From Armatimonadota bacterium (lineage in GTDB: Bacteria; Armatimonadota; Fimbriimonadia; Fimbriimonadales; Fimbriimonadaceae), in the NCBI GenBank assembly GCA_016223145.1, contig JACRPN010000005.1, positions 164,511 to 228,510 on the forward strand: a stretch of DNA of 64,000 nt, written 5' to 3'. This document shows, piece by piece, positions 1-64,000 of this stretch. Under the pieces are notes generated by a model. It was not told where the DNA came from and did no database searches. It saw nothing but the letters and a program-made list of their open reading frames with translations. Position 1 is the stretch's first letter, and every line of letters begins with the position of its first letter. A program made the position numbers and the translations under genes.

Positions 1-588
1 GAACTCCATGAGCACCACCACGCGCTCGACGCCGAACACGTGCCCAAAGAGGTGTATCCCAGCATGTGGATCCCCCTTGTCGTGCTGGCGATCCTCTCCG
101 TAGGTGGCGGCTACGTCCTGAACCCGATCCTCGAAGGATGGCTCTACGGTGGCGCGACGGGGGCCGAGCATGAGGGCTTCCCGAGCCACATGACGCTCGT
201 TCTCATGTCCACCGTTGTGGCGCTCTCCGGCATCGTGTACGGCATCTTCGTCTACCGCAAGGGCCTTCCGAAGAAAGAGGGCGACGAGAAGGACTGGAGC
301 CGGTTCCGCCGCTCCGCAGGCGCGCAGTTCGGCTATGACGGGCTGGTCATGGAGGCAGGAATTGACGGAGGCGGCGCCATCGCCAACTGGTTCTGGCGCT
401 TCATCGACGCGACGGTCATCGACGGCTTCTACAACGCCACGGGTTGGCTCGCCTCGCAGGTGGGATATACGCTCAGGCTGATACAGACTGGCGCGGTTCG
501 CGCCTACGCGCTGCTGATGCTCGTGGGCGCAGTCGCAATCCTCAGCTCGTTCTGGTACGCACTGCAGCAGATGGGAGGACCGAAGTGA
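1..588 (+). CDS. nuoL: NADH-quinone oxidoreductase subunit L, C-terminal part (5' end outside window)
   Basis: The frame is open from base 1 and the last 195 residues are present. The start lies upstream of the window. The fragment begins with a His/Glu-rich loop (HEHHHALDAEH), followed by hydrophobic segments (WIPLVVLAILSVGGGYV, HMTLVLMSTVVALSGIVYGI) and a final membrane helix near the C-terminus (AYALLMLVGAVAILSSFWY). The segment between them (FGYDGLVMEAGIDGGGAIANWFWRFID) is typical of the NuoL tail, which forms the long lateral helix along the membrane arm of complex I. Identification rests on this tail plus the directly following nuoM and nuoN. The stop codon overlaps the GTG start of nuoM (GTGA), so the two genes are translationally coupled. 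Confidence 0.85.
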   Translation, partial: ELHEHHHALDAEHVPKEVYPSMWIPLVVLAILSVGGGYVLNPILEGWLYGGATGAEHEGFPSHMTLVLMSTVVALSGIVYGIFVYRKGLPKKEGDEKDWSRFRRSAGAQFGYDGLVMEAGIDGGGAIANWFWRFIDATVIDGFYNATGWLASQVGYTLRLIQTGAVRAYALLMLVGAVAILSSFWYALQQMGGPK

Positions 589-2366
589 ACGAACCTAACG
601 GATTTGGCATCCTCACATTGCTCACCTTCCTTCCCCTGATCGGCGCACTGATCATGATGGCGATGTCGGACAAGAACGCAAAGGCGCTCAAGTACTTTGC
701 ACTGTTGGTCACGGCGGCAACGTTCGGCGTTTCGATCAAGGTCCTTCTCGAGTTCAAGGTCGGCAGCTTCCACTTCCAACTCACCGAGTTCGTCAAGTGG
801 ATCGATTCGCTCGGCATCCACTACCGGATGGGCGTAGACGGCATCAGCATCTGGCTGGTGGTGCTCACCACCTTGCTCAGCTTCCTGTCGGTCTGGTTCA
901 GCTTCTATGTGAGCAAGCGCGTGAAGCAGTACCTGATCGCCATGCTCATCCTCGAAACCGCCATGCTGGGCGTGTTTCTCTCGCTCGATCTGATCCTCTT
1001 CTACACGTTTTTCGAAGCGTCCCTCGTGCCCATGTGGCTGCTCATCAGCATCTGGGGCGGCGAGCGAAGGATCTACGCGGGCCTCAAGTTCTTCCTGTTC
1101 ACGTTCGCCGGCTCGATCTTCATGCTGATCGGCATGATCGCGCTCTACCTCTTGCAGCGCGACCACGCCGGCATCAACAGCTTCAGCCTGCTCGACATTC
1201 AGCAGAACGTGGCCAATGGCCGCATTTGGGCCGGGGCGCTTGCCATCCAGCCATGGATCTTCTGGTCGTTCGCGGTGGCCTTTTTGGTCAAGTGTCCAGC
1301 ATTCCCGTTCCACGTGTGGCTCCCCGATGCTCACGTCGAGGCCCCCACCGCCGGTTCGATCATCCTGGCCGGCGTGCTGCTGAAGATGGGTACCTACGGG
1401 TTCCTCCGGTTCGTGATCCCGCTCTTCCCCGACGTCCTGCCCCAAATGGTGCCCTACATCATGACCCTGGCGGTCATCGGCATCATCTATGGCGCGATCG
1501 TCTCTGCCGTCCAGCCGGACGTGAAGAAGCTGGTCGCCTACTCCTCGGTCTCCCACATGGGCTTTGTGTTGCTTGGCATCTTCTCGCTCACCCATTCGGG
1601 CATGATGGGTGGCTCGATGCAGCAGCTCAACCACGGCATCAGCACGGGTGCGCTCTTCCTTCTCGTTGGGCTCATCTATGAGCGGCGGCACACGCGCCTC
1701 TTCAGCGAGTTCGGCGGCCTAAAAGCCCAGATGCCGATCTATGCGGCGATCTTCCTGATCGTCATGCTCTCCAGTGTGGGACTCCCAGGCACCAACGGGT
1801 TCATCGGCGAAATCCTGGCAATGTACGGCGCCTTTGAAGCCTGCTTCTTCGGGCAGTTCGGCCTGAGCCTCCCCTACGCGGTGATCGCCGGCACGGGCGT
1901 GATCCTGGCTGCGGTCTACCTCCTCTGGATGTTCCAAAAGACCTTCTACGGCAGGGTGGAGAACCCCGCCAACAAGAAGCTCAAGGACATCAAGCCCTGG
2001 GAAATCGCCCTCTGCGCGCCGTTCGTCATCCTTATCTTCTGGTGCGGTTTCTTCCCGACCTCCGTGCTCAAGCCGATGGAGGCCAGCATCGCGGCCACCC
2101 GCATGATGGCGCTGAACGTGCCCGGCGAACGGCCCGTGTGGAACGAGACCGACAAGGACATCGACGACAAGGGCAACCTGCGTAAGGTCACCTACGACTA
2201 CAAGGGTGAGCCCACCTGGGGCAAGATCATCGCAGTCGGCAAATATCACTTCGGCAACGAGGATCGCCCCGGAACGGGAGAGAATCAGCCAGGCAAGATC
2301 GAGGGTGAAGGCACCGCGCCGCAAGGGGAGATACACGCGCAATCCGGCATTGGAGGCAGTCAGTGA
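585..2366 (+). CDS. nuoM: NADH-quinone oxidoreductase subunit M
   Basis: This is an antiporter-like proton-pumping subunit in the membrane arm of complex I, 593 aa with about 14 membrane segments. Family landmarks are visible: the membrane-buried Glu in FYTFFEASLVPMWLLIS, and the Lys/His region VKCPAFPFHVWLPDAHVEAP followed by LLKMGTYGF. I chose GTG at 585 because it overlaps the nuoL stop and follows a GGGAGG motif at 572-577. An in-frame upstream start at 444 would lie wholly inside nuoL. The C-terminus carries a polar extension of roughly 80 residues (GKYHFGNEDRPGTGENQPG and on) beyond the last membrane helix, which is longer than usual. The stop overlaps the GTG of the next gene. Confidence 0.95.
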   Translation: MNEPNGFGILTLLTFLPLIGALIMMAMSDKNAKALKYFALLVTAATFGVSIKVLLEFKVGSFHFQLTEFVKWIDSLGIHYRMGVDGISIWLVVLTTLLSFLSVWFSFYVSKRVKQYLIAMLILETAMLGVFLSLDLILFYTFFEASLVPMWLLISIWGGERRIYAGLKFFLFTFAGSIFMLIGMIALYLLQRDHAGINSFSLLDIQQNVANGRIWAGALAIQPWIFWSFAVAFLVKCPAFPFHVWLPDAHVEAPTAGSIILAGVLLKMGTYGFLRFVIPLFPDVLPQMVPYIMTLAVIGIIYGAIVSAVQPDVKKLVAYSSVSHMGFVLLGIFSLTHSGMMGGSMQQLNHGISTGALFLLVGLIYERRHTRLFSEFGGLKAQMPIYAAIFLIVMLSSVGLPGTNGFIGEILAMYGAFEACFFGQFGLSLPYAVIAGTGVILAAVYLLWMFQKTFYGRVENPANKKLKDIKPWEIALCAPFVILIFWCGFFPTSVLKPMEASIAATRMMALNVPGERPVWNETDKDIDDKGNLRKVTYDYKGEPTWGKIIAVGKYHFGNEDRPGTGENQPGKIEGEGTAPQGEIHAQSGIGGSQ

Positions 2367-2965
2367 TCCCTGAATCCTGCATCGCGAGTTTCGCGCAAAA
2401 GGATCCCGCCACCGAGCGCTTCTTCCTGAAGTGGCCCGGCGAGACACCCGAGGGTGTGCGCGTCGTGGTGAACCCGTTCGGCAAGGCGCTTGCCTCGGGC
2501 ATCGACCTCAACGTCCGAGTCGAGGACCCCTCCGATACCACTCTGGCGTCGCTCTTCGAGGCCACACGCCAAGAACTCGCTGAGGCCATCGTCGACGACA
2601 CCCGCGCCGTCCTCTACGTGCTCTTCGGGGCAGCCGAGCAATGGTGTACGCCGATGCAGTTCGGCGGGCACTACCTTGAGGTCGAGCGCGAATTGCTCGC
2701 GCCCACCTTTCAGAAGGTCCCAGTGTTGCTCTGGATCGTCGGCGAAGAGGGCACGTACCTCGACTTCGTCGCCGACCTTCCGACGTGCTTCATCGGGTGG
2801 GACATCCAGGCCACAGGCTTTCCGATCAGCGCCATGCGCGCCGTGCGGTCTGGGGCAATCTTTGCCCAAGGCAACGAAGCCGAAATCGAACTGCATCCCC
2901 TGACCGGAGGTCGCACCATCACCGAATTCCTAACCTTGGAGGTTCAGCATGCCGCCTGCCGATAG
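2363..2965 (+). CDS. Unknown protein encoded between nuoM and nuoN
   Basis: This 200-aa protein has no membrane segment and no domain I recognise. It starts with a GTG that overlaps the nuoM stop, and its end overlaps the nuoN start by 17 nt. It is therefore part of the nuo operon and translationally coupled on both sides. Visible features are an acidic middle, a hydrophobic core strand VLYVLFGAAEQW, a second core strand VPVLLWIVGEEGTYLDFVADL, and single Cys residues in EQWCTP and PTCFIGW. A soluble protein of constant expression ratio with NuoM and NuoN could be an accessory or assembly factor. That is inference from position only. Confidence 0.75.
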   Translation: MIPESCIASFAQKDPATERFFLKWPGETPEGVRVVVNPFGKALASGIDLNVRVEDPSDTTLASLFEATRQELAEAIVDDTRAVLYVLFGAAEQWCTPMQFGGHYLEVERELLAPTFQKVPVLLWIVGEEGTYLDFVADLPTCFIGWDIQATGFPISAMRAVRSGAIFAQGNEAEIELHPLTGGRTITEFLTLEVQHAACR

Positions 2966-4514
2966 TCTCGGCGCGCCATTCGAGGGGTTCCAGCCGCCCA
3001 TCGTCACGATGGAATCGCTGGAGCCGGTGATGCCTGTCATCATCCTCTTCGTCGCCGGAATCATTGCGTTCCTGTTCGAGATGGTCCAGCGCAAGCGCAG
3101 CAACACCGGCGCGATCGCGGTGAGCCTGCTCGGCCTGGCCTATGCGGCGGCGGCCATCGCCAAGCAGTTCGACACCGAAGATGTCGAAGCGCTTTTCAGC
3201 ATGGCGATGAGGGACCGGTTTGGTCTGGTTCTCCAGCTCATTATCGTGGGCTCCACCTTCACGGCGTTGCTCTTCAGCGAGGGGTACCTGCGCCAAAAGC
3301 GAATCAATTACGGAGAGCTCTATCCCCTTTCCCTCTGGGCGGCGGCGGGCGCGATGGTCATGGTGACCACCACCAACCTCCTCATGATCTTCCTCGGCCT
3401 CGAGGTGCTCTCTATTTCGCTCTACGTCCTAGCCGGCCTCAGCCGAAGCGAATCCAAATCTGAGGAATCCGCGCTGAAGTACTTCCTTCTTGGGGCCTTT
3501 GCCAGCGCATTCCTCCTCTATGGCATGGCTCTGTTCTACGGGGCGACCTACAGCTTGGATTTGCGGACAGTAACAGCGGCTCTTGCCCAAGACGAATCGG
3601 TCACGCGGGGCATCTTGATCGCTGGGCTGGGCCTAAGCATCATCGGGCTCGGATTCAAGAGCGGACTCTTTCCCTTCCATCAGTGGACCCCCGACGTGTA
3701 TCAAGGCGCGCCCACCAGCGTGACCGCCTTCATGGCCGCCGTATCCAAGATCGCCGCCATCGGGGTGCTCTACCGTGTTCTTGACGCTTGCTCGGCGGTC
3801 TCGGACATTTGGATGCCGACGATGTTCTGGATCGCGATCCTGACGATGACCGTCGGCAACCTGGTGGCTCTGGTCCAGCGCGATGTAAAGCGTGTGCTCG
3901 CCTATTCCAGCATCGCCCATGCGGGCTACCTGCTCGTCGCCGTTCTGGCGCACGCGCGCAAGCCCGAAGAGATCGGGTTCGGCAGCACGGCGTTCTATCT
4001 GCTGGCCTATAGCGTGATGACCGTTGGCGCGTTCGCCGTGATCTCGCTGGTCGCGAAAGACGGCAAGGAGGGCACGCGCGTCCAAGACCTGAACGGCCTG
4101 TGGAAGCGCTCGCCGGGCCTCGCGGTTGCGCTCGTGATCTTCATGATCTCACTGATCGGCGTGCCGGGCACCGCTGGCTTCATCGGAAAGCTGCAAATCT
4201 TCCAGGACGCCGTGGACGCCGGCCTCACCCCGCTCGCCATTGTGCTTGGTGTGAACTCCCTGCTCAGCATCGCGTATTACTTGCGCATCGCCCAGGCAGC
4301 CTTTGTCACCGAGGAGATCGAGGAATCCGCGCCGGTCGCCCAGCCCACCACGGGCCTTTCGGTCGCGACCTTCCTCTGCGCGGCGAGCGTGGTTCTGGTC
4401 TTCGTGTTCGTGTCGCCAATCTCGTACATGATCAACGGCGCGGGGGACGAGGGCAAGATCGTCTCACCCGAGCACCGCAAAGCCCCCATCCGGCCAAGCG
4501 GGTTTCAGGAATAG
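2949..4514 (+). CDS. nuoN: NADH-quinone oxidoreductase subunit N
   Basis: This is the third antiporter-like subunit of the complex I membrane arm, 521 aa and polytopic. Diagnostic segments are FLGLEVLSISLYVLAGL with the conserved Glu, KSGLFPFHQWTPDVYQGAPT with the Lys and His of the proton path, and VLAYSSIAHAGYLLVA. The ATG at 2949 follows a TTGGAGG ribosome-binding site at 2936-2942. The gene overlaps the preceding unknown gene by 17 nt and is the last gene of the operon. The next gene starts 200 nt downstream after a repeat-rich spacer. Confidence 0.95.
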   Translation: MPPADSLGAPFEGFQPPIVTMESLEPVMPVIILFVAGIIAFLFEMVQRKRSNTGAIAVSLLGLAYAAAAIAKQFDTEDVEALFSMAMRDRFGLVLQLIIVGSTFTALLFSEGYLRQKRINYGELYPLSLWAAAGAMVMVTTTNLLMIFLGLEVLSISLYVLAGLSRSESKSEESALKYFLLGAFASAFLLYGMALFYGATYSLDLRTVTAALAQDESVTRGILIAGLGLSIIGLGFKSGLFPFHQWTPDVYQGAPTSVTAFMAAVSKIAAIGVLYRVLDACSAVSDIWMPTMFWIAILTMTVGNLVALVQRDVKRVLAYSSIAHAGYLLVAVLAHARKPEEIGFGSTAFYLLAYSVMTVGAFAVISLVAKDGKEGTRVQDLNGLWKRSPGLAVALVIFMISLIGVPGTAGFIGKLQIFQDAVDAGLTPLAIVLGVNSLLSIAYYLRIAQAAFVTEEIEESAPVAQPTTGLSVATFLCAASVVLVFVFVSPISYMINGAGDEGKIVSPEHRKAPIRPSGFQE

Positions 4515-4572
4515 GCCCGGACGGGCGCCCGCAACGAAGCGCCCGATGGTGCCCCCAATGGAGCGTCCAATG

Positions 4573-4618
4573 AAGCGCCCCGATCTTCGGGGCACCCCGG
4601 TCCGCTGACATCCCTGTC
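4573..4618. repeat. Dispersed hairpin repeat, copy A
   Basis: A hairpin GCCCCGA-tct-TCGGGGC (4577-4593) is followed by the conserved tail CACCCCGGTCCGCTGACATC. A second copy lies at 27833-27878 with the same tail but a changed and still paired stem (GCTCCGA/TCGGAGC). The rest of the 4515-4714 spacer holds degenerate repeats of an AATGGAGCG/AATGAAGCG word and no gene. Confidence 0.7.
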
Positions 4619-4714
4619 CGCGCGCCCAATCGGGAACACCATCGCCCCCATATTCGTCTTTTGCATAAGGCGCGTTCGCGCTGCCTGCGGCGCATGCGCC
4701 CCAAGAGGGTAGCC

Positions 4715-5614
4715 ATGGAAGCTGCGTCCTGGGTCGATCGTAAGTTGTATCCGTTCGAATCCCATTGGTTTCAGTGGGAGAGGTACAAGCTCCACTACGT
4801 GGATGAGGGCGAGGGCGAACCGATCGTATTCGTCCACGGCTCTCCTGGCTGGAGCTTCTCCTTCCGCGATGCGATCAAGAGCCTGTCGGGTTCCTACCGC
4901 TGCATCGCTCCCGATCATCTTGGGTTCGGGCTTTCCGACAAACCCCCTGGAACGACCTTTCGGCCCGAGCGCCAAGCCGAGATCTTCGAGAGTTTCCTCC
5001 ACCGCCTCGACCTGAAGGGCATCACGTTGGTCGTGCACGGCATGGGTGGGCCTATCGGCCTTTCCTATGCGCTCAAGCACCCGGACAACGTGCGCCATTT
5101 CGTGGTGATGAACAGCTTCCTTTGGCCGCTCGACACCCGACCTGGCATCCAGAAGGCGGTGAAGTTCGCCAAGTCCGGCCTGGGCCGGGTGCTTTATCAG
5201 AAAGCAAACTACGCTCCTATCGGCGAGTTGTTCCTGATAACCAAGGACCGCCAGAAATTCACGAAGCAAGTCCGCTCCCAGTACAACCGTCCCTTCGCCG
5301 ACAAGCGCCAACGCGACGCCCCTTATGCCTACACGAAGGCGCTGCTCGATTCCTCCGGCTGGTTTCAAAGCCTCTATCAGCAGCGCGATGTCCTAAAGGA
5401 CAAGCCGGCCCTGATCTGCTGGGGTTCGCTCGACCCTTGGCTGACGAACGACGACTTGGAGCGCTGGACCTCGATCTGGCCCGAAGCCGAGGTGCATCGC
5501 CTGAGGCACACGGGCCACTATGTCCCCGAAGAGCACGGCGCCGACGTGGCAGCCTTCATGGACCCGTTCCTGAAGGACTTGGCCACCTGGAGCCCCACAA
5601 GCGTGATGCTGTAG
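4715..5614 (+). CDS. Alpha/beta hydrolase of the haloalkane dehalogenase type, nucleophile replaced by Gly
   Basis: This is a cytoplasmic alpha/beta-hydrolase fold protein of 299 aa. The N-terminal part reads WFQWERYKLHYVDEGEGEP, then the oxyanion region VHGSPGWSFSFRD and PDHLGFGLSDKP, all typical of the haloalkane dehalogenase and epoxide hydrolase group. The acid (GSLDPWL) and the base (RHTGHYVPEE) are present. At the nucleophile elbow, where relatives read VQDWGGPIG, this protein reads VHGMGGPIG. The catalytic Asp is therefore Gly109 (codon 5039-5041, GGC, one base from GAC). I chose ATG at 4715 because an AAGAGGG motif sits 5 nt upstream and homology-like sequence begins there. Either the protein is catalytically dead or it has another use. 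Confidence 0.8.
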   Translation: MEAASWVDRKLYPFESHWFQWERYKLHYVDEGEGEPIVFVHGSPGWSFSFRDAIKSLSGSYRCIAPDHLGFGLSDKPPGTTFRPERQAEIFESFLHRLDLKGITLVVHGMGGPIGLSYALKHPDNVRHFVVMNSFLWPLDTRPGIQKAVKFAKSGLGRVLYQKANYAPIGELFLITKDRQKFTKQVRSQYNRPFADKRQRDAPYAYTKALLDSSGWFQSLYQQRDVLKDKPALICWGSLDPWLTNDDLERWTSIWPEAEVHRLRHTGHYVPEEHGADVAAFMDPFLKDLATWSPTSVML

Positions 5615-5632
5615 GACGGGTATCGTTCTCGC

Positions 5633-6412
5633 ATGGCCAAGGAGGGACACGCCGCGCTGGATTCGCCGTCCGTTGCGATGCTTGGCGTGCTCACCTTCGT
5701 CGGTGAGTGCACGCTCATCCTTTGGGACGTCCTGAAGCGCCTCTTCCGTCGGCCCGTAGAGTGGCGCGAGACCGTCAGCCAGATGGCGTTCATCGGCGCG
5801 GCCTCCGTGCCCATCGTGCTCCTCACCTGCTTCTTCTCCGGCGCGGTGCTCGCGCTCTACACCTCCGAGTTCTTGCTCAAATACAACGCACAGCAGTTCG
5901 TCGGGGGCACCATCGGCCTCGCGGCGGCCCGCGAGATCGCGCCGGTCATGGCGGGCATCATGGTCGCGGCCCGCGCGGGCTCCGCCATGGGCGCCCAGAT
6001 CGGCACGATGGCCGTGACCGAGCAGGTGGATGCCCTGAAAATGCTCAGCGTCCACCCCACCAACTACCTGGTCATCCCGCGCGTGGCGGCCTCGGTGCTC
6101 ATGCTGCCGGTCTTGGCGCTGGTGGGCATGTATGCGGCAGTCGGCGGGGGGCTCTTGGTGGGCATCTCGTCGGGCGTCTCTTCGGGGACGTTCCTCCAGT
6201 CGCTCCAGCAATACGTGATCCCGCACGACTTCGTGGGCGGGCTGATCAAGACCCCGTTCTTCGGGCTGATCATCGCCGTCGTCGCCTGCCAGCAGGGGCT
6301 GAGGACGGCCAACGGCGCAGTCGGCGTGGGCCGCGCAACCACCAACACGGTGGTCATCTCGATGGTCCTGGTCTACGTGGCGAACTATTTCCTGGCTGCG
6401 GTGCTGTACTAA
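5633..6412 (+). CDS. MlaE/YrbE-family ABC transporter permease
   Basis: This 259-aa inner-membrane permease belongs to the family that moves phospholipids or other hydrophobic molecules between membranes. Typical motifs are VLLTCFFSGAVLALYTSEFL, the EIAPVMAGIMVAARAGSAMGAQIG region followed by EQVDALKMLSVHP, and PRVAASVLMLPVLAL. The partner ATPase (MlaF type) and MCE protein (MlaD type) are not in this window, so the gene is separated from its usual neighbours. A TATCGT hexamer lies 6 nt before the ATG, matching the leaderless pattern seen elsewhere in this window. The family assignment is firm. The substrate is unknown. Confidence 0.88.
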   Translation: MAKEGHAALDSPSVAMLGVLTFVGECTLILWDVLKRLFRRPVEWRETVSQMAFIGAASVPIVLLTCFFSGAVLALYTSEFLLKYNAQQFVGGTIGLAAAREIAPVMAGIMVAARAGSAMGAQIGTMAVTEQVDALKMLSVHPTNYLVIPRVAASVLMLPVLALVGMYAAVGGGLLVGISSGVSSGTFLQSLQQYVIPHDFVGGLIKTPFFGLIIAVVACQQGLRTANGAVGVGRATTNTVVISMVLVYVANYFLAAVLY

Positions 6413-6423
6413 TGAGTGTTGGG

Positions 6424-6449
6424 TGAGTAGGACTTACTCATGGTATACT
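6424..6449 (+). promoter_or_regulatory. vapB promoter and probable autoregulatory operator
   Basis: TGAGTA (6424-6429) and TACTCA (6435-6440) form a perfect 6-bp inverted repeat with a 5-nt spacer. A TATACT -10-like hexamer follows at 6444-6449. Only 6 nt separate it from the GTG start, so the mRNA should be leaderless. VapB-type proteins commonly bind such palindromes over their own promoter. Confidence 0.55.
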
Positions 6450-6455
6450 CACTCC

Positions 6456-6716
6456 GTGAGCAAGCGACTGCAGGTGTTGATATCGGACGAAGAAATGGCT
6501 CTCATCAAGCGTAGGGCGGAAGGAGAGCATCTTCCGGTGGGCCAATGGGTTCGCAAGTCACTGCGCCAAGTCGCCGAACAGAGGAGCTCCAAGACCTATG
6601 AGGAGCGTATGGCCGCTCTTGAAGAGGCCTCCAAAGTCAACGCCCCGACCTGTGACATCGACCAGATGCTCCGCGAGAGCGAGAAAGGCTACAAGATTGA
6701 CCTTCCTGGACTCTAA
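6456..6716 (+). CDS. vapB: VapB-like antitoxin
   Basis: This 86-aa protein begins VSKRLQVLISDEEMALIKRRAEGEHLPVGQWVRKSLRQV. That is a short beta-strand followed by two helices, as in ribbon-helix-helix (MetJ/Arc) DNA-binding antitoxins. The C-terminal part (YEERMAALEEASKVNAPTCDIDQMLRESEKGY) is the usual helical toxin-binding arm. I chose GTG at 6456 because it sits directly after the -10 hexamer. An ATG-type start at 6423 would lie upstream of the promoter. The gene overlaps vapC by 20 nt. Local GC is lower than in flanking genes, which suggests transfer. Confidence 0.8.
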   Translation: MSKRLQVLISDEEMALIKRRAEGEHLPVGQWVRKSLRQVAEQRSSKTYEERMAALEEASKVNAPTCDIDQMLRESEKGYKIDLPGL

Positions 6717-7092
6717 TGTTCCGATGTACCTGGTAGGTGCGCCGCACCCCAACCAGGTTGCTGTTCGCCGCATCTTGCAGGGGCTCGCCGCACGGCAAGA
6801 GAGACTCGTGACCAACGCCGAGGTCTACCAGGAAGTACTGCACCGATTTCGGTCGATCAATCGCATGGAGGTGGTACCACATGCCTTCAAAGTCCTCTCG
6901 AAGCTGGTGGACGAGGTCTATCCCATTGAGATCGAGACCGTTTTGACGGCCAGCGAACTGGTCGTTCAGTACCCCGCACTTTCGGCTCGGGATGCGATCC
7001 ACCTCTCGGTGATGACATTGAAAGGAATCGAATCGATTGTCTCATTCGATTCAGGCTTTGATTTGGTGCCAGGAATCCAGCGGCTTTCGTAA
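6697..7092 (+). CDS. vapC: VapC-type PIN-domain ribonuclease toxin
   Basis: This 131-aa PIN-domain protein should cut tRNA or other RNA in a Mg-dependent way and be neutralised by the upstream antitoxin. The four acidic residues of the active site can be placed: Asp in TFLDSNVP, Glu in NAEVYQEVLHRF, Asp in SARDAIHLSVM and Asp in IVSFDSGFD. The start is TTG at 6697, overlapping vapB. Beginning instead at the ATG at 6727 would delete the first catalytic Asp, so TTG is favoured. A GAAAGG motif lies at 6682-6687. RNA target unknown. Confidence 0.85.
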   Translation: MTFLDSNVPMYLVGAPHPNQVAVRRILQGLAARQERLVTNAEVYQEVLHRFRSINRMEVVPHAFKVLSKLVDEVYPIEIETVLTASELVVQYPALSARDAIHLSVMTLKGIESIVSFDSGFDLVPGIQRLS

Positions 7093-7154
7093 GGGAGGGC
7101 TTCGCAAAAGCGCCACACGAGAGACCTGCTATGATGCCATGAAGAGGGGCCTCG

Positions 7155-7436
7155 ATGGTCTGTCCGTGTTGCTCTGAACCCATTGCATACCGCCAAGTCT
7201 GGTGGCGGCTCGGCAGATTCCGCTGCCCAAAGTGTGGATGCGATCTGAAAAAGGAGCTGAATATCCCGATTTGGGTTCGGGTATTGTCACTTACCTTGCT
7301 GCAAGGCCCACTGTTCCTGGCGATCTTCCTACCTAGCCAAGCCACCCGGACAGCTTTTGTCTGCGGATTTCTCTTGTCCCTTGCCATAGCTACCTGGGCT
7401 GACAAAGTCTATCTATCACTCAAGACATTCCACTAG
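7155..7436 (+). CDS. Small zinc-ribbon membrane protein, unknown function
   Basis: This 93-aa protein has a probable zinc ribbon at the N-terminus (MVCPCCSEPI, then FRCPKCGCDL). The two CxxC pairs are separated by 17 residues. Two membrane segments follow (VLSLTLLQGPLFLAIFL and TAFVCGFLLSLAIATWA). Such zinc-ribbon plus two-helix proteins are often unnamed. An AGAGGGG motif lies upstream of the ATG. The gene converges on uvrA and their stop codons overlap (7433-7436). No specific function can be given. Confidence 0.6.
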   Translation: MVCPCCSEPIAYRQVWWRLGRFRCPKCGCDLKKELNIPIWVRVLSLTLLQGPLFLAIFLPSQATRTAFVCGFLLSLAIATWADKVYLSLKTFH

Positions 7437-9436
7437 ACCGGACACGTCCCCTTCGGACTCCGCCTCACCATCGGCACCTCGATCTTCCTTCTGCCGCTCA
7501 GGTAATCCGCCGTCACCGAGTTCTTCGCCTTCATGACCTCTTCCGGTGTGCCCTCCGCGACCACCCAGCCGCCGTGCTCGCCCGCGCCGGGACCCAGGTC
7601 GATCAGCCAGTCGGCCGCCATCATGGTCTCCTCGTCGTGCTCCACCACGATGACCGTATTCCCCAGATCGCGCAGGCGCACCAGCGTATCAATGAGCTTG
7701 CGGTTGTCGCGCTGATGCAGCCCGATGCTCGGCTCGTCGAGGATGTAGAGGCAACCCATCAGCCCCGACCCGATCTGGGTCGCCAACCGAATACGCTGGG
7801 CCTCGCCGCCGGCCAAGGTTCGCGCGTTCCGGTCGAGGGTCAGATAACCCAGCCCAACATCCAACAGGAACTTCAGGCGCTCCAGAATCTCCTTGATCGC
7901 GCGCTCGCCGATCGCCAACTGGCGCTTCGTCATGCGCTTCGGCAGTGAATCGAAGAACGTCACCGCGTCCTCGACCGACATCCGGCTCACCTGCGACACG
8001 TCCTTACCGCCGACAAACACGCTCAGGCACTCCGGCTTCAGCCTCCGCCCTTCACAGGTCGGGCAGGGCTTGGTGGACATGTACTGCGCCAAGTCGTTCT
8101 TCACCCACTCGCTCTCGGTGGTGTCCAGGCGCTTCCTGAGCGAGGCCAGCACACCCACCCACTCCGTCTTGAACTTCCGCTCGCTGCGGCCCCAGTGCAT
8201 ATGCACTTCGATCTGCCCCGGCAGACCCTCCCAGACCGCCTTCATGCCCTCCTCAGGAATCTGCGAAGCCGGCAGGCTCGCGTCGAAGCCGACGGTTCGC
8301 CCCACCGCATCCAGCATGTCCGGCCACCACTCCTTCACCTCGCCGGACTTGTAGACGAACGGCACGATGGCTCCATCCCTAAGAGGCTTCGAAAGGTCCG
8401 GGATGATGAGCATGGGATCGAACTCGGTCTTGGTGCCCAGGCCGGTGCAATCGGGGCATGCGCCATAGGGCGAGTTGAACGAGAACATCCTAGGCTCGAG
8501 CTCCGGCATCGAGAACCCGCAGACCGGGCAAGAGTAGGATTCGGAATAGGTTCTTTCAGTTTGGGAGTCCGTTTGGGAGTGCGCGAGCTTGCTCGCGCTA
8601 TCCTCCTCTGTTCCCGATTGCGCGAGCTTGCTCGCGCTTTCTCCATCTTGGGGCTGGCCCGCTTCGGGCATAGCGCGAGCAAGCTCGCGCACTCCCAAAG
8701 TACCGTCCGCACTTCTTCCTTCCCAACTCAGCGTCACCAGACCCTTGCCCATCTTCAGCGCCGCCTCGACCGAATCGGAAAGCCGCTGCTGGATGTCTTC
8801 CTGCACGATCAACCGGTCCACCACGACCTCGATCGTGTGCTGCTTGTAACGGTCCATTGGGATGTCGTCGGTGACCTCATACATCACCCCGTCCACGCGC
8901 ACCCTCACGTAGCCCGAGCGGTTGATCTCCTGCAAGATGTGCTTGTACTCGCCTTTTCGCCCGCGCACCACCGGCGCAAGAACCTGCAGCTTGGTGCCGA
9001 CAGGCATCTCGAGCACCGAATCCACGATCTGGTCGGTGCTCTGCCGCTCGATCGGGCCGTGGCCGTTCGGACAATGCGGCACACCGGTTCTCGCATAGAG
9101 GATGCGAAGATAGTCGTAGATCTCGGTGACCGTTCCGACTGTGGATCGCGGGTTGCGGCTCGCGCTCTTTTGGTCGATCGAGATCGCCGGTGAGAGGCCC
9201 TCGATATGGTCCACGTCGGGCTTGTCCATCTGCCCCAGGAATTGCCGGGCGTAGGCACTGAGCGACTCGACATAACGCCGCTGGCCCTCGGCGTAGATCG
9301 TGTCGAACGCAAGAGAGGACTTCCCCGACCCCGACAATCCGGTGATGACCACCAGCTTGTCCCTGGGGATCTCCACCGTAATGTTCTTCAGGTTGTTTTC
9401 CCTGGCCCCGATGACGACGATCTTGTCATGCGACAT
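7433..9436 (-). CDS. uvrA: Excinuclease ABC subunit A, half-length (first ATPase module only)
   Basis: This is the damage-recognition ATPase of nucleotide excision repair, but only 667 aa against about 940 in normal UvrA. Present in order are Walker [15 protein letters not shown], the first zinc site ([25 protein letters not shown]), the [12 protein letters not shown] segment, the ABC signature [14 protein letters not shown], and Walker [15 protein letters not shown]. The protein stops shortly after [15 protein letters not shown], exactly where the second ATPase module should begin. No second half exists downstream in any frame, because the opposite strand there holds another gene. A 44-residue insertion (about residues 246-289) is encoded by palindromic repeats. 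TATAAT at 9445-9450 (minus strand) lies 8 nt before the ATG. It may be a truncated remnant, a split gene, or a UvrA paralogue. Confidence 0.85.
8572..8699. repeat. Palindromic repeat cluster inserted in frame in uvrA
   Basis: Three copies of a 19-nt palindrome-like unit (GCGCGAGCTTGCTCGCGCT) lie at 8581-8599, 8620-8638 and, inverted, 8672-8690. With their flanks (TTTGGGAGT and ACTCCCAAA) the outer copies form exact 28-bp inverted repeats at 8572-8599 and 8672-8699. All lie inside the uvrA reading frame and code for motifs such as [14 protein letters not shown] and ELARA, at a point where normal UvrA proteins have only a short linker. Confidence 0.85.
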
Positions 9437-9444
9437 GAGGCTCC

Positions 9445-9450
9445 ATTATA
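9445..9450 (-). promoter_or_regulatory. uvrA -10 element, leaderless arrangement
   Basis: The minus strand reads TATAAT 8 nt before the uvrA ATG. No Shine-Dalgarno motif fits between them in a normal transcript. No clear -35 is seen. Confidence 0.55.
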
Positions 9451-9504
9451 CGCAGGATGGGTAGACAGGTGTGCGGCTGATCGCAAATGGCGTGAGAATT
9501 GTGA

Positions 9505-9602
9505 TTGTGGTGAGGATGGTGAGAGTTGCCCCGGACCATCTCACACTCTCACCAGTCTCACCATTTTCACCCTATCGCCATTCTCACCACTCTCACGATC
9601 CC
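9505..9602. repeat. Low-complexity spacer of CTCACC/GGTGAG words
   Basis: The uvrA-nhaD spacer is mostly degenerate copies of TGGTGAGGATGGTGAGAG and its complement CTCACCAGTCTCACCATTTT, so it can fold back on itself. It contains no gene. Confidence 0.7.
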
Positions 9603-9624
9603 GGCCCATAATCACCTCATACCA

Positions 9625-11028
9625 ATGGACCTGCCCCCTGCACTCTTCCAAATGCTTCCCCTGCTCGCTGCCGATACCGGAGGCTCCGCCCCCAATCTCA
9701 CGGCATCCTGGGTTGGCATCGCCTGCATCGCGCTGTTTGCGGTGGCCTATCTCATGGTGATCGGCGAGGAAAGGCTGCGCCTTCACAAGTCCATGCCGGT
9801 GCTGGTGGCCGCGGGGCTGATGTGGCTGATCATCGGCATCGGGGTTTCCATGACTGGCGACTCAGAGGCCCTGGAAGCACCCATCAAGCGCTACCTCCTG
9901 GAGTACGGCGAACTGTTCCTGTTCCTGCTCGCGGCGATCACCTACGTCAACACCATGGAAGAGCGCGGCGTCTTCAGCGCACTCAAGTCCTGGCTGATCT
10001 CCAAGAACCTCTCCTTACGAGCGCTCTTTTGGGTGACTGGCGGTTTGGCGTTCGTGATGTCGCCCGTCGCCGACAACCTCACCACCGCTCTCGTCCTGGG
10101 AGCCGTCATGGTGACGCTCGGAAAGGGCCATCCCAAGTTCGTCGCGCTCGGCTGCATCAACATCGTGGTCGCCGCCAACGCCGGCGGCGCGTTCAGTCCG
10201 TTCGGAGACATCACCACCCTCATGGTGTGGCAATCGGGGAAGGTCCTCTTTCACGAGTTCTTTGCGCTCTTCTTGCCGTCGCTCGTAAGTTGGCTTATCC
10301 CGGCCGCCCTCATGACCCTAGCCTTGCCGAAAGAGCGGCCCGAACCGGCCGCCGAATCCGCCCGCATGAAGCCCGGAGCGCGAACCGTAGTGGTCCTGTT
10401 CCTGGCCACCATCACGATGACCGTGCTCGGGCACAATTTCCTCCACCTTCCATCAGCAGTCGGGATGATGGCAGGTTTGGGCATGTTGAAGGCCTTTAGC
10501 TATCTACGAAGTCGAACAGTCGCCCGCGCGCATACCGATTCCGACGATCCGAGCCTCCTATCGGAAATCGACGAGGACCGCCGCAGCGCGGCAACGTTCG
10601 ACTCCTTCAAGCAGATGGAGCGCATGGAGTGGGACACGCTCATGTTCTTCTATGGCGTCATCCTTTGCGTCGGCGCGTTGAACACCCTGGGCTACCTTGC
10701 AGGGCTTTCAAACGGCCTTTATGGAGGGCTGGGGCCAACCCTGGCCAACTCCGCGATAGGCGTCATCTCCGCCCTCATCGACAACATCCCCGTCATGTTC
10801 GCCGTGCTTTCCATGAACCCGGAGATGTCCCATTCCCAGTGGCTCCTCGTGACCTACGCCGCGGGCGTGGGCGGATCGCTGCTCTCGATCGGAAGCGCCG
10901 CTGGGGTCGCCCTTATGGGTCAAGCGAAGAAGGAATACACCTTCGCTAGCCACCTAAAATGGACCTGGGCGATCGCACTGGGCTACCTGGCGGGCATCGG
11001 CGTGCATCTGGCCCTGAATGGGCGATAG
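9625..11028 (+). CDS. nhaD: NhaD-type sodium/proton antiporter
   Basis: This 467-aa polytopic membrane protein of the ion transporter superfamily should exchange Na+ for H+ across the inner membrane. Recognisable NhaD segments are the GLAFVMSPVADNLTTALVLG core, the ANAGGAFSPFGDITTLMVWQ region, and SALIDNIPVMFAVLSM with GVGGSLLSIGSAAGVALMGQ near the end. The start is ATG at 9625. Sequence upstream in the same frame is the intergenic word repeat and codes for unnatural His/Ser-rich sequence. A CATAAT hexamer lies 12 nt before the ATG. The gene sits between uvrA and uvrC with no functional link that I can see. Confidence 0.9.
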   Translation: MDLPPALFQMLPLLAADTGGSAPNLTASWVGIACIALFAVAYLMVIGEERLRLHKSMPVLVAAGLMWLIIGIGVSMTGDSEALEAPIKRYLLEYGELFLFLLAAITYVNTMEERGVFSALKSWLISKNLSLRALFWVTGGLAFVMSPVADNLTTALVLGAVMVTLGKGHPKFVALGCINIVVAANAGGAFSPFGDITTLMVWQSGKVLFHEFFALFLPSLVSWLIPAALMTLALPKERPEPAAESARMKPGARTVVVLFLATITMTVLGHNFLHLPSAVGMMAGLGMLKAFSYLRSRTVARAHTDSDDPSLLSEIDEDRRSAATFDSFKQMERMEWDTLMFFYGVILCVGALNTLGYLAGLSNGLYGGLGPTLANSAIGVISALIDNIPVMFAVLSMNPEMSHSQWLLVTYAAGVGGSLLSIGSAAGVALMGQAKKEYTFASHLKWTWAIALGYLAGIGVHLALNGR

Positions 11029-11124
11029 AGGCGTCGCAATCCTGTGCGGATCTTTCTTTCGCAGCCTCGATACGTAGTATAGGACGGATAGGTCATATTC
11101 GCTCTATAGCCGACTGATTGACCC

Positions 11125-13077
11125 ATGCCGCGACCCCTGAAGCCCACCGACTCCGTCGCCGAGAAGCTGAAGAAGCTCCCCGGCAACCCGGGCTGCTACA
11201 TCTTCAAGGACGAAAACGGCTCCGTGCTCTACGTCGGTAAGGCGGTGGTGCTCAAGAACCGCGTCCGCAGCTACTTTCACCAGTCCACCAAGCACGCCAT
11301 GCGCATCGCCCGGATGGTCGCCCGCGTGCGCGACCTGGAGTGGATCGTCGTGGACAGCGAGGTCGAGGCGCTCGTGCTCGAGTGCAACCTCATCAAGCAG
11401 CACCGGCCGCCTTATAACGTGCTGCTGCGCGACGACAAGAGCTACCCCTATGTGGTCATCACCAAGGAGAAATTCCCGCGGGTGCTCTTCACGCGCCGCG
11501 TGAGAAAAGACGGCTCGAAGTACTTCGGACCTTACACATCCGCCTACACCGTCCGCGAGACCCTGCAGATTCTCCACAAGGCGTTTCAGCTCATCCCCTG
11601 CGGCAAGAGCTGGTCCGGTGAGCCGGTTCAACGGCCTTGCCTCTACCATCACCTGGGCCAGTGCATGGCGCCGTGCGCCGGCATGGCCGACCGCAAGGCG
11701 TACCAAGTGGTGCTGGACCAAGTCACTCAGGTGCTCTCTGGCAAGGGCGAGGCCCTCATCTCCAAGCTGCGGTCTGACATGTCGGACATGTCAGACCGAA
11801 TGGACTTCGAACGAGCTGCCGAAGTGCGCGACCAGATCGTGGCGATCGAAAGCATGATGCAGAAGCAGAAGGTGCTCGACACCGACCAGATCGACCGCGA
11901 CGTGGTCGCGGTGGTCAAAGATGAACGCGGCTCGGCGATCCAGATGCTCTACGTTCGCGGAGGGAAGCTCATCGGCCAGCGGCAGTTCTTTCTCGACCGC
12001 TCGACCGAAGCCTCGCCGACCGAGGCCGTGCAGGAGTTCGTCAAGCAGTACTACGCCGACGCCCCCGAGGTGCCCCGCGAGATCCTGTTGCCGGTCGAAA
12101 TCGAGGAACGCAAGATCGTCGAGGCGTTCCTCAGAAACAAGAAGGGCTCGGCGGTGCGCATCGAAGTTCCCGGCGGCGGCGAGGGGCTGGCACTGGTCGA
12201 GATGGCCGCTGCGAACGCCGAGCAAGCCTTGAGCGCTATGGCGTCGGAAATCAAGCAACAGGAACAATGGGCCGAGGAGGCGATCGTTGAGTTGCAGGAG
12301 GCGCTCGGCCTCCCCACGCCGGCTGAAAGGGTGGAGGGCTACGACATTTCCAACATCCAGGGCACGGCGCCGGTGGGTTCGATGGTTGTGGCGATCCACG
12401 GCACGGCAGCCAAAGCGGAGTACCGCCGCTTCAGGATCAAGTGGAGCCCCGAAAGCCCCAACGACTTCGCCATGATGAAGGAGGTCATCCTTCGCAGGCT
12501 TCGCGCCTATCTCGATGGGCAACCCAAGTTCGCCACTCTGCCCGACCTCATCATGATCGATGGCGGAAAAGGACAGTTGTCGGCGGCGCTGGAGGCTCGA
12601 GATTCGCTCGGCCTCACGGTGCCCATGGTCGGCTTGGCGAAGAAGATGGAACTGCTGTATGTTCCGGAGGATTTTCTGCAACCCCATTCCGACATATCGG
12701 ACTTGTCAAGCGCGTCCGCCCTGTCTGACCCATCTGACCCGTCCGACACGTCCGACTCCGCCAAAGCACCAAAGCAGCTCCGCTTCCGCGAGATCGAACT
12801 CCCCCTCATGTCTCCGGGCCTGGTACTGCTCCGCCGCCTGCGCGATGAGGCCCACCGCTTCGCCGTCAGCTTCCACCGTAAGGTTCGCGACAAGCGGCTT
12901 TCGGCATCGGCCATCGAGGAAATCCCTGGAATCGGGCCCCGCCGGAAGCGCCTGCTGCTGCGAACCTTCGGCTCCCTGGAGGGTGTCCGCCGCGCGACGG
13001 TTGAGGAGATCGCCTCGGTCCCGACGATGACCCAAAGGCTCGCCGAGCAAGTCAAGGAATTCCTGGCGGAGGCGTGA
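11125..13077 (+). CDS. uvrC: Excinuclease ABC subunit C
   Basis: This is the dual-incision nuclease of nucleotide excision repair, 650 aa and complete. Domains in order are the GIY-YIG nuclease (NPGCYIFKDENGSVLYVGKA, R and E further on), the UVR motif (MDFERAAEVRDQIVAIESM), the RNase H-like nuclease (VEGYDISNIQGTAPVGSMVV and LIMIDGGKGQL), and the C-terminal helix-hairpin-helix pair (IPGIGPRRKRLLLRTFG). The region before the UVR motif carries a perfect palindrome (11771-11797). A loop of about 30 residues rich in Ser-Asp (HSDISDLSSASALSDPSDPS and on) lies between the RNase H domain and the HhH, where other UvrC proteins have a short linker. Both stretches are made of a repeated 9-nt word. Confidence 0.95.
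   Translation: MPRPLKPTDSVAEKLKKLPGNPGCYIFKDENGSVLYVGKAVVLKNRVRSYFHQSTKHAMRIARMVARVRDLEWIVVDSEVEALVLECNLIKQHRPPYNVLLRDDKSYPYVVITKEKFPRVLFTRRVRKDGSKYFGPYTSAYTVRETLQILHKAFQLIPCGKSWSGEPVQRPCLYHHLGQCMAPCAGMADRKAYQVVLDQVTQVLSGKGEALISKLRSDMSDMSDRMDFERAAEVRDQIVAIESMMQKQKVLDTDQIDRDVVAVVKDERGSAIQMLYVRGGKLIGQRQFFLDRSTEASPTEAVQEFVKQYYADAPEVPREILLPVEIEERKIVEAFLRNKKGSAVRIEVPGGGEGLALVEMAAANAEQALSAMASEIKQQEQWAEEAIVELQEALGLPTPAERVEGYDISNIQGTAPVGSMVVAIHGTAAKAEYRRFRIKWSPESPNDFAMMKEVILRRLRAYLDGQPKFATLPDLIMIDGGKGQLSAALEARDSLGLTVPMVGLAKKMELLYVPEDFLQPHSDISDLSSASALSDPSDPSDTSDSAKAPKQLRFREIELPLMSPGLVLLRRLRDEAHRFAVSFHRKVRDKRLSASAIEEIPGIGPRRKRLLLRTFGSLEGVRRATVEEIASVPTMTQRLAEQVKEFLAEA
11771..11797. repeat. Perfect palindrome in uvrC (SD-word family)
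   Basis: The half-site GGTCTGACATGTC is followed by one central base and its exact reverse complement. It is read in frame as RSDMSDMSDR, just before the UVR motif. Confidence 0.8.
12685..12765. repeat. Degenerate 9-nt tandem repeat in uvrC coding Ser-Asp-x
   Basis: About eight imperfect copies of a TCYGACNNG word encode a Ser-Asp-x loop. The same word occurs in rplJ (24809-24852 and 24958-24995) and in the palindrome at 11771. Confidence 0.75.
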
Positions 13078-13085
13078 GATCAGTT

Positions 13086-13568
13086 ATGTTAAGTGGATCG
13101 AGTCAGAGCGTCAATCGAGATTCCAGAGATCGACTCGCAGATTGCCTATTGCTCTGGATGGAAAGAAGGGTGGGAAGTTACTGGCTCGATGACCAGATGA
13201 CTGGCGAAGAGCTTTGGTTTCCGGAACCTCATGACGACGGTTACGAGCTTTGTTGGAGAATCGTCTGGGCTACCTATGACGACTTTACTGACCACGTTCT
13301 AGTGGCGGATGTCCCATCGCAATGGGAGCTGTTCTTGCGTGCCCTAGCTTTCCTCAGGTCGGACGTTAAGACGGGCCGCATTGCAGAGCGCTCGTGGTTC
13401 AGGTGGCCCGCGGAGGACAACCCAATCTGGCAGTGCCAGCCCTTCGAGACCCCAGAGCAATGGGCCTCACACCGGCATCTCGTTGCGGAGGAATCCAGGT
13501 GGGAGCCACCAATCGCGCTCAGTCGGTCTGCCGCAAAACAGTTAGCTCTTGCCCTGAAAGCCAAGTAA
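13086..13568 (+). CDS. Hypothetical protein
   Basis: This 160-aa protein has no domain that I recognise. It is acidic and Trp-rich (WMERRVGSYWLDDQMTGEEL, YELCWRIVWATYDDF, RSWFRWPAEDNPIWQCQPFE) and has no signal peptide or membrane segment. The frame opens with a GTG at 13074 overlapping the uvrC stop. The ATG at 13086 is preferred because GGAGG at 13068-13072 would touch the GTG but precedes the ATG. Base composition is visibly lower in GC than uvrC, so it may be a recent acquisition. It is probably a real small gene, function unknown. Confidence 0.55.
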   Translation: MLSGSSQSVNRDSRDRLADCLLLWMERRVGSYWLDDQMTGEELWFPEPHDDGYELCWRIVWATYDDFTDHVLVADVPSQWELFLRALAFLRSDVKTGRIAERSWFRWPAEDNPIWQCQPFETPEQWASHRHLVAEESRWEPPIALSRSAAKQLALALKAK

Positions 13569-13636
13569 CAGGCATCGCAGCTTCCGGCTTACGAAGCGGT
13601 AATGCCTCGTTGGCATGAAGCAGTACAATCCTCCGA

Positions 13637-14092
13637 ATGGCACAAATGCACGACTATCCGGTTTCGGTTCGTTGGAGCGGCGGCAAGGACGGGGGCGGAT
13701 CGGCCTCCTGCGGCAACACGGGAACCCAGTTCCCCCTCTCGATCGGCAAAGAGTTCGGAGGCCCCGGGGCGGGCACCAACCCCGAAGAGCTGCTCACCTC
13801 TTCGATCGCGGCCTGCTGGGCCATCACCTTCGGCCTGATCGCCGCCAACCGCAAGCTCCCCGTGGCAAATATCGAAGCCAACGCCGTCGGGCACGTCGAG
13901 CAGAACGGCATGCAGTTCACCTTCACAAAGATCACGCTCCGCCCCAAGATCACGCTCGAACCCGGCGCCACCGACGAGCAGGCCGCCTTGGCCTCCGACA
14001 TGGCTCACAAGGCCGAATCCTACTGCATCATTACGGCTGCGGTCCGCGACAAGGTCGCGGTGGAACTGGAAGTCGAAGTGGTCAGGACGTAA
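13637..14092 (+). CDS. OsmC/Ohr-family peroxidase-like protein
   Basis: This 151-aa protein has the OsmC fold, whose members reduce organic hydroperoxides with two cysteines. The peroxidatic Cys sits in LLTSSIAACWAITFGLIA and the resolving Cys in HKAESYCIITAAV, the usual spacing. The N-terminal GTQFPLSIGKEFGGPGAGTNPEE segment matches the substrate-side loop. TACAAT at 13624-13629 lies 7 nt before the ATG, with no Shine-Dalgarno site, so the transcript is probably leaderless. No MarR-type regulator (OhrR) is adjacent. Confidence 0.85.
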   Translation: MAQMHDYPVSVRWSGGKDGGGSASCGNTGTQFPLSIGKEFGGPGAGTNPEELLTSSIAACWAITFGLIAANRKLPVANIEANAVGHVEQNGMQFTFTKITLRPKITLEPGATDEQAALASDMAHKAESYCIITAAVRDKVAVELEVEVVRT

Positions 14093-14106
14093 TCCGGCGC
14101 CCCCTC

Positions 14107-14215
14107 AACCGGTTCGCTTCGTTCACCGGCCTCTCCCCCTGGGGAGAGGTGGAGTGGGCCCCTCCCTTGGTTTTGCGCAGCGAAACTGAGGGAGGGGTTG
14201 GGGAGGGAGACTCCG
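14107..14215. repeat. Two dispersed repeat elements in the OsmC-ilvC spacer
   Basis: Bases 14107-14137 match 44209-44239 in inverted orientation at 30 of 31 positions (core CGGTTCGCTTCGTTCACCGG). Bases 14158-14215 form a long hairpin with outer arms CCCCTCCCT/AGGGAGGGG, and the same element recurs at 22468-22526. The rest of the gap to 14440 holds CTCACC-type words and a GTCTGACCC word. I see no gene in 14093-14440. Confidence 0.75.
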
Positions 14216-14440
14216 GCGATCTGGGAACTGAAGACTAAGAGGACGGAGCAAAGGCGACCTATGGAGGTATCTCGCCAAGGTGCAAACGTGCACCAATGAG
14301 ACCCAGCGAACCCATGAGCCAGACGGCGCCGGTCCTCGCGGTTCTCAAGGCAGACCAAGAGTCTGACCCACGTGTCTGTTTGACACAGGTTCTCGCCCAC
14401 TCACTCACCCTCTCACCGGCTCACCGACTCACCCTCGTCC

Positions 14441-15418
14441 TCACGCATCCTCCATCGCCTTCCGCACTTCTGCCCCGGTCCGTTCGACTGCAAGGCCGCG
14501 CTCTATCGACTTCAGTGCGTCTAGCGTGTGGCTCCCCAGTCTCGCCTCACGAAGCCAGCCTTCGGCGAACTTGCCGCTTCGGATGCTCTCAATCGTTTCG
14601 CGCATCGCCTGGCGCGTCTCGTCGGTCACGATGCGGGTCCCTGCGGTCAGGCCGCCCCATTGCGCGGTGTCGCTGATCGCTTCGCGCATCCCCGCAATGC
14701 CGCGCTCGACAATCAAATCCACGATCAGCTTTGTCTCGTACAGGGTCTCGAAATAGGCGATCTCCGGCGTGTACCCCGCCTCCAGAAGCGTCTCAAACGC
14801 CGCGGAAATCAGGTTTGGGATGCCGCCGCAGAGCACCACCTGCTCGCCGAATAGGTCGGTTTCCGTCTCCTCGCGAAAGGTCGTCTCCATCAAGAGTGAC
14901 CGCCCGCACCCGATCCCCCAAGCATAGGCGAGCGCCAAGTCCCTTGCCCGCCCGGAAACGTCCTGGTGCACCGCCACCAGTCCCGGCACCCCGGACCCCT
15001 CCTCATACTTGCGGCGAACCCCCGTGCCCACTCCCTTCGGGGATACCAGGACCACGTCGACGTCTTCCCTTGGGCAGATCATTCCCGACAGAATCGCGAA
15101 CCCGTGGGCAAACAGCAGCGCCGACCCAGGCCCCAGCGCAATGCGCACAAACCCTTCATAGGCCTCCGCCATCTTCATGTCGGGCACGAGCATCGCGACA
15201 ATATCCGCGCCCGCCACAGCCTCCTCGATCGGAAGAACCGAAAGCCCCTCGGCCTCCGCCGTCCCCCGATGGGCGCTGCTTTCCCTGAGTCCGACCACCA
15301 CCCGCGCACCCGAGTCTCGCAAGTTCAGGGCCTGAGCCCGGCCCTGGTTGCCGTAGCCCACGATCGCCACGGTCCGATCGAGCAGCAATTGAGGGTTTGG
15401 AACGAGCGAACTGCCCAC
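14441..15418 (-). CDS. ilvC: Ketol-acid reductoisomerase (class I)
   Basis: This is the second step of branched-chain amino-acid synthesis: isomerisation and NAD(P)H-dependent reduction of acetolactate or acetohydroxybutyrate. It is 325 aa, the normal class I length. Visible are the Rossmann motif VAIVGYGNQGRAQALNLRDSG, the catalytic His in LLFAHGFAI, the metal-site segment EETETDLFGEQVVLCGG, and the C-terminal SDTAQWGGLTAG. The start is GTG at 15418. No other ilv or leu gene is nearby. The frame on the opposite strand is long but is a shadow of this gene. Confidence 0.93.
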   Translation of the reverse strand: MGSSLVPNPQLLLDRTVAIVGYGNQGRAQALNLRDSGARVVVGLRESSAHRGTAEAEGLSVLPIEEAVAGADIVAMLVPDMKMAEAYEGFVRIALGPGSALLFAHGFAILSGMICPREDVDVVLVSPKGVGTGVRRKYEEGSGVPGLVAVHQDVSGRARDLALAYAWGIGCGRSLLMETTFREETETDLFGEQVVLCGGIPNLISAAFETLLEAGYTPEIAYFETLYETKLIVDLIVERGIAGMREAISDTAQWGGLTAGTRIVTDETRQAMRETIESIRSGKFAEGWLREARLGSHTLDALKSIERGLAVERTGAEVRKAMEDA

Positions 15419-15541
15419 CTGTCAAACCTACCTCAACACGTTTCTTGGAAATTCTTTCAATCTCCGTATCGCCAAGGGCAGGCGTGCGTCGTATCATGCG
15501 AATACGCCCCCAATGCAGGACGCACAGGAGGGCAACCAACC

Positions 15542-16963
15542 TTGATCACAACCTATTTGCCATGGATCGCCATTGCCGCGGGAATCGCGGCCCTGTTCTC
15601 CCGAGATGGGCTCAAAGCCCCCCCTGAATCTCCACCGAAAAGTCCCCCGAATCGCTTGGTTTGGGCCATCCTTGGCCTTCTGGCGGCCGTGGCTCTCTGG
15701 GCGGGGTTCACCTACGCCAAACAGGCTGAGGACGTCAAGGTCACCGCAATCGGCTTCGTTGTCGGTCTGGCCCTTGCAGCAGCTTCGAACCAGATCGGCG
15801 GATCGGGCTTTCAGCGAGGCGCTTCACTGGCCGGACCCATCGGCTTGGCCGCGATCGCGCGTGGGCTGGGGTCGTTAGCGTTTGTGCCCGAGTGGCTGAC
15901 TTCGCACGAGGTCGGACTGGGCGTCGGCGTCGCCGTAGGCGCATGGTTGTTGGCCAAGCCGTCAGATACCGGTTGGGCATGGAAAACCGCGGCCATCCTT
16001 GACGGAACTCTTCTGGTCGACTTGTTGGGTGAGGCCGGTCCCGGTGACCGCGCCGCCCACGCCGGCTTGGCGCTTCTGGTTGCCGGCTGCGTCCTGGCTT
16101 CGGCACTGCCGACCCTTATCACGGCCTCAAATCTGAAGAACAAGCTCAAAGAGAGCGGTACGGGCATCCTATTTGCCGCCGTGTTCTCCGGATTTGCCGT
16201 TCTCATCGCCACGCGGTATGTATGGATCGGCCACGTATGGCACATCGCACTCATGGCATCCGCATTGGCGTTGGTCGTGCATTGGTTCACCGCATCGGAC
16301 AATGAGGGCTCCCCATACACCAGCCTGCTTGGGATGGTGATCTGGCTCGGAGTGGCGACGCTCGCGTTCGGGCTCTTGCGCGGGTTCGGCATGTCCATCG
16401 CGCTGCTAACGGCGGTGCTGGTCTTTCTAATCCTCGGCGATGTGCGCTCGATCGCCTCTCTCAGCCCGCTCGCGGCCATGACGGTCTACCGGGTCTTCAA
16501 AGAGTGGCACCAGAGCGCCGCAAAGACCCTGGACATCGGCCAGCACTATGAGCTGATCGGCTTCATCGCCGGGATGGCGCTGATCGCCCTGGCGCTCGAA
16601 ATGCGCCAGCGGCGCCGCGAGCATCCCATCGCCAGCGGCGCGATGGCCCTGATGCTTATGGCCCTGCCCATTCTCACGGCGATCCTCCTCGGCGCGAAGG
16701 GCACGGTCGGGTTGCTCGTCGGATCCGGATTCGCCTATGTGGTCCTGGGATCGGCCCTGCATGGGCTCGCGCCGTTTGTGCTCCAAATGGGCTTGGGGCT
16801 GCTGATCGCGGGGACCTATGACTGGTACGCCTCGCTGATCGATCTGACCCGCGACCAAAAGGTCTTCGCCCTGGAAGTCGCCGTACCTATCGTCGCAGTC
16901 CTTCTTCTTTTGATTGGCTTCCTCACCAAACCGGTTGAACAAGCCCGGGCAGAGGCTTCGTAA
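15542..16963 (+). CDS. Polytopic membrane protein, first gene of an A2M-VanW operon
   Basis: This 473-aa protein consists of about 13-14 predicted membrane helices with short loops (for example WAILGLLAAVALWAGFTYA, HIALMASALALVVHWF, VAVPIVAVLLLLIGFLTKP). It has no transporter signature that I recognise. I chose TTG at 15542 because a strong AGGAGGG site at 15524-15530 precedes it. Upstream sequence in the frame is antisense to ilvC. Its TAA overlaps the ATG of the alpha-2-macroglobulin gene (TAATG), so the two are translationally coupled. A membrane partner for the giant periplasmic protein is a plausible inference only. Confidence 0.75.
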   Translation: MITTYLPWIAIAAGIAALFSRDGLKAPPESPPKSPPNRLVWAILGLLAAVALWAGFTYAKQAEDVKVTAIGFVVGLALAAASNQIGGSGFQRGASLAGPIGLAAIARGLGSLAFVPEWLTSHEVGLGVGVAVGAWLLAKPSDTGWAWKTAAILDGTLLVDLLGEAGPGDRAAHAGLALLVAGCVLASALPTLITASNLKNKLKESGTGILFAAVFSGFAVLIATRYVWIGHVWHIALMASALALVVHWFTASDNEGSPYTSLLGMVIWLGVATLAFGLLRGFGMSIALLTAVLVFLILGDVRSIASLSPLAAMTVYRVFKEWHQSAAKTLDIGQHYELIGFIAGMALIALALEMRQRRREHPIASGAMALMLMALPILTAILLGAKGTVGLLVGSGFAYVVLGSALHGLAPFVLQMGLGLLIAGTYDWYASLIDLTRDQKVFALEVAVPIVAVLLLLIGFLTKPVEQARAEAS

Positions 16964-19900
16964 TGGCTACCCTCAGCGTGTTTGCATCGCGCCTGATGGC
17001 GCTCATCGTCGGCCTCGTCGTCTGCGTCGGGCTCCTTGCTGCCGGCATCAGCCGCGAAGTGCCCCGTGGCGGCCTTGATGGCAAGGTGGTCATGAGCGAG
17101 AACGGCAGGCCGCTCTCCGACCTTCGAATCATCCTTCGGGAAGAGAACCCCTATGACTGGGACACCCTTGAGCGGCTCCCGGATGAGGACAAGCCCAAGA
17201 GCTACGTCGAGTGGACCGACGACGAGGGTCGGTTCACCTTCCGGAATGTGAAAGCCGGCAACTACGAAATCGAGACCTACGCTGTGGCGCACGAGCTCAA
17301 GCCGGTCAAATTCGCGATCACCGAAGGCAAAGCGCAGCAGCTCGACCTCGAGATGAAGCCGGTCGCGCCGTATTTGAACCTCTACTCGAACCAGCACGTG
17401 TTCCGGACCGATGAGAAGGTCCAGGTGCAGCTTCACGGCTTCTCGCCCGAAGAGCAGATCCGCTTCACGGTCACCCAACTCAAGATGGAGATGCTCCCCG
17501 CCAAGGGTGCGCTCTACAACGCGATCGGCGGCCTGAAGAGGCAGGAAGCCGCGGCCAGGTCGATGCTGGGCGCCCAAGTCAGACAGGTAACCAAACCCAT
17601 CAGCGAACGAACCCCTGAAGGCACGTTTGAGCAGTTCTTTGATCTCGGCGACCTGTCTGAGGGCGATTATTTCGTCGAGTGCCAGGTCGGGGCGCTCCGG
17701 ACGAGCACCTGGATCAACGTGAGCCGCATCGCGATGGTCGCCAAGACTTGGGATTCGGGAGCCCTGTGTTTCGTCACCGACATCAAGACTGGTTCCCCGA
17801 TCTCAGGCGCGGCGATCTATGCGCCCAAGGGCGGCCGTTTCGAACTCGCCGCCAAGAGCGGGCCGGACGGCCGCGCATCCATCGCGCTCAAGGGCCCTTC
17901 CGACAACTCGATGCTCCTCGCCAGGCAGGGCAAATCCACGGCGATCGTGGGCTTCTATGCCTCAGGAGGGGAGGGGGACGGCTCCCACCGCCTTTCGCTC
18001 TACACCGACCGCCCAATCTATCGCCCAGGCGACGAGGTCCAGTTCAAGGGTGTCGTGCGACAGCTTTCTGGGGCTCGATATGCCCTCTCGAAGGCCAAGG
18101 AAGTCCAAATCGAGATCCGCGACTCCAGCGAGACGCTAATCCAGAAGCAGACCTTGGCGGTTAACGCGATGGGCTCCTTCTCCGGCCACTTTGCCACCAG
18201 CAAGGAGGCCGAGCCTGGCGTCTACGGCATCAGAACTCAGATCGGGGAAGAGAAGCTCCCCACCAAATGGGTCTCCATCGCGGCCTACCGAAAGCCTGAG
18301 ATCTCACTCACCGTAAAGCCCGAAAAGCCCAGCTACCAACGCGGCGACAAAGTGCGCTTCTTGGTCGAGGCGAAGTACTTCTACGGCTCGCCGGTGGCCG
18401 GGGCCGAAGTCACCGCCAACATCGGCCGCAGCCCGCACTGGGAGTGGTTCGGCGTGGATGCCGAAGAGGCAGACGAGTACGAGGAATACAACGACTCCTA
18501 CGGCCACCGAGAGATGGGCGGCGAGTACCTCTCCGAGCTGAAAGCCACCACGGACTCGGAAGGCAGGGCCGTCATCGAGGTGGACACTTCGGATGAAGAG
18601 CAGTTTGGCCCTCAAGACTGGACTCAAGCCGACTCGATGGACCTCACGGCCTACGTGAGCCTGAACGACGGGGACAAATACGCTGACGCGACAGCAAAGA
18701 CCCAGCTTTCCCAGGGCCTGGTTCGGCTTCACGTCGACACGCCTAGCACCCTTGCCGAACCCAGAAAGCCGATCGAGGTAGCCGTCCAGGCCGCCGAGTC
18801 TTACGGCGGCAAGCCCTCTGCCGGGCTTCGCGTCAAACTGGTTGCGGGCTATGAGGTGTGGACTGGAATTGAGTCCGTCTTCAAAGTGCAAGACACCCTT
18901 TTCGCCACAACGGGTTCCGACGGAAGGGCCCGGTTCCAGATAACTCCGAAGCACTCTGGAGACATGTCTCTTCGCGCTGAAGCACAAGACACAAGGGGAA
19001 ACACCATCCGAACCTCCGAATGGATGTGGCTCTATGGCGGCGCGAGCGACGATCTTGGAAGCCCGAGGCAAGAACTCCAACTCCAACTGGAGAAGAGCCA
19101 ATTCAAGGTCGGTGAATCGGTCAGGTGCCTGATTGTTTCGGAGGGTACGGGACAATCGGCGCTGGTCACTGTCGAGGGCGACCGTGTGTACAGTTCGCAG
19201 GTTGTTCAACTGGCGAACAAAGTGACCGAAGTTCAGGCGCCGGTCCTTGAAGAGCACCGGCCCAATGTGTTCGTAAGTGTCTGCTTCGTCTCCAACAAGA
19301 GGCTCCTTCAGACCGAACGCAGGCTCAAAATCGACCTTGCCCAACGGACGCTCGGCATCGCGATCTCGACGGACAAGCAGGTCTACAAGCCCGGCGACAA
19401 GGCCACCTATACGGTCCGCACAACAGGGCCCGACGGGCGCCCAATGCCGGCCGAGGTGTCCCTTGGCGTTGTCGACGAGGCGATCTACGCGATGGCGGCA
19501 GACACAACCGACCTGCTCCGCGACTTCTATCCCAAGCGCTACAACTCGGTCCAGACCAGCTACTCGTTCGAAGAGGTTTACCTGGACGGCGGCGACAAGG
19601 CGCCCGGCGATATCCAGATTCGAGAGGTGTTCAAGGACACCGCCTATTGGAACCCGGCGATCCAAACCAACGCCCAGGGTCTCGCCACCGTCACGCTCCA
19701 GCTCCCCGATAACCTGACGACCTGGCGGGCGACCGCAGTAGGCGTAACCTCGACAACCGAGGTCGGCATGGGCGTCGCCAAGGTCCGCGCGAAGAAGGAC
19801 CTGATGGTGCGCCTGCAAGTGCCCGCCTACCTGGTCCAGGGAGACTCCCAGCGGCTCTTGGCGATGGTGACCAACGACACCGACCGAGACCAAAACGTCA

Positions 19901-21711
19901 ACGTCCAGTTGGATTCGCCTCCGCTGCCCGTGCGCGGCGACCTCAGGCAGTCCGTCCACGTTCCGGCCGGTGAGACGCGGCCGGTTGAATGGGTCCTCAG
20001 CACCCCCGAAGCGGGTTGGAAGACCCTGACCGCCAAGGCGTGGACCGACTCGGCCTCCGACGGCGAGCGCAAGACTTTTGAAATCCGGCCTCACGGCAGA
20101 GAGTTCGTCTCGACGGCCGCAGGCGAAGTGCGCGGCAGCGCAAGCTTTCTCGCAAGCGTTCGCCCAGGCGCCGACCCCAACACGGGAAGGCTGAAGATCA
20201 CGCTTTCGCCCACACTGGCCTCGGCGGTGGTGCAATCGCTGGGCGAGCTGATCGACTTCCCCTATGGGTGCGTCGAGCAGACCATGAGCAGACTCTTGCC
20301 GACCGTCGTCGTATCAAAGGCGCTCCAGGATTCCGGCCTTCCCCCAATCCCGCAGCTCAAACGCGTGCCCGCGATCGTCTCGGATGGGTTCACCCGGCTG
20401 AAGGCGATGCGTCACGATGACGGCGCCTGGGGCTGGTGGGAGCACGACGATTCAAACACCTTTATGACCTCGCTGGTCCTGGAAGGCCTTCACCACGCGG
20501 CGGAGGCAGGCTATCCGGCTCAAGGCATCGACACCAAACGAGCTCTGGACTGGCTCGCTCAGGCCGTGATGAGCCCGTTCCGCGATGGCCGCGACTGGTG
20601 GTATTTCGACGACGTCACGAGCCGCCTGTATGCCAACTACGTGCTCGCGCTCTATGGGCGCGACAAAGAAGCGCTGCAAGGACTGGCCTACGTGCCCATC
20701 AAGGACATGGGCCCCTACGAGACCTCGTTGCTAGCGCTGACCTATGGCGCGCTTGGCAAGGGGTACGAAAAGCTCCACGCCGATGCGCTCAAGGTGCTGG
20801 TCGGACAGGCGATCGAGGCCAACGGCGTGGCGCGGTGGCCCGAACGGTATTGGGGCGAAGAAGCCGGCGCCCGTTGCCTTCTGGCTCTCGCGTCGGCCCA
20901 GCCCAACCACCCCCTGATCCCGAAGGTGGTTCGGGGGCTCATGCTGAGCCGCAAGGGAGACATGTGGACCAGCACTCGCGACACCAGCTACGTCGTCGTT
21001 GCGCTCACCAAGTGGTGGCGCGCGACGGGCGGGGCTTCGCCAACGGGTTCGGTCAGCGTCAAAGTCAACGGCGCCATCGTGCAGACCCTCCAGCTCACCG
21101 CGTCTTCCATTATCGAGCCGGACCTTCAGATCACGGTCCCAATGGCTCAACTCCGTGCCGGAGATAACAGGGTCGAAATCGCTTCTACGGGAAGCGTCTG
21201 CTATTACTCTTCCGAGATGAAGCAGACGGTGATCGAGAAGAACCTCGCGCCGGTGAGCACCGACCCGGGCTTCTCTGTCCAGCGGGAGCTCTATCTGATG
21301 TCCGCGCAACTCCAGGATGACGGCAGGTACAGGGTCGCCCCCGGAAAACACCCCGTGACGATCGCCTCACGCGGCGACGTGCTGGAGTGCCAGGTCACGA
21401 TCAAGAATGCCAAGGCGATGCAGTTCGTGATCCTGGAAATCCCGATCCCCAGCAACTGCGACGCGACGGCTCGGACGGAAATCGATCGCTGGGAAGAGTG
21501 GAGCTACGACTTCGATCAGCTGCAAATCAGTGACAACAAGGCAGCGCTCTTCCTTAGGCGGCTGGAACCCGGCGAGCACACCTACAAGTTCACCCTGCGC
21601 GCCCAAGCGCCGGGCGCCTCTTCGGCTCTGCCGGTTTCGGCGTACAACATGTACGATCCAACCGTTAGGGCGTACTCGGCCGAGACGCCCCTGGAGGTGC
21701 GAGGGCGATGA
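16963..21711 (+). CDS. Bacterial alpha-2-macroglobulin with intact thioester
   Basis: This is a protease-trapping protein expected outside the inner membrane, 1582 aa. An N-terminal membrane anchor or signal (LMALIVGLVVCVGLLAAGI) is followed by a carboxypeptidase-regulatory-like domain at about 35-120 (DEGRFTFRNVKAGNYEIETYA). The MG2 motif YTDRPIYRPGDEVQFKGVVR comes next, then further macroglobulin domains, and the bait/ANA region with YKPGDKATYTVRTTGPDGRP. The thioester motif GCVEQ has Cys1103 and is followed by MSRLLPTVVV and the alpha-toroid (DDGAWGWWEHDDSNTFMTS). The usual bacterial partner gene pbpC is absent. Instead the gene is locked between a membrane protein and vanW by overlapping start/stop codons at both ends. 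Confidence 0.92.
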   Translation: MATLSVFASRLMALIVGLVVCVGLLAAGISREVPRGGLDGKVVMSENGRPLSDLRIILREENPYDWDTLERLPDEDKPKSYVEWTDDEGRFTFRNVKAGNYEIETYAVAHELKPVKFAITEGKAQQLDLEMKPVAPYLNLYSNQHVFRTDEKVQVQLHGFSPEEQIRFTVTQLKMEMLPAKGALYNAIGGLKRQEAAARSMLGAQVRQVTKPISERTPEGTFEQFFDLGDLSEGDYFVECQVGALRTSTWINVSRIAMVAKTWDSGALCFVTDIKTGSPISGAAIYAPKGGRFELAAKSGPDGRASIALKGPSDNSMLLARQGKSTAIVGFYASGGEGDGSHRLSLYTDRPIYRPGDEVQFKGVVRQLSGARYALSKAKEVQIEIRDSSETLIQKQTLAVNAMGSFSGHFATSKEAEPGVYGIRTQIGEEKLPTKWVSIAAYRKPEISLTVKPEKPSYQRGDKVRFLVEAKYFYGSPVAGAEVTANIGRSPHWEWFGVDAEEADEYEEYNDSYGHREMGGEYLSELKATTDSEGRAVIEVDTSDEEQFGPQDWTQADSMDLTAYVSLNDGDKYADATAKTQLSQGLVRLHVDTPSTLAEPRKPIEVAVQAAESYGGKPSAGLRVKLVAGYEVWTGIESVFKVQDTLFATTGSDGRARFQITPKHSGDMSLRAEAQDTRGNTIRTSEWMWLYGGASDDLGSPRQELQLQLEKSQFKVGESVRCLIVSEGTGQSALVTVEGDRVYSSQVVQLANKVTEVQAPVLEEHRPNVFVSVCFVSNKRLLQTERRLKIDLAQRTLGIAISTDKQVYKPGDKATYTVRTTGPDGRPMPAEVSLGVVDEAIYAMAADTTDLLRDFYPKRYNSVQTSYSFEEVYLDGGDKAPGDIQIREVFKDTAYWNPAIQTNAQGLATVTLQLPDNLTTWRATAVGVTSTTEVGMGVAKVRAKKDLMVRLQVPAYLVQGDSQRLLAMVTNDTDRDQNVNVQLDSPPLPVRGDLRQSVHVPAGETRPVEWVLSTPEAGWKTLTAKAWTDSASDGERKTFEIRPHGREFVSTAAGEVRGSASFLASVRPGADPNTGRLKITLSPTLASAVVQSLGELIDFPYGCVEQTMSRLLPTVVVSKALQDSGLPPIPQLKRVPAIVSDGFTRLKAMRHDDGAWGWWEHDDSNTFMTSLVLEGLHHAAEAGYPAQGIDTKRALDWLAQAVMSPFRDGRDWWYFDDVTSRLYANYVLALYGRDKEALQGLAYVPIKDMGPYETSLLALTYGALGKGYEKLHADALKVLVGQAIEANGVARWPERYWGEEAGARCLLALASAQPNHPLIPKVVRGLMLSRKGDMWTSTRDTSYVVVALTKWWRATGGASPTGSVSVKVNGAIVQTLQLTASSIIEPDLQITVPMAQLRAGDNRVEIASTGSVCYYSSEMKQTVIEKNLAPVSTDPGFSVQRELYLMSAQLQDDGRYRVAPGKHPVTIASRGDVLECQVTIKNAKAMQFVILEIPIPSNCDATARTEIDRWEEWSYDFDQLQISDNKAALFLRRLEPGEHTYKFTLRAQAPGASSALPVSAYNMYDPTVRAYSAETPLEVRGR

Positions 21712-22463
21712 GGCGCGCACTTCACCTCAAATGGCCCCTTCTGGCCTGGATTGGGCTCCCAGCCCTCGTTGGGATCGGCTTGGCAAAGCAGCCTCAAGGC
21801 GAGGTCTGCATGGGCAGGTTCATGACCGTGCTGGAGGGACGAACTCCTAACCAGCGACACAACGCTCGTCTCGCCACGCGCGCGATCGACGGCGTGACCG
21901 TCCCCCCAGGAGGCGAGTTCTCGTTCAATGAACGGGTCGGAACCTGGTCGCGCGACACCGGCTATCGAAAGGCGCCGGTCAGCTTCAACGGCCAGCTCGT
22001 CTTGGCTTGGGGTGGAGGGGTGTGCCAAGCCTCCAGCACCCTTTACAACGCCGCCCTTCTCTCCGGGATGGACGTCACCGAACGGCATCAGCACCGCCAC
22101 GCCCCGGGTTACGTCGCTCCCGGGCGCGACGCGGCAGTTGCCTTTCATGGGATCGACCTGCGGTTCCGCAACCCCAACCCGTTCCCGGTTCGGATTCGGG
22201 CGGCATTGAACGAGAACCGATTGGAATTCGGAGTCTTTGGCGAGCGTGCCCCTGAACACCGGGTCCGCATCGTTACCCAGGTGCGTTCGCTCGCTCTGCC
22301 CCGGACGATCGAGTCGGGCGGCGACGGCCCGTTTGCGCGGATTCGCAACGGCGGCAAGGCGGGCTTCGACGTGGCGACCTATCTGGTGAGTGGTGACCGT
22401 CGCAAGCTCCTTTCCACCAGCAGCTACCCCTCGATGGCACGGATTGTAGAGTACAGCGAGTGA
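21708..22463 (+). CDS. VanW-family protein
   Basis: This 251-aa protein has an N-terminal hydrophobic helix (LLAWIGLPALVGIGLA), so it is probably anchored or secreted. The VanW core is clear: GGEFSFNERVGTWSRDTGYRKAP, GGGVCQASSTLYNAALLSG, and FRNPNPFPVRIRAALNENRL. VanW domains are known from vancomycin-resistance clusters and many cell-wall proteins, but their biochemistry is unsettled. The ATG overlaps the alpha-2-macroglobulin stop by 4 nt (ATGA), so it is the third gene of the operon. This suggests an envelope role linked to the protease trap. Confidence 0.85.
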   Translation: MRRALHLKWPLLAWIGLPALVGIGLAKQPQGEVCMGRFMTVLEGRTPNQRHNARLATRAIDGVTVPPGGEFSFNERVGTWSRDTGYRKAPVSFNGQLVLAWGGGVCQASSTLYNAALLSGMDVTERHQHRHAPGYVAPGRDAAVAFHGIDLRFRNPNPFPVRIRAALNENRLEFGVFGERAPEHRVRIVTQVRSLALPRTIESGGDGPFARIRNGGKAGFDVATYLVSGDRRKLLSTSSYPSMARIVEYSE

Positions 22464-22467
22464 AGGA

Positions 22468-22526
22468 GCCCCTCCCTTGGTTTTCACGAAGTGGAAACTG
22501 AGGGAGGGGTTGGGGAGGGAGACTGC
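22468..22526. repeat. Dispersed hairpin element, second copy
   Basis: The outer arms CCCCTCCCT/AGGGAGGGG and the following TTGGGGAGGGAGACT are identical to 14158-14215. The inner stem differs but still pairs (TTTTCAC-gaa-GTGGAAA here, TTTTGC-gca-GCGAAA there). Confidence 0.75.
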
Positions 22527-22537
22527 GGCTTGGGAAA

Positions 22538-22597
22538 GATGAAGGGATGATGGGATGAAGCGATGTGGTGAGAGTCCCATCCCATCATCCCTTCATC
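22538..22597. terminator. Perfect 20-bp inverted repeat between convergent vanW and MFS genes
   Basis: GATGAAGGGATGATGGGATG (22538-22557) is followed 20 nt later by its exact reverse complement (22578-22597). It overlaps the last codons of the MFS gene and encodes its tail. It could act as a two-way transcription stop, although there is no T-run. Confidence 0.5.
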
Positions 22598-23808
22598 TCT
22601 TCATCTCCCGCGCCCTCCACCGTCGGCACAAGCACCGCCGCCGCCATGGAAGACGCTGCTGCCAAAGCATACGGCAGCCAGGGCCTCACATCAAAGAGTA
22701 CGCCCCCAAGGATCGGCCCGACAAAGAACCCCGCCGACCTCGCCGCCTGCAACAAACCGAACAGCTCGCCCTGGCGTTCCGACGGTGCGAGCACGCTTGC
22801 CGTCGACATCACCGTAGGATTGGCGATGCCCGTGCCAAACGCATAAATCGTGCTTGCCAGCATCAGCGCGATGAACCCCCTAAGGTCGTACGAGACGCCA
22901 ATAGGAATCAGATTGCTCGCTATGAAGGGTGCCAGGGGGTTCAACCCAAGCCCGACGCTCTGCATCACGTAGCCCAGCCGCACCGTGGCACCTGCGCCCA
23001 CGCGCCTTGTGATCCACGCCAAGAACACGCCCGTCGCCGCACCGAGCAACGACTCGTAGCCGAAGATGTAGCCAAACTCCCGCTGCCCGAAGCCAAAGAA
23101 GGCCTGGATCAGGCGCCCGAACGTCCCTTCGAGGCAGGCTAAAGAGAGCCAACCCGCCGAATAGACGAAGAACAGGCGGCGAATCTTCCCTTGCTCCGCA
23201 AGCAGCCCGAACCCGAACGCCCGCCGCGATCCTGGGCTGCGCATCTCCGCCACCGGCATCGAACGGACCCCGACGACGATCCACAACAGCGACGCCGTCG
23301 AGGCCGCCGCTGCGGCAAGCCCCATCAGGTAGTTGCCGCCCCTTGCGGCCAGTTCGCCGCCGATTGCTGGACCGCTGACCAAGCCGAGCAGGATCGCCGA
23401 GTTGACGCGGCCCATCGTGGCGCGCCGCTCCGATTCCGGCGTGATGTCCGCCAGATAAGCTTGGCCTACGACGACGTTGGCGGCGGCGAGCCCCGAAAGC
23501 AGGCGGCTAAACAAGATGATCCAAACGTTGTCAGCGTACGCGTACACCACCATCGAAAGCGCGGAGAGTGCCGTACAGGCCAGAAGCACGGGCTTCCTGC
23601 CGATTCGATCGCTAAAGCGTCCCCACTGTGGCGAGACTACGAACTGCGTCACGAAGTAACTCGAAAGGAGCGCCCCAATGAGCCAACCGGGCGCGCCAAA
23701 CGCCTGCGCCCTAAGCTGGATGTCCGGAAACGCCATCCCGAACCCGACCAGGTCGAGAAAGATCGCGAGCAATAGGGGGAGTTCGCGCTTGGGCACGGAT
23801 GGGAGCAT
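22585..23808 (-). CDS. MFS exporter, TetA/multidrug type
   Basis: This 407-aa protein has 12 predicted membrane helices. The MFS loop-2 motif is visible as GRFSDRIGRKPVLL and the motif C-like segment as LGLVSGPAIGGELA. Together with the N-terminal LLLAIFLDLVGFGMAFPDIQL these place it with drug:H+ antiporters of the 12-helix group. The last residues (GDEEMKG) and the stop are supplied by the intergenic inverted repeat, not by family sequence. Substrate unknown. No regulator is adjacent. Confidence 0.88.
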   Translation of the reverse strand: MLPSVPKRELPLLLAIFLDLVGFGMAFPDIQLRAQAFGAPGWLIGALLSSYFVTQFVVSPQWGRFSDRIGRKPVLLACTALSALSMVVYAYADNVWIILFSRLLSGLAAANVVVGQAYLADITPESERRATMGRVNSAILLGLVSGPAIGGELAARGGNYLMGLAAAAASTASLLWIVVGVRSMPVAEMRSPGSRRAFGFGLLAEQGKIRRLFFVYSAGWLSLACLEGTFGRLIQAFFGFGQREFGYIFGYESLLGAATGVFLAWITRRVGAGATVRLGYVMQSVGLGLNPLAPFIASNLIPIGVSYDLRGFIALMLASTIYAFGTGIANPTVMSTASVLAPSERQGELFGLLQAARSAGFFVGPILGGVLFDVRPWLPYALAAASSMAAAVLVPTVEGAGDEEMKG

Positions 23809-23850
23809 TCTGACGCCTTCCCGCTGTCCCTCGCTTTTTTTTGGGATTGC

Positions 23851-23879
23851 TTGCGGAAAATGAGGAGTTGCGTTACAAT
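23851..23879 (+). promoter_or_regulatory. Sigma-70-type promoter for the GIY-YIG-like gene
   Basis: TTGCGG (23851-23856), a 17-nt spacer and TACAAT (23874-23879). The start would lie near 23886, giving a leader of about 89 nt before the ATG at 23975. Unlike many genes here, this one has a leader and a Shine-Dalgarno site. Confidence 0.6.
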
Positions 23880-23974
23880 GCCGCTAAGAGCTTTCGCCGA
23901 GGAGCTGCGTAGGTTCCGCTGGCAAAGAGGACGGCCATCGCCTGACCGGTTCTTCGACGTAAGTGGAGGACGCG

Positions 23975-24295
23975 ATGCCGATTCATGGCCATCACATTTC
24001 CTTCAACAGAGGGAACATCCTGAACCTCACCACGGAAGAGGGAGTCTACGAGCTGTTTTCCGATGAGGCCATCTACTTTGGCCAGAGCGAAGACGATCCA
24101 CGGGGCATTCGAGGACGGTTGGAAAGGCACCTCTCTGGCGAGTTGTCACCTGGACCGGAGATTGTCCGGGATTTTCGATTCGAGGTCAACTCGAGGCCGG
24201 ATCACCGCGTCGCCGAATTGATCGAGGAGTACGTCCACGAGCACGGAGAGTATCCCCGGTTCAACCCGCCTGCCGAGGCGGAGAAGGTGGCTTGA
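23975..24295 (+). CDS. Small GIY-YIG-like protein
   Basis: This 106-aa protein contains EEGVYELFSDEAIYFGQSED followed by GIRGRLERHLSGE. It resembles a minimal GIY-YIG nuclease core, with GVY and YFG in place of GIY and YIG and the conserved Arg in the following helix. The catalytic Glu cannot be placed with certainty. The start ATG at 23975 follows GGAGGA at 23965-23970. It has its own promoter and a terminator directly behind it. The function could be a nuclease or only a fold relative, so the call is tentative. Confidence 0.55.
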   Translation: MPIHGHHISFNRGNILNLTTEEGVYELFSDEAIYFGQSEDDPRGIRGRLERHLSGELSPGPEIVRDFRFEVNSRPDHRVAELIEEYVHEHGEYPRFNPPAEAEKVA

Positions 24296-24300
24296 GGCAG

Positions 24301-24342
24301 AAATGGGACTTATCGGCCCAAAGCGGGCGATAAGTCCCATTT
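24301..24342. terminator. Two-way terminator between the GIY-YIG-like gene and rplL
   Basis: Arms AAATGGGACTTATCG (24301-24315) and CGATAAGTCCCATTT (24328-24342) are perfect 15-bp complements, with A-rich and T-rich ends on both strands. It sits in the gap between two convergent genes. Confidence 0.8.
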
Positions 24343-24363
24343 CCTTGGCGCGGAAAGCGAAGC

Positions 24364-24750
24364 CTACTTGACTTCGACCTTGCCGCCGACCTCTTCGATC
24401 GCTTTCTTGATCTTGTCGGCCTCGTCCTTGGGCACGCCCTGCTTGATGGGCTGCGGGGCGCCATCGACCAGGTCCTTGGCTTCCTTGAGGCCAAGGGCGG
24501 TGAGCTCGCGCACGACCTTGATGACCTGGAGCTTCTGATCGCCGGCGGCTGCCAGGATCACGTCGAAGTCGGTCTTCTCTTCGGCTGCCGGAGCGGCTTC
24601 GCCGCCGCCGCCCATCATCATGGGCATGCCCATCATGGGGGCCGCGGCGGTGACGCCAAACTTGTCTTCGAGCGCCTTCTTGAGCTCGGAAAGCTCCATG
24701 GCGGTCATTCCTGCGATGTCTTCAACGATTTTTTCAACGGTGGTTGCCAT
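24364..24750 (-). CDS. rplL: 50S ribosomal protein L7/L12
   Basis: This is the acidic stalk protein of the large ribosomal subunit that recruits translation factors, 128 aa. The N-terminal dimerisation helices ([20 protein letters not shown]), the flexible Ala/Gly/Met hinge and the C-terminal domain ([38 protein letters not shown]) are all normal. It lies 15 nt downstream of rplJ as usual. It is then followed by a strong terminator and a convergent gene, so rpoBC does not follow. Confidence 0.97.
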
Positions 24751-24765
24751 TTTCTTGGGGACTCC

Positions 24766-25542
24766 TTAGTTCGTGGGCTCTTCGGCCGGGGCTTCTGCGG
24801 CGGGCTCGCTAGTGTCGGACTCGTCTGACACGTCAGACACGTCGGACACTGGGGGCTCAGCAGGGGTTTCCGCGGCTTCGGGCGCGGGTTCCGCGGAGGG
24901 CGCTTCAGCGGCCTCCGTCGACTCTGAGGAAGCTTCCGGTTGGGGGGCGTTTGTTGCTTCGTCTGACGCGTCAGACTTGTCCGACACGTCCGCCGGGGCC
25001 GCTTCCGCCGGCGCATCAGCCGTCGGCTCGCCGAACTTGTCGGCGACCGCATAGATCGTGCGGATCGGCTCGGCCACGAGGGCGTCGATAACGCCGACGA
25101 GTTGGGTCAGCGGCGCGACGATGGTCCCGATCACCTGGGCGATCAGCACATCCCGCGGAGGCAGCTTGGAAAGCGCCTCGACGCTCTTGGCGTCCATGAC
25201 TTTGCCGCCAAACATGCCACCCTTGATCGTCAGACTCTTGTGGGTTTGCGCATAGTCGAACAGGGCCTTGCAGCAATCGCTCTCGTTTTCATAAACGAAC
25301 GCGACCGCCGTGGGGCCGTTGTGGAACTCGTACGGCAGCGTATCTGCGGCCTCGCCCGCGGCGCGGCGAAAGAGCGTGTTTTTGACCACGTGCAGCTCGC
25401 CTCCCTTCGCCTTAAGGTTCTGGCGAAGCTGCTGCATCTCTTTCACCTTCAGCCCGCGGTAGTCCGCAAACACGAGGCCAGACGACTTGGAGTACCACTC
25501 CTTGGCCTGCTCGATCGTTTGCTCTTTCTGGGCAGTAGGCAT
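24766..25542 (-). CDS. rplJ: 50S ribosomal protein L10 with long acidic C-terminal tail
   Basis: L10 is the base of the ribosomal stalk and binds 23S rRNA and L12 dimers. The first 170 or so residues are standard (SSGLVFADYRGLKVKEMQQL, VVKNTLFRRA, KLPPRDVLIAQVIGTIVAPL). The protein is 258 aa, about 80 longer than normal. The extra tail is Ala/Glu/Pro/Ser-rich with repeated Ser-Asp-x motifs (SDVSDVSDESDTS, DVSDKSDASDE). These are encoded by the same 9-nt word found in uvrC. A leader hairpin lies upstream. Only rplL shares the operon. Confidence 0.96.
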   Translation of the reverse strand: MPTAQKEQTIEQAKEWYSKSSGLVFADYRGLKVKEMQQLRQNLKAKGGELHVVKNTLFRRAAGEAADTLPYEFHNGPTAVAFVYENESDCCKALFDYAQTHKSLTIKGGMFGGKVMDAKSVEALSKLPPRDVLIAQVIGTIVAPLTQLVGVIDALVAEPIRTIYAVADKFGEPTADAPAEAAPADVSDKSDASDEATNAPQPEASSESTEAAEAPSAEPAPEAAETPAEPPVSDVSDVSDESDTSEPAAEAPAEEPTN

Positions 25543-25648
25543 AAGTTTCGTTTCCTTCGGAGACGCTTTGGTCAGTTCTGATAAGACCTATAGGTCCCAT
25601 AGGGCCTATGAGTCCAATCCCGCTTGCGGCGCTCCACCCAAAAAGCAC

Positions 25649-25687
25649 CTCGGGGCTTCCGCCAACCCAGTTGGCGAAAGCCCCGAG
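25649..25687 (-). terminator. Intrinsic terminator or L10-leader attenuator
   Basis: Read on the minus strand, CTCGGGGCTTTCGCCAA pairs with TTGGCGGAAGCCCCGAG and is followed by GTGCTTTTT. The single non-Watson-Crick pair is G-U on the minus strand but C-A on the plus strand, which supports a minus transcript. It lies about 107 nt before rplJ and 185 nt after the ASKHA gene, so it could end that gene or attenuate rplJL. The rest of the gap 25543-25871 holds CCTATAGG-type and CAATCG-type word repeats and no gene. Confidence 0.75.
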
Positions 25688-25871
25688 ACGCATCCATCGA
25701 TCCGACGGCCGACGCTGAACCCACAGGCCCAATCGGCAATCGTCAATCGCAAATCGTCAATTGACCTCGCCCCCTCGGCTGGCAGGACCCTTGCGGCCCT
25801 TTATGGCTTCACACCACCGGCTGTCTCCGGAGACAAGCGAGATTATGGCACTGGAGCGTCAAGCAAAGCAA

Positions 25872-27752
25872 CTACGGCAAAGGCAGACCCATCGCCCCGA
25901 GCCAGCTCTTTAACTTCTGAATCCGGTTCGGGGTGCTGAAGTCCACCGAGAACGGCCGGCCGCGCGCATCGATCATCAGGCCGACCGTCCCGCCGATCAA
26001 GTTCGTCGTCTGGCTCCTCTGGCCCCGCGTCGCGTCGAACCGCTTCACGTTCACCGCGTTGCCCTTGCCCGCGCCCACGTCGAAGTTCTTCGCCGGCGTC
26101 ACCGTCAATTCCGCCACTTCATCGGGCAACGGCACGACCTTGATCTCGCCGAAAGGCACGCTCACGTCGATGCCCTGGCCCTTCACGCTCACACATGGCT
26201 CGCCCTCTTTCGCCACCCCCACCGGCGCGATGCAGGTTCCCACGCGCACGATGCAATCGCGCTCGAACACCTCGCGCGCGGCGTCGTAGAAGTGCTCGGA
26301 AAGCACACCCAGGTGGGGCATCATGAAGATCGAGTCCACCGTCATCATCGTGATGCCCTCGGGCTGATAGGCGTCCATCATCATCAGCGCCGACTGCGCT
26401 CGGCTGGGAGCGTGCGAGAGCACCCCTCCGCTGCCGATGATCATGTCGAGCGCCATCATCTTGACCAGCGTCTCGCCGCCCGCCTTCTGGTCAAAGATCT
26501 GCCCCACGTCGCGCTGCTGCTGCATGCCCGTCAGGCCTCTCGCCAGGGACTTGTGGTGGATGAACGCCAACCTCAGCGCCTCGCGCGCGACCGCGTGCTC
26601 GATCAGCAGGTCTTCATAGGTCTGCGGGATCGTTGTCGGACGGATCATCTTGTTGCGAAGGCGGTTGCGAACCTCGGCGGGGTCGATCTCGAACGGTACC
26701 CACCGCGCGATATTCTCGATCCCTGCTTCTTTCAGCACGTTGCAGATCGAGTAGCTCATGCCGAGGTTTGCCGAGACTGTTCGGTTGTAGGTGCCACCAA
26801 ACACGCTGAACACGTCGGTGGTCGCGCCGCCGATGTCCACGCCCAGCAGGTTGATGCCCTCCTGGTCGGCGTAGGCCTTCATGAGCTTCCCAACCGCGTT
26901 CGGCGTGGCCATCACCTCTTCGCTGGTCCAATCCAGCAGCTTGCTATAGCCCGGCGCTTGCTGCATCACGTGCTCAAGGAACATTTCGTGGATCTCGTCG
27001 CGGGCAGGGTCCAGGTTTTCGCGATCCAGCGTCGGCCGGAGGTTGTCCACGGCGTGCATGGCGATGTCCGCGCCGAGCACCTTCGAGACGTCTTCGCGAG
27101 CCTCCTTGTTGCCCGCGTAGATGATCGGCAGCTTCATGTCGCCGAAGCGCGGTTTGGGGTCGGCGCGGCGCACCACTTCCGCCATCTCGATCAGGTGGCT
27201 CTTCGTGCCGCCGTCGGTCCCGCCGGACATGAGGATGATGTCGGGGCGAAGCTCGCGTAGGCGCTTGACCTTCTGGTAGTCCTTCCGGCCGTCGTCTACG
27301 GCCAGCGTGTCCATGAGAATTGCGCCGGCGCCGAGGGCCGCGCGCTCGGCGGATTCCGCGCTCATGGCTTTGACGACGCCCGCGACCATCATCTGCAAGC
27401 CGCCACCGGCCGAGGACGTGCTGACGTAAAGGTCTGCGGCCTCCAGCGCGTTGCCGCGCGTGTCGGTGGTCTTGCCTTCCTTCTGAAGCCGCCAGATGTG
27501 GCCGTCCTTCATCAGCTTTCGGCGGCCCTTCGGGAAGCCCTCGGGAACCTCGGTTTCGGTGATCTCCTCGAGCTCGGTCACGGAGTTGAGCACGCCGATC
27601 GTGACGTCCTCGAACGGCTTTTCGACGGTCGTCGGGGCCTCGCCGCGCGCGGCTAGGCGGTACTCGCCGTTGGGTCCGCGCTCGATGAGGATGGCCTTGG
27701 TCGTGGTCGAACCGCAGTCGGTCGCCAAGATGCGCTGAATGTCCTGGGGCAT
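25872..27752 (-). CDS. Glutamate mutase L (MutL/GlmL)-family ASKHA protein
   Basis: This 626-aa ATPase-fold protein has the ASKHA nucleotide-binding phosphate loop at the start (ILATDCGSTTTKAILIE) and a second one later (LLGVDIGGATTDVFSVFGG). It also has SAGGGLQMMVAGVVK and LMSGGTDGGTKSHLIEMAE, typical of the glutamate mutase L family, which is thought to reactivate B12-dependent mutases. The glutamate mutase subunits themselves are not in this window. CATAAT at 27761-27766 (minus strand) lies 8 nt before the ATG, with no Shine-Dalgarno site, so the mRNA is probably leaderless. Confidence 0.82.
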   Translation of the reverse strand: MPQDIQRILATDCGSTTTKAILIERGPNGEYRLAARGEAPTTVEKPFEDVTIGVLNSVTELEEITETEVPEGFPKGRRKLMKDGHIWRLQKEGKTTDTRGNALEAADLYVSTSSAGGGLQMMVAGVVKAMSAESAERAALGAGAILMDTLAVDDGRKDYQKVKRLRELRPDIILMSGGTDGGTKSHLIEMAEVVRRADPKPRFGDMKLPIIYAGNKEAREDVSKVLGADIAMHAVDNLRPTLDRENLDPARDEIHEMFLEHVMQQAPGYSKLLDWTSEEVMATPNAVGKLMKAYADQEGINLLGVDIGGATTDVFSVFGGTYNRTVSANLGMSYSICNVLKEAGIENIARWVPFEIDPAEVRNRLRNKMIRPTTIPQTYEDLLIEHAVAREALRLAFIHHKSLARGLTGMQQQRDVGQIFDQKAGGETLVKMMALDMIIGSGGVLSHAPSRAQSALMMMDAYQPEGITMMTVDSIFMMPHLGVLSEHFYDAAREVFERDCIVRVGTCIAPVGVAKEGEPCVSVKGQGIDVSVPFGEIKVVPLPDEVAELTVTPAKNFDVGAGKGNAVNVKRFDATRGQRSQTTNLIGGTVGLMIDARGRPFSVDFSTPNRIQKLKSWLGAMGLPLP

Positions 27753-27771
27753 AGAGCCTTATTATGGCTGG

Positions 27772-27878
27772 TGCGAAGGGCGAAGGGCGAAGGGCGAAGG
27801 GCGACGGGCGACGGGCGACGGAGGTGGAGACGGAGCGCTCCGATCATCGGAGCACCCCGGACCGCGGACATCCCTGTC
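27772..27878. repeat. GAAGGGCGA tandem words plus dispersed hairpin copy B
   Basis: Bases 27772-27821 are tandem GCGAAGGGCGAAGGG/GCGACGGG words. Bases 27833-27878 are the second copy of the hairpin seen at 4573-4618, with stem GCTCCGA-tca-TCGGAGC (27837-27853) and conserved tail CACCCCGGACCGCGGACATC. Confidence 0.75.
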
Positions 27879-27933
27879 AGCGAGCCGAATCCGTTCTCGA
27901 CAGGCGTAGAATGGCAAGAGGAAGGGACCTGAG

Positions 27934-28614
27934 ATGAACGCCCTCTTGCTATCAGCTTGCGCTTGCTTTTTGGTCAGAGATGATATGACTGGCAAGGAAG
28001 CACTCGCACTCATGAGCGCCAGAACCGCTTTGGCCCATGCGACCTACGACGTCCCTGAGAGTGCTTTTCATTTCGGCGGCGGAATGGACGTGTTGTTTCC
28101 CGTCGGAAGAGCTGATCGCATGTACATCGTGGCCGAGGAGTACCCTCACATCGATCTGCCCAACCGCCCCCTCGTGCTGATTAGTTGCTGGACGTTCCAA
28201 AAGAAGAAGCTCCACCGAGAATGGAAGGTCTGGTTCAAGCCTACCGTTTCCAAACCCTGGAAGCCGTTCAAACCCAGGCGTCCTTCCGCGGTGCGGCCGC
28301 GAGGCACCCTATCGCTGATCGCCGATGGTTGCGGTGTCGATGCTGGAAGTGGGACGAAGACCGGCCACTTTGTCGCTGACACGAAGTCCAAAGACTGGAA
28401 CCTCGCACGTGTTGAACTGAACTACGCACAGACTCTGATCTGCTATGACTTCGCGGACTCCGTCGCACCCTACTATGGCAATGGCTATCTGGTCTTTCCG
28501 GACGGCAAACCGGGGGATCAATTGCCCGAGGCGAACGTGATCGAGACCAGCGAGCCCCTGCCCATGACACGCGCCGAACTCGACATCATCAACGCGCGAC
28601 GCCGCAAGAAGTGA
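27934..28614 (+). CDS. Hypothetical protein
   Basis: This 226-aa protein is not recognised. It starts with a short hydrophobic stretch (NALLLSACACFLV), possibly a weak signal sequence. It contains a basic Pro/Lys/Arg segment in the middle (KPWKPFKPRRPSAVRPRG) and ends with RRRKK. An AGGAAGGGA motif precedes the ATG. Gene neighbours give no clue. The composition is somewhat lower in GC than that of its flanks. Confidence 0.5.
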   Translation: MNALLLSACACFLVRDDMTGKEALALMSARTALAHATYDVPESAFHFGGGMDVLFPVGRADRMYIVAEEYPHIDLPNRPLVLISCWTFQKKKLHREWKVWFKPTVSKPWKPFKPRRPSAVRPRGTLSLIADGCGVDAGSGTKTGHFVADTKSKDWNLARVELNYAQTLICYDFADSVAPYYGNGYLVFPDGKPGDQLPEANVIETSEPLPMTRAELDIINARRRKK

Positions 28615-28758
28615 GCAGCGCCTGCATAGCTCTTCGCCCCTCGCACTTCGCCCTTCGCCTCTCCATCAGCAGGAACCCAGTTCCCACCCGTCGAACCTAA
28701 TCTCAAGCTGCAAATCCCCAATCCAGGGAACCCGCACGACGCGGTGCACGCGGTAGGT

Positions 28759-28764
28759 TATACT
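28759..28764 (+). promoter_or_regulatory. Probable -10 of the ABC ATPase gene
   Basis: TATACT is the best -10 candidate in the spacer and would give a leader of about 40 nt. No convincing -35 is present. The spacer 28615-28810 otherwise holds CTTCGCCCCTCGCACTTCGC-type words. Confidence 0.35.
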
Positions 28765-28810
28765 GTCCGCACCGAGGGTTTTTTCGGCCCATTTGGAGTG
28801 TCAATCGCGC

Positions 28811-29959
<1,149 letters not shown>

Positions 29960-29968
29960 GGGGCGCTC

Positions 29969-30232
29969 ATGCTTCGAGCCGGATTGCTGGTCTTGCTCGG
30001 AATTGTCCTGATCGGAATCTCGATCAAGCAAGGCTTGATCGACCAAAGAATACTGGGACGCCGTAGCTGGTCTTCAAGAGCGCAACGGCCCGAAGCGACG
30101 GGCTCCGACGCGAAGATAGGTGGGATCGTTGGCATTGGCGCCGGAATCGCAGCGATCGGACTGGGCGGCCTGGAGTTCACAAGGCTCAAGGCAGGCAGAC
30201 CGTCACTCTTCCCAACTAAGAAACTGTATTGA
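29969..30232 (+). CDS. Small putative membrane protein
   Basis: This 87-aa product starts 9 nt after the ABC ATPase stop. It has two hydrophobic stretches (LLVLLGIVLIGISI and IGGIVGIGAGIAAIGLGGLEF) with a basic loop between them. No family is recognised. The short spacing suggests co-transcription with the ATPase, but codon use is unlike the ATPase, so the gene call is uncertain. Confidence 0.4.
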   Translation: MLRAGLLVLLGIVLIGISIKQGLIDQRILGRRSWSSRAQRPEATGSDAKIGGIVGIGAGIAAIGLGGLEFTRLKAGRPSLFPTKKLY

Positions 30233-30283
30233 AGTGGTTGCCTCTTTCATCAGGCAGCTGCCCATGTGCCGTAGAAGGTTCAT

Positions 30284-30505
30284 ATGCCCCTCGACAAGAA
30301 CCAGATCAGAGAATTGCGCAAGGCGTACCTTGCACATAACCGCGAAGTGCTCGAGGAAAACCGCGCGGCCACCATCGAAGAGCGCTGGCGAAATATCTCA
30401 GTTGTTGAAGAGATGTGGGAGTCTCTTGGAAAGGAACGGCAGTCTCGAGACGACTCAGCCGTTCGCGAACGATGGCTCAAGGCTAAGCGGCGACTGCATG
30501 GATGA
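30284..30505 (+). CDS. Small helical protein upstream of a nucleotidyltransferase
   Basis: This 73-aa protein is highly charged and probably all-helical (LDKNQIRELRKAYLAHNREV, EERWRNISVVEEMWESLGKE). Its stop overlaps the ATG of the next gene by 4 nt (ATGA). Small helical proteins in this position next to a nucleotidyltransferase are often antitoxin-like or accessory subunits. That role is inference from position. The GC content is low for the window. Confidence 0.55.
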   Translation: MPLDKNQIRELRKAYLAHNREVLEENRAATIEERWRNISVVEEMWESLGKERQSRDDSAVRERWLKAKRRLHG

Positions 30506-31079
30506 CGAAGTCCAGCTTTCGCGGCTTTAGAGAGCTGCAATCAAAACTTAGCGATTCCTTGATGCGGCCAACTGTCCTTGTGCCTTTATTGGCGGGTTCG
30601 CCGTCGGACTTCAAACCGATTGCAGAAGCACTCGGGATGTGGACGCCCTGATAGGCGGGGAATCGCTTGACCTACGCAGTTTCTTGGAGCTGGCAGGCGA
30701 GTTTGGATTGAAGTCGAGGGTGCCGGATATTGAAGCTGATGCGCGTTTGATCTTGGTTTTGCGCCTGGTTGACGTTGAAACGAACGTTCCCGTTGACCTC
30801 TCAATGTCGTACACACCTTTCGAATTGGGCGCAATCGATGCAGCTGAGGACTTGCTTGTCTCCGGGGTCACGCTGAGGGTCGCTCGACCGGAAGACCTCA
30901 TCATCATGAAGGCAATAGCCCACCGGCTTCACGACCTAAGCGATATGAAGCAGCTTCTGGATCACTATCCGACGGTTGACTTCAAAAGGCTTGAATACTG
31001 GATTCGACAGTATGGGGAGGCGCTCGATGAACCGGATCTTTGGGATAGGATAGAGCCCTTACTTAGGGACGTAAAGTGA
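30502..31079 (+). pseudogene. Nucleotidyltransferase, frameshifted near the N-terminus
   Basis: The ATG at 30502 overlaps the preceding gene and opens a frame reading FRGFRELQSKLSDSL, which fits the usual N-terminal helix. The essential nucleotidyltransferase motif follows in another frame: CAFIGGFAVGLQ, then TRDVDALIGGE, then VPVDLSMSYTPFELGA and DLIIMKAIAHRLHDLSDMKQ, ending at 31079. The two frames join at about 30561 if the ribosome slips back one base or if one base pair has changed. The second frame has no usual start codon before the GGFAV motif, because a TAG sits at 30549-30551. A start at GTG 30639 would remove the active site. This is either a damaged gene, an assembly error, or a -1 frameshift gene. 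Confidence 0.7.
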
Positions 31080-31184
31080 TTACAGCGGAAGCGCGGAAAT
31101 CCAGTGGCCCGATTCCCTTCCTCTCCTGTCAATCATCTACCTTCCTGGCTGCCAACGCCTGCTCGCTCCAGGTAAACAGTGACG

Positions 31185-31577
31185 ATGGATCCCAAAGACC
31201 TTCTCGCCAGGCATCTGGGCCAAGCCTCGCCGACTCCCGACGCCGACACCTCGTTCTATGCCGACGACGTCGTGGCGGAGTTTCCCTACGCACCACCTGA
31301 CCACACCCGCAAGTTGGAGGGCGTCGAGGCGGTCGTCGCTTTCATGCGCCGGATCCCCACCTTTGCCGAGGACTTCGAACTGGGTGAACCGACGATCTAC
31401 CCCACAGCCGATGGCTTCGTCGCCGAATACCACGGCGAGGCGACCTTCAAGTCGACGGGCCTGCGCTACGCCCAGGACTACGTCTCCTTCTTCACCGTCC
31501 GGGACGGCAAGATCGCGCGGATCAAGGAGTACTACGATCCGCTAAGGGTGCTCAGGGCGATGGGGGAAGTGGAGTGA
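31185..31577 (+). CDS. SnoaL-like (NTF2-fold) protein
   Basis: This 130-aa protein has the layout of small NTF2-fold SnoaL-like proteins. It has an N-terminal helix, FYADDVVAEFPYAPPDHTRKLEG, a VVAFMRRIPTFAEDFELGEP segment, and the end strands VSFFTVRDGKIARIKEYYDPL. Members of this fold act as isomerases, hydrolases or binding proteins, and no specific activity can be read from the sequence. The start could also be GTG at 31179. It converges on the 16S gene with a repeat-rich spacer between. Confidence 0.65.
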   Translation: MDPKDLLARHLGQASPTPDADTSFYADDVVAEFPYAPPDHTRKLEGVEAVVAFMRRIPTFAEDFELGEPTIYPTADGFVAEYHGEATFKSTGLRYAQDYVSFFTVRDGKIARIKEYYDPLRVLRAMGEVE

Positions 31578-31682
31578 GGGCATTAGGCATCAGGCATTAG
31601 GCATCAGGCATTAGGCATCAGGCTGAGGCGCACAACGGGGATAGGCAGATTAACCCAGACCCAACGCCTAACACCTGATGCC
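31578..31682. repeat. GGCATTAGGCATCA tandem repeat with inverted partner
   Basis: Three copies of a 14-nt GGCATTAGGCATCA unit are followed, about 60 nt later, by CCTAACACCTGATGCCTA in the opposite sense, so the region can fold. It lies between the SnoaL-like gene and the 16S terminator. Confidence 0.75.
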
Positions 31683-31689
31683 TACAAGC

Positions 31690-31722
31690 AAAAAAGCCCC
31701 AAGCCACGAATGACTTGGAGCT
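31690..31722 (-). terminator. Intrinsic terminator of the 16S rRNA transcript
   Basis: Read on the minus strand, AGCTCCAAG pairs with CTTGGGGCT across a 10-nt loop and is followed by six T. It lies about 80 nt beyond the 16S 3' end and shows that transcription is not meant to continue into a 23S gene. Confidence 0.85.
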
Positions 31723-31727
31723 CTTTT

Positions 31728-31746
31728 CTTGAAAGCTCGTGACGCG
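31728..31746 (-). other. 3' arm of the 16S rRNA processing stem
   Basis: CTTGAAAGCTC-GTGACGCG (plus-strand sense) is the exact complement of CGCGTCAC and GAGCTTTCAAG at 33484-33506 in the leader, with a 4-nt bulge on the leader side. A 19-bp stem enclosing the mature 16S is the usual substrate for RNase III-type maturation. Confidence 0.75.
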
Positions 31747-31804
31747 AGCGATAAGTCGACCTTGAGTTGTCTCCGCTTCCGTGAAGCAGAGAGTTCGTAC
31801 TCTT

Positions 31805-33317
<1,513 letters not shown>

Positions 33318-33483
33318 AGCGTTGCTTCAGTCCCGATCGAAACCGGGACGAAAAACCTTTTTATCGGCCGCACCGACATGGTCATCGGTGCATTTGACCG
33401 CTTTCAATTGATCTTTGACGAGGACGCTCATCCCTCAGCCACTTCTGACCGAGCAACGGCGTCTCGTAATAAACCTTACCGAA

Positions 33484-33506
33484 CGCGTCACTATTGAGCT
33501 TTCAAG
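33484..33506 (-). other. 5' arm of the 16S rRNA processing stem
   Basis: CGCGTCAC (33484-33491) and GAGCTTTCAAG (33496-33506) pair with 31728-31746. The remaining leader (33318-33533) also holds a short hairpin CCCGATCGAAACCGGGA. I see no gene in 33318-33711. Confidence 0.75.
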
Positions 33507-33539
33507 GATCTGCGGCCCCAGGCTGGGACAGCAATCGAT

Positions 33540-33569
33540 ATTATAGGCACGCCCCTTCACGGATGTCAA
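33540..33569 (-). promoter_or_regulatory. Consensus promoter of the 16S rRNA gene
   Basis: On the minus strand, TTGACA (33569-33564), an 18-nt spacer and TATAAT (33545-33540). Both hexamers are perfect consensus, the strongest promoter in the window. Confidence 0.9.
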
Positions 33570-33711
33570 GGGTGAAAGGCGGGTTTTCCCACATTTTTGT
33601 GGTCTAGACCGGTTCGTCTGTCTTGAAACAGGGCTCCAAGTCCATTCCTCAAGGCTCTTGGCCCAGAGGTATGTCCAGTGATCGCTCGGCGTTCCGAGAT
33701 ATATTGATCCC

Positions 33712-34305
33712 GTGCCCAAAACACGGCTTGCCATTCTGATCGGCCCTAAGGGCCGAGGCACCAACCTGAAGGCGATTGCCCGGGCCTGCCAGGATGGGCG
33801 GCTCGAAGCCGAGGTGGCCGTCGTCATCTCGCCGGCCGGCGATTCGCCCGCCGCCCAGTGGGTGCGCGAACAGGGACTGACCCTGGAGCTCGTTTCGCCA
33901 AAGGCAGAAGCCTATGGCGGGGGCCTTCTGGCGGTTTTGCGCGCCCACAGCGCCGAATGGGTGTGCCTCGCAGGCTACACCCGCCTACTGCCCACCGAAG
34001 TGCTCAACGCCTACGCCGGCAGAATTCTGAACATTCACCCGGCGCTCCTCCCGAAGTACGGCGGCAAAGGGATGTATGGCTCGCACGTTCACGAGGCCGT
34101 GGTTGCGGCGGGCGAAACCGAGTCCGGTTGCTCGGTCCACCTCGTAACGGAGCGCTACGACGAGGGACCGATCATCTTTCAAGTCAGGTGTCCCGTCGAA
34201 CCAGGCGACACTCCGGAGACTCTCGCGGCCCGCGTCCTGGAACTCGAGAAGCAGGCCTATTGGCAGGCGATCGCCCAGGCCATCAAGCGGCCACATTCGG
34301 CCTAA
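33712..34305 (+). CDS. purN: Phosphoribosylglycinamide formyltransferase
   Basis: This is the third step of purine synthesis: transfer of a formyl group from 10-formyl-THF to GAR. It is 197 aa, a normal length. Motifs are the N-terminal LAILIGPKGRGTNLKAIA, WVCLAGYTRLLP, the catalytic block ILNIHPALLPKYGGKGMYG with Asn and His, and SGCSVHLVTERYDEGPII with the conserved Asp. The start is GTG at 33712. TATATT at 33700-33705 lies 6 nt upstream with no Shine-Dalgarno site, so the transcript is probably leaderless. No other pur gene is adjacent. Confidence 0.93.
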   Translation: MPKTRLAILIGPKGRGTNLKAIARACQDGRLEAEVAVVISPAGDSPAAQWVREQGLTLELVSPKAEAYGGGLLAVLRAHSAEWVCLAGYTRLLPTEVLNAYAGRILNIHPALLPKYGGKGMYGSHVHEAVVAAGETESGCSVHLVTERYDEGPIIFQVRCPVEPGDTPETLAARVLELEKQAYWQAIAQAIKRPHSA

Positions 34306-34592
34306 CTGAATCCCCGGGGCGCCTTCTATAGTGCTTCGTTGCGGAAATCCCATAGGACTCTTTCACAGACTCCTCCGGCATGGCCCCGGAACGTTCAAAG
34401 ACTGCTCTGAGACCACCTCGTAACGTTAGCGAACTTCGCTGCGATGACCCCGAAGGGCCAAAGACTGAGAGCCGGTTGTCGAGGACACCGGGCCAAACGG
34501 CCAATTCGCATCATCAAGCGCCCTGGAGGAATGCCAGAATCACGAAGCCGTGGTTTCTATGCGCCCCTGTTAAGATCGGAGCAACTCAACGC

Positions 34593-35270
34593 ATGGACGA
34601 TCCTCAGCCCGAAAGCAATGACATCGAACTGCAGAGCCCCCTGTTTGGGCTGCTCGGGCTTCCTTTCTGGCGCTTCGTCGCCAGGGTGATGCTCTTGGTG
34701 CTCGGCCCATTGAGGGTACGAAACAAACGCCAGATCCCCGGAGCCGGAGGCCTCCTCATCCTCTCAAACCACCTTGCAGACGTGGACCCCGTCGCGATCC
34801 AAGTCGGGTGCCCGCGCGCAATCTACTTTATGGGAAAGAGCGAGCTCTTTGAAATGCCCTTTCTGGGCCGTTTCCTTCACTGGTTTCGCGCGTTCCCGGT
34901 CAAGCGGGGCGAGCCGGACCGCACAGCGATCAAGAAGGCCGTCGCCTATTTGAAGGCGGGCCAAGCTGTCTGCGTCTTCCCGGAGGGCGAGCTCAGCGAG
35001 AGCTCCGCGCTTTTGCCCCTCAAGCCTGGCGTCGCCCTTATCGCCCGGATGGCCGATGTGCCCATCATCTGCGCCGGGATCAACGGAACCAACCGCATCC
35101 TCCCCTACGGCAGATTGCTCCCCAAACCCGCGTTTGGCGGCGTCTCGCTTCGCTGGGGAGAGCCGCACAAGTTCGAGAAGGGAGCGAGCGCCGAGGAGAT
35201 CATGGGCTGGGTTGAACAGCAGCTTAGGTCGCTGACCGATCAGCCTCTTGTCAGTTCGCCCAATCCCTAG
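34593..35270 (+). CDS. plsC: 1-acyl-sn-glycerol-3-phosphate acyltransferase-like protein
   Basis: This is a membrane-associated acyltransferase of phospholipid synthesis, 225 aa. The N-terminal helix FVARVMLLVLGPLRVRNK is followed by the HX4D motif (LSNHLADVDPVAI) and the substrate motif VFPEGELSESS (usually FPEGTRS). Later come VPIICAGINGTNRILPYG and a basic region. The ATG at 34593 is chosen because upstream sequence in frame has no family character. The preceding gap 34306-34592 shows no gene, only two GGCCCCGGAA/GACCCCGAAG-type short repeats. Stop codons overlap those of the convergent GNAT gene. Confidence 0.85.
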   Translation: MDDPQPESNDIELQSPLFGLLGLPFWRFVARVMLLVLGPLRVRNKRQIPGAGGLLILSNHLADVDPVAIQVGCPRAIYFMGKSELFEMPFLGRFLHWFRAFPVKRGEPDRTAIKKAVAYLKAGQAVCVFPEGELSESSALLPLKPGVALIARMADVPIICAGINGTNRILPYGRLLPKPAFGGVSLRWGEPHKFEKGASAEEIMGWVEQQLRSLTDQPLVSSPNP

Positions 35271-36070
35271 TTGATTTCAGGCACAAACTTGGCATAGGTT
35301 CGCTCATACGCCACCTCGAACCCGCAGGCCAGCATGTTGCGGCAGGAGTAGTTTGGGCTGTCCGGTTTGTCGGCGCCCGTCTCGCTGGTCACCCATTCAC
35401 AACCTTCAGCCGCCGCTTTGCGAATCCGCGCCTCGATCAACGCACGCTGAAGCCCCTGCCCCCGAAAGTCCGGCAAGACGCAGCCCGCGCCGAGCCATCC
35501 GACCCCCTCGTAGGTGTAGAGAAAGGCGGTGCCGGCGGGCTGACCCAGGAGTTCGGCAAGGAAATAGTGGCAATGCTCGTCGGGGACGTCCGCCAGAAAC
35601 CACTCCAGGGCAGCGGGAGGCATTTTGAACGCCTCGACGGCGACGCGGGCAAAGGTACTGAAATCCAGCACCGAAAGCTCGCGAACACGGGGGTCGGGCT
35701 TGGGCAAGGGCACGGATGTGGACCGGATGAACTTGGGATAGTCTTCACCCCGCACCATGCCTCGACGCCAAAGGCGTTCCTCATCGACGCCATGGGCGAT
35801 GGGAGCGATCTCGACCGCCCAGTTCTGGTTGCCGAAGAACGCCGCGAGCTGGTCGAACTCCTCGTCCCCAAAGGTTTCCAGAAGCCCCAGCCCGTTGCAC
35901 CGGTTGTAGAGCGGGTCATTAAGCGCATCACACTTTCCTGCCCAGGTGGAGCCGATCGGCAGCAGCCCCACGCCGAGCTTCTTGGCCACTTCGGGGCGGG
36001 TGTTGCGATAGATGGAAGCAAAGGCGGCAGCCTCGGCCATTTCGCACCGAATCAGGGTCTCGCGATCCAT
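35267..36070 (-). CDS. GNAT-family acetyltransferase
   Basis: This 267-aa protein has a C-terminal GNAT domain. The acetyl-CoA loop is VLPDFRGQGLQRALIEARIR, preceded by TAFLYTYEGVGWLGAGCV and followed by MLACGFEVAYERTYAKFVPE, all typical. The first 130 residues form a second, degenerate GNAT-like or unique domain (NGLGLLETFGDEEFDQLAAF). Substrate unknown. On the minus strand, CATAAT (36084-36079) lies exactly 8 nt before the ATG and there is no Shine-Dalgarno site, so it is a leaderless-type start. Confidence 0.82.
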   Translation of the reverse strand: MDRETLIRCEMAEAAAFASIYRNTRPEVAKKLGVGLLPIGSTWAGKCDALNDPLYNRCNGLGLLETFGDEEFDQLAAFFGNQNWAVEIAPIAHGVDEERLWRRGMVRGEDYPKFIRSTSVPLPKPDPRVRELSVLDFSTFARVAVEAFKMPPAALEWFLADVPDEHCHYFLAELLGQPAGTAFLYTYEGVGWLGAGCVLPDFRGQGLQRALIEARIRKAAAEGCEWVTSETGADKPDSPNYSCRNMLACGFEVAYERTYAKFVPEIN

Positions 36071-36120
36071 CGGGAGTGATTATGGTTGACAAATCTCAGC
36101 CAATCCTCGATACTTCGTCA

Positions 36121-36582
36121 ATGGACAGTCGGTCCTTCGTTGTCGTCGCCCTGTGCGTGCTGGCGTCCTTGGGCTGCGGTGGCCAATCAGACATCGTAGG
36201 AAGCTGGACCTGCGAAAGCGAGATTGTGGTCAAGGACTCCACCTTTCCGGTGAAAGGCATCGACACATTCTCGATGGACGGAAGCTACCGGAGCGTCGCG
36301 CGTATTGAAAGTGCGCGTGGCCGCACTTTGGTGAGCAGCCAGACGGGCACTTGGACCCTGACTGGAAACAAGCTTACTGAAACGATCACGGACGTTCACT
36401 GGGACGTGGAGGGTGTCGTCGCAGGAGCTGAAGCGATCAAGGCAAGGCTCATGAAGAACCGAGATCAGATCATCAAAGAAGCAAACGATAACGGGCACTA
36501 CGTGATCACTTGGGTCACCAAGAACTGCTTCTCTTATGTCAGCAACAAGAAAAAGTACGTCTACTACAGGAAGCAGGACTAG
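36121..36582 (+). CDS. Putative lipoprotein, unknown function
   Basis: This 153-aa protein begins MDSRSFVVVALCVLASLGCGGQ, a short lipoprotein-type signal with a candidate lipidation Cys in SLGC. Its lipobox is imperfect. The rest (IVGSWTCESEIVVKD, YRSVARIESARGRTLVSSQT, GTWTLTGNKLTETITDV) resembles small beta-barrel lipocalin-like proteins. The in-frame start at 36076 is less likely because it would place the signal peptide internally. GATACT at 36109-36114 lies 6 nt before the ATG. Confidence 0.55.
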   Translation: MDSRSFVVVALCVLASLGCGGQSDIVGSWTCESEIVVKDSTFPVKGIDTFSMDGSYRSVARIESARGRTLVSSQTGTWTLTGNKLTETITDVHWDVEGVVAGAEAIKARLMKNRDQIIKEANDNGHYVITWVTKNCFSYVSNKKKYVYYRKQD

Positions 36583-36717
36583 GCGCCATCGCAACAAGGT
36601 CGCTTTAGGTTGCCGTCGACGGAAAGCGGGACCTGGCTTCAACCCACAAACGGCCTTTGGAGCCAAGGAGCGCGAGTCTCCAGACTCGGCCCGGTGGCCG
36701 ATCTTGGGGTTGGTTCA

Positions 36718-36735
36718 GGTGTAGCTCAATGGCAC
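36718..36735 (+). other. Possible tRNA 5'-half remnant
   Basis: GGTGTAGCTCAATGGCAC matches the conserved start and D-arm of many tRNAs, but no anticodon arm or T-arm follows. It may be a tRNA fragment left by an integration event, or chance. The rest of the spacer 36583-36797 shows no gene. Confidence 0.2.
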
Positions 36736-36797
36736 GTTACAGGGAAGAACGATCAGCCTACAGAACTCGGATTGAGAACTCCCCGTAGCATTGATTG

Positions 36798-37913
36798 ATG
36801 GCTACCGCGACGAGGCTCCCGTCACCGTTTTCCGTGCCCCAAGCGCCCGATGGCGAGGCCTTCGAAGCGTGCATCCGCCGCCAAGGCACCCCGCAGCGCG
36901 TCCACATCGTCGAGCTGTACCTCGACTTCGAGGTCCAACAGGAGATCGCCCGCCGCTACGGCGTTTGGGACGGTCTCAGCCCTGAAGACCCCTACTATTG
37001 GCCTAAATGCCAGATCGCCATCCAGCGCTTCCTGGGCTACGATTACGTCACCTGGGGCCTCTGGCAAGACTGGAAGGTCCCGGGCCAGGTGGCCGAAGAC
37101 ACCGCGGGCCTAAAGAGGGAAGCAGGCCGCCGCTTCACCGACCATCAGCACGGCCCAATCATGAGTTGGCAGGACTTCGAACGCTTTGATTGGCCCGACC
37201 CCTCCAAAGCCGACACGTCGAGCCTCGAATGGCTGAACGCGAACCTCCCCGACGACATGTGCCTGATCGCAGGCGTGACCGGCCACTTTCTGGAGCAGCT
37301 TACGGCGCTCATGGGCTACGAGAACCTTTGCTATGCCCTGGCCGACGATCGCGCGCTGGTCAAAGCCATCGCCGACAAGGTGAACGACTACTACCTGCAC
37401 CTTTACCGCACGGTGGTCCAGTTCGATCGAGCACGCATGGTCTGGGGAAGCGACGATTTGGGTTTTCGTACGGGCACCCTGATCTCGCCGGCCGACCTTC
37501 GCGAATTCGTGCTCCCCGCCCACAAGGCCGCCGCCGAGATCTTTCACCGTGCCGGCAAGCTCTACCTGCTCCACTGCTGCGGCCAAGTGCTGGACATCAT
37601 GGAGGACTTGATCGAGGACGTCAAGGTCGACGCGAAGCACTCATACGAAGATACGATCCTCCCGGTCACCGAGGCCAAGCGCCTCTTTGGAGGCCGCATC
37701 GCCGTGCTCGGCGGGATCGACATGGACTTCCTGTGCCGGTCTACTCCAGATCAGGTTCGCGCTCGCGTGCGCGAAACGCTGGACATCTGCCAGCCCGGCG
37801 GCGGCTACTGCCTCGGCACCGGCAATACCGTCGCCAACTTCCTCCCCGTCGACAACTACCTGGCGATGCTGGATGAGGGGAGAAGGTGGGGAGATGAAGG
37901 GATAAAGGGATGA
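36798..37913 (+). CDS. Uroporphyrinogen decarboxylase-like protein
   Basis: This 371-aa TIM-barrel protein belongs to the URO-D/methyltransferase superfamily. Visible segments are LYLDFEVQQEIARRYGVWDG, VTGHFLEQLTALMGYENLCY, FDRARMVWGSDDLGFRTGTL, a KLYLLHCCGQVLDIMEDLI segment with a possible metal-binding His/Cys cluster, and YCLGTGNTVANFLPVDNYLA. It lacks the motifs of true heme-pathway HemE, so a role in methyl transfer or sugar/aromatic metabolism is more likely. The C-terminus GDEGIKG and the stop are encoded by a GATGAAGGGATAAAGGGATG word repeat, as in the MFS gene at 22585. Confidence 0.75.
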   Translation: MATATRLPSPFSVPQAPDGEAFEACIRRQGTPQRVHIVELYLDFEVQQEIARRYGVWDGLSPEDPYYWPKCQIAIQRFLGYDYVTWGLWQDWKVPGQVAEDTAGLKREAGRRFTDHQHGPIMSWQDFERFDWPDPSKADTSSLEWLNANLPDDMCLIAGVTGHFLEQLTALMGYENLCYALADDRALVKAIADKVNDYYLHLYRTVVQFDRARMVWGSDDLGFRTGTLISPADLREFVLPAHKAAAEIFHRAGKLYLLHCCGQVLDIMEDLIEDVKVDAKHSYEDTILPVTEAKRLFGGRIAVLGGIDMDFLCRSTPDQVRARVRETLDICQPGGGYCLGTGNTVANFLPVDNYLAMLDEGRRWGDEGIKG

Positions 37914-37975
37914 AGCGATGAGGGGAAAGCCCTTCGCCAATCGCTCTTCGCCCTTCGCCGCCGCCCTCTCCAAGC
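37880..37975. repeat. GATGAAGGGAT and CTTCGCC word repeats
   Basis: Tandem GATGAAGGGATAAAGGGATG words overlap the 3' end of the URO-D-like gene. They are followed by CTCTTCGCCCTTCGCC words up to the next gene. Confidence 0.65.
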
Positions 37976-37976
37976 G

Positions 37977-39119
37977 CTACCGCGCAAGCTTCCGGGCGCT
38001 GCGCTCCCGCTTCAGATAGACGGTCACCGTGGCCGACTTTCCCGACGACGAAATAGCCGTCGTGAAAGTCATGCCTTCGCTTGAAGTCGGCACCAATTCG
38101 GAGGACATGCTCATGCCGCTCTCCGACCGCGCATAGCGGCCGACTCCGGTCTGGAGCGGACTCGCAGCCATCTTGTCCAGCACGAACTTTTCCGCGTCGC
38201 CGATGCGCTCTGCCCCGTGGAATTCCTGGAGCTCATAGGTCATGTCCGCGCTCTGGCGCCGGATCTGGAACTTCGTGTCGAACGGGAAATAGCCAAGCTC
38301 CTCGCGCGCCGCAGACGCCTCCAACGAAGTCATTCCCCTCGTGCTGACGTTCGTTTTGACAGGCCGCCAGGTACCCAGAAAGGCCGTATCGCGGAGCAGC
38401 GGCATGAACGATACGGGCCGCCAGAGCTGGTTCTGCTTGGCGTAATCGTACAGCTGGCTTGGGGTGTGCAAAGGCCACCAACTGGTGTCCAGGTCGATCT
38501 GGGCGCCCTTCCAGTAAGCGAAGTGTGGAAGGGAGATACAGTCGAGCTGAAGTCCGGAGCCATTTGCCGCCCGCCGCAGGATTTCGCCGACGTTCGTCGC
38601 CGCAAGCTGTCCGTGCTTGTCGTCATAGGGCACATGGGCGAGCGCGCACTGAAGGCCGATCTCAACGATCTTCCAGCGCCGAGAGTCCTTGTCCGGCAGC
38701 GAACTCCACTTGAGCGCCAGCCCCTTGTCGTTCTCAAAGCGCAGCGCGCCTGCAAGATCGAAGGTGGATAACCTGGGATAGTAAGCGTTGGAGCCCCCGT
38801 TGAAGTCTGTGAACTGCTCCACCATCGACGCCACCCTGACGCCGCGCCCCGGCATCGAATCGATCACCAAATAGCTGTCGAGCAGTTCAAAGCAGCCGCT
38901 TCGGATTGCCGCCTCTTCAAACGCCTTGGCATACCGCTCCTGCAGGTCACGGGGCATCATGCTCCAGCGTCCGATGTAGAGTCCCGCGTGCCCAGGACCG
39001 TACTCAGTCAGGTTGTCCACGACCACATCGCCAGGGACCATTCCGGTCATGTCGGCGTGTATCGACGCCGGGATAGTGAGCAGAATTAGCGCCAAAAGAT
39101 GGCTGTACCCTCGCCTCAT
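37977..39119 (-). CDS. Secreted papain-fold (NlpC/P60, YiiX-like) hydrolase, tentative
   Basis: This 380-aa protein has a signal peptide (MRRGYSHLLALILLTIPASIHA). The N-terminal part has MVPGDVVVDNLTEYGPGHAGLYIGRW. A His followed by hydrophobic GLYIG after a GDVV strand is the pattern of permuted papain-like NlpC/P60 enzymes, and a later LQLDCISLPHFAYWKG could supply the nucleophile Cys. The C-terminal third (FPFDTKFQIRRQSADMTYEL, SKSATVTVYLKRE-like strand) is probably a separate beta domain. It would cleave peptide or amide bonds outside the cell. It is divergent from the GH20 gene. The fold assignment is weak. Confidence 0.5.
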   Translation of the reverse strand: MRRGYSHLLALILLTIPASIHADMTGMVPGDVVVDNLTEYGPGHAGLYIGRWSMMPRDLQERYAKAFEEAAIRSGCFELLDSYLVIDSMPGRGVRVASMVEQFTDFNGGSNAYYPRLSTFDLAGALRFENDKGLALKWSSLPDKDSRRWKIVEIGLQCALAHVPYDDKHGQLAATNVGEILRRAANGSGLQLDCISLPHFAYWKGAQIDLDTSWWPLHTPSQLYDYAKQNQLWRPVSFMPLLRDTAFLGTWRPVKTNVSTRGMTSLEASAAREELGYFPFDTKFQIRRQSADMTYELQEFHGAERIGDAEKFVLDKMAASPLQTGVGRYARSESGMSMSSELVPTSSEGMTFTTAISSSGKSATVTVYLKRERSARKLAR

Positions 39120-39183
39120 AGGGGTCTGCTTCCATGATTCCGTTGTCGCTGGACTTGGTATTGTTGCGGGGACCTGAGGCTCC

Positions 39184-39310
39184 CCACCCACCCAGCCACC
39201 CCAACTTCCACCCTACCATCCGTCCACCCTCCGTCCTTCCGCCCCTTGGTCCCTCTGTCCCTCGGTCCCCTTTTGCCTCCGCCCCTTTGTCCCTCCGCCA
39301 CTCCACTCGA
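39184..39310. repeat. CCCTTTGTCCCTCCGCC-type word repeats upstream of the GH20 gene
   Basis: The spacer between the divergent secreted hydrolase genes consists mostly of pyrimidine-rich CCACCC, GTCCCTC and CGCCCC words. No promoter can be placed with confidence. Confidence 0.6.
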
Positions 39311-39346
39311 GCAGGAGCTAGTGGCAGCGAGCCAGAACCTAATGCC

Positions 39347-41713
39347 ATGGCGTTCCTACCCGCCCTCCTGCTCCTCGGTGCCTATATGTCCTCAACCACA
39401 GTTCCCGGCCCCGCCTTGCCCTCCTTGTTCCCCCTGCCCCAAGAGATACAAATGCTCGCCGGCGCGCCGTTCGTCTTCGACAAATCCACGCGCGTCTACG
39501 ACGCCACAGGCGACCACGCCTCCAGATTCCTCAAAGCCCTGGTCAAGAACGCCTCCAACATCGACCTCAAAAGTACTGAAGATCGTTCCGCCGTCGGCCA
39601 AAAGGGAACCATCGCCTTCGTCCCCGCCATGCCCGAAGACGGTGTCAAGCCCGAGGGATACAAGCTCACGATCAAGAACGGATCGGCAACCGTCAAGTTC
39701 GTCGACGACGCCGGCGCCTTCTACGCCGTTCAAACCCTCCGCCAGCTTCTCCCCAACTCTGTCGAAACCAGGTCTGCAACCGGCAATCCGCGACCTGCGA
39801 CCCGTCTTGACCTCCCCAACCTCACCATCACCGACTACCCCCGCTTCTCCTGGCGCGGTATGCACCTCGACGTCTCCCGCCACTTCTTCCCGCCCGACTT
39901 CATCAAGCGCTATATCGACTTCATCGCCCTGCACAAGATGAACCGCTTCCATTGGCATTTGATCGACGACGGCGGATGGCGGATGGAGGTCAAGAAATAT
40001 CCGAAGCTCACCGAAGTAGGGGCTTGGCGCACGGATACCGGCGAGGTTTGGCCCGGTGGCGCGTGGAACATGGGTGGCCTGGAGTTCCCGGGCAAGAACA
40101 GCGGCAAGAAGCTCTACGGCGGCTTCTACACCCAAGAGGAGATTCGCGACATCGTCAAATATGCCGCCGACCGCCACGTCGAAGTGATTCCCGAAATCGA
40201 GATGCCCGGCCACAACCTGCCGGCGATGATCGCTTATCCCGACCTAGGATGCGACCTTAAGGGCGCCGACACGGGCATGCCCAAAACCAACGTGTTCTGC
40301 GCGGGAAAGGACTCGACGCTCCAGTTCCTCGAGGACGTGCTGAAGGAGACAATGGACCTCTTCCCCACCAAATGGATCCACGTCGGCGCGGACGAAGTCT
40401 GGAAGGGCTTTTGGCAAAAGTGCCCCGACTGCCAGGCGCGCGTCGAGAAGGTCGGACTCAAAGGCGACCGAGCGACTGCAAACGGGTACCGCGCGGATCA
40501 CAGCCCTGAGGAGAACCTCCAGAGCTGGTTCGTGCGCCATTACGAGAACTTCCTGTGGCGGAACGGGCGAACGCTAATCGGCTGGGACGAGATCCTGGAG
40601 GGCGGCCTCGCTCCCGGCGCGACGGTCATGAGCTGGCGCGGCATCGATGGCGGCATCGCTGCGGCCAAATCAGGCCACGAAGCGGTCATGTCGCCCACCT
40701 CGCACTGCTATTTCGACTACGGCTACGAGGGCACGAGCACCAAGCACGTCTATGGTTGGGAGCCGGTCCCAGACGTGCTGAATGCCGACGAGTCGAAGTT
40801 CATTCTCGGTGGGCAGGCGAACGTATGGACCGAGTGGATTGCGACTGAAGCGCGCGTCGAGTACATGATCCTCCCGCGCATGCTCGCGACCGCCGAAGTC
40901 CTCTGGCTCGACCCCAAAAAGAAGGACTGGGAGAGCTTCAGCAAGAGGATGGGGCCCTACTTCGGGCGGCTCGACGCACTCCAATGCACGTATCAGATGC
41001 CTGCGCCCGAGGTCCAATACGGCGCGGTCATCTTCAGCGACTCCGCCGAAGTGCCCGCCAAAGAGGTGCCCGGCATCCCGTTCAGCCTGCGCTACACCAC
41101 CGACGGCACGAGCCCGGACGGGAAGTCGCCCGAGTACAAGGGGCCGATCCAGGTGAAGGCAGACACTCTGGTCAGCTTCGCTTATGTGAACAGCCAAGGC
41201 AAGCCCGGAGACGTCGCGCGCGTCTCCTGCAAGAAGTTTGTGCCGACGAACGACAAGTCCGAATTGCTGCAGGGCCTGAACGTCGAAGGCGTAAAGGGCG
41301 ACTTCTCCAAGGTGCCCGATTTCGCCAAGCAGACGATTGCCTCATCGGGCTTTGCTTCCGTGATCAGCAACGCGGCTCTCGGCTTCGACCACGAGTACGC
41401 TTTGCGGTTCACCGGGTTCTTCGAGGCGCCTGCCGATGGGCTCTACACCTTTGCCCTCAGCAGCGACGATGGGTCGACCTTCAAGCTGGCGGGCGCGATG
41501 GTGGTGGACAACGATGGCTTGCATGGCATGGGTGAGAAGTCGGCGTCGATCCACCTCAAGAAGGGGCTCTACCCCATCGAATTGGGGTACTTCGAACAGC
41601 GCGGCGGCAAGGGCCTGAAGCTGATCGTCGAAGGCCCCGGACATCCTAAAGGCGAAGTCCCGGAAAGTCTGCTCTGGAGGAAGGGGCAGAAGCCTAAGCG
41701 GCAGGGGTCATAG
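39347..41713 (+). CDS. Secreted beta-N-acetylhexosaminidase (GH20) with PA14-like C-terminus
   Basis: This enzyme should release N-acetylglucosamine or N-acetylgalactosamine from glycans outside the cytoplasm, 788 aa. It has an N-terminal signal (MAFLPALLLLGAYMSSTTVP) and a GH20b domain ending in YAVQTLRQLLP. The catalytic barrel has ITDYPRFSWRGMHLDVSRHF, KMNRFHWHLIDDGGWR, and the Asp-Glu pair in WIHVGADEVWKGFW. A chitobiase-type segment (LRYTTDGTSPDGKSPEYKGP) follows, then a PA14-like domain (GLYTFALSSDDGSTFKLAGA, GLYPIELGYFEQRGGKGLKL). A stretch of about 12 residues (TRSATGNPRPATR) before LTITDYP looks inserted and is made of GCAATCCGCGACC-type repeat DNA. Confidence 0.92.
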   Translation: MAFLPALLLLGAYMSSTTVPGPALPSLFPLPQEIQMLAGAPFVFDKSTRVYDATGDHASRFLKALVKNASNIDLKSTEDRSAVGQKGTIAFVPAMPEDGVKPEGYKLTIKNGSATVKFVDDAGAFYAVQTLRQLLPNSVETRSATGNPRPATRLDLPNLTITDYPRFSWRGMHLDVSRHFFPPDFIKRYIDFIALHKMNRFHWHLIDDGGWRMEVKKYPKLTEVGAWRTDTGEVWPGGAWNMGGLEFPGKNSGKKLYGGFYTQEEIRDIVKYAADRHVEVIPEIEMPGHNLPAMIAYPDLGCDLKGADTGMPKTNVFCAGKDSTLQFLEDVLKETMDLFPTKWIHVGADEVWKGFWQKCPDCQARVEKVGLKGDRATANGYRADHSPEENLQSWFVRHYENFLWRNGRTLIGWDEILEGGLAPGATVMSWRGIDGGIAAAKSGHEAVMSPTSHCYFDYGYEGTSTKHVYGWEPVPDVLNADESKFILGGQANVWTEWIATEARVEYMILPRMLATAEVLWLDPKKKDWESFSKRMGPYFGRLDALQCTYQMPAPEVQYGAVIFSDSAEVPAKEVPGIPFSLRYTTDGTSPDGKSPEYKGPIQVKADTLVSFAYVNSQGKPGDVARVSCKKFVPTNDKSELLQGLNVEGVKGDFSKVPDFAKQTIASSGFASVISNAALGFDHEYALRFTGFFEAPADGLYTFALSSDDGSTFKLAGAMVVDNDGLHGMGEKSASIHLKKGLYPIELGYFEQRGGKGLKLIVEGPGHPKGEVPESLLWRKGQKPKRQGS

Positions 41714-41719
41714 ATGGTG

Positions 41720-41917
41720 CCGCGACCCCGCAAGGGTCAGCAGAGAGTAGCCAGGGGTTGAGGCCCCCGGGCCGACACCCCTGGAGAACGCCACCCCCTT
41801 CCAATCATCCGGGACCCCGATAGGGGTCAGCAGAGAGTAGCCAGGAGTTGAGCGGAGCGAAACCCCTGGTAAGCGCAGGCCCTAAACCCCTCTGCACCCC
41901 GCAAGGGGTGCCACAAT
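41720..41917. repeat. REP-like palindromic units upstream of the RAYT gene
   Basis: Two tandem units read GACCCCG.. AAGGGTCAGCAGAGAGTAGCC AGG, each followed by a hairpin ending in CCCCTGG (41731-41782 and 41813-41869). They are followed by the palindrome CACCCCGCAAGGGGTG (41896-41911). Confidence 0.85.
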
Positions 41918-41922
41918 CCGCC

Positions 41923-42369
41923 ATGCCCGCCACCTACGCGAGCCTCTATTTCCACCTGATCTTCGCCACCAAAGGCCGTGCACCCCTTCTACAACCTGAA
42001 ATCCGTTCGCGCTTGCATGGCTATCTCGCCGGTTGCGCCAAGAACCTCGGAGCCGTGCCTCTCGCTATCGGTGGTGTCGAAGACCATGTCCATCTCCTGG
42101 TCTCAACCAAGACAACACACTGCATCGCCGACTTTGCACGTGACTTGAAGAGATCGGCTACGGTCTGGATGCAGCGCGAAATGGGGATGCCTAGCTTTGC
42201 ATGGCAAGAGGGCTATGGGGTGTTCACTGTTGGGTTCCGTGGTTTGGACAGGGTCAGGGAATACATAGCGAACCAGGAAGAGCGCCACAAAACCGTTGAT
42301 TCCCGGTCGGAGCTACTCTCGATCTGCCGCGAACTGGGTGTCGAGGTGGACATGAGATATTTCGAATAG
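41923..42369 (+). CDS. REP-associated tyrosine transposase (RAYT, IS200/IS605-like)
   Basis: This 148-aa Y1 HUH transposase family protein has the metal-binding HUH pair in GGVEDHVHLLVSTK and the catalytic Tyr in DRVREYIANQEERHK. The N-terminal strand ASLYFHLIFATKGRAPLL is typical. The in-frame start at 41848 lies in the REP repeats, so ATG at 41923 is used. The gene is flanked on both sides by inverted REP-like units. RAYTs are thought to mobilise such repeats and are usually single-copy domesticated enzymes. It appears intact. Confidence 0.88.
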   Translation: MPATYASLYFHLIFATKGRAPLLQPEIRSRLHGYLAGCAKNLGAVPLAIGGVEDHVHLLVSTKTTHCIADFARDLKRSATVWMQREMGMPSFAWQEGYGVFTVGFRGLDRVREYIANQEERHKTVDSRSELLSICRELGVEVDMRYFE

Positions 42370-42374
42370 GCTGT

Positions 42375-42530
42375 AGCACCCCTTGCGGGGTGCGGTTCCG
42401 TTTGGCCCGCCACCAGGGGTTTCGCTTCGCTCAACCCATGGCTACTGTCTTCTGACCCCTGTCGGGGTCGCGGGCTGAACCCAACCGCTAGCTCCGGTCT
42501 TCTGATCCCTGTCGGGGTGGCGCCAGACCG
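42375..42530. repeat. REP-like palindromic units downstream of the RAYT gene
   Basis: CACCCCTTGCGGGGTG (42377-42392) is followed by a unit in opposite orientation (CCAGGGGTTTCGCTTCGCTC and ACCCCTGTCGGGGTC, 42411-42472) and a second CCCTGTCGGGGT copy. The rest of the gap to 42700 has only an AGCCATCAG/CTGATGGCT inverted repeat near 42610-42645, and no gene. Confidence 0.85.
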
Positions 42531-42700
42531 GTACGAAGGATGTGCGCCCTCATTCGAACTCGCGATTGCTAAGCAATTGAGTGATATCGAGGAGATCTTA
42601 ATCGTCGATCAGCCATCAGAGTCGGTGCGATGGTTGGCTGATGGCTTCTGCTCGCAGTCGTCTTCAAGTTTGTCGTGAGCCTCATCCCAGAGCTGGCGTC

Positions 42701-43048
42701 TCACGCCATTCCGGATGGCATCAACCAGTGAGATTGAGAGCTTTCTCTTGGCTTGTTCATACACCGGCCCCTGTTCCTTGACTCAGCCTGCAGTTTCTTG
42801 AACGCTTGACTTCCTCCAGAAAGACGAGAACCCAACAGCGAGAGCCTTGCGGCGGCCGCGATAGCTAGAAATCCGCCAATGCAAACTACGTAGACCGACT
42901 TGGTGGGAAAGACAAGGGTTACTACCCAAACTGGAAGGAGGAACACTATGGCAAAAAAGAGCACCGCCAAGAGGAAGATGACTGCTTCTGCGATGTAATA
43001 GGGTTTCATCGGAAGTTCCCGGCTACGTGCGAATTCTATCTGAGCCAT
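42701..43048 (-). CDS. Small two-helix membrane protein, unknown
   Basis: This 115-aa product has two strong hydrophobic segments (AEAVIFLLAVLFFAIVFLLP and YVVCIGGFLAIAAAARLSLL) and a polar C-terminal tail. A start at 43009 (MKPYYIAEAV) is equally possible. It is not recognised. The region 42540-43080 is visibly less GC-rich than its surroundings, suggesting acquired DNA next to the RAYT locus. Confidence that it is a true gene is modest. Confidence 0.4.
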   Translation of the reverse strand: MAQIEFARSRELPMKPYYIAEAVIFLLAVLFFAIVFLLPVWVVTLVFPTKSVYVVCIGGFLAIAAAARLSLLGSRLSGGSQAFKKLQAESRNRGRCMNKPRESSQSHWLMPSGMA

Positions 43049-43085
43049 TCCTCCAGTCTTTGCTGAGCTCGCAAGCTACTTCAGC

Positions 43086-44084
43086 TTACTCCCTCGCCTC
43101 GCCAAACCCGCCTTCCCGCTTGGGCATGCGCTCCATGAGGAGCGTGACAGCCTCCAACGGCTTCATGCGCCCTTGAAGCACGGCTCCAATCCCCTCGAAA
43201 ACCGGCATCTGGACCCCGTTGCGGCGTGCCAGCACCATTGCAGCTTCGGCCGTCGGCACGCCTTCGGCGACCTGGCCGATCTCGCCAAGCGCCTGCTGAA
43301 GTGTCCTTCCTTGCCCGACCGCCAGCCCGACGCGGTAGTTCCGACTGAGCTTGCTCGCCGCCGTGGCGAAAAGATCTCCCACGCCGGCGATGCCCAGAAA
43401 GGTATCAAGCTTGCCGCCAAGCGCCATACCCAGCAACGTCATTTCTCTGAGGCCGCGCGCAAGGAGGGCGCCCTTCGAGTTGTCCCCGAAACCCAACCCA
43501 TCCGACATCCCGGCGCCGATGGCCAACACGTTCTTGAGCGCCCCAGCAAGCTCAACGCCAATGATGTCGTCGCTGATATACACGCGAAACGTGCGGCAGT
43601 TGAAGGTCCAGGCCACCTTTTCTGCGAGCTCTTCATGGGCGGAGGCGGCAACGGCGGCGGTCGGAATGCCACGCGCAATCTCAAGCGCCAGGTTCGGGCC
43701 GCTTAGCGCCGCGACTTTGGCTCCGGGACGCGCCTCCAGCACCGCATCGCTCAAGAGCTGGTTGGTCCCCACGGCGAGGCCCTTTGCGACGATCACGACG
43801 TTGCCACCCGACTCCGGAAGCATCTGCGCCGCGGCTTGGATACCGGCGGCGGGTGTGGCGAGCAGCCAGATATCGGGCGCACCGAGAGCGCCGGCTTCGA
43901 ACACGATTTCGATCTCCTCAGGAAGGGCGAATCCGGGAAGGTGGCGCAGGTTTTCCCTCGCCGAGGCCAGCATCTCGAGGTGCTCGCGGTTCCGGCCGTG
44001 CAGATTGACCTGGTGGCCGTTCCGCGCCAGCAGAATCGAAAGGGCCGTGCCCCAGCTTCCCGCCCCGATCACCGCAACGTTCAT
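43086..44084 (-). CDS. gpsA: NAD(P)+-dependent glycerol-3-phosphate dehydrogenase
   Basis: This enzyme makes sn-glycerol-3-phosphate for phospholipids from dihydroxyacetone phosphate, 332 aa. The dinucleotide motif is VAVIGAGSWGTALSILLARNG. The catalytic Lys lies in GVELAGALKNVLAIGAGMSDGLGFGDN, and LALEIARGIPTAAV with KGALLARGLREM completes the family pattern. On the minus strand, CATAAT (44098-44093) lies 8 nt before the ATG with no Shine-Dalgarno site. plsC (34593) belongs to the same pathway but is not adjacent. Confidence 0.94.
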   Translation of the reverse strand: MNVAVIGAGSWGTALSILLARNGHQVNLHGRNREHLEMLASARENLRHLPGFALPEEIEIVFEAGALGAPDIWLLATPAAGIQAAAQMLPESGGNVVIVAKGLAVGTNQLLSDAVLEARPGAKVAALSGPNLALEIARGIPTAAVAASAHEELAEKVAWTFNCRTFRVYISDDIIGVELAGALKNVLAIGAGMSDGLGFGDNSKGALLARGLREMTLLGMALGGKLDTFLGIAGVGDLFATAASKLSRNYRVGLAVGQGRTLQQALGEIGQVAEGVPTAEAAMVLARRNGVQMPVFEGIGAVLQGRMKPLEAVTLLMERMPKREGGFGEARE

Positions 44085-44099
44085 TGTGTCGGATTATGG

Positions 44100-44245
44100 G
44101 CGATCCTCTGTCTCCCACCCCAACCCCTCCCTTCCCGACACGTCGGGACTCGGAGGCATTTTCCGCTTCGCGAAACACAGGAGAGGGGCACTCCGCCTCT
44201 CCCCTCGCGGGAGAGGCCGGTGAACGAAGCGAACCGGGTGAGGGG
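44100..44245. repeat. Composite dispersed repeat after gpsA
   Basis: It contains CCCAACCCCTCCC words, a GAGAGGGG/CCTCTCCCC stem and, at 44209-44239, the 31-nt element whose inverted copy is at 14107-14137. It reaches into the last codons of hypH. Confidence 0.75.
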
Positions 44246-44248
44246 GGC

Positions 44249-45844
44249 TCAGACCCCTTCCTTCGTCAGCACCCCGTTCACCGTTCGCCAGATACCCTTC
44301 TCGTTGGAATTCTTGAGTTCAGGCGGCAATAGCTCGGCAGGAGCATTCTGGAAGCAGACCGGCCTCGCCCAGCGAAAGATCGCCGCTGTTCCGACCGACG
44401 TGAACCGTGAATCGGTCGCCGCCGGATAAGGTCCCCCATGTTGAAGCGAGGGGCACACCTCCACTCCGGTCGGAAAACCGTCAAAAACCACCCGCCCGGC
44501 TTTGTGCAGGAGCTCGGCCAGGAGGCTCTTCGTCAGTTCGCTTGCAGCGGGGCCGTGGATCGAGGCCGTCAGTTGCCCCTCCAGGCTCGCGGCCGCCTGG
44601 AGCATCTGCTCGGCAGACGCGCAGACCACCAGGATCGCGCAGGGCCCGAAGACCTCATCAGCCAAGCTGGAATCAGCAAGAAACGCCTCGGCAGTAGTCG
44701 AGAAGAGTGCCGGCGTCGCTTGGTGGGGCTCGCCCAAGGACCCGGCGCCCTTTGCCTCCAACCGCAGTTTGTCGTGCCCAAACAGCCTCTCCGCGCCCGA
44801 CTGATAGGCATGGCAAATGGCCTCAGTAAGCATCGTCGCAGGCTTAACTTCCGCCAGTTTGGACTCCACTGTTTTCAGGAAGCGGGCAAGTCCCTCGCCC
44901 TGGACCGCAAACACCAGGCCCGGGTTCGTGCAGAACTGACCGACTCCCAATGTCAGCGAAGCCGCATAGCCCTCACCGATGGCTTCCGCTCTCGCCTCGA
45001 GCGCTTCCGGGTGCAGAAAGATCGGGTTGACGCTTCCCATTTCGGCGAAGCAGGGAATCGGTTCCTCCCGTGCGGCGCACACGTCGAACAGCGCTCGACC
45101 GCCACGCTTTGAACCCGTAAACCCAACCCCTTTGACCTCCGGGCGCCGCACGAGATCTTGGCTTCCGGCTTCGTCAGCATGGACCATCGAGAACACGCCC
45201 TGCGGCATTCCCGTGGCTTTCGCCGCACGCAGAACCGCCTGCGCCACCAACTCGGACGTGCCCGGGTGAGCCGGATGGGCCTTGACGATGACCGGGCAGC
45301 CCGCCGCAAGCGCCGAAGCCGTGTCGCCGCCCGCCACCGAAAACGCCAGCGGGAAGTTGCTGGCCCCAAACACCACGATCGGCCCGAGCGGCGCAAGCAT
45401 ACGGCGGATGTCCGGCTTGGGAAGGGGCTGCCGGTCCGGCTGGGCCGTGTCGATTCGGGCGTCCACCCAGGAACCCTCGCGGATCAGGCTGGCGAACATC
45501 CGAAGCTGGTTGGTGGTCCTTGCGCGCTCACCCGTGAGCCTGGGAATGGGAAGGGCCGTCTCCAGGTTCGCCCGTTCCAGCAGGGAGTCGCCCAGCGCGT
45601 CGATCTCCTCGGCGATCCTATCGAGAAACTCGGCACGACGCTCTGCGGGCAGTGCGGCGAACTCGTAAAACGCTTGGCCGGCCCGGTGCGCGGCGAGCGC
45701 ACGTTCGTCAAAGGTCGAGAGCGCGAACGCAGGCGCCAGCTGCTCGCCCGTCGAGGCGTTGACGGCGTGTAAGCGATCCGCTCCCTCGCTGGAGGTGGCG
45801 AATCCTAGGTAGTTGCGTCCGGTAAGAAGGGTGGTGTCAAGCAT
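44249..45844 (-). CDS. hypH: Alpha-ketoglutarate semialdehyde dehydrogenase
   Basis: This is an aldehyde dehydrogenase of 531 aa that should oxidise 2,5-dioxopentanoate to 2-oxoglutarate, the last step of hydroxyproline breakdown. Catalytic Cys lies in LGVGQFCTNPGLVF and the general base Glu in PCFAEMGSVNPIFL. Cofactor-side segments are MLAPLGPIVVFGASNFPLAF and GVGFTGSKRGGRALFD. It is the last gene of a four-gene minus-strand operon and overlaps hypO by 8 nt. Homologues also serve sugar-acid pathways, but the neighbours make hydroxyproline the likely substrate source. Confidence 0.9.
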   Translation of the reverse strand: MLDTTLLTGRNYLGFATSSEGADRLHAVNASTGEQLAPAFALSTFDERALAAHRAGQAFYEFAALPAERRAEFLDRIAEEIDALGDSLLERANLETALPIPRLTGERARTTNQLRMFASLIREGSWVDARIDTAQPDRQPLPKPDIRRMLAPLGPIVVFGASNFPLAFSVAGGDTASALAAGCPVIVKAHPAHPGTSELVAQAVLRAAKATGMPQGVFSMVHADEAGSQDLVRRPEVKGVGFTGSKRGGRALFDVCAAREEPIPCFAEMGSVNPIFLHPEALEARAEAIGEGYAASLTLGVGQFCTNPGLVFAVQGEGLARFLKTVESKLAEVKPATMLTEAICHAYQSGAERLFGHDKLRLEAKGAGSLGEPHQATPALFSTTAEAFLADSSLADEVFGPCAILVVCASAEQMLQAAASLEGQLTASIHGPAASELTKSLLAELLHKAGRVVFDGFPTGVEVCPSLQHGGPYPAATDSRFTSVGTAAIFRWARPVCFQNAPAELLPPELKNSNEKGIWRTVNGVLTKEGV

Positions 45845-47096
45845 AGCGTTCTGGGTCCATGAGTTCGAGCGGGATTTCGGGTTTCTGGCGAGTCAGGATC
45901 TGTGCGATGAGCCTGCCTGTGATGGGTCCGAGGCTCAGCCCCATCATGCCATGTCCCGTGGCGAAAAGGAGGTTTGGGAGGCGCTTGGTCCTCCCGATGA
46001 ACGGCATGCCGTCGGACGAAACGGGCCGGTTTCCGCTCCAGACCTCGACGCCCTGGAACGCGGTGGGCGGGTAGGCGGGCAGATAGCGCTGGACCGACTT
46101 CCGAATTCCTGCGACCTTGGCCGCATTGATCGTCGAATTGGGCTTGCCGATCTCCATCGTGCCGCCAAAGCGCAGGCCGTCCGACATTCCAGTCACCGCG
46201 ACCCGCGCTTCCTTGAGCAGGAGTCCACCGACAGGCATTTCTGTCGGCTTGGGTAGAGTCATGCTGTAGCCCTTTCCCGCAACCACCGGGAGATCGATAC
46301 CGACCCGCTTCGCGAGTTCAGCACTCCAGGCCCCGCCGCAGATCACAAACTCGTCGGCCCCAAGCTCGCCCCGATCGGTCTGGATAGCCCGGACCATTCC
46401 TGATTCCGTTTTGAGCCCGGAAACCCGTGCTCGAAACTCGAAAGCGACCCCCATCTCTCTCAATCGGGCCCGCAGCCCATCCAGCACCAGTCCAGGCGTC
46501 AGGTTGGCGTCGTCGGGATAGCGGACGGCGCCCTTGACGGTGACCCTCAGGTTCGGTTGGCGCTCCTGAGTCTCATCTCCGGTGAGAACCTGGGCGCGGA
46601 CCCCAAAACGTGCCGCGGCTTCCGCAACGTTTCTCTCGGCGCGTAGTCCCTCCTCGGTGGCGCAGAGCATCGCCATGCCGTGTAATTCCAGTCCGATGCC
46701 CCCCGGAATCTCCCTGTGCAGGTCCTCAAAGAGCGCCTTGCTGGCAAGGTGCATTTGAGCCAGCACGGGCGCGCACCGCTCCACGTGCACCTTCGTCCCG
46801 GCCCGCCAAAAACGATAGGCCCACTGAAGCAGGTCGCGGCCCGGACTGAGCGAGAACGAGAATGGGCTCTCCCGGCTCAGCATCATGCGCACGCCCATGC
46901 CGACCATTCCCGGCGCGGCAAGCGGCTCGAAATGGCTGGGCACGATCATCCCCGCGTTGCCCCACGAGGCGTTCTTGAAGCCCTCAGGTTCGTGGTCGAT
47001 GACCTGCACTTCGAGTCCTTCGCGAGCGGCGTAGTAAGCCACAGAAAGCCCCACCACGCCGGAGCCGACAACAATTACTTTCGGCGAGTCCGCCAT
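45837..47096 (-). CDS. hypO: D-hydroxyproline dehydrogenase (DadA-like FAD oxidoreductase)
   Basis: This 419-aa flavoprotein has the FAD motif VIVVGSGVVGLSVAYYAAREG, then NASWGNAGMIVPSHFEPLA, and the C-terminal GVEVWSGNRPVSSDGMPFIG with FATGHGMMGLSLGPITGRLI. It should oxidise cis-4-hydroxy-D-proline to pyrroline-4-hydroxy-2-carboxylate and pass electrons to the respiratory chain. The gene starts immediately after the hypE stop (adjacent codons at 47096/47097), so the operon is tightly packed. Confidence 0.88.
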   Translation of the reverse strand: MADSPKVIVVGSGVVGLSVAYYAAREGLEVQVIDHEPEGFKNASWGNAGMIVPSHFEPLAAPGMVGMGVRMMLSRESPFSFSLSPGRDLLQWAYRFWRAGTKVHVERCAPVLAQMHLASKALFEDLHREIPGGIGLELHGMAMLCATEEGLRAERNVAEAAARFGVRAQVLTGDETQERQPNLRVTVKGAVRYPDDANLTPGLVLDGLRARLREMGVAFEFRARVSGLKTESGMVRAIQTDRGELGADEFVICGGAWSAELAKRVGIDLPVVAGKGYSMTLPKPTEMPVGGLLLKEARVAVTGMSDGLRFGGTMEIGKPNSTINAAKVAGIRKSVQRYLPAYPPTAFQGVEVWSGNRPVSSDGMPFIGRTKRLPNLLFATGHGMMGLSLGPITGRLIAQILTRQKPEIPLELMDPERYA

Positions 47097-48119
47097 TCAG
47101 GTCCCCCTCAACGGTGTAGGAAGCCCGTCGCGAATGGGGTCGCTCCGGTCGAGCAAGAGATCGCCCTCAGCGGTCACCCACGCCCGGCCGGTGACGGTAG
47201 GGATGACTCCGTTACTGCGAGACCCGGAACCTCCATCCCCAACCCCTTCCCCCTCTCGCTGCGCTCCAAGGGGAAGGGGCTTTCGAACCTTGCCCCTGAA
47301 GACGCTGCCCGTGATGCTCTCAAGGACAATTTCCTCCCCTTCGGCGATCTTGCCATCCTCAAAGAGGCAGGCCAGCTTGGCGCTGGTGCCAGTGCCGCAC
47401 GGCGACCGGTCATAGGCGCCGCCTGGGCACAGCACAAAGTTCTTGGCGAGGACACCCGGATGAGCCGACGGTCCGAGCAACTCGATATGGTCAATAAGCC
47501 CACCCTCAGCGCCGGTGACTCCTTCCCTCTCCAGGGCTTCGCGAACCTGCCAGCAAAACTCGGTGAGGGCGGCGGCGCGGCTCAGCTCAAGGACTTGCCC
47601 GTGGTCTTGGCACAGGTAGAACCAATTCCCTCCCCAAGCGATGTCGCCGGTGACGGTCTGCCCGGACGCCAGCCTCACGGGCACTGCTGTGCGGTGACGG
47701 TACGAGGGGACGTTCTCGAACGAAACGTCGCCCGATTCGTGAAGAGTCGCTACTACACGGCCCACGGGTGTGTCGAGCCCGATCGGGCCGGGTTCCACGC
47801 GCCCCAGGTGGCGCAGGGTCTCAACGACCCCGATCGTCCCATGGCCGCACATCCATAGTGTCCCAACATTGTTGAAAAAGATCACTCCTGCGACCGAATC
47901 CAGAGAAACCGGTTCTGTGAGCAACGCCCCGACCAACACGTCGGATCCCCGTGGCTCGTTCACGACCGCACTGCGAAACGCGTCAAACCGAGCGGCAAAG
48001 TCGGCACGCCGCGTTTCCATCGTCGCGCCGTCGAGGTCGGGTCCGCCATTGACGATCACTCGCGTGGGCTCCCCGCCCGTGTGAGAATCGACAAACCGAA
48101 TCCGGCGAAGCGCTCCCAT
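47097..48119 (-). CDS. hypE: 4-hydroxyproline 2-epimerase
   Basis: This enzyme converts trans-4-hydroxy-L-proline to cis-4-hydroxy-D-proline, a proline-racemase-fold protein of 340 aa. Both catalytic cysteines are present, in LWMCGHGTIGVVETL and DRSPCGTGTSAKLACL. This marks an epimerase rather than the Thr-containing dehydratase branch. Substrate loop VDSHTGGEPTRVI is normal. Between SVFRGKV and NGVIPTVTGRAWV there is an unusual insertion of about 25 residues (KPLPLGAQREGEGVGDGG and on) encoded by a palindromic repeat. The gene is 4 nt downstream of hypD. Confidence 0.93.
   Translation of the reverse strand: MGALRRIRFVDSHTGGEPTRVIVNGGPDLDGATMETRRADFAARFDAFRSAVVNEPRGSDVLVGALLTEPVSLDSVAGVIFFNNVGTLWMCGHGTIGVVETLRHLGRVEPGPIGLDTPVGRVVATLHESGDVSFENVPSYRHRTAVPVRLASGQTVTGDIAWGGNWFYLCQDHGQVLELSRAAALTEFCWQVREALEREGVTGAEGGLIDHIELLGPSAHPGVLAKNFVLCPGGAYDRSPCGTGTSAKLACLFEDGKIAEGEEIVLESITGSVFRGKVRKPLPLGAQREGEGVGDGGSGSRSNGVIPTVTGRAWVTAEGDLLLDRSDPIRDGLPTPLRGT
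47230..47290. repeat. Palindromic repeat inserted in frame in hypE
   Basis: CCCCTTCCCC (47243-47252) and GGGGAAGGGG (47270-47279) are perfect arms around a 17-nt loop. The surrounding CCCCAACCCC words match the intergenic repeat family seen at 14190-14215, 22500-22526 and 44105-44125. Confidence 0.75.
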
Positions 48120-48123
48120 GCCC

Positions 48124-49038
48124 CTAGGCCGAGGCGGGCTCGGGGACCGTCGGCCGGTTCTCCATGCCGTGCCGAATGATCTTGAGCACGCGCTCGCGCT
48201 CCTCGCCAGAAAGAACCAATCTCGGCAGCCGGACCCACTCGCTTCCGAGCCCGGCCTCCTGGATTGCGAGCTTTATGTTCTGCACGAATTTTACGCCGAC
48301 GTCGAGGTGCAGCAGCGGGGTGTACCAGCGATAGATCGTCCGCGCCTCCTCCCAGCGCCCCGCCATCATCAGTTCCCACAAGGCCTGGTTCTCTTTTGGG
48401 AAGGCCAGGCCAATTCCGGCGATCCAGCCCTCTGCGCCGAGCATCGCGCACTCGAGCGCTAGATCGTCCACTCCGGCAAAAAGCGTGTAGCGCCCTTTCA
48501 GTGCGTTCGCCAGATCGGTGAACCGCCTTGGGTCTCCGCAAGACTCCTTGACGGCCACCAGATTGTCCTGGTCCGCCATTTCGAGGAGCGTCTCGGGCAG
48601 CAGGTCCACATAGTAAGCGATCGGGTTGTTGTAGACGATGATCGGGAGCCCAGTTGAGCGGGCGACCGTGAGAAAGTGCGCCTTGGCTTCCTCGGCATCC
48701 GCACGGTAGGCCATTGCCGGCATCACCATGAACCCGTCAAGACCTGCTTTCTCTCCAGCTCGCACGTACCGACAAGCCTCCCCAGTTGAAAGCTCCGAAA
48801 CGCCGCTGAGGACCGGCACCCGGCCACGAGAAGCTTCCATCGCGCAATGCGCCACCTGGAGCTTTTCTTCGTGGGTCAAGGCGTTGTTTTCGCCCAGCGA
48901 CCCCAGCATCACCAGCCCAGAGACCCCCGAGTCGATCAGCGCCTCGATGTGCCGAGCCGTGCCCTCCAGATCCAGCGTGAGGTCTCTGTGGAATTGGGTT
49001 GTCACCGCCGGGAAGACTCCCTTCCAATTCACCTGCAT
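48124..49038 (-). CDS. hypD: Pyrroline-4-hydroxy-2-carboxylate deaminase (DapA family)
   Basis: This is a Schiff-base lyase of 304 aa that should deaminate pyrroline-4-hydroxy-2-carboxylate to 2,5-dioxopentanoate. The N-terminus WKGVFPAVTTQFHRDLTLDL, the nucleophile-site SLGENNALTHEEK, the Tyr in LPIIVYNNPIAYYVD and the Schiff-base Lys in LVAVKESCGD are all typical of DapA-fold enzymes. The specific function is inferred from the operon with hypE, hypO and hypH. It is the first gene. On the minus strand, TAAACT (49051-49046) lies 7 nt before the ATG, a leaderless-type start for the whole operon. Confidence 0.88.
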   Translation of the reverse strand: MQVNWKGVFPAVTTQFHRDLTLDLEGTARHIEALIDSGVSGLVMLGSLGENNALTHEEKLQVAHCAMEASRGRVPVLSGVSELSTGEACRYVRAGEKAGLDGFMVMPAMAYRADAEEAKAHFLTVARSTGLPIIVYNNPIAYYVDLLPETLLEMADQDNLVAVKESCGDPRRFTDLANALKGRYTLFAGVDDLALECAMLGAEGWIAGIGLAFPKENQALWELMMAGRWEEARTIYRWYTPLLHLDVGVKFVQNIKLAIQEAGLGSEWVRLPRLVLSGEERERVLKIIRHGMENRPTVPEPASA

Positions 49039-49099
49039 ACCCGTCAGTTTAGCGTCCCAGCCTCCGATCTGTCTTGCGGAGCTACGTCAAGGCCCCGCA

Positions 49100-49260
49100 T
49101 AGGTCGCCCGCAAGGGGTCTGAGGAGAGGACCCTTGCATCGCCCATCGTTCTGACCTCGACAGGGGTCACAGTAGATTGGCCAGGAGTTGTAGCCGCAGG
49201 CCGACACCCTTGGACCGGACTCCTCCCAACCCCGCACCCCGCAAGGGGCGCCACATTCCG
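49100..49260. repeat. Stand-alone REP-like cluster (same family as the RAYT flanks)
   Basis: The units GCCCGCAAGGGGTC, ACCTCGACAGGGGTCACAGT, GGCCAGGAGTTGTAGCC, CCGACACCCTTGG and CACCCCGCAAGGGGCGCCAC match the repeats at 41720-41917 in order. No transposase is present here. The rest of 49261-49503 shows no gene. Confidence 0.8.
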
Positions 49261-49503
49261 GCCCAGCGCCAAACGAGACCGCCGTTCGGGCTGATCCGCT
49301 CCCTTTTTCATATCGCGCCCGTCTCTACTTGTGCCAAAGGAGTGGCGGGCGCAACGGCCAGGACGGCCATCCACTTTGGAGGGGGAAGCAGCACTGATTT
49401 CGGCGGCCGGTTTGCCTCGGCCGCGCCCCTCTTTCATCAGATCGTCGCCGGATCCGGCCCTTATTCCCCTGCATGGACTCCGCCGGAGCACCATAATTCC
49501 ACC

Positions 49504-50415
49504 ATGTCGCTCGCTTCCAAGTGGTTCGGTTTTGGGCAGGACCCGCTCTTCGATCAGGGCGTTCGCGCCATGACGTCGAGCGACTTCGACACCGCCATCG
49601 AGTCCTTTGAGGCGGTGCTCCAGCGCGAAAAGGATCCCGGGCGCATGCAAACCATCCTGCGCAACCTCACCGAGTGCCATTCCCGCGTAGCCGACGCGGC
49701 CCTTGCGGTTGGAGACGCAGCCTCGGCGCTGGCCGCCGTTCGCCGGGCGCTTCGGCTCCACCCTTCCTACCCCGACCTGCACCTCAAGGCCGCCAAGGCC
49801 GCGTTCCCCGCGGGCGACTTAGAGGCGGAATCGGCATCGGTAGAGCAGGCGCTCAGGCTCAATCCCCGCTATGCCGACGCTTTGCTCTATAGGGCCGCGA
49901 TGGCGATGCGGTCCGGCGACGCTTCAGCCTCCAAGGTTCACGCAAGCTCCGCTCAGGACGCTCAGCCGGCCTATGCCAACGCCGTGCGGGAGGCGATGGC
50001 GCTGGCAGAGTCCGGGGAGCTTCCAAACGCCGCGGCGCGGCTCTTTGCGGCGGTCGGCGCGGCAGCGGGAGATGCCAACACTCGCGCCATGGCTGCCGAC
50101 GCACTGAGCAAAGACCGGCGCTACGAAGAGGCGGCCCGCGAATATGAGCTGGCCCTGCAACTGGCCCCGAATTACGCGGATATCCGGTGCAAGTTCGGCC
50201 AAACGCTTCTGGAACTGGATCGCGTGGAGGAGGCCGAACATGCCTTTCGCCAGGCGCTCGAGGTCAACCCGCGCTATGCCGAGGCCTGGGCCCAGTTGGG
50301 GATCGCGCTCAAGCGGCTCTCCAAGTCTGAAGAAGCCAAGACCGCGTTCACCGAAGCCCTCAAGCTCGACCCCACCCACCCGATTGCCTCAATTGAGGGC
50401 TCAAGACGCCGGTAG
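49504..50415 (+). CDS. Tetratricopeptide-repeat protein
   Basis: This 303-aa protein has no signal peptide. The N-terminal MSLASKWFGFGQDPLFDQGV is followed by at least six TPR-like helix pairs. The clearest are YEEAAREYELALQLAPNYAD, VEEAEHAFRQALEVNPRYAE and SEEAKTAFTEALKLDPTHPI. TPRs mediate protein contacts, and the partner is unknown. CATAAT (49492-49497) lies 6 nt before the ATG, and the in-frame upstream sequence is REP repeat, so this start is well supported. It may be co-transcribed with hen1, 77 nt downstream. Confidence 0.85.
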   Translation: MSLASKWFGFGQDPLFDQGVRAMTSSDFDTAIESFEAVLQREKDPGRMQTILRNLTECHSRVADAALAVGDAASALAAVRRALRLHPSYPDLHLKAAKAAFPAGDLEAESASVEQALRLNPRYADALLYRAAMAMRSGDASASKVHASSAQDAQPAYANAVREAMALAESGELPNAAARLFAAVGAAAGDANTRAMAADALSKDRRYEEAAREYELALQLAPNYADIRCKFGQTLLELDRVEEAEHAFRQALEVNPRYAEAWAQLGIALKRLSKSEEAKTAFTEALKLDPTHPIASIEGSRRR

Positions 50416-50492
50416 TCCCGCGTGCCTTCCTGAGCGGATTCCATCCCTTTTGAGAGCGGGAGGTAGAGCCTGGTAACCTTCCCTTCCCGCCG

Positions 50493-51890
50493 ATGGTATT
50501 GCTCATCTCGACGACTCATAGGCCTGCAACCGACCTGGGGTACTTGCTTCACAAGAACCCCGGGCGCGCGCACAGGTTTGAACTGGGCGTTGGCGTCACG
50601 GCCGTGGTCTTTCCGGAAGCGACCAATGATCGCTGCACGGCAGCGCTGGTCCTTGAGGTCGATCCCGTCGGCCTTGTCCGAAACCGCCAAAAACCGAGTG
50701 GCGATGGCGGGCTGTTCGACCAATACGTGAACGACCGCCCCTACGCCGCCTCATCCTTGCTCTGCACCGCGATGGCCAAGGCCTTTGGTACCGCGATGAC
50801 GGGCCGCTGCAAGGAAAGACCAGAATTGGCAGAAGCGGAGATTCCGCTCGAAGCGAGACTTCCCGTCGTGGCCGCACGTGGCGGGGAGACCTTTCTCAAA
50901 GGACTCTTTGAACCGTTGGGCTACGAGGTCGAGTGCTCGCGGCTGCCACTCGACGCCAGCTATCCTGAGTGGGGCGAAGGAAGGCATTTCGACGTCACGA
51001 TCAAGGGTGTCAAGCGGATCAAGGATTTGCTGCAGCACTTGGCGGTGCTAATCCCTGTTCTAGATGATCAGAAGCACTACTGGGTCGACGAGCAAGAGAT
51101 CGACAAGCTCCTGCGTAAGGGGGCCGGCTGGCTTTCCGCGCACCCCAAGAAAGAGGAAATCGCTCGACGATATTTGCGCCGACAGCTTCACCTTACGCGG
51201 GAGGCCCTTGCCCGACTGGTCGATGAAACCGACGATCCCGATCAAGAGGAAGAGGAGCGCGCCAGCGAGGAGCAGAAGCTGGAAAGGCCGATTTCCCTCC
51301 ACGACCAGCGGCTGTCCGCCGTCCTAAGCACCCTAAAGGAGTCGAAAGCCAAAAAGGTGCTGGACATGGGTTGCGGCGAGGGCAGGCTGCTACAACTCCT
51401 CCTAAAGGAGCGCCAATTCGAGAAGATCGTCGGCATGGATGTGTCGTACTCCGCGCTGGAGAAAGCCCACCGGCGCCTCAAAGTCGAGCGCCTTTCGCCG
51501 AACCAGGCAAAACGGCTCGAACTCATCCAGGGCTCCCTGATGTATCGCGACAAACGCCTCGATGGCTATGATGCGGCGGCCATCGTGGAAGTGATCGAGC
51601 ACCTGGATCCTCCTCGGTTGGCGGCTTTCGAGCGGATCGTCTTCGAGTTCGCTCGGCCCCGTACGGTCGTGATCACTACTCCAAACCGGGAATACAATGC
51701 CCTCTTCGAGAACTTGCCAGAAGATGGCATGCGACATCGGGACCATCGCTTCGAGTGGACCCGAGGGGAGTTCCGCGCCTGGACGGAAGGGGTCGTTGAG
51801 CGGCACGCGTATGGAGTGAAACTGCTCGAAATCGGCCCGCAAAACGCAAAGCACGGCGCGCCCACGCAAATGGCGGTGTTCGAGCGTTGA
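50493..51890 (+). CDS. hen1: Bacterial Hen1, RNA 3'-terminal 2'-O-methyltransferase
   Basis: This 465-aa protein methylates the ribose 2'-OH at the 3' end of a broken RNA before ligation, protecting the repaired site. The N-terminal half (MVLLISTTHRPATDLGYLLH, HFDVTIKGVKRIKDLLQHL) is the domain that binds and activates the Pnkp ligase. The methyltransferase half has the SAM motif KVLDMGCGEGRLLQLLL (about 288-304) and the metal site AAIVEVIEHLDPPRL with Glu366, Glu369 and His370. TTPNREYN and RHRDHRFEWTRGEF follow. It overlaps pnkp by 4 nt (TTGA), so the two are co-translated. Confidence 0.94.
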   Translation: MVLLISTTHRPATDLGYLLHKNPGRAHRFELGVGVTAVVFPEATNDRCTAALVLEVDPVGLVRNRQKPSGDGGLFDQYVNDRPYAASSLLCTAMAKAFGTAMTGRCKERPELAEAEIPLEARLPVVAARGGETFLKGLFEPLGYEVECSRLPLDASYPEWGEGRHFDVTIKGVKRIKDLLQHLAVLIPVLDDQKHYWVDEQEIDKLLRKGAGWLSAHPKKEEIARRYLRRQLHLTREALARLVDETDDPDQEEEERASEEQKLERPISLHDQRLSAVLSTLKESKAKKVLDMGCGEGRLLQLLLKERQFEKIVGMDVSYSALEKAHRRLKVERLSPNQAKRLELIQGSLMYRDKRLDGYDAAAIVEVIEHLDPPRLAAFERIVFEFARPRTVVITTPNREYNALFENLPEDGMRHRDHRFEWTRGEFRAWTEGVVERHAYGVKLLEIGPQNAKHGAPTQMAVFER

Positions 51891-54454
51891 GAATCGAAAT
51901 CCCCGATCCGTGCATGGTGGTGCTCATTGGCGCCTCGGGAAGCGGCAAGAGCACGTTTGGCAGAGTGCACTTCAAGCCAACGGAGATCGTGTCCTCGGAT
52001 GGCTGCCGCGGGCTGGTCAGCGACGATGAGAACGACCTCTCGGCGACCACGGACGCTTTCGAGTTGGTTCACTTTTTGCTTTGCAAACGGCTCACGCGGA
52101 ACAAGCTGACCGTCGTCGACGCGACGAATGTGCAGTTTGAGGCTCGCCGACCGCTGCTGCGGATCGCGCACGATTGCCATGCGCTTGGCGTCGCCATCGT
52201 TTTCAACGTTCGCGATGAGGTTTGCCACGAGCGCAATAGGTCGCGTCCGGACAGGCAGTTCGGACCTCACGTCGTGCGAAACCAGAACCGAGACCTGAGG
52301 CGGTCGCTTGGCCGTTTGCGCAAGGAGGGTTTCCGGCACATCTACATCTTTGATTCTCCTGACAAGATTGGCGACGTCGAGATCGTCAGAACGCCGCTCT
52401 GGACGGATCGAAGGCAGGAGCTAGGGCCGTTTGACATCATTGGCGACATCCACGGCTGCTATGAAGAACTGGCCGAGCTCCTTTCCGAGTTGGGATATGC
52501 GATTCAAACCGATTTCGCTTCGGAAGGTGAAGGGCCTGTTTCAGTCACGCCCCCTGCCGGCAGGAGGGCCATATTCCTGGGTGACCTTGTGGACCGCGGC
52601 CCAGACTCGCCGTCCGTACTGAAGCTTGTGATGTCCATGGTCGAATCCGGCGCGGCGTTCTGCGTGCCGGGCAACCACGACGTCAAGCTTCTTAGAAAGC
52701 TCTCCGGTAAGGACGTCCAGATCGCGCATGGCCTAGCTGAAACCCTAGAGCAGCTCGCAACCGAACCGCCGGAGTTCATCGAAAAGACCAGAACCTTTCT
52801 GGACGGCCTCGTGAGCCACTTCGTGCTCGATGAGGGCCGCCTGGTCGTCGCTCACGCGGGAATGCGCGAGGAGATGCAGGGCAGGGCCTCCGGCAGAGTT
52901 CGCGATTTCGCGCTGTTTGGTGAAACGACGGGGGAAACCGATGACTTTGGACTCCCCGTGCGCTTCGATTGGGCATCAGAGTATCGCGGAAAGGCACGCG
53001 TGGTCTATGGACACACACCTGTTCCAGAGGCCGAGTGGCTCAACCACACGATCAACATCGACACCGGATGCGTGTTTGGGGGGAAGCTGACGGCGCTGAG
53101 ATACCCCGAGATGGAGTTGGTCTCGGTACCGGCGAAAAGGGGCTACGCAGAGTCCAAGAAGCCCTTCCTAGTTGCGCCCGTGGCCATGTCGGGACAACAG
53201 GCCCATGACGATGTGCTGGACATGGCTGATGTGCTCGGGCGGCGGCATATTCAGACCCGCCTTCGCGGCAGCGTCACGATCCGCGAGGAGAATGCGATCG
53301 CCGCCCTCGAGGCCATGAGCCGCTTTGCAGCAAATCCCAAATGGCTTGTGTATCTGCCGCCAACCATGTCGCCAACCGAAACCAGCTCGGAGGACGGTCT
53401 TCTGGAGCACCCTGCTGAGAGCTTCGCCTACTTCGCTTCGAACGGCGTGACCAAGGTGGTCTGCGAGGAGAAGCACATGGGTTCCCGCGCTGTCGCCGTC
53501 GTTTGTCAGAACCCAGATGTTGCGCGGCATCGCTTCGGGGTCGAGTCGGGCGAATCCGGGATCATCGTGACGAGGACCGGACGGCGTTTCTTCGATGACG
53601 AAGTGTTGGAGCGCGCCTTGCTCGGCCGGATCGCAAGTGCGGCCACTGAAGCGGGCCTCTGGGAGGGGCTGAATACTGGCTGGATGGTGCTCGACTGCGA
53701 GTTGATGCCGTGGTCCGCCAAGGCCCAGGAACTGCTCAAAAGGCAATATGCGCCCGTCGGAGCATCATCGATGGCGTCCCTATCGGCAGAGTGTCAAGTG
53801 TTCACCGAGGCTGCTCAGCGACTAAACGAGCCCGAACTTCAGGCGAAGCTGGAGGATACAGAGCGGCGACTGAGATTGGCGAGCGCCTATGTGGAAGCCT
53901 ATCGCCGCTACTGCTGGAAGGTTGATTCGATCGAAGACTACAAGTTGGCCCCATTTCACTTGTTGGCAACGGAGGGGACGGTCCACGTTGACAAAGACCA
54001 TTTCTGGCACATGGAGACCTTGGCACGGATTTGCAGTGAGGATCCGATCTTGCTCAAGACACCCTACAAAGTGGTTGAGACGATGAACCCCGAGAGCGTT
54101 GCAGAAGGAGCGGCTTGGTGGACGGAACTAACCGGAAAAGGTGGTGAGGGGATGGTGATCAAGCCGCTGACCTTCACGGCACGTGGCCCTAAGGGGCTGG
54201 TGCAGCCTGCAGTGAAGTGCCGTGGCAAGGAGTACCTCAGGATCATTTACGGGCCTGAGTACGACCTTCCGGGCAATCTTTCTCGGCTCAGGCGGCGGGG
54301 CCTCGCCACGAAGCGGTCGCTCGCCGTGAAGGAGTTCGCTCTTGGCATCGAAGCCCTTGAGCGCTTCGTCCGTCGGGAACCCCTTCGGCGCGTACACGAG
54401 TGCGTCTTTGGGGTTCTGGCGATGGAGAGTGAGTCCGTGGACCCACGGCTGTAG
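51887..54454 (+). CDS. pnkp: Polynucleotide kinase-phosphatase-ligase (bacterial Pnkp)
   Basis: This 855-aa three-domain RNA-repair enzyme heals and seals cut RNA. The kinase P-loop is GASGSGKST (15-23). The phosphatase is a calcineurin-type domain with IIGDIHGCYEELAELLS (about 185), FLGDLVDRGPDSPS, PGNHDVKLL and YGHTPVPEAEW. The adenylyltransferase (ligase) has KHMGSR with Lys529 as the nucleophile, WMVLDCELMPW, GGEGMVIKPL and VKCRGKEYLRIIYG. The start is TTG overlapping the hen1 stop. All motifs are intact, so the Hen1-Pnkp repair system should be functional. Confidence 0.95.
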   Translation: MRIEIPDPCMVVLIGASGSGKSTFGRVHFKPTEIVSSDGCRGLVSDDENDLSATTDAFELVHFLLCKRLTRNKLTVVDATNVQFEARRPLLRIAHDCHALGVAIVFNVRDEVCHERNRSRPDRQFGPHVVRNQNRDLRRSLGRLRKEGFRHIYIFDSPDKIGDVEIVRTPLWTDRRQELGPFDIIGDIHGCYEELAELLSELGYAIQTDFASEGEGPVSVTPPAGRRAIFLGDLVDRGPDSPSVLKLVMSMVESGAAFCVPGNHDVKLLRKLSGKDVQIAHGLAETLEQLATEPPEFIEKTRTFLDGLVSHFVLDEGRLVVAHAGMREEMQGRASGRVRDFALFGETTGETDDFGLPVRFDWASEYRGKARVVYGHTPVPEAEWLNHTINIDTGCVFGGKLTALRYPEMELVSVPAKRGYAESKKPFLVAPVAMSGQQAHDDVLDMADVLGRRHIQTRLRGSVTIREENAIAALEAMSRFAANPKWLVYLPPTMSPTETSSEDGLLEHPAESFAYFASNGVTKVVCEEKHMGSRAVAVVCQNPDVARHRFGVESGESGIIVTRTGRRFFDDEVLERALLGRIASAATEAGLWEGLNTGWMVLDCELMPWSAKAQELLKRQYAPVGASSMASLSAECQVFTEAAQRLNEPELQAKLEDTERRLRLASAYVEAYRRYCWKVDSIEDYKLAPFHLLATEGTVHVDKDHFWHMETLARICSEDPILLKTPYKVVETMNPESVAEGAAWWTELTGKGGEGMVIKPLTFTARGPKGLVQPAVKCRGKEYLRIIYGPEYDLPGNLSRLRRRGLATKRSLAVKEFALGIEALERFVRREPLRRVHECVFGVLAMESESVDPRL

Positions 54455-54475
54455 CTGAGAGGCCGCCCCCCGTGC

Positions 54476-54497
54476 CATAATCCTCCCGATATGATTC
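54476..54497 (+). promoter_or_regulatory. Possible promoter with three-codon leader ORF before the MFS gene
   Basis: CATAAT (54477-54482) is followed 9 nt later by ATG ATT CTC TGA. If used, the transcript would carry a micro-ORF and a leader of about 130 nt before the MFS start, with a TTCGACCTTCGAA inverted repeat. Highly tentative. Confidence 0.2.
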
Positions 54498-54618
54498 TCT
54501 GATCTTCCGGGGCGGGCCGTAATCCCCTCCGGCTCGCAGACCATCACGTTCGACCTTCGAACGGTCCTTGTCCCTTTTGGGCGCCTAGGACCTCCGACCT
54601 AAGAACCCGGGAGCTTCC

Positions 54619-55923
54619 ATGAAATTCTTCGCCCCTTTGCGGCATCCAGGCTTCAAAAACCTGTGGCTCGGACAAGCCATCTCCCAGATGGGAGACGCCC
54701 TCTACTACATCGTCTTCATGTTCATGGTCAAGCGCGTGACCGGCTCGAACGCGATGGTCGGCTACGTCGGCGCCCTGGAGACCATTCCCTTCCTGCTGTT
54801 CAGCGCCTACTCGGGCATCTTGGCCGACAAGATCGACCGCAAGCGCATTCTGCTGGTGTCGGACCTGCTTTGCGGGTCACTCCTTCTGGCTTTTGCCGGG
54901 TTTGTGCTGCTCGTACCGAAGCCTCCTTTCGCCGTGATCGGGATTGTGGCCTTCACGCTTAGCAGCATCCGGGTCTTCTTTTGGCCCGCCAAGGGCGCCG
55001 CGATTCCGAGGCTCGTGCCCGAGGACGCCGTCATGGCGGCGAACGCCCTGAGCTCGATGACCCAAAACGTGATGTTCCTTGCGGGGCTGGGATTCTCAGG
55101 CATGGTGCTCGCGGGCCTGAACGCCCTCTCACCCACCTATTTCTTCGCCACCACCTTCGCCATCAACGCCATGTCGTTCTATGGCTCAGCGTTCTACATC
55201 GCGAAGCTGCCGAAGATCGAGCCTGAGAGGACGGAGGAGGTCAAGCACCCTATCCAGGAGATGCGCGAGGGAGTTCGCTACATCCGCGGGCGCTCCGAGC
55301 TGATGGCCATGCTGGGCCTCCAGCTCCTGATGACCCTCTTCATCTCGCCGTTCTTCCCCGTGTTCATCGCAACGAACGACGCCTGGTTCGGCGGCAAGCC
55401 CGAAACCTTGGCCGCGCTCGAAGCCGCGTTTTTCGCCGGTTTCACCGTCGGGTCGATCGTCGTCGGGTCGCTGAACCTGAAAAGGCCCGGACTCGGCTTT
55501 ATCTGGGGCCTGGCGGCAACAGGCGGAACGGTCGCCGTGATGGCGCTGACGCCCAGCGTATGGCTCTTCGCTGCCTGCAACGTGGCTGCGGGATTGGCGG
55601 TGCCGTTCGCAAGCATTCCGATGACCAGCTACTTGCAGGTCAGCGTGGAGGATGCTTTCCGCGGGCGCGTCAACAGCGCGCTGAACATGGCCTGGATGGG
55701 CATGCAGCCCGTAGGGCTCGCGCTTGCCGGGGTCATGCTCGACAAAGCGGGCATCCTCAGGAGCTTTGCGATCATGGGCTCCGGGATGACGTTCGCGGCG
55801 CTGCTGGGGCTGGCACATGGGCCTTTTAGGAGATCTGAGATGCCGGCGGCTGCGGCCGAGACTCCCACAAACCAAGGGACCGTTGCCTCCCAGACCCTCG
55901 AAACCGCCGCAGCAACAGAATAG
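54619..55923 (+). CDS. MFS transporter (enterobactin-exporter-like MFS_3 type)
   Basis: This 434-aa protein has 12 predicted helices. The N-terminus FAPLRHPGFKNLWLGQAISQMGDALYYIV and the loop motif SGILADKIDRKRILLVSDLL are typical of the EntS/MefA-like group of small-molecule exporters. In the second half, SYLQVSVEDAFRGRVNSALNM is the matching loop. The C-terminal tail is Ala/Thr-rich. A GGGAGC motif precedes the ATG. Substrate unknown, and there is no siderophore gene nearby. Confidence 0.88.
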   Translation: MKFFAPLRHPGFKNLWLGQAISQMGDALYYIVFMFMVKRVTGSNAMVGYVGALETIPFLLFSAYSGILADKIDRKRILLVSDLLCGSLLLAFAGFVLLVPKPPFAVIGIVAFTLSSIRVFFWPAKGAAIPRLVPEDAVMAANALSSMTQNVMFLAGLGFSGMVLAGLNALSPTYFFATTFAINAMSFYGSAFYIAKLPKIEPERTEEVKHPIQEMREGVRYIRGRSELMAMLGLQLLMTLFISPFFPVFIATNDAWFGGKPETLAALEAAFFAGFTVGSIVVGSLNLKRPGLGFIWGLAATGGTVAVMALTPSVWLFAACNVAAGLAVPFASIPMTSYLQVSVEDAFRGRVNSALNMAWMGMQPVGLALAGVMLDKAGILRSFAIMGSGMTFAALLGLAHGPFRRSEMPAAAAETPTNQGTVASQTLETAAATE

Positions 55924-55930
55924 ATTCAGC

Positions 55931-55961
55931 ATAAAAGAAAAGCCCTGGACATCTCCAGGGC
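55931..55961 (-). terminator. Intrinsic terminator of the candidate RNA
   Basis: Read on the minus strand, GCCCTGG-agatgt-CCAGGGC is followed by TTTTCTTTTAT. The T-run exists only on the minus strand. Confidence 0.75.
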
Positions 55962-56229
55962 ACCTTCTCATCTGAGTCTTGATGAGGCTTCAAGACCGTT
56001 TGCCGAGGCTATCGGCTGGATCGGCGCTTCGGTCCTTCTCAATCCGTCGCGCCTTTCCGGGTTCGATGCGATACCGGCGAACCAATGTCGGTACCGCTCT
56101 TTTTTGCAAGCGAGGCCGCTTTCGCGGCAAGCTCCAACCAAGCTAAAGATTCCAACTTGCCTGGACCGAACGACTCCGATCCGCCTTTCGATCCACGGTC
56201 TGCTCCGGGACAGTTCCCAGCGCTCTGAC
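55934..56229 (-). ncRNA. Candidate structured small RNA, about 296 nt
   Basis: This intergenic stretch has its own promoter and terminator on the minus strand and folds as a long rod. Three nested long-range helices pair 55993-55999 with 56195-56201, 56018-56024 with 56176-56182, and 56028-56035 with 56163-56170. Inside lie GCCGC-GAAA-GCGGC (56129-56116, a GNRA tetraloop only on the minus strand) and GGTACCG/CGGTATC with a G-U pair only on this strand. Near the 3' end, GTCTTGA/TCAAGAC competes with the outer helix. It does not match tmRNA, RNase P or SRP RNA consensus segments that I know. The 89-codon frame inside would start within the -10 element, so it is unlikely to be translated. The interval 55924-56286 holds no other gene. 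Confidence 0.5.
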
Positions 56230-56235
56230 AGGTTC

Positions 56236-56264
56236 ATTGTACAGCGGTTTCGTGAGCCTGAAAA
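56236..56264 (-). promoter_or_regulatory. Promoter of the candidate RNA
   Basis: On the minus strand, TTTTCA (56264-56259), a 17-nt spacer and TACAAT (56241-56236). The expected start is near 56229. Confidence 0.55.
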
Positions 56265-56286
56265 GGGTTTGTGACAGGTAATAGTG

Positions 56287-56991
56287 CTAGGTTTGGGTCA
56301 ATCCGGCAATGCTCGACATGCGTTCGAACACGATCGTTCGCCTTGCCTGACTCGCAGCATCGGGCGGTAGGTGCCCAGCTACAGCTTCAAGGCACTCCGT
56401 TCTTTCCAGCCAAGTGCGGAAATGGCTCTGAAGGAAATGGCGTAGGTCGGCATCTGCAGATTGGACCTCTTCTCCTAATTGCGCCCTGCCGTCAAGCAAC
56501 ATCACAATATCCTCAAAGTCCTTGCTGACATAAAAGTCGTCCTTGCCTCGATCTGCAAATGCCTCAACCTTGCACGCCAACGCAGTTGCAGCATCGGGAA
56601 GCCGAATTTCGAGGCCGTTTGCCAAGGGAGTTCGGGAGGCGTTCTCAAAAGCGTACTCATACCATCGGTTTGAGAAACCAAGCACATCTTCGGAAAGGGG
56701 CATGACATCAATCACGAGATCGTCCCTCCTGAACCTACAGATGACTTGGCTCTCAACGTCCTCTGCAAACCCGAGTAAGCGTATCCGCTCACAGTAGCCG
56801 TACCAGTCTGCCCTAGTGAAAGCCTCGCAAATGACGTCCACGTCCTCCGTTGGTCTTGGATCGCGGACCTGGGGTTCTGTGAGATACAGGCCGATAGCTG
56901 AACCTCCAACGAAGACCAGCTCTGAAGCAAGGTCCTTTAGCGCGATCACCGTTCTCTCCAGGAACGGATAGGCCGGAAATTCGAAGTTCAT
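56287..56991 (-). CDS. AbiEii-like nucleotidyltransferase, second gene of a TA-like pair
   Basis: This 234-aa protein has the nucleotidyltransferase fold: ELVFVGGSAIGLYLTEPQ with GGS, RPTEDVDVICEAF with the D-x-D metal site, and DDLVIDVMPLSED as the third acidic position. The later ALACKVEAFADRGKDDFYVSKDFEDIVML matches the helical part of AbiEii/MenT-type toxins, which modify tRNA or other targets. It overlaps the upstream winged-helix-like gene by 4 nt, the usual toxin-antitoxin order. GC is lower than in the neighbouring core genes. Confidence 0.75.
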   Translation of the reverse strand: MNFEFPAYPFLERTVIALKDLASELVFVGGSAIGLYLTEPQVRDPRPTEDVDVICEAFTRADWYGYCERIRLLGFAEDVESQVICRFRRDDLVIDVMPLSEDVLGFSNRWYEYAFENASRTPLANGLEIRLPDAATALACKVEAFADRGKDDFYVSKDFEDIVMLLDGRAQLGEEVQSADADLRHFLQSHFRTWLERTECLEAVAGHLPPDAASQARRTIVFERMSSIAGLTQT

Positions 56992-57566
56992 TGTGCCAGT
57001 CTGAGCCTCTTGGTTAGTTCTTCGATGGCCAGTTCGGAGACACGTGCTTGGCCGTCGCGAATGGCATCGACCAACACCAGCAGCTCATAGAGCGCCTGAT
57101 CTAGTCGTGAAGCATCTGGCGCACTGGGCCAGATTGGTTCAAACTCCAGACCAGTAATTCCTCCAACTGGATGCGGCCAAACGGGTGGCGGAACCTGGCC
57201 TTGCCGAAAGCTGGAGACCAGAGGGGAGCCGGCAAAAGATGTGGGGAACCCGCGTGTGATTTGTCCGCGCTTTGGCGGAAAAGCGTACTTAACTCCATGA
57301 ATCAGAAACTCCTGCAAGTTACGCCTGATGGGCCAACGTTGAATGTCGTCATATAGCCTTGCTGCGATACAAAACTGAATGGACTTGTGGATAACAGAGG
57401 GGCTCGTCCTAAGATCTGCGCCAAGGGAAATGTAACTCCACTCGGGCTTACTTGCTTTTCCCTTCTGTGGCAGGTGTTTGGGATTTGCCCCTCTTGGCCC
57501 AAGCTTCTCGGGATGTGCTAAGAGCTTCAGTAGTACCAATATCTCTGAACCTGAGATTGTCGCCAT
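56988..57566 (-). CDS. Winged-helix-like DNA-binding protein, putative antitoxin/regulator
   Basis: This 192-aa protein has an N-terminal helix-turn-helix-like segment (WSYISLGADLRTSPSVIHKSIQFCIAARL). A conserved-looking middle follows (LIHGVKYAFPPKRGQITRGF, PPVWPHPVGGITGLEFEPIWP), then a helical C-terminus (LDQALYELLVLVDAIRDGQA). The HTH followed by a nucleotidyltransferase in a 4-nt overlap resembles antitoxin-regulators of NTase toxins. On the minus strand, CATAAT (57580-57575) lies 8 nt before the ATG, and two large palindromes sit just upstream, a likely autoregulatory site. Confidence 0.65.
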   Translation of the reverse strand: MATISGSEILVLLKLLAHPEKLGPRGANPKHLPQKGKASKPEWSYISLGADLRTSPSVIHKSIQFCIAARLYDDIQRWPIRRNLQEFLIHGVKYAFPPKRGQITRGFPTSFAGSPLVSSFRQGQVPPPVWPHPVGGITGLEFEPIWPSAPDASRLDQALYELLVLVDAIRDGQARVSELAIEELTKRLRLAQ

Positions 57567-57574
57567 TTCACCGT

Positions 57575-57662
57575 ATTATGGCTCATTCGCCATTCGCGAA
57601 TAGCGAATGGGCGCGTTTTCAAGCTGCGTTTGCACTGCGTTCGCCATTCGCGAATGGCGAAC
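57575..57662 (-). promoter_or_regulatory. Promoter with two large ATTCGCGAAT palindromes
   Basis: The hexamer CATAAT (57580-57575) is followed upstream by a near-perfect 26-bp palindrome (57584-57609, half CATTCGCCATTCG with one mismatch). A perfect 24-bp palindrome lies at 57639-57662 (half GTTCGCCATTCG). Both share the core CCATTCGCGAAT. They fill the gap between lepA and the TA-like pair. Confidence 0.65.
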
Positions 57663-57665
57663 GCT

Positions 57666-59465
57666 CTATCCCTCGCCCACCTTCAACACGCTCAGGAACG
57701 CTTCCTGAGGAAGCTCGATCTGGCCCACCTGCTTCATGCGCTTCTTGCCTGCCTTCTGCTTTTCGAGCAGCTTCCTCTTTCGCGTGATGTCGCCGCCATA
57801 GCACTTGGCGATCACGTTCTTGCGGAATGGCTTCACGCTATCGGCGGCAATGACCTTCGCCCCGATCGCAGCCTGAATGCGCACCTCGAACTGCTGCCTT
57901 GGCACCACTTTGCGTAGCTGCTCCACCATCGCCTTGCCACGGTGGTAAGCCGACGCCTTGTTCACGATGAAGCTCAGCGCGTCCACAGTGTCGCCGTTCA
58001 GCAAAATGTCCACCTTGGAAAGGTCCGACCGAATGTAATCGCCCAGGTCGTAATCAAAGCTCGCGTACCCCTTGGTGCTCGACTTCAGCCGGTCGTAGAA
58101 GTCCATCAAGATTTCCGCCAGAGGCAGGGTGTAGTAGAGGATGACCCGCGTCTGGCTCGGATACTCCGTGCGCTTATAGATGCCCCGCCGCTCCTGGCAG
58201 AGCGTCATCACCGCGCCGACGTATTCTTGCGGCACAAGGATGGTCGCGTTGATGGTCGGCTCCTCGATGAAGGCGATCTCGGTCGGGTTGGGAATCGCGC
58301 TCGGGTTGCTAATGTGCATGATCTCGCCGCTGGTGCGGTGGACGATGTAGTCCACGCTCGGAGCCGTGAGGATCAGGTCGAGGTCGAACTCACGCTCCAG
58401 GCGCTCGCGAGCAATGTCCATGTGCAAGAGACCCAGAAACCCGCAACGGAACCCAAAGCCCAGCGCCGTCGAGTTTTCGGGTTCGAAGTTCAGAGAGGCG
58501 TCGTTGAGCTGCAGTTTCTCGATGGCGTCCCGCAGTTCCGCATAGCTGTCGGTGTCCGAGGGGAAAAGTCCGCAGAAGACCATGGGCTTGGCGGTTCGAT
58601 AGCCGGGCAGCGGCATGGCGGCGGGGTCATTCGCCCAGGTAATCGTATCGCCAACCGCCGCATCTCCAATGTTCTTCATCGCTGCGGTCACGAACCCCAC
58701 CTCACCGGCTTCCAAGGTCTGCCCCACCTCCAGCGCAGGACGGAAAACGCCCACGGAGTCCACATCAAAAGTGGAGCCCGTGGACATCATCTTGATCTTG
58801 TCCTTGGGCTTGATCGAGCCGTCCATGACCCGGACATAGGCCACCGCGCCCTGATAGGTGTCGAAGTGCGAATCGAAGATAAGCGCCCTCAGCGGATTCT
58901 CGAAGTGCCCGCGCGGCGAAGGGATTCGATGGACGATCGCCTCCAGGATCTCGTCGATACCCTCGCCGGTCTTGGCGGAGCAGAGGATCGCGTCGCTGGC
59001 GTCGATGGCGACCGCGTGCTCGATCTCTTCCTTGGCCCGGTTCGGGTCCGCGTGCGGCAGGTCGATCTTGTTGACCACGGGCACAATCTCAAGGTTCTGG
59101 TTCATCGCCATGCCGGCGTTGGCGATGGTCTGCGCCTCCACACCCTGGCTGGCATCCACGACGAGAAGCGCGCCCTCACATGCCGCCAAACTGCGCGAGA
59201 CCTCATAAGTGAAATCCACGTGGCCGGGGGTGTCAATCAGATTCAGTTCGTACGTCTGGCCGTTTCGCGCGGTGTATTCGAGTCGGACCGCGGTCATCTT
59301 GATCGTGATGCCGCGCTCGCGCTCGATGTCCATCGTGTCCAGCATCTGCTCGCGGGCAACGCCGCGGATCGCGCCACAACGCTCGATCAGTCGGTCCGCC
59401 AGAGTGGATTTGCCGTGATCGATGTGCGCGATGATGCAGAAATTGCGGATGTGGGACTGGTCCAT
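57666..59465 (-). CDS. lepA: Elongation factor 4 (LepA)
   Basis: This is a ribosomal back-translocating GTPase of 599 aa, complete. Motifs are G1 [15 protein letters not shown]2/G3 [13 protein letters not shown] and [17 protein letters not shown]4 NKIDLP and G5 SAKTG. The LepA-specific C-terminal domain has [20 protein letters not shown] and [20 protein letters not shown]. No Shine-Dalgarno site is visible before the ATG. A CGGGC-acgct-GCCCG hairpin lies in the leader. It is transcribed toward the TA-like pair, in the same direction. Confidence 0.97.
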
Positions 59466-59609
59466 GGAGGTGGAACGGGCAGCGTGCCCGAGATCCAGGT
59501 GACATGATCGTCCCGATCATGGTCCGGACTGGGGTCAATTGTACCGCTCCGGCACTTGTTGAAGGCCGAAGCGGACTCATCCTGCCAACTGGTGGATGCA
59601 AATGCAAAG

Positions 59610-59639
59610 ACCCGTGAGCCCAATTGGGCTCACGGGTCA
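59610..59639. terminator. Perfect 30-bp palindrome after the PEP-CTERM gene
   Basis: The half-site GACCCGTGAGCCCAA is followed at once by its exact complement. It lies downstream of the minus-strand protease gene. The T-run is weak (TTT), so it may be a terminator or a two-way barrier. The rest of the spacer 59466-59687 shows no gene. Confidence 0.55.
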
Positions 59640-59687
59640 AGGCCGCGCCAGATTCCCCTCACCTATGAGAAGGATCCTGTCTCACCT

Positions 59688-60728
59688 TCAGGCCCGGCGA
59701 CGCTTTCGGGATAGGGCCAGCAGGCCGATCCCGACCACGGCCAGCCCAGACGGTTCCGGTACGAACGCTGCGCATCGCTGCTCCAGCCAGTCCACATCGT
59801 CCTGGATGAACCGGACGCCTCGGCCGATTGAACCGTAGTAGAAGTTCTCTTGGCCACCCCCCTGATAGAGGTTGTAGCCGCCGTCTCCATAGACCTGGGT
59901 GAGAACACCGGTGATTCCGTCCGTATTGACCGGGTTGTTCCCGATCATCCCCGGAGCGCCATTCACCAGAAGCGGCCCCCCCGAGTCGCCACGGTTGCCC
60001 TGGCCCTCGCCGGCCTGAGAGTTGATGTCCCAAACCCACTCGACACGGTTGTAGGTATAGCCGCCTTGATTGAGGTTATTCAGGAACGCCGTGACCGTGT
60101 TATTGTAGTAGCGGTGCGTGCCAAACGCCTCATTGGCGTTGGCGTTGCTCCACTGAACGCCCACCTGAACGTTGTTCTGGTTCAACTGGTGGCCGCCGCG
60201 GCCATAGCCGTAACCCGTGAACGAGTAGTTGGCGATCGGCGCAGCGATCAAGCCCAGAGCCTGGACGCCCGCCAGATAGGCCTCTTGTGCCGCCGTGAGG
60301 GCGTTGGCGCCCCCGCCGCCCACACGGGCGCGAATCGCCATGAACGCATAGTCCTGAAGACCGGTGCGGCCCCCGTGGAAGATCACGCCGTTGTTGGCGC
60401 CGGTCGGATCGACGCTGAACCTGCCGCCGGTTGCCCCGTTGCCTTCAAAGCCGATGGTGATGCCCGCGTTGCCGGTCACCACGTGGTCCGCGGTCACAAG
60501 ACAAAGGTAGCGATAGTCGCCAATGCGCTCGTTGTGAAAGATTGGCCCGGAACCAGACCCTTGGGTACCCAGTACGCGGATCACCTGATCCTGTGTGCCG
60601 GCGGCCACGGTCTGAGCCATGGCGTTGTTGCCCGAAACGAATGATCCCCAAGCCCCAGATGCCAAGATCGCGGCAGCGCCCATCCCGAACGCCGACCTGA
60701 AGCTGAGGTGCAAACGAACACCCTTCAT
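59688..60728 (-). CDS. PEP-CTERM trypsin-like serine protease
   Basis: This is a secreted protein of 346 aa with an N-terminal signal (FGMGAAAILASGAWGSFVSG). The C-terminal sorting signal is VPEPSGLAVVGIGLLALSRKRRR: a PEP motif, a hydrophobic helix and a basic end, which exosortase would process. Between them lies a chymotrypsin-fold protease with the triad His in CLVTADHVVTG, Asp in GLQDYAFMAI and Ser in GNRGDSGGPLLVNG. Gly/Asn-rich loops (GYGYGRGGHQLNQNNVQVG) are unusual. A GAGGAGG site precedes the ATG, unlike the leaderless genes. No exosortase gene is in this window. Confidence 0.88.
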   Translation of the reverse strand: MKGVRLHLSFRSAFGMGAAAILASGAWGSFVSGNNAMAQTVAAGTQDQVIRVLGTQGSGSGPIFHNERIGDYRYLCLVTADHVVTGNAGITIGFEGNGATGGRFSVDPTGANNGVIFHGGRTGLQDYAFMAIRARVGGGGANALTAAQEAYLAGVQALGLIAAPIANYSFTGYGYGRGGHQLNQNNVQVGVQWSNANANEAFGTHRYYNNTVTAFLNNLNQGGYTYNRVEWVWDINSQAGEGQGNRGDSGGPLLVNGAPGMIGNNPVNTDGITGVLTQVYGDGGYNLYQGGGQENFYYGSIGRGVRFIQDDVDWLEQRCAAFVPEPSGLAVVGIGLLALSRKRRRA

Positions 60729-60880
60729 GATTCCTCCTCAAATCCAAAACCACCGGCAAACGCGCCGGACAGAACATCCCAAGTGTAAAGGAATCCTGAC
60801 CAAGATGCAAAGTATGTGGCCCCAAGACCCGCATAAATGCCAGGGGATCGGCGGGCGGTCCGAATACGATCGGGGGTCTG

Positions 60881-60886
60881 TATACT
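60881..60886 (+). promoter_or_regulatory. -10 of the AmpG-like gene, leaderless
   Basis: TATACT ends 6 nt before the ATG at 60893. There is no room for a Shine-Dalgarno site in the transcript. Confidence 0.55.
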
Positions 60887-60892
60887 GCGCTC

Positions 60893-62338
60893 ATGGTCGC
60901 CCCTCCCGACGAACCTAATGCCGGACAGCCGATTCCGACGGCAAGAAGCCCTTGGTCGTTCGTGCCTGTTCTTTACTACCTTCAAGGGTTGCCGGTGATG
61001 ATCGTCCAAGGCCTGGCGGGAACGATGTACACCAAGATGGGGATAGAGGCGGGTCCCCTTGGGCTCTGGACCAGCCTCCTGAAGCTCCCCTGGATGCTCA
61101 AACCGCTTTGGGGGCCGCTCGTTGAGCTCAACTCAACCAAGCGGCGTTGGATCATCGCCATGCAGGCGCTGGTTCTGGTTAGCCTCGCGGCTGCCGCGAT
61201 GGCGGTCCAGCAGCCGGCCTTCTTTGTTCTGACCCTATGCGCCTTTCTCGCGACGGCGTTCTTCAGCGCGACCCATGACATTGCCGCTGACGGCTTCTAC
61301 CTTTTGGCGCTCGACCCCCAGCGCCAAGCGTTTTTCGTCGGCATTCGGTCGGCGTGCTTTCGGCTGGCCACTCTGACGGCCACCTTCTTTCTGGTCTACA
61401 TCGCGGGCGACATGGAAGAACGGACGGGCAACATCCCCAAGAGCTGGACGACGGCACTCCTCATCGGCTGCGCGATCTACGGCGTTTTGGCTCTGGTCAA
61501 CGCATTGGCCCTGCCCAGGCCGGCCGCCGACTCGCAAGGCCCGCTCAATGCCTCGTCGGAGGCCATGGCGCCGCCGTTCTTCATGGCGTTTGCAGCGTTC
61601 TTCAAGCAGGACCGGATTCTCTGGGTTCTCGCATTCATCCTGTTCTTCCGGTTTGGCGAATCCATGATCTCAACCATGTCGCCACAGTTCCTGCTAAGGC
61701 CCGAGGCCGATGGCGGCCTAGGCGTCTCCACCAAGGCATCCGGCGCCTATGGGGGAGCCGTCGGGGTTCTCGCGCTGACCTTCGGAGGCATCCTCGGAGG
61801 CTGGCTAATCTCGAAAAAGGGCATCCGGAGGACCATTTGGCCGATGGTGCTCGCGCTAAACCTGCCCAACCTCTTTTACATTTGGCTGGCCTCGTCCCAT
61901 CCCGTCAACCGAATGGACCCCCTGCTCAGGAGCGCGCCGGAAAACCTGCCCGTTCTCTCTTTGGACTATTTGAACTACGCCGGGCAGGTGCTCTCCACGG
62001 CCGTCACCGACCCGGTTGGCATCGCGATCGCCGTGGACCAGTTCGGCTACGGGTTCGGGTTCTCCGCGTACCTGGTCTATTTGATGTACGTGTCCCAGTC
62101 GAGCCCTTACAAGACGTCCAGCTATGCGATCGCAACCGGGCTGATGGCCCTTGGGGCGCTCCTGGCGGGCTCAATCTCAGGGTTCATCGTCGACGCGATG
62201 TCCCACCAGCACCCCGGCCAGGGATTCCTGTGGTTCTTCTGGGTGGTCATGGGGTGTACGGTGCCCGGAATGGTGACGCTGTTCTTCATCCCGATGCACT
62301 ACGAGGACCTGCACGCCAAAGCGGACCTGGACGGATAA
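60893..62338 (+). CDS. AmpG-like MFS permease
   Basis: This 481-aa protein has 12 or more predicted helices. Its N-terminus (FVPVLYYLQGLPVMIVQGLA, LLKLPWMLKPLWGPLVELNS) and FFSATHDIAADGFYLLAL match the AmpG/acetyl-CoA-transporter branch of the MFS, which includes the muropeptide permease. It lacks the short C-terminal end typical of enterobacterial AmpG and has an extra loop of about 40 residues (HPVNRMDPLLRSAPENLPVL). Muropeptide uptake for wall recycling is a reasonable guess, but the substrate is not proven. Confidence 0.75.
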   Translation: MVAPPDEPNAGQPIPTARSPWSFVPVLYYLQGLPVMIVQGLAGTMYTKMGIEAGPLGLWTSLLKLPWMLKPLWGPLVELNSTKRRWIIAMQALVLVSLAAAAMAVQQPAFFVLTLCAFLATAFFSATHDIAADGFYLLALDPQRQAFFVGIRSACFRLATLTATFFLVYIAGDMEERTGNIPKSWTTALLIGCAIYGVLALVNALALPRPAADSQGPLNASSEAMAPPFFMAFAAFFKQDRILWVLAFILFFRFGESMISTMSPQFLLRPEADGGLGVSTKASGAYGGAVGVLALTFGGILGGWLISKKGIRRTIWPMVLALNLPNLFYIWLASSHPVNRMDPLLRSAPENLPVLSLDYLNYAGQVLSTAVTDPVGIAIAVDQFGYGFGFSAYLVYLMYVSQSSPYKTSSYAIATGLMALGALLAGSISGFIVDAMSHQHPGQGFLWFFWVVMGCTVPGMVTLFFIPMHYEDLHAKADLDG

Positions 62339-62357
62339 GGGTGCTTGGGGCGATATC

Positions 62358-62380
62358 ACCTCCCCCTCGAAGGGGGAGGT
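62358..62380. terminator. Hairpin between convergent genes
   Basis: ACCTCCCCCT and AGGGGGAGGT are perfect 10-bp arms around CGA. It stands between the AmpG-like gene and the convergent dehydrogenase gene. There is no T-run. It belongs to the CCTCCCC repeat family. Confidence 0.5.
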
Positions 62381-62417
62381 CGGAGAGCAATCGCGAACCG
62401 GGAGAGGGGGCCGGGCC

Positions 62418-63575
62418 TTACGAGAACTTGATCTTGAACGGGCGCTTCTGAAGCTCCTCGACGAAGCGAGTGCCGGTCATCGCCGTCTCATAGCGCAAGG
62501 CGCCTGCTTCCATCTCACCCGCGCCGATCGCATGGGCATAGATGGCGGCTGAGAATCCCGTCAAGCGCTCCATCGCCGTAAAGCCGGTGATGTCGTCTTC
62601 CTTATCGAATATGTCGATCTGGAGGCGCTTGGATTCACCGTTCTTGGTTCCAACGCCCACCATGCGGACCGCGCACAAGTCCTTGTCCTCGATCGCCGCC
62701 AGGCGGTCGCCGAAGACCTTGTAGAAAAGGTCGGCCGGGCGCACCTTACACCCGTGAATGTCCACCTGATCCAGGCTCCAAAAACCCCAATCCTTGAAGA
62801 TACGCATCAGTTGACAGTGGCCGGGGTACCGGATGGTCTTGTATTCGTAATTGTCGACCCGGCCCTGAAAGGTGTAGGGCGCCGTGCTTGTGCCGCCTGA
62901 GGTCGTGAACGCCTCCATGTCGCCAAGCTCGTCTATGTGGAGGTCTTCAAGTTCGTCGAGCGTGTCGACAAGCACGATTTCGCCACTCCGCAGGACCACG
63001 GCCTTGTGGTCGTATTCGGCTACCAAACCCTCGACGTTGAAGGTCAGCTTGTAGTTGAACGGCGGGATCGGGTTCTGGGGGAGAACGCCGCAGTACATCT
63101 TAACGTGCTGCGCATGGTCCAGGTTCTCGATGGCGTAGCAGCCCAGGTTGTTCACCAGGCCCGGCGCAAGGCCGCAATCGGGCACCAGAGTGACGCCGGC
63201 TTCGCGTGCCTCCTCGTCCATCGCCAGCGTCTGCATGCTGATCTCGGTGTTCCCGCCAAGGTCGACCATGTTCGTCTTGCTCTCGATCGCCACCTTGGCG
63301 ATCTTGGGGTGCATCCAATAGGGCACACAGCTCGCCAGCACATCCACGCCTTCCAGGAACTTGTGAAGGTTGGTGGGGTCGAGCGCGTTCACCTGGGCGG
63401 GCTCGCAGACCGCCGAGCCAACAAGGTCGTTGACTCTCCATGCGGCCTTCTTGGCCTGCTCGATGCACATGTCGCCCATATGGATCTTTGCGGGCGAGGC
63501 GTGCTTGGCGAGATCATAGGCAAGGGCTGTCCCCTGCATTCCTGAACCTAGAATTGCGTACTGTTTGCTCATCAT
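62418..63575 (-). CDS. Saccharopine dehydrogenase-family protein (L-lysine dehydrogenase-like)
   Basis: This 385-aa NAD(P)-dependent oxidoreductase has the Rossmann motif YAILGSGMQGTALAYDLAKH. It then has EGVDVLASCVPYWMHPKIAKVAIE and MVDLGGNTEISMQTLAMDEE. LVPDCGLAPGLVNNLGCYAIE and the C-terminal TGFSAAIYAHAIGAGEMEAG follow. These fit the branch that includes lysine 6-dehydrogenase and related enzymes. The start at 63575 follows a strong AAGGAGGGGA site. A longer in-frame start at 63656 would pass through a terminator-like hairpin. Substrate uncertain, no lysine-pathway neighbour. Confidence 0.8.
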   Translation of the reverse strand: MMSKQYAILGSGMQGTALAYDLAKHASPAKIHMGDMCIEQAKKAAWRVNDLVGSAVCEPAQVNALDPTNLHKFLEGVDVLASCVPYWMHPKIAKVAIESKTNMVDLGGNTEISMQTLAMDEEAREAGVTLVPDCGLAPGLVNNLGCYAIENLDHAQHVKMYCGVLPQNPIPPFNYKLTFNVEGLVAEYDHKAVVLRSGEIVLVDTLDELEDLHIDELGDMEAFTTSGGTSTAPYTFQGRVDNYEYKTIRYPGHCQLMRIFKDWGFWSLDQVDIHGCKVRPADLFYKVFGDRLAAIEDKDLCAVRMVGVGTKNGESKRLQIDIFDKEDDITGFTAMERLTGFSAAIYAHAIGAGEMEAGALRYETAMTGTRFVEELQKRPFKIKFS

Positions 63576-63626
63576 CGAGTCTCCCCTCCTTCCATTGACG
63601 GCTCTTCGTGAGCCGCGGTCACACCC

Positions 63627-63672
63627 AAAAAAAGCGCCCCGTATAGGGGGGCGCATCAGGAACACCATTGTA
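63627..63672 (-). promoter_or_regulatory. Promoter and terminator-like hairpin (possible attenuator) in the dehydrogenase leader
   Basis: On the minus strand, TACAAT (63672-63667) is followed after about 10 nt by GCGCCCC-cctatac-GGGGCGC and seven T (63654-63627). The ribosome-binding site of the dehydrogenase gene comes only afterwards. A terminator placed before the first gene implies controlled read-through, or the end of a very short RNA. Confidence 0.6.
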
Positions 63673-63719
63673 CCGAGGGGGGCCGGTGGCTCGCTGACCC
63701 CTCGGGAGGCGACAAGAGA

Positions 63720-63890
63720 AGTGCATCCCGTTCATCCCCTTCCTTCGCACTTCGCACCTCGCGCTGCCCCGTCCAGCCTTAGTAGCTGAGAACCTGAACA
63801 CCTGAAAACCTGATGGCCTGAACACCTGAAGACTCGACAGCCTGAAAGCCTCACGCCCCCTCCCCAGACCCACCACCCCATCTCCCCCAC
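63720..63890. repeat. CTGAACACCTGAAAA-type word repeats
   Basis: Tandem CCTGAACACCTGAAAACCTG and CAGCCTGAAAGCCT words, preceded by CTTCGCACTTCGCACC words. I see no gene in 63673-63906. Confidence 0.65.
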
Positions 63891-63894
63891 CTTC

Positions 63895-63900
63895 CATAAT
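63895..63900 (+). promoter_or_regulatory. -10 of the M3 peptidase gene, leaderless
   Basis: CATAAT lies 6 nt before the ATG at 63907, and there is no Shine-Dalgarno site. Confidence 0.5.
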
Positions 63901-63906
63901 CTCCCC

Positions 63907-64000
63907 ATGAGTTCTGCCGTCGCCGAATCCTTACCGCGATGGGACCTTTCGGTCCTCTTCGACAGTCCCGAAGACCCACGTATTTCCGCAACCTGGGAGC
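63907..64000 (+). CDS. M3-family oligoendopeptidase F-like protein, N-terminal fragment
   Basis: Only the first 31 codons are in the window (MSSAVAESLPRWDLSVLFDS and on). The phrase LPRWDLSVLFDSPEDPRI is characteristic of the start of oligoendopeptidase F-type metallopeptidases. The zinc motif HEXXH would lie beyond the window end. Start choice is supported by the -10 hexamer 6 nt upstream. Confidence 0.6.
   Translation, partial: MSSAVAESLPRWDLSVLFDSPEDPRISATWE

Follow-up and report, generated by a model that had tools for sequence, protein, structure and literature searches.

Gene context and anatomy of the leader

The window, i.e. the whole stretch of DNA that was analysed, comprises 64,000 nucleotides from contig C5 of the 3.87 Mb genome of a member of the Fimbriimonadaceae (Armatimonadota). 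Towards its end lies a gene for a 385-residue protein in which Pfam identifies both the NADP-binding and the C-terminal domain of saccharopine dehydrogenases (Table 1). The closest PDB match by sequence is 3abi (PH1688; E 6.4e-35), presumably an L-lysine 6-dehydrogenase, and an NCBIfam search gave no match. The gene upstream is divergent, as a preliminary description of this DNA had stated, and encodes a peptidase of the M3 family. The intergenic region also contains a degenerate 8-base tandem repeat (ACCTGAAC-like) at 63777-63909, and similar stretches recur at 21 further sites of this genome.

Table 1. Genes and leader elements around the saccharopine dehydrogenase-like gene (positions in the window)
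Feature	Positions	Strand	Basis
Saccharopine-dehydrogenase-family gene, 385 aa, start codon ATG at 63575	62418..63575	-	PF16653, E 6.7e-37; PF03435, E 5.5e-16
Ribosome-binding site GGAAGGAGGGGAGA	63580..63593	-	sequence
Second hairpin GCGGCUC-ACGAA-GAGCCGU, between U-tract and ribosome-binding site	63598..63616	-	fold
U-tract, TTTTTTT directly after stem	63627..63633	-	sequence
Putative terminator stem-loop GCGCCCC-CCTATAC-GGGGCGC, 7 GC pairs	63634..63654	-	fold
Assumed transcription start, 7th base after -10	63660	-	inferred from usual spacing
Presumed -10 element GGTACAAT	63667..63674	-	sequence; recognisable -35 absent
Divergent peptidase M3 (oligopeptidase F) gene, start codon ATG at 63908, runs past window	63908..64000	+	PF01432, PF08439

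The presumed -10 element consists of GG followed by TACAAT (63672-63667), and the transcription start was placed at the usual distance from it. No -35 element of the TTGACA type could be identified, and a consensus promoter scan of positions 60000-64000 yielded no promoters. An inverted repeat, CCGAGGGG...CCCCTCGG (63673-63705, minus strand), seen by eye only, abuts TACAAT, close to where a -35 element would lie.

The seven-T hairpin and its location ahead of the ribosome-binding site could be confirmed letter by letter, as could the position of GG+TACAAT. It had been described as following TACAAT by about 10 nucleotides; the order is correct, albeit with an exact spacing of 12. The stem-loop has a predicted energy of -14.2 kcal/mol, equalled in 2 of 200 shuffles, and with its flanks (63662-63626) it reaches -15.4 kcal/mol (z -3.9), a value that none of 200 shuffles attained. 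It combines a GC-rich stem-loop with an immediate U-tract, as is typical of an intrinsic terminator. Counted from the assumed start, a short RNA ending with the U-tract would extend to about +34. The number of terminator-like sites in positions 60000-64000 is unremarkable (five, compared to 3.6 in shuffled sequences, sd 1.8), and the hairpin stands out by its quality and position rather than by the local site count.

As only 12 nucleotides separate the -10 element from the stem, the space ahead of it would be too short for an RNA antiterminator or, as in the earlier reading, for an aptamer. A known RNA family was rejected, since the Rfam covariance models gave no match in positions 60000-64000 up to an E-value of 5, nor at gathering score in 20 loci of relatives.

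Recurrence in orthologous leaders

The enzyme is present in 104 of the 113 genomes of the order Fimbriimonadales. Two fragments (G065 and G105) were left out, and 102 leaders were analysed, including those of G096 and G064, for which 25 and 88 nucleotides of upstream sequence are available, respectively. In 78 of these leaders GGTANNNT is found at least 25 nucleotides upstream of the start codon, and the other 24 have no GGTANNNT at such a distance within 130 nucleotides. A strict test, demanding a hairpin of -9 kcal/mol or lower that starts at most 16 nucleotides from the -10 element and has at least 5 T of 8, was passed by 30 of the 78, while 1.9 would be expected by chance, as judged by dinucleotide shuffling of each leader. 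These matches are distributed over family f1, which includes the window (14/61), and families f2 (10/10), f3 (1/1) and f5 (5/6), the latter three together accounting for 16 matches in 17 leaders. No genome examined from genus g19 had a leader that passed. When stems beginning before about +1 were disallowed and the limits slightly widened, 31 of the 78 leaders passed, representing 21 of 38 genera, and their predicted RNA ends range from +24 to +63 with a median of +32. In a relaxed test, with the strict hairpin anywhere in 130 nucleotides, 35 of 102 leaders were positive as against 4 of 30 lepA upstream regions (p 0.04), the latter being the 30 highest-scoring loci among 81 genomes searched. 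A terminator-like structure between a putative promoter and its own gene is enriched at this gene family across species.

Within the genus of the window, the three species share an identical GGGCGCTTTTTTTGGGT, although the greater part of the leader fails to align, and the longest conserved block consists of a stem arm together with the U-tract. The neighbouring gene scores clearly highest as divergent in 11 of the 14 f1 matches, with weak or mixed scores in G033, G028 and G018. In family f5 a divergent neighbour is clear for G062 and moderately supported for G054; G058, G052, G056 and the f3 case are unclear. In family f2 a co-directional flagellin gene ends just upstream of the hairpin, which may simply end that gene, and the f2 cases are hence ambiguous.

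Conservation in relatives had been suggested as a check on the hairpin, and its presence turns out to be patchy. In family f1, 47 of 61 leaders fail the strict test, and the terminator is absent from G016 and G041, which in the protein tree are sister to the genus of the window. Its presence or absence changes 18 times on this tree, suggesting that it has been repeatedly lost or regained rather than simply inherited. Covariation in nine f2 leaders (87.5% paired, 84.4% in shuffles) was matched in 87 of 500 shuffles, which may reflect the difficulty of aligning a stem of this length. When hairpins were chosen regardless of T, the right-hand side contained 2.69 T of 8 compared to 1.70 by composition (p 0.001), yet the number of A on the left-hand side is similar to this excess (p 0.10 for a difference).

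Occurrence elsewhere in the genome

In 743 kb of this genome, for which a crude gene caller of our own delivered 575 genes, GGTANNNT lies 25 to 115 nucleotides upstream of 30 genes. The strict hairpin with U-tract within 16 nucleotides of GGTANNNT was found for one gene of the 575, the saccharopine dehydrogenase-like gene itself. It was also absent from the 18 GGTANNNT sites that 400 kb of sequence from four relatives contain, so that none of 47 other leaders or sites (29 genes and 18 sites pooled) carries it. A run of seven T occurs in the upstream stretch examined of only two of the 575 genes. In six genomes that have paralogues of the enzyme, these do not show the arrangement, as judged by eye in 200 nucleotides of upstream sequence. 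With the promoter relaxed to TANNNT, three of 143 genes of this genome, including the present one, carry the design, and it is also found in G033 (three sites), G058 (one) and G061 (one); with any TANNNT, the design is therefore rare but not unique. In sequence terms, the putative leader terminator is linked to this gene and patchily kept.

TANNNT itself is commonest within 10 nucleotides of start codons; in the 343 kb sampled, 47 such sites were counted for 264 genes, and this crowding suggests that many transcripts are leaderless.

A loop motif in leaders of the f1 family

A second element, ACAAMGGMGT in a loose form, is located close to the ribosome-binding site; it is present in 33 of 80 f1 leaders (e.g. 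L054 and L142) and in none of the 30 lepA upstream regions; as the motif was defined after seeing these leaders, such counts describe rather than test. One f1 leader has both motif and terminator, 14 the terminator only, 32 the motif only and 33 neither (Fisher p 0.003, inflated by related species). The first and last two bases of the motif can pair, forming a small hairpin, and the adjacent outer pair shows coordinated changes (G-C or A-T), being paired in 23 of 28 cases (p 0.015 against shuffles), while pairs further out are weak. The motif is absent from the leaders of this genome (G000), G001 and G002. When 85 genomes were scanned for the pattern, 26 gave a match, and inspection by eye revealed no second gene that recurs, except for one identical string shared by two genomes; the idea of a multi-gene regulon was therefore dropped. 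A CsrA-like reading of the loop was likewise abandoned, as the GGA triplet is not kept.

Proposed function and alternatives

On balance, we favour the view that hairpin and U-tract form a promoter-proximal intrinsic terminator that probably acts as an attenuator lacking both aptamer and antiterminator. Polymerases would start at GGTACAAT and many of them would stop at the terminator about 34 nucleotides into the transcript, so that the fraction reading through would set the expression of the saccharopine dehydrogenase-like gene. The site agrees with the proposal in the preliminary description that transcription stops after about 35 nucleotides unless something prevents it, but the latter wording is too strong, since intrinsic terminators leak. 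As no sequence capable of forming an aptamer or antiterminator precedes the stem, read-through should depend, as in rimP/nusA leaders, on the polymerase and general factors (NusA, NusG and elongation speed) or, alternatively, on a protein binding the nascent 5' end. If the structure does terminate, the Armatimonadota would have, beside nusA, a second gene whose leader terminator is aptamer-free, and such a device would be found on a metabolic enzyme instead of the transcription machinery. The orthologous leaders with and without it would then provide a natural panel for studying the tuning of so short a terminator.

The hairpin could also be a 5'-terminal structure that shields the mRNA or sets the spacing of the ribosome-binding site; it would then not terminate, and the T run would be incidental. 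This is unlikely, although hairpins of -6 kcal/mol or lower within 16 nucleotides of the -10 element are found in 65 of the 78 leaders, more than have U-tracts, and hairpins lacking T are common among f1 leaders. Against it speak the T excess after the stems, the seven T that are kept in the genus while most other leader sequence diverged, and the rarity of T7 upstream of genes in this genome. An inverted repeat just downstream of a promoter is also suitably placed for a DNA operator bound by a repressor, and the stems of G028 and G033 are near-perfect palindromes; yet stem sequences vary between genera while pairing persists, and the T tract on the 3' side would be left unexplained, which makes an operator highly improbable. 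Least probable of all, in our estimation, is that the hairpin blocks read-through from outside or that a second promoter beyond the T run serves the gene, the latter having been offered earlier as an alternative. The f2 hairpins, which follow the flagellin gene, would suit a block of this kind; in the window the divergent neighbour speaks against it, and the hairpin has, as described earlier, no other gene to end, so that a terminator of the upstream gene is conceivable in f2 only. A second promoter is not supported by the 58 nucleotides between stem and ATG, which lack any TA dinucleotide and hence any -10 element of the TANNNT form.

Two further explanations invoke a ribosome or a dedicated regulator. 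In the E. coli ampC attenuator, a terminator lies between promoter and gene in a very short leader, as it does here; it doubles as terminator of the upstream operon, resembling the flagellin arrangement of f2, and the mechanism requires that a ribosome can bind before the stem. The present hairpin might similarly be melted by a ribosome that initiates at the leader ATG at 63656, as this codon lies just before the stem, in frame with the gene and with no intervening stop in this genome, and the frequent TANNNT near starts makes leaderless initiation plausible. Such a mechanism is nevertheless very unlikely, because the ATG at 63656 has no ribosome-binding site, G001 and G002 have no start codon ahead of the stem, and ATG, GTG or TTG is found before or at the stem in only six of the 31 leaders, the other 25 differing in this respect from ampC. 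A leader peptide or N-terminal extension, for which the window has the required frame, was rejected on the same lack of conservation. It is also conceivable, but rather doubtful, that control of the leader lies with a specific RNA-binding protein or small molecule, and that lineages swap the terminator for the ACAAMGGMGT-loop hairpin by the ribosome-binding site. The presence of the motif in f1 leaders and not upstream of lepA, its rare coincidence with the terminator and the maintained pair next to its core are consistent with such a swap. Against it stand the post hoc definition of the motif, the kinship that inflates the Fisher test, its absence from G000, G001 and G002, the weakness of the pairs further out, and the 85-genome scan in which no second gene was seen to recur. 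Slightly less probable still would be its fullest form, a dedicated RNA regulator of the Fimbriimonadales that answers to one protein or metabolite signal and has interchangeable endings, either the terminator at about +32 or the loop hairpin.

Comparison with known leader attenuators

Aptamer-free attenuators of the kind that we favour are already known before other genes, and the present gene is probably a new case. A literature search by title, in which subscription journals are thinly covered, revealed no description of this leader and no leader-RNA work on Armatimonadota, and the terms 'saccharopine' and 'lysine dehydrogenase' are absent from the main text of one of the leader-attenuator papers cited here.

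The closest parallel is with rimP and nusA leaders. In Streptococcus agalactiae, an intrinsic terminator ends the rimP-nusA transcript at 31 nucleotides, which the authors of the report (PMC4448216) interpret as NusA feedback, leader terminators of such length being thought to set the expression level through NusA. For Bacillus subtilis, a second report (PMC12288461) describes control of nusA by NusA-stimulated termination in its own leader. The likeness extends to a lone intrinsic terminator in the leader without aptamer or visible antiterminator, and to the stop at +31, compared to +34 predicted here. In contrast, the rimP-leader precedes rimP-nusA-infB and not a saccharopine-dehydrogenase-family gene, and its stem, defined as GGGc(...)gCCC by Naville and Gautheret (2010; PMC2965389), differs from GCGCCCC...GGGGCGC in the window, of which the 5' arm is C-rich. 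Most f2 stems are G-rich and then C-rich, in likeness to that definition.

The hosts themselves appear to use the leader-terminator principle, as a TATAAT-type promoter followed by a hairpin with T run was found by rule in the nusA leaders of 10 of 13 genomes (loci L243-L255). In the three that failed the rule (G050, G004 and G007), a hairpin with T run is visible by eye. This genome has its nusA leader terminator on contig C5 of G000, upstream of position 134936. The stem in the window begins nearer to +1 than those of the nusA leaders of the same genomes. We infer no more than a possible link between NusA and the saccharopine dehydrogenase-like gene.

Attenuation of pyrG requires a run of G at the transcript start. 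The start region in the window, GGTGTTCCTGATG, has no such run. The pyrG attenuator of B. subtilis, which depends on reiterative transcription (PMC4448216), otherwise resembles the present leader in having a terminator without aptamer, with read-through decided at the 5' end. A G-run, as in pyrG, is found near the start of the f2 leaders.
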